A stretch of DNA of 21,242 bases, taken from IMG/VR virus record IMGVR_UViG_3300023216_000898, positions 1-21,242 of that record. One strand, written 5' to 3'. The translations under genes were made by a program, and so were the position numbers. Origin of the DNA: a virus. The notes below the pieces were generated by a model. It saw nothing but the letters and a program-made list of their open reading frames with translations. It did not search any database and had not been told where the DNA came from. Position 1 is the first letter of the stretch. The number at the start of each line of letters is the position of its first letter. Positions 1 through 21,242 of this stretch are shown here, in pieces.

Positions 1-1079
1 GCTGCCTCACTGGCTGTTACGCTGTCTGCATAAGCTGGGTCTATAGATACTGCAGAGGCCTCACTGGCTGTTACGCTGTCTGCAAGTGAGTTAGCCACGG
101 CCAGAGCTAGGACTGCTGCCTCACTGGCTGTTACGCTGTCTGCAAGTGAGTTAGCCACGGCCAGAGCTGCGGCCTCACTAGCTATTATGCTATCGCCAAG
201 GGGTAGGAATGTCGTAAGGAGTGCTACAAGGTCTTCCGTTACCGTAACACTGTCTGCAAGTGAGTTAGCCAGGGCCAGAACCACAGCCTCACTAGCCATC
301 ACACTGTCTGCAAGTGGGTTAGCCAGGGCCAAGGCTGCGGCCTCACTAGCTGTTACGCTGTCTGCCTTAACCGCTGCGTAGCTCTTAGTATCTGCCTCGG
401 AAGTAGTTATGCTGTCCGCATAAGCTGAGTCTATAGATACTGCAGAGGCCTCACTGGCTGTTACGCTATCGCCAAGGGGTAGGAATGTCGTAAGGGCTGC
501 CACGAGGTCTTCCGTTATCGTGACACTGTCTGCAAGTAAGTTAGCCAGGGCCAGGGCTGCTGCCTCACTGGCTGTTACGCTATCGCCAAGGGGTAGGAAT
601 GTCGTAAGGGCTGCCACGAGGTCTTCCGTTATCGTGACACTGTCTGCAAGTGAGTTAGCCACGGCCAGGACTGTGGCCTCACTAGTTGTTACGCTATCCG
701 CAAGTGAGTTAGCCAGAGCCAAGACTGCTGCCTCACTAGCTATTATGCTATCGCCAAGGGCCTGGACGGTCGTAAGGAGTGCTACAAGGTCTTCCGTTAC
801 CGTAACACTGTCTGCGAAACTCGGAGCAATAGAATAGGTAATTCCGTCTGAGGCAACCACAACCTCTAGGACAGACGTAGCAACCGCAAATACCTGGCTA
901 TCAGAGACTGTAGCAATCTGCGTAGGTAAGATATGGGAAGGAACAAGCGTAGCAGCAGCTACTATCCCACTAAGCGCAGCTGTCGCCACTGGTGTTACAT
1001 AAGACTCCGCAACAGCAATATTAGACCCGGTCACCAAAGCAATAGCAGTTACTACCGTAATGGCGGCCCTACTAGTCAT
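1..1079 (-). CDS. Repeat-built virion protein, probable tail fibre or tail-associated (3' end outside window)
   Basis: An open frame starts with ATG at 1077-1079, overlaps the stop of the preceding gene as ATGA, and stays open to the left edge (about 359 codons seen; C-terminus missing). Residues 1-25 are hydrophobic and Ala/Val-rich, like a signal peptide or membrane anchor, which is unusual for a fibre. From about residue 80 the protein is made of units of 18-20 residues built on ADSVTxSEAxxLALANS, interleaved with longer 38-residue units that add TEDLVALLTTFLPLGDS. The repeats are near-identical at DNA level, so they are recent duplications or kept alike by recombination. Its place at the end of the morphogenesis operon, after connector and BppU-N-like genes, suggests an elongated structural protein such as a fibre shaft. 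This role is inferred from position and repeat character, not from a recognised family. Confidence 0.75.
   Translation of the reverse strand, partial: MTSRAAITVVTAIALVTGSNIAVAESYVTPVATAALSGIVAAATLVPSHILPTQIATVSDSQVFAVATSVLEVVVASDGITYSIAPSFADSVTVTEDLVALLTTVQALGDSIIASEAAVLALANSLADSVTTSEATVLAVANSLADSVTITEDLVAALTTFLPLGDSVTASEAAALALANLLADSVTITEDLVAALTTFLPLGDSVTASEASAVSIDSAYADSITTSEADTKSYAAVKADSVTASEAAALALANPLADSVMASEAVVLALANSLADSVTVTEDLVALLTTFLPLGDSIIASEAAALAVANSLADSVTASEAAVLALAVANSLADSVTASEASAVSIDPAYADSVTASEA
58..168. repeat. Exact 51-bp direct repeat, period 60 bp
   Basis: Positions 58-108 and 118-168 are identical over 51 bp, spaced 60 bp (20 codons). This is the short unit of the repeat protein. 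Related short units recur at about 245-300, 300-360 and 640-740 with a few substitutions. Confidence 0.9.
448..651. repeat. Exact 90-bp direct repeat, period 114 bp
   Basis: Positions 448-537 and 562-651 are identical over 90 bp, spaced 114 bp (38 codons). Two more diverged copies of the same long unit lie near 183-265 and 738-815. The period is a multiple of three, so copy-number change keeps the frame of the repeat protein on the minus strand. Confidence 0.93.
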
Positions 1080-1411
1080 GACGCAGCTACCCGCACACGA
1101 AACCTAAGTGTGTCAAACACCGTGTGGATATCCCCATTATAGGAGATTAGAATATCTCCCTCATATGCCCCTGCAGTAACGTCGAGAACGCCCCCAGTAA
1201 AATCAAATTGAACTATACCATCAGACCCGCCTCCAGGCTTAGTGCAGGTTATAGTGGATAACGTCGTAGTCGTTCCAGCCAGTCTAAATTTAACAGTGAT
1301 AACCGTAGAGCTAGCCGAAAGGTCCAACGCAATACCGGACGCCTCGTTAGTCAGCGCAAGCTGAATGGCAGGTAGTTCATCTCCAACAACTGTCTGAATT
1401 GTATCTGCCAT
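1076..1411 (-). CDS. BppU-N-like small virion or baseplate protein
   Basis: The protein has 111 residues. The pattern DELPAIQLALTNE, then SSTVITVKFRLAG, then GGVLDVTAGAYEGDILISY and HTVFDTLRFRVR resembles the immunoglobulin-like N-terminal domain of BppU-type baseplate upper proteins, which is widespread among small phage structural proteins. ATG at 1409-1411 was chosen because AGGG lies 7 nt upstream. An in-frame TTG two codons earlier (1415-1417) is too close to that site. The stop overlaps the start of the repeat protein (ATGA), so the two products are probably translationally coupled and may assemble together. Family identity is by eye and the role is inferred from context. Confidence 0.7.
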   Translation of the reverse strand: MADTIQTVVGDELPAIQLALTNEASGIALDLSASSTVITVKFRLAGTTTTLSTITCTKPGGGSDGIVQFDFTGGVLDVTAGAYEGDILISYNGDIHTVFDTLRFRVRVAAS

Positions 1412-1420
1412 GGTCAATCC

Positions 1421-2074
1421 CTACGCTAATGGGTTTCCGCGCACAGTAAGAGTCGCCCGTCCAGACCCCAAGTTCATACGTGCCCTGCGCTCTGCACCCT
1501 TGAACGAGTACTGCTTAGCATGGTACGCAGCTAACTCACGATCTGACCATGGCTGCCCCGGAAGAACAAGTAGGGACTGCAAGGCACCGTGCATAATAAC
1601 TGTTTCCAGATCATCCATCACGGTTTTATCCATACCCGTCGAGTCTCGAAGCGGCTTCAACGCTAAAAACATCTTGATGTCATACGTAATATCCGCATCA
1701 GGCGGGGGCACAACATAGAACGTATCCGGATCAATATACGTTATGAATTGTGGAGACCCCTGCTCACTTACAGTGGGGTCCGGATATTTCGGGTATCTAT
1801 AATGAACAAACTCAAGTGTCACTGGCTGAATAGCTAACCCATTAGAGGATACCGTAATAATAGCGTGGACTTCAGTGCTGGACGGAACACTAAATGCGTA
1901 ATCCACCACGCCTTGCGTTAGCCTAATATCCGGCTGCTCATACCTCCACGCAAGCGTGCGAGCAGTTGCCTCAATCGCGGCATCCCGAATATGCGAAATA
2001 ATAACAGGCTGCGGACAACCCGGCGCACTAGACGCTAAGCGGTTAACAAGATCGGAAAACAGCCGAATAGCCAT
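1421..2074 (-). CDS. Putative head-tail connector or adaptor protein (type 2)
   Basis: The 217-residue protein shows a pattern common in phage connector-region proteins: an N-terminal helix with HIRDAAIEATARTLAWRYE (about residues 28-46), a beta-rich middle with GSPQFITYIDPDTFYVVPPP (about 105-124), then GALQSLLVLPGQPWSDRELA (about 163-182) and a basic end. In related phages such proteins neighbour a DUF6682-type adaptor, as here, and are thought to seal the portal or connect it to the tail. Its ATG overlaps the upstream stop as TAATG, implying coupling. The fold and exact place in the virion are not proven by sequence alone; a tail-tube A role is the main alternative. Confidence 0.7.
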   Translation of the reverse strand: MAIRLFSDLVNRLASSAPGCPQPVIISHIRDAAIEATARTLAWRYEQPDIRLTQGVVDYAFSVPSSTEVHAIITVSSNGLAIQPVTLEFVHYRYPKYPDPTVSEQGSPQFITYIDPDTFYVVPPPDADITYDIKMFLALKPLRDSTGMDKTVMDDLETVIMHGALQSLLVLPGQPWSDRELAAYHAKQYSFKGAERRARMNLGSGRATLTVRGNPLA

Positions 2075-2724
2075 TAAACGACCTCCACCTTGAGTTCCGC
2101 TAACCCAGCGTCCTCTGCATCAGTAAGCGCACGAGACGCCAAATTAGCCCCCAACATCTGCAAATAGGACTCCTTGAACATCTTAGCACGTCCACTATCG
2201 ACATGCTCATCATCTACAGACTCAACAAGGAACACCACTATATCCACCATAACTGGGAAATAGGCGTCTGATAAAAGCAGCACCGTAGCTGCTCCTGTGT
2301 ATGAAATTGGAACCTGAGAATACTCAATATCTAGATTCTGGGCTGAAGGGGCCTGGGGGTAAATGAAAAACTTATTAGGGTTGCGCACATGGCGCATCCA
2401 GTTTATCGCCGCCGCAGCCGTATCATTAGGCCAGTTAGGCACGGTCTGATCAAGCACTTCACGAGACACCTCAACAAGCCGCGCACCCCCCACAACAGAG
2501 TACACCTCAATAATACGAAGAGAATCGCTAGGCATAGTCTGCAAGACCTCGCCAGCCACACAGGTTAGTGTGGTGACATTAGCAAACAAATCAGGCCGAA
2601 GAAGCTGTATCCGCTTCAGCCCCTGATTACATAGGCCAAGCATAAACGTATCAGAATACCGAAAGGTCGCCGTCGTATCCTGTACGATCCGCCTAACCTC
2701 GGTAATAACGTCATCAAGGGTCAC
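2074..2724 (-). CDS. Phage adaptor protein, DUF6682-like
   Basis: The 216-residue protein matches the usual layout of the DUF6682 adaptor family as I remember it: CNQGLKRIQLLRPDLF (about 32-47), VAGEVLQTMP (56-65), a SREVLDQTVPNWP segment (about 87-99), then FFIYPQAP (118-125) and an EYSQVPISY strand. Such proteins dock under the portal to start the neck of short- or long-tailed phages. The start is GTG at 2722-2724, overlapping the previous stop as GTGA; no ATG gives the full N-terminal helix. The acidic C-terminal helix is typical of ring-forming adaptors. Assignment rests on motif order, without a search. Confidence 0.75.
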   Translation of the reverse strand: MTLDDVITEVRRIVQDTTATFRYSDTFMLGLCNQGLKRIQLLRPDLFANVTTLTCVAGEVLQTMPSDSLRIIEVYSVVGGARLVEVSREVLDQTVPNWPNDTAAAAINWMRHVRNPNKFFIYPQAPSAQNLDIEYSQVPISYTGAATVLLLSDAYFPVMVDIVVFLVESVDDEHVDSGRAKMFKESYLQMLGANLASRALTDAEDAGLAELKVEVV

Positions 2725-2984
2725 TTAGGCAATCCCCGTAATGCGTCAGCCCGTACTGCAACCTTAATCTTCTTACCCTTGGAAGGCTTCACATCGTCAC
2801 CAACAGACATATCGATCTTTGATTTACGGCCCTTCTGCTTCGCCGGGAGAAACTTCTCTGGGAACGCAACTTCCTCTGAGACCTCTTCAACAGCAGGATT
2901 TGGGGCAAGATTTGCGTTATACGAATAAATTGTGCCGTCCAACTTATGACGAAGCCAACGGCCCGGAATAGCCAAATTCGACAT
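2721..2984 (-). CDS. Small basic protein of unknown function
   Basis: This 87-residue protein has no family I recognise. The N-terminal third is mixed and aromatic (IPGRWLRHKLDGTIYSYN). The middle is acidic, and the C-terminal half is strongly basic (QKGRKSKID, PSKGKKIKV) and probably flexible. A strong AAGGAG lies 7 nt before the ATG, so it is well translated even though a hairpin terminator lies just upstream. Its position between the capsid genes and the adaptor suggests a minor head or head-completion protein, which is inference only. Confidence 0.65.
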   Translation of the reverse strand: MSNLAIPGRWLRHKLDGTIYSYNANLAPNPAVEEVSEEVAFPEKFLPAKQKGRKSKIDMSVGDDVKPSKGKKIKVAVRADALRGLPK

Positions 2985-3000
2985 AACAGGCTCCTTAAAT

Positions 3001-3036
3001 TAAAAGAGCGAGGGGACTAGCACAAAACTAGTCCCC
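3001..3036 (-). terminator. Intrinsic terminator or attenuator after the capsid genes
   Basis: A perfect 9-bp stem, ggggactag at 3012-3020 and ctagtcccc at 3028-3036, has a 7-nt loop. Read on the minus strand it is followed by TCGCTCTTTT. It lies between the capsid accessory gene and the 87-residue gene. It probably lowers transcription of the connector and tail genes relative to the capsid genes. Confidence 0.75.
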
Positions 3037-3042
3037 CCAATC

Positions 3043-3543
3043 CTAGGCGGCGTCTACAACGCCATCACCGGAAACATCACACATGATGGCCCAGACAACC
3101 ACTTTCGCAGTGTCACACGCATTAACCTGAACCAGGTCAATCGTGTCGGCAGAGCTATAGTATTTACCCTTACCGAGACCAATGATGACGTTGGGTGTGC
3201 CCTCCGTCAAAACATGCGCCGGGCCAAAGCCAGCAACGGCATTACCGTCTACACCGTCAAGGTAACCATCGGGATCGGTACCATCACCTAGATCGAACGT
3301 CTGAGTACCGCCCTCTGCCGTGAGGACATTGAGCCCAGCAGAAATGACGAACGTATTTGCAGGCACATGGAGTGCTTGCAGGATATCGCCCGCACCCAAC
3401 GCCGTAGCACCGGCAGCAGAACGCGCCGCAGTGATGAGAGCGAAATCCATCACCACCTGCTCGACACGAATGCGATTCCGCGCCTTATCGCTCGGAGCCG
3501 CCGTGCCTTTAGCATACCCGAAGGTATCTGTAAAAGTAGTCAT
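3043..3543 (-). CDS. Probable capsid accessory (decoration or head) protein
   Basis: This 166-residue protein is directly downstream of the major capsid gene and is preceded by AAGGAG 9 nt before the ATG, so high expression is likely. It is mostly small residues, with beta-rich segments: LHVPANTFVISAGLNVLTAE (about 58-77), TFDLGDGTDPDGYLDG (81-96) and DTIDLVQVNACDTAKVVVWA. The pattern of a tolerant VxAG...DLGDGTDPDGYLDGVD core recurs in abundant phage head proteins of unnamed families. A decoration or head-fibre role is inferred from position and abundance signals. It carries no catalytic motif. Confidence 0.65.
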   Translation of the reverse strand: MTTFTDTFGYAKGTAAPSDKARNRIRVEQVVMDFALITAARSAAGATALGAGDILQALHVPANTFVISAGLNVLTAEGGTQTFDLGDGTDPDGYLDGVDGNAVAGFGPAHVLTEGTPNVIIGLGKGKYYSSADTIDLVQVNACDTAKVVVWAIMCDVSGDGVVDAA

Positions 3544-3561
3544 AGCATTATTCTCCTTAGG

Positions 3562-4482
3562 CTATGCGATGGTGATGATGCCAGCAGTCAGGGCTTCGCC
3601 CTTTACGACTTTGTAGCCGTAAACCTGCAGACCACGAATGATGTCACCAAAAGTGCTCTCCGCACGGAGAGTCTCCATGTTGGTCATCTGGGAGGCGAAC
3701 GTAAGCCCCTTCTTATGACCGGAGAAGATGGTGAACTCACCGCCGGGACCGGTAGCCGACAACGGCAGATTGTGCGACACATAGAGCATGAAGCGATCAA
3801 TCATACCAAGGCGACCATTACGCAGCGGGGACGAGCCGTCGCCGGTAATGGACGCATCCTTGAGATCGGACTGTTTGATAAGCCCAGCCATCTTGGCGGG
3901 GATAAGCATCCAGCGATCCTGCTCAGGAACATTGGCTTCGTCAAGGACCGTACCGTGGTTAATGATCTCGGCCAGGACGTTACTCGTCGTCAGAGCGTTG
4001 GGAGTGCCCGCCACGCCGAGGTCAATCGCCAAGGTCTGCTCACCAGCGGTGAGACCCTTATTAGCAGTCGGAATATCCGTAGCAATGTTGGAAAGAACGT
4101 CCTGATCGACCACAATCTTCATCTGCTCAGAAGCGTCCTTAGACCACATATCCATCATTTTGATATCCGACTGAACCTGGTCAACATCATCCTCGACGCA
4201 GGAGAAATACTTACCCTTATCGATGAGAAGTTGAATTTTTGGCTTGTCGGGGTTTTCCACGATGAGCGTCTGTCCCTTGACGTAATTGCGGATGGTGATG
4301 TCCGGAGTTGTCCGGATGTTCACCGTATCACCGAAGGCTTTGATCGAGCCCTCATAGTCGGTGTTAGCAATGACCGCAAGCACCGTCGCGTCATAGAAAT
4401 TTTCGATGAGCTTCCCCGCCCAGAGTTCTGGGATGAAGTTGCCCGTATAGGCCGGATGGCCGGGAGATACTGCGAATGCCAT
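3562..4482 (-). CDS. Major capsid protein
   Basis: The 306-residue protein opens with FIPELWAGKLIENFYDATVLAVIANTDYEG split over residues 16-45, followed by GDTVNIRTTPDITIRNY (51-67), a signature region of a large group of HK97-fold major capsid proteins in tailed phages. Later segments VPEQDRWMLIPAKMAGLI and the C-terminal EVYGYKVV-like end (LQVYGYKVVKGEAL) match the family's usual helix and domain order. Its length fits an uncleaved coat protein made with a separate scaffold, and the scaffold gene is immediately upstream. AAGGAG lies 7 nt before the ATG. I cannot assign a subfamily. Confidence 0.92.
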   Translation of the reverse strand: MAFAVSPGHPAYTGNFIPELWAGKLIENFYDATVLAVIANTDYEGSIKAFGDTVNIRTTPDITIRNYVKGQTLIVENPDKPKIQLLIDKGKYFSCVEDDVDQVQSDIKMMDMWSKDASEQMKIVVDQDVLSNIATDIPTANKGLTAGEQTLAIDLGVAGTPNALTTSNVLAEIINHGTVLDEANVPEQDRWMLIPAKMAGLIKQSDLKDASITGDGSSPLRNGRLGMIDRFMLYVSHNLPLSATGPGGEFTIFSGHKKGLTFASQMTNMETLRAESTFGDIIRGLQVYGYKVVKGEALTAGIITIA

Positions 4483-4501
4483 AAGATGGCTCCTTTACAA
4501 A

Positions 4502-5500
4502 CTACGCATGGATGATGCGCCCCTCCGCCTGTGCGGCGAAAATGTCGCGCTCGATAGTGTTCCGTTCTTTCTCCTTACCCTGAAATTTACCCTTCTGGAC
4601 ATTAGTGAAGAAATCTGCGATGTCCTTCGGAGTATAGGTCCTCTTTCCCCCCGTAGTGGACGTACTAGATGCACGCCCCTTACCAGGAGTGACCTGCTTC
4701 TCAAGCTCAGAGGCAGCCCGGTTAGGCTGAGCTAGGGCAGTTCCAGTTAGGGTTTGCCAGGAATTAAAGAACTCAGCCACACGCTGCCAGTCCATATTCT
4801 GTTGAGCATTCTCCAGATAGGACTGCCGCGTAACGCCGGAAAGAGGGTCAATCTCTAACAACCAGGACTGGAAGTCCGGACTATCATTAACTTCCCGCCA
4901 ATCGGGCGCGGCCTTCATAAGTTGAGACCAGAACAGCTGTTCGGAGCTACGCGCCTGCTGTGATGCAAGTTGCTCAACACGGGGGATAACGTCCCCCTGT
5001 AACGCAGCAACCTGCGCCCCGAGATCAGTAATTTTCTGCTGGAACTCACCAGCAATCTCACGACTGACCTTGCGCATAATGTCGATAGACTCACCATACT
5101 CCTCCACCTCATCATCAGTAAGTAAACTCACCGGTGCTGTGGCCTCGGCTGCAGGTACAGGCATAGGCGCAGCCTGTACAGTGGAAACTAGATTCTCCAA
5201 CTGCTGTACACGTTCGCTCATCGCCCTATTTTCTTGAGTAAGGCGCGGAACATCAGAGTTGTACATGCCCTGCAAAGTCCGATACTTCTGTTCAAAGGTC
5301 TCTTCCTGGGCACCATTGTCCGGCTCGTCGGACACTGGCGGCGCAACCTCGTCAGCGCTGACGCTAGGCTCAACTCCCTGAATAGTAGCCTGGGACTCCG
5401 GCGCTTCATCAATCGTAGACGACGCGGAATCGGAGTTAAGGTCTTTATACAGGGCTTGCACAGCCTCAGTCTGCTTACGAACTTGCTCGGGAACTGTCAT
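4502..5500 (-). CDS. Capsid scaffolding protein
   Basis: The 332-residue protein shows scaffold architecture: an acidic, Ser/Pro-rich disordered N-terminus (about 1-66), a coiled-coil starting at FEQKYRTLQGMYNSDVPRL (69-87) and running to about 110, a second helical region (about 140-200), and a basic C-terminal helix region beginning YTPKDIADFF and rich in Lys. A basic helical tail that contacts the coat protein is usual for P22-type scaffolds. The gene sits between portal and coat, where scaffolds normally lie. The start has AGGAG 8 nt upstream. No protease motif is visible, so scaffold exit is probably not by a fused protease. Confidence 0.87.
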   Translation of the reverse strand: MTVPEQVRKQTEAVQALYKDLNSDSASSTIDEAPESQATIQGVEPSVSADEVAPPVSDEPDNGAQEETFEQKYRTLQGMYNSDVPRLTQENRAMSERVQQLENLVSTVQAAPMPVPAAEATAPVSLLTDDEVEEYGESIDIMRKVSREIAGEFQQKITDLGAQVAALQGDVIPRVEQLASQQARSSEQLFWSQLMKAAPDWREVNDSPDFQSWLLEIDPLSGVTRQSYLENAQQNMDWQRVAEFFNSWQTLTGTALAQPNRAASELEKQVTPGKGRASSTSTTGGKRTYTPKDIADFFTNVQKGKFQGKEKERNTIERDIFAAQAEGRIIHA

Positions 5501-5543
5501 TATACGCTCCTATCGGTATGCGTGGTTAGTAAGAGGCTATCCA

Positions 5544-5759
5544 TTACGGTGCCTTTATATTCGGAGCATCACTAAGGAGTTTATTCAACTCCTGGAGAAC
5601 CTGGCAACGCCCCGAAGCAAGCTGCTGGGTCTCTCTCGCCACGAGAGGTAGGCGCGTTAGCTCATGAGCTTCCCACTCTGCTAAATACGCCGCCACGCGT
5701 GGCACATTCTGCGCAATATGCGCAAAAGACTTTATAACATCTGGGCTAGGCTGGATCAT
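5544..5759 (-). CDS. Small helical protein between portal and scaffold
   Basis: The 71-residue protein is predicted all-helical from its spacing of hydrophobic residues. Its C-terminal half, SGRCQVLQELNKLL, resembles small proteins found next to portal genes in other phages; I know no function for them. The ATG overlaps the portal stop as ATGA, so translation is coupled to the portal. It might help portal or procapsid assembly, by position only. Confidence 0.65.
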   Translation of the reverse strand: MIQPSPDVIKSFAHIAQNVPRVAAYLAEWEAHELTRLPLVARETQQLASGRCQVLQELNKLLSDAPNIKAP

Positions 5760-7795
5760 ACTGCCCTACCCGTGTTCTGGTTAGCGACAATGTTCTCACC
5801 ACCGGCTGGGTTACCGGCCGCATCAAGCGTCTGCGGCGCAGGAACAGAACCCTGCCCTTGTGGTGCAGAAGTAAACTGGTCGAGTGCGGCTTTCTCACGG
5901 GAAGGCACGACCTCATCTTCCGGCATCTGAAGTCCCTTAGCAACTTCCCGAAGAATAGCTGCCCTACCTTCGCGGCCCATGATCTCCATATCGAACTCAT
6001 TAGCAGTTGCCTGCAAGAACTCAACACGGCGCGTATTGACGGTATCTTTAACCGCCAAGTTAATTGCGCCACGGGGTACGATCTGGGCGTCACCCTTGAT
6101 ACTCTCATCGTCATCATAGCGCATGTTATACACGAACTGACGGTGTACAACAGGTTTTATAACGTCTGCGTCAATATACATCACCACCTGGCGAATACTC
6201 TTACCCGCCGATCCCATCAACATACTCAACCCAGACGCCGTGCGTCCAGCGCCCTGCACATTAAGATCACCGTAGATATAAGAGGGGATACCGCTGTGAT
6301 CATCAGCAAGTTTACTGAACTGCTGATATACCGCCATGAGTGCGGAGGAGTTATCATTCGGCTGGTTGAACCGGACCGCAGGCGCTGAGCCGCCGAGCGG
6401 ATCATTGAGCACTTGCCAGATGCGCCACGGGTGCATCTGGGTAATGTCCTCGTTAGGTGGAATGCGTTCTAAGTTCACCTCAACCTGGGGACCGGAAGCA
6501 ATACCCATATTATTGACGAGCGACCGAGCCGCTGCATTACAAACACTCTGCACGTCGGAAATAATCTCAGGGATGCCCTTACCCCAAAATGCGCCGGGAC
6601 TGCGGATGAAGGAAGTTACTGCATAGGGCTTCTCTCCAAGCGGGTCATAATTAAGCGTTGCCTTAATGACGTAGTCCCCAACGAGCCACACATTAGCATC
6701 GTACTCCTTGGCGGAGTCTCCGATCTCTTCTTCAGTGAGCCCCCACTCAAGGAGCATCTTACCGCTGATCTTACCCCAAAATTCCAGAGCATCGAAGATT
6801 GCGGTCGGGCGCTGCTCCGTGCTGTGCTTACGTTCGAGGTCCTCTTTCTCTGACTCAGCGAACGAGCTAATCCAGCTCGCAGAGTTCCCCACGTCTAGCA
6901 CCGAACGAATAGCCTCATCATCATACCCAGGCACGCCGATTAAATCAGAGAGGGCCATGCGCGTAAGGGGGTGGTGGTGAAAAATATACCCATCCGAAAG
7001 CTTAGATATCCCAGGTTCGGGGTAGAAGCGAAACGGATCAACCCGCTCGAACTCCGGAGCCAACACCTCATCGGCCACAGCTATAGTCTTACCTTCCGCA
7101 TCCGTGCTCCACGACAACTTGCGCTGGCGGCGCACGATAGGCCCTTTAATAATAGCCGCCGGGAATGTCACCAAATCAGTGAGGAACTCGTTGAACGCTA
7201 CGGACCACCCACCCTCCGCGAACTGGTCGGCAATCTTAATCCGCATCCGCTCCGTCCGCGCCTTCGCCTCCTGGAGAACCTGGAACCTAAGCTCCTGCGC
7301 CACGACCTCTTTCAGCTGCCTCGTCTCAGATGCAGAGGGAGCGCGACCGAGGCTCTCAATCATCCCTGTCACCTTCTCACCCAGCGCCTGAGTAATCTCA
7401 TCATCTTGGGCTTCCGGTAAATCCGGATCAGGCGTGGGCCGAATATCCCACGGCGGTGTACCCGTGTCCATGAGGATATCCCGCAGCCAGCTCTCAGCAG
7501 CGCGGCACTTCACCTCAGTAATCATCATGTAAATCTCAGAGCCGCCCTGCTGCTGGATGCTAACAAGTTTATCCGGCTCATACTCACCATTACGCTGGCG
7601 CATAGCTTTGAGCATAGCACGCTCAATGGGGTCCTTAGCCTGCTTCGCCGCATCAAACGCAGACCGGAGGAACCCAGACATTCCGCGCAGCAGCGGCACA
7701 GCCTGCCGCTGCTCCATCTCCCGGCGCGCTTCTTCTTTCTCTTGCGCGACGAGAGTCTGGTTGTCGATGACGCGAAGGAAGTTAAGACCTGCCAT
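5756..7795 (-). CDS. Portal protein (head-tail connector)
   Basis: At 679 residues it fits the large portals of podovirus-like phages. Recognisable segments are SEIYMMITEVKCRAAESWLRD split over residues 86-106, FERVDPFRFYPEPG (249-262, the usual 'D-P-x-x-F-x-x-P' element), GAFWGKGIPEI (401-411), then SGIPSYIYGD (501-510) followed by GRTASGLSML (517-526), the conserved portal crown-stem region. The Gln/Pro/Gly-rich tail (about 640-679) is probably disordered. Twelve copies would form the DNA channel at one capsid vertex and bind the terminase. GGAG lies about 13 nt before the ATG, longer than ideal, so translation may be modest, consistent with a 12-copy protein. Confidence 0.93.
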   Translation of the reverse strand: MAGLNFLRVIDNQTLVAQEKEEARREMEQRQAVPLLRGMSGFLRSAFDAAKQAKDPIERAMLKAMRQRNGEYEPDKLVSIQQQGGSEIYMMITEVKCRAAESWLRDILMDTGTPPWDIRPTPDPDLPEAQDDEITQALGEKVTGMIESLGRAPSASETRQLKEVVAQELRFQVLQEAKARTERMRIKIADQFAEGGWSVAFNEFLTDLVTFPAAIIKGPIVRRQRKLSWSTDAEGKTIAVADEVLAPEFERVDPFRFYPEPGISKLSDGYIFHHHPLTRMALSDLIGVPGYDDEAIRSVLDVGNSASWISSFAESEKEDLERKHSTEQRPTAIFDALEFWGKISGKMLLEWGLTEEEIGDSAKEYDANVWLVGDYVIKATLNYDPLGEKPYAVTSFIRSPGAFWGKGIPEIISDVQSVCNAAARSLVNNMGIASGPQVEVNLERIPPNEDITQMHPWRIWQVLNDPLGGSAPAVRFNQPNDNSSALMAVYQQFSKLADDHSGIPSYIYGDLNVQGAGRTASGLSMLMGSAGKSIRQVVMYIDADVIKPVVHRQFVYNMRYDDDESIKGDAQIVPRGAINLAVKDTVNTRRVEFLQATANEFDMEIMGREGRAAILREVAKGLQMPEDEVVPSREKAALDQFTSAPQGQGSVPAPQTLDAAGNPAGGENIVANQNTGRAV

Positions 7796-7833
7796 TATTT
7801 TTCAACTTCTCCAACGCAGTTTTGGCGCTATTG

Positions 7834-8151
7834 CTACTTATCATAGAGCCCCGAGCGGGCAGGAGCCCCAGCCGCTTGATCTTCCCAATATTCTATCTCT
7901 GCACGCAATGCCCGCGCCTTTTTATTTCCCTGAACAAGTCGCCCGTGTGCAGCTTTACCTACGTATCCCGGAGTATTGGCATAAGGGAGACTAGATATAT
8001 AATCAGAATAAGCTCGGCGAGAAGAGGCTAAATTCCTCTGAGCAACTTCTCCCCACTCTCTCATCGGAGGCCCCAGATCAAGAGGTGCTCCCTTACGAAC
8101 AGGCTTACGCGACATACCAGGTGACTGGTTCGTATATTTACGGTGGGCCAT
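7834..8151 (-). CDS. Small basic protein of unknown function
   Basis: The 105-residue protein is Arg/Lys-rich (N-terminal MAHRKYTNQSPGMSRKPVRK) with a central helix REWGEVAQRNLASSRRAYSDYISSLPYANTPGYVG and a second helix near KKARALRAEIEYWEDQ. No known family is recognised. Its ATG overlaps the upstream stop as TGATG, implying coupled translation. Lying between terminase and portal, it may be a minor head or DNA-binding protein, by inference only. Confidence 0.65.
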   Translation of the reverse strand: MAHRKYTNQSPGMSRKPVRKGAPLDLGPPMREWGEVAQRNLASSRRAYSDYISSLPYANTPGYVGKAAHGRLVQGNKKARALRAEIEYWEDQAAGAPARSGLYDK

Positions 8152-8342
8152 CAGGTGTTCGTCCCTTTACTGTTCGGGTGATACGTCTTGGGGTGGAATC
8201 CAGGGCCTGTGCCAACCTGAAACTCACCGACAGTAGCAGACCGAGACTTGGGTAACTCACGCGAAGCCCTCGCAGCCGCAGCGATCCCGGCCTTAGTATA
8301 TGGGAATTTCTTTGTCCCCTGCGGTGTTACGACTATAGGCAT
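8151..8342 (-). CDS. Small conserved-looking phage protein
   Basis: The 63-residue protein begins MPIVVTPQGTKKFPYTKAG and continues with an Ala-rich helix. The KKFPYTKxGIAAAxxA pattern is familiar from short uncharacterised phage proteins beside head genes. ATG at 8340-8342 was preferred because AGGTG precedes it; the in-frame GTG at 8358-8360 has no such site and would begin inside that signal. The gene follows a terminator by only about 40 bp, so its message is either readthrough from the terminase or starts in that gap. Confidence 0.65.
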   Translation of the reverse strand: MPIVVTPQGTKKFPYTKAGIAAAARASRELPKSRSATVGEFQVGTGPGFHPKTYHPNSKGTNT

Positions 8343-8380
8343 ACTACACCTATACCCCACGGAAACTCGTTGTGCAATAC

Positions 8381-13606: not shown

Positions 13607-13795
13607 ATGAGAAAAGCGTTGAAACTATTTGTCGTGAGACAGAGTAGCGGAGCATACGTCAAGGATGACGAGGGTAATGTTCTGTTCTTCTGCGACAAAC
13701 GGTCGGCCAAGCTGGTCAGGGATGAGTTAGGGCAAGGTAACCATACCGTGTCCTTCGGCCCCGATCATCATAAACATACCGGAGAACAGACATGA
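13607..13795 (+). CDS. 62-residue unknown protein
   Basis: AGGAG lies 8 nt before the ATG at 13607-13609. The protein reads as small alpha/beta: MRKALKLFVVRQSSGAYVKD (strand-turn), NVLFFCDKRSAKLVRDEL (strand, helix), then a His-rich tail PDHHKHTG. The 'strand-turn-strand, D-x-R-x-A-K-x-x-R-D-x-L helix' pattern recurs in small phage proteins but I know no function. It is coupled to the ATPase gene by ATGA, so it may belong to that set. Confidence 0.65.
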   Translation: MRKALKLFVVRQSSGAYVKDDEGNVLFFCDKRSAKLVRDELGQGNHTVSFGPDHHKHTGEQT

Positions 13796-14775
13796 ACTCG
13801 GAGAAGATTATCGATACAGTCATGAGACTGTGGAGTTTACGGCGGCCTGTGTACATTAGCGGTCCACCAGGCGGCGGCAAGACAAGCGTTGTCAAACAAG
13901 CTGCCAAGCGGCTCGGCGTGGAGTATATCCACAAGCACATGCCGTCCCTGCTCATCGAAGATTTCGGTGTGCCGGACATGGCTACTAAGGAGCCGACGTT
14001 CGACTACAAGCTCCCGGCGTGGTTCCCCACTGACCCTGATATGGAAGCTATCTTGTGCTTCGATGACCGAGGCCAGTGTGGTAGTGATTTACAGAAGATC
14101 ATTGCCAATATCCAGGAGGAGCGGGAGCTTCACGGCCACAAGTTGCCTGATCGGATAATGATTATCTCGACGGGTAATCGGATTGAGGACAGGGCTGGCG
14201 CAAATAGGGTGCTGTCTCACCTCGCTGACCGCGAGACGGAACTTGAGTACGAAACTCTGCTTGATCCGTGGTGCAGGTGGGCTATCGACAACAACGTGCA
14301 TCCTTCGGTGGTTTCGTTCCTTCGGTTCCGGCCTAACCTGTTGCACGATTTCGATGCACAACGCCCTAAGAACCCTACGCCTCGGTCGTGGGTCAAGGGG
14401 GTTAGTGAGATACTCGACGTTGTTGCCCCTGACGCAGAGTTCGACTGCTTCAAGGGTGCTATTGGAGAGGGTGCTGCGGCTGAGTTTGTGGGCTTTCGTG
14501 AGATTGAGAGGGCGTTGCCTGATATCGATAAGCTCATCAAGAACCCGCTGGTGGCTATCGTGCCTACTGATCCGGCTACTCTCTACGCCATAAGCGGTGC
14601 GATTGCTCATCGGGCTACAGTGGATAACTTCGACAACGTGTTGAAGTACACTGAGCGTATGCCGCCCGAGTTCGGGGTACTCACTGTGAGTTACGCAACT
14701 CGTAAGAACGACGCCCTTACTGAAACAGACGCCTTTACATTGTGGTGCGTGGCTAACCAAAGCGTGCTGTTCTAG
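13792..14775 (+). CDS. MoxR-type AAA+ ATPase
   Basis: The 327-residue protein has Walker A GPPGGGKT (24-31), Walker B ILCFDD (87-92), sensor-1 STGNR with Asn129, and a conserved DRAGANRVLSHLADR stretch (about 133-147) holding the likely arginine finger. This order matches MoxR-family AAA+ ATPases, which form hexamers and act with a VWA-domain partner to remodel or activate a target. A MIDAS-type VWA protein follows four genes later in the same operon. Walker B ends in Asp-Asp instead of the usual Asp-Glu; hydrolysis may still work. GGAG lies 7 nt before the ATG. Confidence 0.9.
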   Translation: MNSEKIIDTVMRLWSLRRPVYISGPPGGGKTSVVKQAAKRLGVEYIHKHMPSLLIEDFGVPDMATKEPTFDYKLPAWFPTDPDMEAILCFDDRGQCGSDLQKIIANIQEERELHGHKLPDRIMIISTGNRIEDRAGANRVLSHLADRETELEYETLLDPWCRWAIDNNVHPSVVSFLRFRPNLLHDFDAQRPKNPTPRSWVKGVSEILDVVAPDAEFDCFKGAIGEGAAAEFVGFREIERALPDIDKLIKNPLVAIVPTDPATLYAISGAIAHRATVDNFDNVLKYTERMPPEFGVLTVSYATRKNDALTETDAFTLWCVANQSVLF

Positions 14776-15035
14776 TGTTTATTGAGAGTTATTATCGTGG
14801 GCTGGTTATGTCGGAAGATGCGGCATGGGTTTGGCTTGAGTGGTTGTGGGAGAAGCACAACGTGTTGAGCATAGTCATAGAGGACCGGCAACGTAATGGT
14901 CCGGCTATATTTCCCGCTGCGGTTATCAACTGCGCCTCTGGCCGGATACTTGAGTACCCTAAGCTCTATGAAGTGTGGTGTGTGCTCCGCCGGTTACATG
15001 GGTTGGACTACGGTAATAAGAGAAAAGGGTTATGA
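14775..15035 (+). CDS. Unknown protein between ATPase and DUF3150-like gene
   Basis: The frame starts at GTG 14775-14777 overlapping the ATPase stop (TAGTG), or at ATG 14808; neither has a clear ribosome site, so coupled translation from the GTG (86 residues) is preferred. The protein is Trp-rich (WVWLEWLWEKH) with a second half VINCASGRILEYPKLYEVW. No family is recognised. Lying inside the ATPase-VWA operon, it may be a partner or adaptor. Confidence 0.55.
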   Translation: MFIESYYRGLVMSEDAAWVWLEWLWEKHNVLSIVIEDRQRNGPAIFPAAVINCASGRILEYPKLYEVWCVLRRLHGLDYGNKRKGL

Positions 15036-15214
15036 CAAATGATAAGCGACCGTTCACGTTCAGCTGCCGCGAGGACTACCAAGACTTCTTGGCGTTCTGC
15101 TGTAAGAAGGAGCGGCCTATCTGCGGCTTAGGTACGGCTAACGATTGGGCTGTAGCGAGGCCCGATCTGCTGCTGGCGTGGAGAACTAAACTCAAACTTA
15201 AAGGAGATAACTAA
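15032..15214 (+). CDS. 60-residue unknown protein
   Basis: The ATG at 15032-15034 overlaps the previous stop (ATGA), with AAAGGG two bases upstream, a short spacing. The protein has three Cys in the first half (SCREDYQDFLAFCCKKERPIC), then a helical end (NDWAVARPDLLLAWRTKLKL). The Cys are not in a standard zinc spacing. No family is recognised. It overlaps the next gene by one base (TAATG). Confidence 0.6.
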   Translation: MTNDKRPFTFSCREDYQDFLAFCCKKERPICGLGTANDWAVARPDLLLAWRTKLKLKGDN

Positions 15215-16071
15215 TGGCACATTTATCAAGTAAGGCGGTACTCGTAAACTTGAGTATCCGTCAGTGGGTTGCTCGTAAGCTGGATCGAAGAGCCAGTAAC
15301 GAGATTGCGAGGCTCAACGGTGCAGACCTCCGAGCGGGCAACTATAATAAGTCTCTGTTGCCTACCTGCAACTCGTTGGGGGCAGTCAAAAAGGAGACTG
15401 CTATGATCCGTGAAGACTTCTACCGCAATGTCCTACCGTGGGGCATTGAGGGTACGTATATCTTAACATCCAGTATGTATATGGACTTCATGCAGGAACA
15501 TCAGGCCAAGCGGTCTGGTTGGGATAGTCTGGTTAGCGTGTTCCTCGACGGCTATGACGACGCCGTGCTGGATGCGCAGCGCATCTTGGGAAGCCTTTAT
15601 AAAGCTAGTGAGTACCCGGCGAAGGATGTGTTGGCGCTTAAATTCAGCATGGATTTGAGAGTGCTGCCTGTACCAATGTCCGGTGACTTCCGTGTGGAGC
15701 TTGCTGATGCTGAACTCGAAGCGATGGAAGCAGACGTTGAGAAACGTGTTACAGAGAGTGCGGCGGTAGCCATGAAAGATGTCTGGCAGCGCCTCTATGA
15801 TAAGGTGTCGTGGCTGCAAGGTCGGCTCGCTGACCCCAAGACTACGTTCCACGACGAGACCTACAATGACGCACAGGACTTGGTGGGTATGCTGTCCAAG
15901 CTCAACTTCAACGAGGACGCTGATCTTGAGAGGCTACGCCTCGACGCTGAGACCAAACTGTTCAAGTACCACCCCCAGGCTCTGCGGAATGATCCTATTC
16001 TACGCACCGATACCGCTGACGATGCGCGGAAGATCATGGATAAAATGAGCGTGTTCATGGGGGGATTGTGA
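15214..16071 (+). CDS. DUF3150-reminiscent partner of the MoxR-VWA pair
   Basis: The 285-residue protein starts with LVNLSIRQWVARKLDRRAS (about 10-28), then YNKSLLPTCNSLGAVKK and a long, mainly helical body (about 170-230 looks coiled) containing VLPVPMSGDFRVEL. The layout of an N-terminal 'V-x-L-x-I-x-x-W-x-x-R-K' strand and a PVPxxxDFR element in an operon with a MoxR ATPase and a VWA protein recalls DUF3150 proteins, which often keep such company. AAGGAG precedes the ATG. It could be the substrate-binding or assembly subunit. Identity is uncertain; context carries much of the weight. Confidence 0.65.
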   Translation: MAHLSSKAVLVNLSIRQWVARKLDRRASNEIARLNGADLRAGNYNKSLLPTCNSLGAVKKETAMIREDFYRNVLPWGIEGTYILTSSMYMDFMQEHQAKRSGWDSLVSVFLDGYDDAVLDAQRILGSLYKASEYPAKDVLALKFSMDLRVLPVPMSGDFRVELADAELEAMEADVEKRVTESAAVAMKDVWQRLYDKVSWLQGRLADPKTTFHDETYNDAQDLVGMLSKLNFNEDADLERLRLDAETKLFKYHPQALRNDPILRTDTADDARKIMDKMSVFMGGL

Positions 16072-16139
16072 TGGAGTGGGCAGATGCTGCTGTGTTGATT
16101 GCGTTGTTTATATCAATCGCCTGGATTGCAAGGAGATAA
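16071..16139 (+). CDS. 22-residue membrane micro-peptide
   Basis: The ATG at 16071-16073 overlaps the previous stop (TGATG); the frame is MEWADAAVLIALFISIAWIARR and stops TAA at 16137-16139, 3 bp before the next start. Residues 6-20 form a membrane span bracketed by acidic N-terminus and Arg-Arg end. The ribosome site of the next gene lies inside its last codons, so it may only be a coupling device. Translation is not proven. Confidence 0.45.
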   Translation: MEWADAAVLIALFISIAWIARR

Positions 16140-16142
16140 CTA

Positions 16143-17273
16143 ATGACTGATGAAGAACTGATGCACCGGCTGTCTAAGGCTAAGACACGGTTAATACTCA
16201 AGCACCCGTTTGTTGGGATGGTGGCTATGAACATGCCGTTCATATTGGACGATAATGTGCCAACCGCAGGAACGAACGGGAAGCGGGTTATATTCAATCG
16301 TCGCTTCATGGCGGGGCTGACCGACGACGAGTTGGTATTTCTCGTAGCCCACGAATGCATGCACCCCATGCTGGAACACAACTACCGCAAGAAAGGGCGT
16401 ACTCACAAGCGGTGGAACCATGCTGCCGACTACGTTATCAACAAGTTGTTGGTGGACGATCAGATCGGCACGATGCCTAAGTTGGGGCTGCTCTCAGATG
16501 AGTTATACAATGAGGGCGGCGGCACTTCCGACGGTATCTACAATATCCTGCCGGAAGAACCCGAGGACGGTGGCGGCGAGTACTATAAGGGTACAGGCTC
16601 CGGTCTGGATGACTGCCAGGACGGTGAGGGTACTCAGGCCGAGCAGGACCAAGAGGCTGCTAAGTGGAAGGTGAAGGTGGCTCAGGCTGCTCAAGCCGCT
16701 AAGATGTGTGGTAAGCTCTCCGCTGGTATGAAGCTGCTGGTCGATGAGATACTCAACCCGAAAGTCGATTGGCGTGAGGTTCTCCAACAGTTTGTTATCA
16801 AGTGCAAGACTGATTGGAGAACTTGGGCGAGGCCCAATCGTCGCTTCATAACTCAGGGTATGTACTTGCCGAGCCGCGACGGCGAGGCTATCGGTGAGTT
16901 AGTAGCGGCGATTGATTGCTCAGGGTCTATAGGCCAGGAGGAACTGGATCAGTTTGCTGCCGAGGTAAAGGTGGTACATGAGGATCACCGCCCCTCTAAG
17001 CTGACGATCCTATACTTCGATAGTTGTATCTCTCATACAGACGTATACGAGAGAGATGATACCGTCGAGATAAGCCCCCATGGCGGCGGTGGTACTGCCT
17101 TCTCTCCTATATTTGAGATGATAGAGGAGCTAGGAATTGAGCCGGTGTGCTGCATCGTGTTGACGGACCTGTACTGCTCTGACTATGGGCCTACCCCTGA
17201 GTATCCGGTGCTGTGGGTGTCCAACGCTAAGGACGGTTCGGATACCCCGTTCGGTGAAACGGTGATGATGTGA
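16143..17273 (+). CDS. HExxH metallopeptidase-like and VWA (MIDAS) protein, DUF2201-like
   Basis: The 376-residue protein has two domains. The N-terminal part contains FLVAHECMHPMLEH with HExxH at 70-74 and a downstream WNHAADYVIN (91-100), whose Asp96 may be the third ligand, as in the DUF2201 N-terminal domain. A charged, Gly/Glu-rich linker follows (about 125-170). The C-terminal VWA domain has AAIDCSGSI (MIDAS D258-x-S260-x-S262), a GGGGT element with Thr319, and VLTDLYCSD with Asp342. It is the expected partner of the MoxR ATPase upstream. AGGAG lies 8 nt before the ATG. Peptidase activity is plausible but unproven. Confidence 0.88.
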   Translation: MTDEELMHRLSKAKTRLILKHPFVGMVAMNMPFILDDNVPTAGTNGKRVIFNRRFMAGLTDDELVFLVAHECMHPMLEHNYRKKGRTHKRWNHAADYVINKLLVDDQIGTMPKLGLLSDELYNEGGGTSDGIYNILPEEPEDGGGEYYKGTGSGLDDCQDGEGTQAEQDQEAAKWKVKVAQAAQAAKMCGKLSAGMKLLVDEILNPKVDWREVLQQFVIKCKTDWRTWARPNRRFITQGMYLPSRDGEAIGELVAAIDCSGSIGQEELDQFAAEVKVVHEDHRPSKLTILYFDSCISHTDVYERDDTVEISPHGGGGTAFSPIFEMIEELGIEPVCCIVLTDLYCSDYGPTPEYPVLWVSNAKDGSDTPFGETVMM

Positions 17274-17599
17274 GGATAAACAACAGCCGGATGGGCGCTT
17301 ATATAGCTCGTCATGAAGCGTTTACGACCAACAACGATACGGTCTTCGGGGAGTGGCAGTCGGTTAGTGGTGGTGAGCCGGTCTACGTTGTGTATAGCTA
17401 CGGCTATCACTTCCCGATGTATGTGTACGCCGAGGATCAATGGTTCCAATCGGATGCTCACTACTCCTCAACTACTTCTAGGCATATGAGCTATGCCTAT
17501 CCGGGTAAAACCACCGTCGTAACAATGGAGCAACTCCAGTACATGATTAGGCGTGGATACACGGTGATGGTTAGTGAGCTATTGAGAGGACACATATGA
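17270..17599 (+). CDS. DUF8033-like protein
   Basis: The start is GTG at 17270-17272, overlapping the VWA stop (GTGA). The 109-residue protein contains YVVYSYGYHFPMYVY (39-53), WF at 58-59, and YSSTTSRHMSYAYP (65-78), the 'VVYSYGxHWPxxVY ... YSxTTSKHxSQxxP' pattern I know from DUF8033, a domain of many phage and plasmid proteins of unknown function. A C-terminal helix TMEQLQYMIRRGY follows. It is coupled to the next gene by ATATGATG. A role linked to the VWA pair is possible, by position only. Confidence 0.72.
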   Translation: MRINNSRMGAYIARHEAFTTNNDTVFGEWQSVSGGEPVYVVYSYGYHFPMYVYAEDQWFQSDAHYSSTTSRHMSYAYPGKTTVVTMEQLQYMIRRGYTVMVSELLRGHI

Positions 17600-17787
17600 T
17601 GGATACCCTCATGCTGGCACTTGGTTACATAGGAGTAATCATGTACTGCGTTGAGCAACACATTGAGCGCCAACGAATGGAGACGGAGATAGACAAGATG
17701 TGTCACTCTGTTATTCAAGTGGCGCTCGGTAAAGCAACAATAAGACTAAACGGCACAACTATAACTTTCATATCAACTAAGGAGTAA
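17596..17787 (+). CDS. 63-residue single-span membrane protein
   Basis: The frame begins ATGATG at 17596, with AGAGG upstream, overlapping the previous stop; either Met may start. Residues 4-19 (TLMLALGYIGVIMYCV) form a membrane span. A charged helix (EQHIERQRMETEIDKM) and a C-terminal beta hairpin (TIRLNGTTITFIST) follow. No family is recognised. The topology suggests an inner-membrane anchor with a cytoplasmic tail. Confidence 0.65.
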   Translation: MMDTLMLALGYIGVIMYCVEQHIERQRMETEIDKMCHSVIQVALGKATIRLNGTTITFISTKE

Positions 17788-17791
17788 GACT

Positions 17792-18466
17792 ATGGCAACA
17801 GTGAGATTTTCTGGTGAACTTAAGACCGATATTATCCACAGAGCGGAACATCTTTTCCAGAAGCGGATAAACGATGCCGAGGAAGCTATGCCCGATAAGT
17901 GGGGTGCTGGTATCTATGATAAGCTGTTCGAGAAAACTAGGAAACATATGGATGCGCTCCCTGAGAACTACTTTGAGACGCTGGATACCTTCACCATCGA
18001 TAGCTTAACCTGGACAGATCGTTCCGACTTCCGTGACTATTCGGTGCGTATCCAACTGGGGCAGACACGCCGCTTACCCCCAACTTTGGGTAAAGAACTT
18101 CATGGGCTTATGCAGGACGCTGGTAATACTCGGTTCCGTGGGCTGCAACTCGACGGTAATGACCCTAGGTGGGAATACCTCAAGACGGGGTACACTAAGC
18201 ATTGTCAGGCTATTGATGCACTAGTGGCTAAAAAGAAGGAGTTCACGGACGGCGTGAAGGCTGTGATTACTACGTTCTCTACCCTGGCTCCAGCACTCAA
18301 GGAGTGGCCTGCTCTGTGGGACTTGTTGGACGAAGATGTCCAAGAGCGTCATAAGAAGATTGTTTCTAGGACTAAGCGTGTTGTTACGATGGGTGACGGT
18401 GAGAACGCGGCGGTGAACCTTAATAAGATGACTGCTGCCGTCGTCGCAACTAAGTTGACGAGTTAG
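17792..18466 (+). CDS. 224-residue phage protein, weak Nmad5 resemblance
   Basis: AAGGAG lies 7 nt before the ATG. The N-terminal half, ELKTDIIHRAEHLFQKRI, then IYDKLFEKTRKHMDALPENYFETLDTF, then RLPPTL, recalls the layout of Nmad5 proteins, named as possible DNA-modification factors in phages ('A-x-x-x-F-x-x-R ... YxxLFxxxxxxxxxLPxxWF'). The C-terminal half is helical and basic. No catalytic motif is visible to me, so the resemblance is a lead, not an assignment. It may equally be an unrelated operon partner. Confidence 0.6.
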   Translation: MATVRFSGELKTDIIHRAEHLFQKRINDAEEAMPDKWGAGIYDKLFEKTRKHMDALPENYFETLDTFTIDSLTWTDRSDFRDYSVRIQLGQTRRLPPTLGKELHGLMQDAGNTRFRGLQLDGNDPRWEYLKTGYTKHCQAIDALVAKKKEFTDGVKAVITTFSTLAPALKEWPALWDLLDEDVQERHKKIVSRTKRVVTMGDGENAAVNLNKMTAAVVATKLTS

Positions 18467-18475
18467 GGAATGATT

Positions 18476-19324
18476 ATGCATATGCATTATGAATACGCTC
18501 GTATTCTTCCTGATTACGCTGCGGCTGTTAAGGAGTTCAAGCGTTGCCGTTCGCCAGAGAAAGGGCGACCACTTCGTAAGTGGTGTAGGCTATATAAAGA
18601 GGGTAAGAACTATATCCTCAAGATGTTCACCTACTCCTTTACTAGTGAAACGTATGGCTCTGGCTATGAGTGGAAGGCGCTAGTAACGATCCACCCCGAT
18701 GACACCGTTACTTTTGTCCTCTCTTCGGGGGCGGTGCAACAAAATTCTCAATCTCTTACAACAGCTATGTGGAGAGTTCTTCCCTTTGCATTCGAGCGTA
18801 AGAGAGCGGGGCTGTACGTTATAGCTGGCACGAAGTCTAATGCGGTGAAGCATGGTGGGTGGCGGTGGATTAAAGTCAATGCGCCGGAATACTTCAAAGG
18901 TATCCGGTTCAACATGCTTACTGGTGAGTGCCTCAACCCTAGGCGTAGTGAAGCGGAGCGAGTGCGCCCTGTGATTAGGCGTCACTGGCTGCGTGATGTG
19001 AAACTCTTTAAGAAAGGGTTAAGGGCTAGGGCGTTGCTCGGTGCTATGGAGCAGGCGCAGCAACGAGTTGCGGAGGAGCAGGATAAAGCCCCTTGGGTGT
19101 ATCATAAATTACTCTACGTGAAGCGAGCAGAGGACAACTCGGAGGAAGGTATTCAGATGTTGATGGAGTGTATACGCGACAAACGATACCCTCGCGTTAT
19201 CATGGATCGGTTTGCTAGGGAAGCTATGGCCCACAACATATCTTTAGAGGAGGGCATTGATAGGGTGTTGTCTCGTAATAGCCTAGCTCTACGCTATGCC
19301 TATGGCGTAATCTCTCCGCTATGA
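18476..19324 (+). CDS. 282-residue unknown phage protein
   Basis: ATG at 18476-18478 was chosen because AGGG lies 7 nt upstream; ATG at 18470 is too close. The protein has a basic N-terminus, a beta-rich part YILKMFTYSFTSETYGSGYEW ... TFVLSSGAV, then a 'TAMWRVLPF' element, a basic middle (RSEAERVRPVIRRHWLRD) and a helical end. The 'strand, ExxxxxTxxT...W-x-x-L' pattern recurs in phage proteins of unknown role. No enzyme motif is seen. Its stop overlaps the next start (ATGA). Confidence 0.65.
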   Translation: MHMHYEYARILPDYAAAVKEFKRCRSPEKGRPLRKWCRLYKEGKNYILKMFTYSFTSETYGSGYEWKALVTIHPDDTVTFVLSSGAVQQNSQSLTTAMWRVLPFAFERKRAGLYVIAGTKSNAVKHGGWRWIKVNAPEYFKGIRFNMLTGECLNPRRSEAERVRPVIRRHWLRDVKLFKKGLRARALLGAMEQAQQRVAEEQDKAPWVYHKLLYVKRAEDNSEEGIQMLMECIRDKRYPRVIMDRFAREAMAHNISLEEGIDRVLSRNSLALRYAYGVISPL

Positions 19325-19545
19325 GCGACAAGGCTGATATGAAGCGTCTTAGGAAGAGTGCTATCAAGCGGGGGTGGCGGGACATAACTAAGTCTCGCCG
19401 CCGTCGATCCCATTACATACTGGAGTGGGTCAGTGGCGAGAGGGTCACTATGTCCTTATCGCCAAGCTGTAGTCATGCCATGAAGAACTGCGCTGCTGAT
19501 CTGCGGCGTGTCGAGCGTCGAGGAGTTGACAACCCCGACGCGTAA
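19321..19545 (+). CDS. HicA-like small protein (orphan)
   Basis: The 74-residue protein has a helix KRLRKSAIKRGWRDIT (8-23), basic RRRRSHYILEWVSGERVTMSL (26-46) with the SHY signature (30-32), and SPSCSHAMKNCAADLRRV. This matches the HicA fold: helix, strand with a His, strands, helix ending LRR. HicA toxins cut mRNA; phage relatives often lack the partner. No HicB-like antitoxin follows. It could be a phage dsRNA-binding HicA homologue without toxin function. The ATG overlaps the previous stop. Confidence 0.6.
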   Translation: MSDKADMKRLRKSAIKRGWRDITKSRRRRSHYILEWVSGERVTMSLSPSCSHAMKNCAADLRRVERRGVDNPDA

Positions 19546-19575
19546 CGCTACAACTACGCAAAGTTAGGAAAATAA

Positions 19576-20010
19576 ATGAACAAATGGGACAATAGGTATC
19601 TAGAACTCGCTGCGTTAGTCTCCACCTGGAGCAAAGACCCATCGACCAAGGTGGGCGCTGTCATAGTGGGTAGGCGCAAGACGCAGATAGCCGTGGGATA
19701 TAACGGCTTCCCACCAGGGATAGAGGACAGCCTTGAGCGGCTGAATGATCGCGAGATGAAATACTCACTGATCCAACACGCGGAGCGCAACGTATTGGAT
19801 AACGTATCATTTTCTCCCTATGGAGCTACGCTCTACGCCACTATGTTTCCTTGCCCGCAATGTGCCCTGAGCATTGTGAGCAAGGGCATTAAGATCGTCA
19901 TCGCTCCGCATTGGGAGTGCGGCCCTGAGAGGTGGCAGCTTAAAAGCATACAAGCCTATAACATACTCCGGGAGGCCGGTATAAGCGTTGTGAAGGTCAG
20001 AGAGCAATGA
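19576..20010 (+). CDS. dCMP deaminase
   Basis: The 144-residue protein has the cytidine/deoxycytidylate deaminase zinc site: HAE (68-70) with catalytic Glu70 and PCPQC (92-96) with Cys93 and Cys96. N-terminal TWSKDPSTKVGAVIV (17-31) and NGFPPG (43-48) match dCMP deaminases. It turns dCMP into dUMP, the substrate for thymidylate synthase, and so raises dTTP or precursors of modified pyrimidines. GGA lies about 6 nt upstream of the ATG. The next gene overlaps its stop (ATGA). A thymidylate synthase is not in the window. Confidence 0.95.
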   Translation: MNKWDNRYLELAALVSTWSKDPSTKVGAVIVGRRKTQIAVGYNGFPPGIEDSLERLNDREMKYSLIQHAERNVLDNVSFSPYGATLYATMFPCPQCALSIVSKGIKIVIAPHWECGPERWQLKSIQAYNILREAGISVVKVREQ

Positions 20011-20456
20011 CTGTAATCGTGTGGGACGGTGAGACCCTAGCCACCGATGCGTCTGCAAGTGACGGCCTAGCTAAGTGGTCGTCTCTGAAAGCGTGGTATC
20101 ATGGAGAGGGTGAAGACCGCGTGATCCTGTCAGGCACAGGTTCACTTCATGTTATACTAGCTATGCGTAATTGGTTCATGGATGGTGCGCTCCTCAACGA
20201 GTTGCCGAGCATCCAATGCACATCACATTTTTGTCACTTTCTTGTCGTGTCACCCTATGTGGGGCTGTACTGGTACGAGCAAGGTAATATCTCTATCGAA
20301 CATGGCTACAAACCAATCGCGTTTGGTGAGGGTATGGAGGTGGCACTAGGCGCTCTGTTCATGGGTGCTACGTCAGAAGAAGCGGTTAAAGCCGCTAATC
20401 AACACTCGGTTCATTGTGGGCCGGGGGTGAAAACTTATAAGATAGAGAGGAACTGA
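20007..20456 (+). CDS. Proteasome-beta/HslV-like Ntn-hydrolase fold protein
   Basis: The 149-residue protein begins MTVIVWDGETLATDASAS, the start pattern of proteasome-beta and HslV-type Ntn hydrolases: Thr2 would be the N-terminal nucleophile after Met removal, with Asp14 on the second strand. SGTGSLHVILAM (42-53) matches the Gly-rich element around Gly47 of beta subunits, and FGEGMEVALGALFMGATSEEAVKAA (about 108-132) matches the conserved helix. The candidate catalytic Lys28 sits at roughly the expected place. No ATPase partner such as HslU is adjacent; an AAA+ ATPase is 6 kb upstream. Peptidase activity is inferred. Confidence 0.78.
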   Translation: MTVIVWDGETLATDASASDGLAKWSSLKAWYHGEGEDRVILSGTGSLHVILAMRNWFMDGALLNELPSIQCTSHFCHFLVVSPYVGLYWYEQGNISIEHGYKPIAFGEGMEVALGALFMGATSEEAVKAANQHSVHCGPGVKTYKIERN

Positions 20457-20457
20457 C

Positions 20458-21138
20458 ATGCGTAGGCTATCAACTATAGAGATTAAGAAAATTAAGCGGC
20501 TTTGGGTAAAGTATCCTTATGCTACGACTGAATTTATAGCACGTAAGACAAAATGGTCTCCCCCAACTGTTCGTATACATTATCCCTTTAAGGATTATGG
20601 GATGCACTTCTCTGGGAGCCAAGTGGCCCATTGCCTAGACCTTCACCCTAATGCCAGTGATCAGGGTATAGCAGCTAAAGTGAGACGGTATATATCCACT
20701 GTCCGTAGGGTGCGTAAGAAGATGGACGCTATGGAGCACAAGAGGCGGATGTCTCCTGAGAAGGCGGCTTGGCCTATGCCTAACCCAGCTGAGCTTAATC
20801 TTGTGAGACTCAAGAAGCTAGCCACTACGAAGCCTGATGGTGGTACGAAACACGACGATGGTAAGCTCCCCTACGACTTGATTGCCCCAGAGTTGTTGTC
20901 GAGCATCGCGCTTGTCCTACAGCACGGTGAGAAGAAGTACGGACGCCGCAACTGGGAGAAGGGTATGCGTTGGGGCCGTCCGTTTGCCGCCATGATGAGG
21001 CATATGTGGGATTGGTGGTGCGGTGATAAGCTGGATAGGGATAGTGGCCTTAGTCATTTAGCCCATGCTGCTTGCTGCCTTATGTTCCTCATAGCATACG
21101 AGGAGCGTAAGATTGGTACGGATGATAGGGGTGAGTGA
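20458..21138 (+). CDS. HTH-like extension fused to dATP/dGTP diphosphohydrolase domain
   Basis: The 226-residue protein has a C-terminal domain (about 128-216) with KHDDGKLPYDLIAP (131-144), HGEKKYGRRNW (156-166) and RHMWDWWCGDKLDRDSGLSH (181-200), which matches the domain named dATP/dGTP diphosphohydrolase, N-terminal (PF18909, formerly DUF5664), a MazG-like pyrophosphatase group that uses acidic metal ligands. The N-terminal 90 residues are basic, with a helix-turn-helix-like stretch (LSTIEIKKIKRLW ... TTEFIARKTKWSPPTVRIHY) and a further basic helix. The domain usually stands alone, so the fusion is unusual. AGAGG lies 7 nt before the ATG. Confidence 0.82.
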   Translation: MRRLSTIEIKKIKRLWVKYPYATTEFIARKTKWSPPTVRIHYPFKDYGMHFSGSQVAHCLDLHPNASDQGIAAKVRRYISTVRRVRKKMDAMEHKRRMSPEKAAWPMPNPAELNLVRLKKLATTKPDGGTKHDDGKLPYDLIAPELLSSIALVLQHGEKKYGRRNWEKGMRWGRPFAAMMRHMWDWWCGDKLDRDSGLSHLAHAACCLMFLIAYEERKIGTDDRGE

Positions 21139-21242
21139 TGATAATAGCGCATAAGCTGATTGCATATTTAGAACATCTTGAAAGCCCTCATGGCGAGGAT
21201 AAAACCTATGTGAGCGCGATGAAAGCGAGTGTCTTTATCGCA
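21138..21242 (+). CDS. Partial gene at the right edge
   Basis: ATG at 21138-21140 overlaps the previous stop (TGATG). The visible 35 codons (MIIAHKLIAYLEHLESPHGE ...) stay open to the edge. The start is a helix with short acidic stretch. No family can be read from this length. It continues the operon. Confidence 0.6.
   Translation, partial: MIIAHKLIAYLEHLESPHGEDKTYVSAMKASVFIA

Follow-up and report, generated by a model that had tools for sequence, protein, structure and literature searches.

Gene content and layout of the locus

The window analysed here is a stretch of 21,242 nucleotides (positions 1 to 21,242 of IMG/VR record IMGVR_UViG_3300023216_000898) from a viral contig, on which a terminase, a major head protein and an SU10-type portal with adaptors are present. 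The six genes of the original prediction lie at the positions it gave, with ORF coordinates confirmed, in one operon-like same-strand run where each ORF overlaps or nearly abuts the next. The features are as follows.

13607..13795, + strand: 62-aa ORF that overlaps the ATPase start from upstream; a relative occurs in 27/80 DUF3150-seeded loci
13792..14775, + strand: ATPase gene, MoxR/midasin-like AAA+ ATPase, 327 aa, phrog_1297
13861..13884, + strand: Walker A, GPPGGGKT
14050..14067, + strand: Walker B, ILCFDD, with Asp for Glu as second acidic residue
14775..15035, + strand: 86-aa ORF (p86), GTG start overlapping the ATPase stop; a local insertion for which searches gave no homologue
15032..15214, + strand: 60-aa ORF (p60), whose C-terminal part has its sole homologue in the small ORF occupying this position in locus L002
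15203..15216, + strand: start and ribosome-binding site of the DUF3150-like gene, GGAGATAACTAATG, the same as at the VWA gene
15214..16071, + strand: 285-aa gene, putative DUF3150-related third subunit
16071..16139, + strand: 22-aa hydrophobic ORF (p22), unconserved
16132..16145, + strand: start and ribosome-binding site of the VWA gene, GGAGATAACTAATG
16143..17273, + strand: VWA gene, zincin-like metallopeptidase plus VWA, 376 aa, phrog_1314, DUF2201_N and DUF2201
16350..16364, + strand: HECMH (HExxH), putative zinc site
16914..16928, + strand: DCSGS MIDAS motif, with T318 (17094-17096) and D342 (17166-17168)
17792..18466, + strand: Nmad5/phrog_1965-like gene, conserved downstream neighbour (123/156 viral loci)
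18470..19324, + strand: 284-aa gene without assigned function, conserved downstream neighbour (101/156 viral loci)

The GGAGATAACTAATG start context is identical at the DUF3150-like and VWA genes and has no third copy in the window (0.03 expected by chance). Promoter and terminator scans across 10800-21242 gave results near shuffle level.

Three partners had been predicted to be embedded between the ATPase and VWA genes; the intervening ORFs are in fact four, and across 83 loci only the 285-aa one is conserved. Profile searches and tblastn against these loci recovered no relative of p86 or p22, and a single weak positional homologue of p60, in the nearest relative, L002. At the position of p22, L002 has a 25-aa hydrophobic ORF, which is suggestive but unalignable with p22. 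The final codons of p22 form the VWA ribosome-binding site, and p22 may therefore be spurious; the surrounding RNA is not unusually structured (z -0.21). With searches empty except for the L002 relative of p60, all three small ORFs were rejected as partners. No other locus had all six genes as an ordered unit, whereas the three-gene order of ATPase, DUF3150-like protein and VWA protein did recur. The original prediction had named a lack of co-occurrence of the intervening genes elsewhere as evidence against itself: this lack was observed for p86 and p22 and nearly so for p60, but clearly not for the DUF3150-like gene. Judged from these searches, the spacer genes are mostly local extras, and the 285-aa gene is the sole true partner among the intervening genes.

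The three conserved proteins and their co-inheritance

Profile searches assigned the ATPase to phrog_1297 (9e-65), and the profile of its family has midasin as its best solved-structure relative (1.8e-36). The protein scores above the cut-off for the AAA model (26.8 bits), and below it for AAA_5 (21.0, cut-off 22) and AAA_3 (12.6, cut-off 27). The Walker A lysine K30, sensor-1 N129 and arginines R147 and R198 are each found in 172/172 aligned ATPases. The canonical Walker B hhhhDE is not matched by the window ATPase, whose ILCFDDR is of the D-D type; across the alignment, 124 proteins are D-D, 37 D-E and 11 E-E. D-D was seen only in DUF3150-linked ATPases and is a conserved substitution of this lineage; it could entail slow or absent hydrolysis.

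The VWA protein belongs to phrog_1314 (9e-103), with DUF2201_N at 9e-44 and DUF2201 at 2.5e-26, and exceeds the curated cut-offs of both PF13203 (150.5 bits, cut-off 23.2) and PF09967 (92.6 bits, cut-off 26.4). Its predicted model has a VWA fold (best Z 13.7 over 127 residues, rmsd 2.4), and Foldseek returned weak matches to the metallopeptidase selecase. HExxH is present in 196 of the 198 aligned VWA proteins and the MIDAS DxSxS in all 198, which supports the original proposal of a chaperone-like MoxR-VWA machine whose zincin-VWA partner is conserved; from the HExxH conservation, the zincin domain may act as a peptidase. The accompanying claim of intact catalytic motifs in both proteins thus holds for the HExxH and MIDAS of the VWA protein, but not for the ATPase, where the second acidic residue of Walker B is Asp rather than Glu.

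Describing the 285-aa product as DUF3150-reminiscent proved well judged. On its own, the window protein fails to match PF11348 at E up to 1 and stays below the curated cut-off, while 6/45 members of its family reach the model with an E of 0.001 or lower (best 6.1e-9, 36 bits vs 24.9). Aligned by hhalign, the phage subunit and the pCAR1 DUF3150 protein match at 8.5e-5 over 108 columns, a remote homology, and on these profile comparisons we regard the 285-aa protein as a distant DUF3150 relative. The DUF3150 family lacks the conserved stretches that alignment-based collection scans require. For the predicted model of the 285-aa protein (pLDDT 93), the PDB offered no match at E 0.001, and the rows obtained were only generic helical bundles spanning about residues 183-283, a result that does not show the predicted fold to be new; eight BFVD matches were DUF3150, unnamed or uncharacterised phage proteins.

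Chance falls far short of explaining how often the ATPase-VWA pair and the 285-aa gene are found together. Starting from 80 DUF3150-seeded viral loci, we found the VWA gene in 80 and the ATPase gene in 78, the other two being cut by contig ends, and an independent VWA-anchored scan found all three genes in 53/59 viral loci with enough upstream DNA. Where all three were present, the DUF3150-like gene lay between the ATPase and VWA genes in 56/57 viral and 17/19 bacterial genome loci. A seed profile recovered the third subunit in 84 loci held out from its training (worst E 2e-12). Across viral loci, pairwise distances of the three module proteins correlate with rho 0.87-0.91, and with those of the terminase at 0.34-0.72. 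The L086 row of alignment A2, which held the wrong gene, was left out of later analyses.

The same three families are found beyond phages. Burkholderiales plasmids carry MoxR-DUF3150-DUF2201 triads of the zincin-VWA type, a Chitinophaga element has the three-gene module, and pCAR1 encodes MoxR-DUF3150-VWA. An IncC plasmid is arranged as ATPase...ssb-bet-exo-DUF3150-VWA and a Citrobacter plasmid as ssb-recT-exo-MoxR-DUF3150-VWA. The PF11348 member of pCAR1 has matches in 1118 plasmids, 969 of them conjugative, and PF11348 was absent from 14 control genomes. Plasmid neighbourhoods of the module differ, with type IV secretion genes adjoining some, and on two plasmids DUF262 proteins are encoded close to a plain ATPase-VWA pair. 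Gene content and order in these surveys show co-inheritance of the three genes, with their order kept, across phages, plasmids and conjugative elements. The pair also occurs without DUF3150 in N4-like phages, phage G and S-TIM5, so that DUF3150 is dispensable there; a DUF3150-like gene sought elsewhere in the genomes of N4-like phages, G, S-TIM5, phiFa and a Rhizobium phage was not found.

Gene neighbourhood and possible functions

Among 156 viral loci, neighbours of the module include polA (92), DUF3310 (74) and an exonuclease (54), the last being present in 17/20 long phage contigs. The phage module neighbours dNTP genes, DNA polymerase A and a PD-(D/E)XK exonuclease, and not virion genes; in the window phage and its relatives it lies beside replication genes, with the terminase and head genes on the other strand. 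Of the 20 long contigs searched, none had RecT and a single one had SSB, so both were rejected as companions of the phage module, and the link to recombination is not uniform.

We tentatively favour, at somewhat short of an even chance, the reading that the window module is the phage version of a three-protein mobile-element module, MoxR/midasin-like ATPase, DUF3150-related subunit and zincin-VWA protein, and probably an ATP-driven AAA+ remodelling machine. By analogy with MoxR-VWA systems in general, the ATPase would assemble into a ring, on which the VWA protein would dock via its MIDAS to present a client; ATP hydrolysis would remodel this client, which might also be clipped by the zincin. 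The constant association of DUF3150 suggests a structural third subunit that would couple ring and VWA protein or recognise the client. Because its neighbours are polA, PD-(D/E)XK exonuclease and dNTP genes in phages, and ssb-bet/recT-exo in conjugative plasmids, the machine may act soon after DNA entry, on a replication/recombination complex or on a host complex that interferes with it, and not on the virion; this neighbourhood argument is one of guilt by association.

Other functions have to be weighed against these data. Host takeover or counter-defence, in which the machine would extract or cleave a protein of the host, such as a defence complex, that blocks both incoming phage DNA and conjugative DNA, seems to us unlikely but worth serious attention: phages and conjugative elements face the same defences and have the module in common, the 14 control genomes lack DUF3150, and plain pairs occur near DUF262 proteins in the two plasmids. 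However, PADLOC matched the module proteins only to generic P-loop entries and to no defence family, and the tight co-inheritance of the three genes, mutually and with polymerase genes, resembles housekeeping more than fast-changing anti-defence genes. Virion maturation, raised in the original prediction, corresponds to the assembly or maturation chaperone-protease proposed for jumbo phages by analogy with an archaeal two-tailed virus (PMC7824862); the protease-chaperone architecture would suit it, and in S-TIM5 genes with virion-protein annotations are found close to the pair. We nonetheless consider this role improbable, because the triad is carried by plasmids and conjugative elements, where no virion is made, and in phages sits in replication regions opposite the terminase strand; evolution of the module is also poorly coupled to that of the terminase.

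The least credible of these readings, and a very improbable one indeed, is that of a CobST-like helper. Such a helper, put forward for archaeal tailed viruses (PMC8651126), would cooperate in cobalamin synthesis with a chelatase subunit of the host. CobS and CobT likewise combine an AAA+ and a MIDAS protein, and reports describe viral cobST as widespread, but the CobT family was unmatched at E up to 1, both domains of the VWA protein match DUF2201, a CobT role leaves the retention of HExxH unexplained, and the resemblance of the ATPase to phage 'porphyrin biosynthesis' ATPases is confined to the P-loop region. We therefore rejected membership of CobS-CobT.

Returning to the remodelling machine, a bolder and doubtful extension takes MoxR-DUF3150-VWA for a single machine dedicated to the establishment of mobile DNA, common to phages and conjugative elements: it would be ATP-driven, protease-armed in this lineage and tuned by a D-D Walker B co-evolved with DUF3150, and would take apart one particular complex, of the host or of replication, shortly after entry. 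A recurrent DUF3150-type third subunit in phages and conjugative elements ties together what had been separate puzzles, N4-like gp24/gp25 and the pCAR1/SXT-type genes, and renders a virion role unlikely across the whole family. The three proteins to co-purify can now be named, with phage N4 in E. coli K-12 and pCAR1 in P. putida KT2440 as model systems.

Comparison with known systems

The MoxR and VWA genes of N4-like phages (core gp24/gp25) and of pCAR1/SXT-type elements have long been recorded in the literature as having an unknown or only suggested function (PMC7650795, PMC2784036, PMC2642839). Phage N4 gp24 (AAA+ ATPase) and gp25 (vWFA protein), a long-known core pair of N4-like phages (PMC7650795) within the Schitoviridae, share families, adjacency and order with the window pair, both proteins being homologous and neighbouring (phrog_1297, phrog_1314; EC1-UPM gp24/gp25). 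The N4-like pair lies in a non-virion region alongside a dCMP/dCTP deaminase gene; unlike the window, the N4-like genomes searched have no DUF3150-type gene, and their aligned ATPases keep the canonical D-E Walker B. Group 2.2 jumbo phages have a described MoxR-vWA(metallopeptidase) pair, with a proposed role in virion assembly, which resembles the window in its AAA+ ATPase and VWA protein with N-terminal metallopeptidase, but no third subunit is described there (PMC7824862).

pCAR1 ORF101-103 encode a MoxR ATPase, a DUF3150 protein and a VWA protein in the same order as the window, and have relatives in SXT, R391, R478 and Rts1 (PMC2642839). The pCAR1 DUF3150 protein is only remotely similar to the phage subunit, and its VWA partner differs, at 604 aa, with generic VWA/CoxE-type matches and without the DUF2201 zincin domain. 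The Burkholderiales plasmid triads share all three families, their order and the zincin-VWA type, but lack the spacer genes. E. coli RavA-ViaA has the scheme of MoxR ATPase and VWA partner in common with the window, though we claim no membership: by DUF2201 models the window VWA partner is of the DUF2201 zincin type, and a DUF3150-related third protein is added. MoxR-vWA ternary conflict systems were rejected, with bpMoxR at 13.0 bits vs 27 and VMAP unmatched in the neighbouring genes scanned. DUF3150 is unmentioned in the literature searched, and its link to MoxR-VWA pairs therefore appears undescribed there. The ATPase-VWA pair is thus already known, and the constant third member among the intervening genes is the new part.

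Constancy of the module genes

The six-ORF run of the original prediction was found at the coordinates claimed, and its members overlap or almost abut. It begins with a MoxR/midasin-like ATPase (13792-14775, plus strand; phrog_1297, 9e-65), contains a gene for a 285-aa protein (15214-16071, plus strand) and ends with a zincin-VWA protein, which carries an N-terminal metallopeptidase-like domain (16143-17273, plus strand; phrog_1314, 9e-103; DUF2201_N, 9e-44; DUF2201, 2.5e-26); p86, p60 and p22 are small intervening ORFs, named by length in residues.

A scan of IMG/VR for relatives of the 285-aa protein returned 93, of which 80 were retained. Three embedded partners had been predicted; of the four intervening ORFs, the 285-aa gene proved constant, with a VWA gene in 80/80 of these loci, whereas tblastn revealed no relative of p86, p60 or p22 in any of the same 80. 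An ATPase gene was present in 78/80, the remaining two loci beginning just ahead of the DUF3150-like gene. Median gaps of 52 nt from the ATPase to the third gene and 76 nt from there to the VWA gene indicate that the triad genes are usually adjacent. A single relative of p60, matching at 41% across 27 residues (E 7e-5 in one comparison only), occupies the same position in L002, the nearest related locus, and different small ORFs stand at its place in L003, L004, L005 and L027. A 62-aa gene just upstream of the ATPase, with a relative in 27/80 loci, is more widely conserved than the small ORFs within the run. The start context GGAGATAACTAATG is common to the 285-aa and VWA genes and occurs nowhere else in the window (0.03 matches expected).

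As DUF3150 seeding could bias these counts, a second survey was anchored on the VWA protein, using profiles for the three families. Of the 59 VWA-anchored viral loci that extend 3.5 kb or more upstream, 53 contained all three genes, and in 84 held-out loci the seed profile alone recovered the third gene (E 2e-12 or better). Where all three occur, the order ATPase–DUF3150-like–VWA is kept in 56/57 viral and 17/19 bacterial loci; the two bacterial exceptions (L114 and L117, both Bacteroidota) read ATPase–VWA–DUF3150. Across viral loci, the distances of the three proteins correlate with one another at 0.87-0.91, and with those of DNA polymerase at 0.82-0.88 and terminase at 0.34-0.72, a comparison that is descriptive only because the pair sets differ. 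One 62,412-base contig, IMGVR_UViG_3300042344_000078 (L075, L076, L207), has a triad near each end, which suggests long terminal redundancy or assembly overlap.

Properties of the three proteins

The 285-aa protein reached no Pfam model, yet DUF3150 was matched by 6/45 diverse members of its family (best 6.1e-9), and the family profile matched the DUF3150 protein of plasmid pCAR1 (E 8.5e-5 over 108 columns), itself at 8e-92 to the DUF3150 model. By sequence, we therefore class it as DUF3150-related and not, by the curated test, as a DUF3150 member. AlphaFold2 models the 285-aa protein with confidence (pLDDT 93.3, pTM 0.85), predicting a mixed alpha/beta N-terminal half and a C-terminal helical bundle. 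Foldseek found no solved structure at E 0.001; matches in BFVD were DUF3150, unnamed or uncharacterised phage proteins.

The claim of intact catalytic motifs in both flanking proteins holds for the VWA protein, with HExxH in 196/198 aligned sequences and the MIDAS D-x-S-x-S in 198/198, but the ATPase Walker B carries two aspartates (D-D). Residues after HExxH are also conserved (H79, 198/198; D96, 197/198). In the model of the VWA protein (pLDDT 90) two domains are ordered, and the C-terminal one has the VWA fold (Z 13.7 over 127 residues, rmsd 2.4); Foldseek with the model and phmmer over the HExxH region each gave weak matches to the metallopeptidase selecase. This family (window 16143-17273; NC_023719, NC_055784, NC_019516) is labelled 'HNH endonuclease' in PHROG 1314 and RefSeq, apparently wrongly; in some phages an HNH-annotated gene adjoins the zincin-VWA gene.

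Midasin is the best solved relative of the ATPase family profile (1.8e-36). D-D was found in 123/144 ATPases with a DUF3150-type gene in the locus and in 0/27 without one. A tree of 45 ATPases, in which sequences from phages, plasmids and chromosomes intermingle, places at least two D-D origins, both within DUF3150-bearing groups; the association is a lineage-level correlation from few events, not proof of coupling.

Plasmid and conjugative-element copies

The zincin-VWA triad also occurs on Cupriavidus, Paraburkholderia, Caballeronia and Rhodovastum plasmids, two with type IV secretion genes beside it. It is also present in Chitinophaga, where the neighbouring genes appear, by eye, to be conjugative-transposon and ParB-like genes. 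pCAR1 carries the classical DUF3150 type, MoxR–DUF3150–VWA; its MoxR and VWA genes are conserved in R478, Rts1, SXT and R391, and a role in conjugative transfer was suggested for them (PMC2642839). Its DUF3150 matched 1118 plasmid records, 969 typed as conjugative, and PF11348 was found in none of 14 control genomes. The genes run ATPase, unknown, ssb, bet, exo, DUF3150, VWA on an IncC plasmid and ssb, recT, exo, MoxR, DUF3150, VWA on a Citrobacter plasmid. Two plasmids, Synechocystis pSYSA and one from Sphaerotilus (L094 8527-10257; L096 6848-8644), have the pair without DUF3150, near DUF262-domain proteins that share 28-29% identity with one another across 231 aa.

Genomic setting and proposed function

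The window is an IMG/VR virus record of 21,242 bases. Its left half encodes SU10-type adaptors, portal, major head protein and terminase on the minus strand; on the plus strand, the right half encodes the module run together with a dCMP deaminase, a dATP/dGTP diphosphohydrolase and a homologue of HslV-family peptidases. Two adjoining genes at 1421-2724, each matching the SU10 adaptor family (2.9e-10, 4.3e-22), are probably paralogues. The contig's left end (16-752) carries tandem repeats roughly 54, 114 and 390 nt long (69-94% matches) with a repetitive open frame, possibly part of a tail-fibre gene. The HslV-family homologue (20007-20456; Ntn hydrolase; phrog_1040, 5.8e-20) may, on homology, be a second protease in the module's gene run.

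The two commonest neighbours across 156 viral loci are:

17792-18466, plus strand: Nmad5/phrog_1965-like gene, which immediately follows the module (123/156)
18470-19324, plus strand: gene for a 284-aa protein of no matched family, conserved in 101/156

Next come DNA polymerase A, in 92 loci, a DUF3310 gene, in 74, and a PD-(D/E)XK exonuclease, in 54; all five share the module's strand, terminase lying opposite. No Nmad5/phrog_1965-like gene was annotated adjoining the plasmid triads inspected. In 20 long phage contigs, exonuclease was found in 17, SSB in 1 and RecT in 0. In N4-like phages the pair sits between RNA polymerase and deaminase genes. The module lies in the early/middle replication part of these genomes.

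A jumbo-phage survey that described a MoxR–metallopeptidase-vWA pair suggested virion assembly (PMC7824862), and virion maturation was among the functions originally proposed here; the replication location and the plasmid and conjugative-element copies make a virion-assembly role for the family unlikely, pointing instead to an event common to phage infection and plasmid entry. The initial interpretation is partly borne out, with support for an AAA+ machine with a conserved zincin-VWA protein. We tentatively infer, at somewhat less than even confidence, a remodelling machine acting on a replication/recombination or host complex soon after entry, in which the VWA protein would present the client, optionally acting as a protease, and the DUF3150-related protein would form a third structural subunit.

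The pair itself is already known. Of 50,697 phage records, 661 have a tblastn match to the ATPase and 543 have one to the VWA protein, every one below 60% identity. These include N4-like phages, where the pair is gp24 and gp25, both core genes (PMC7650795) with function listed as 'Unknown' (PMC2784036). No DUF3150-type gene was found anywhere in the genomes of pair-bearing N4-like phages, phage G, S-TIM5, phiFa or a Rhizobium phage. For archaeal tailed viruses, viral CobST has been discussed, with cobT often annotated as a peptidase (PMC8651126). The interest lies not in the pair but in recognising the constant third subunit and the link between phages and conjugative elements.
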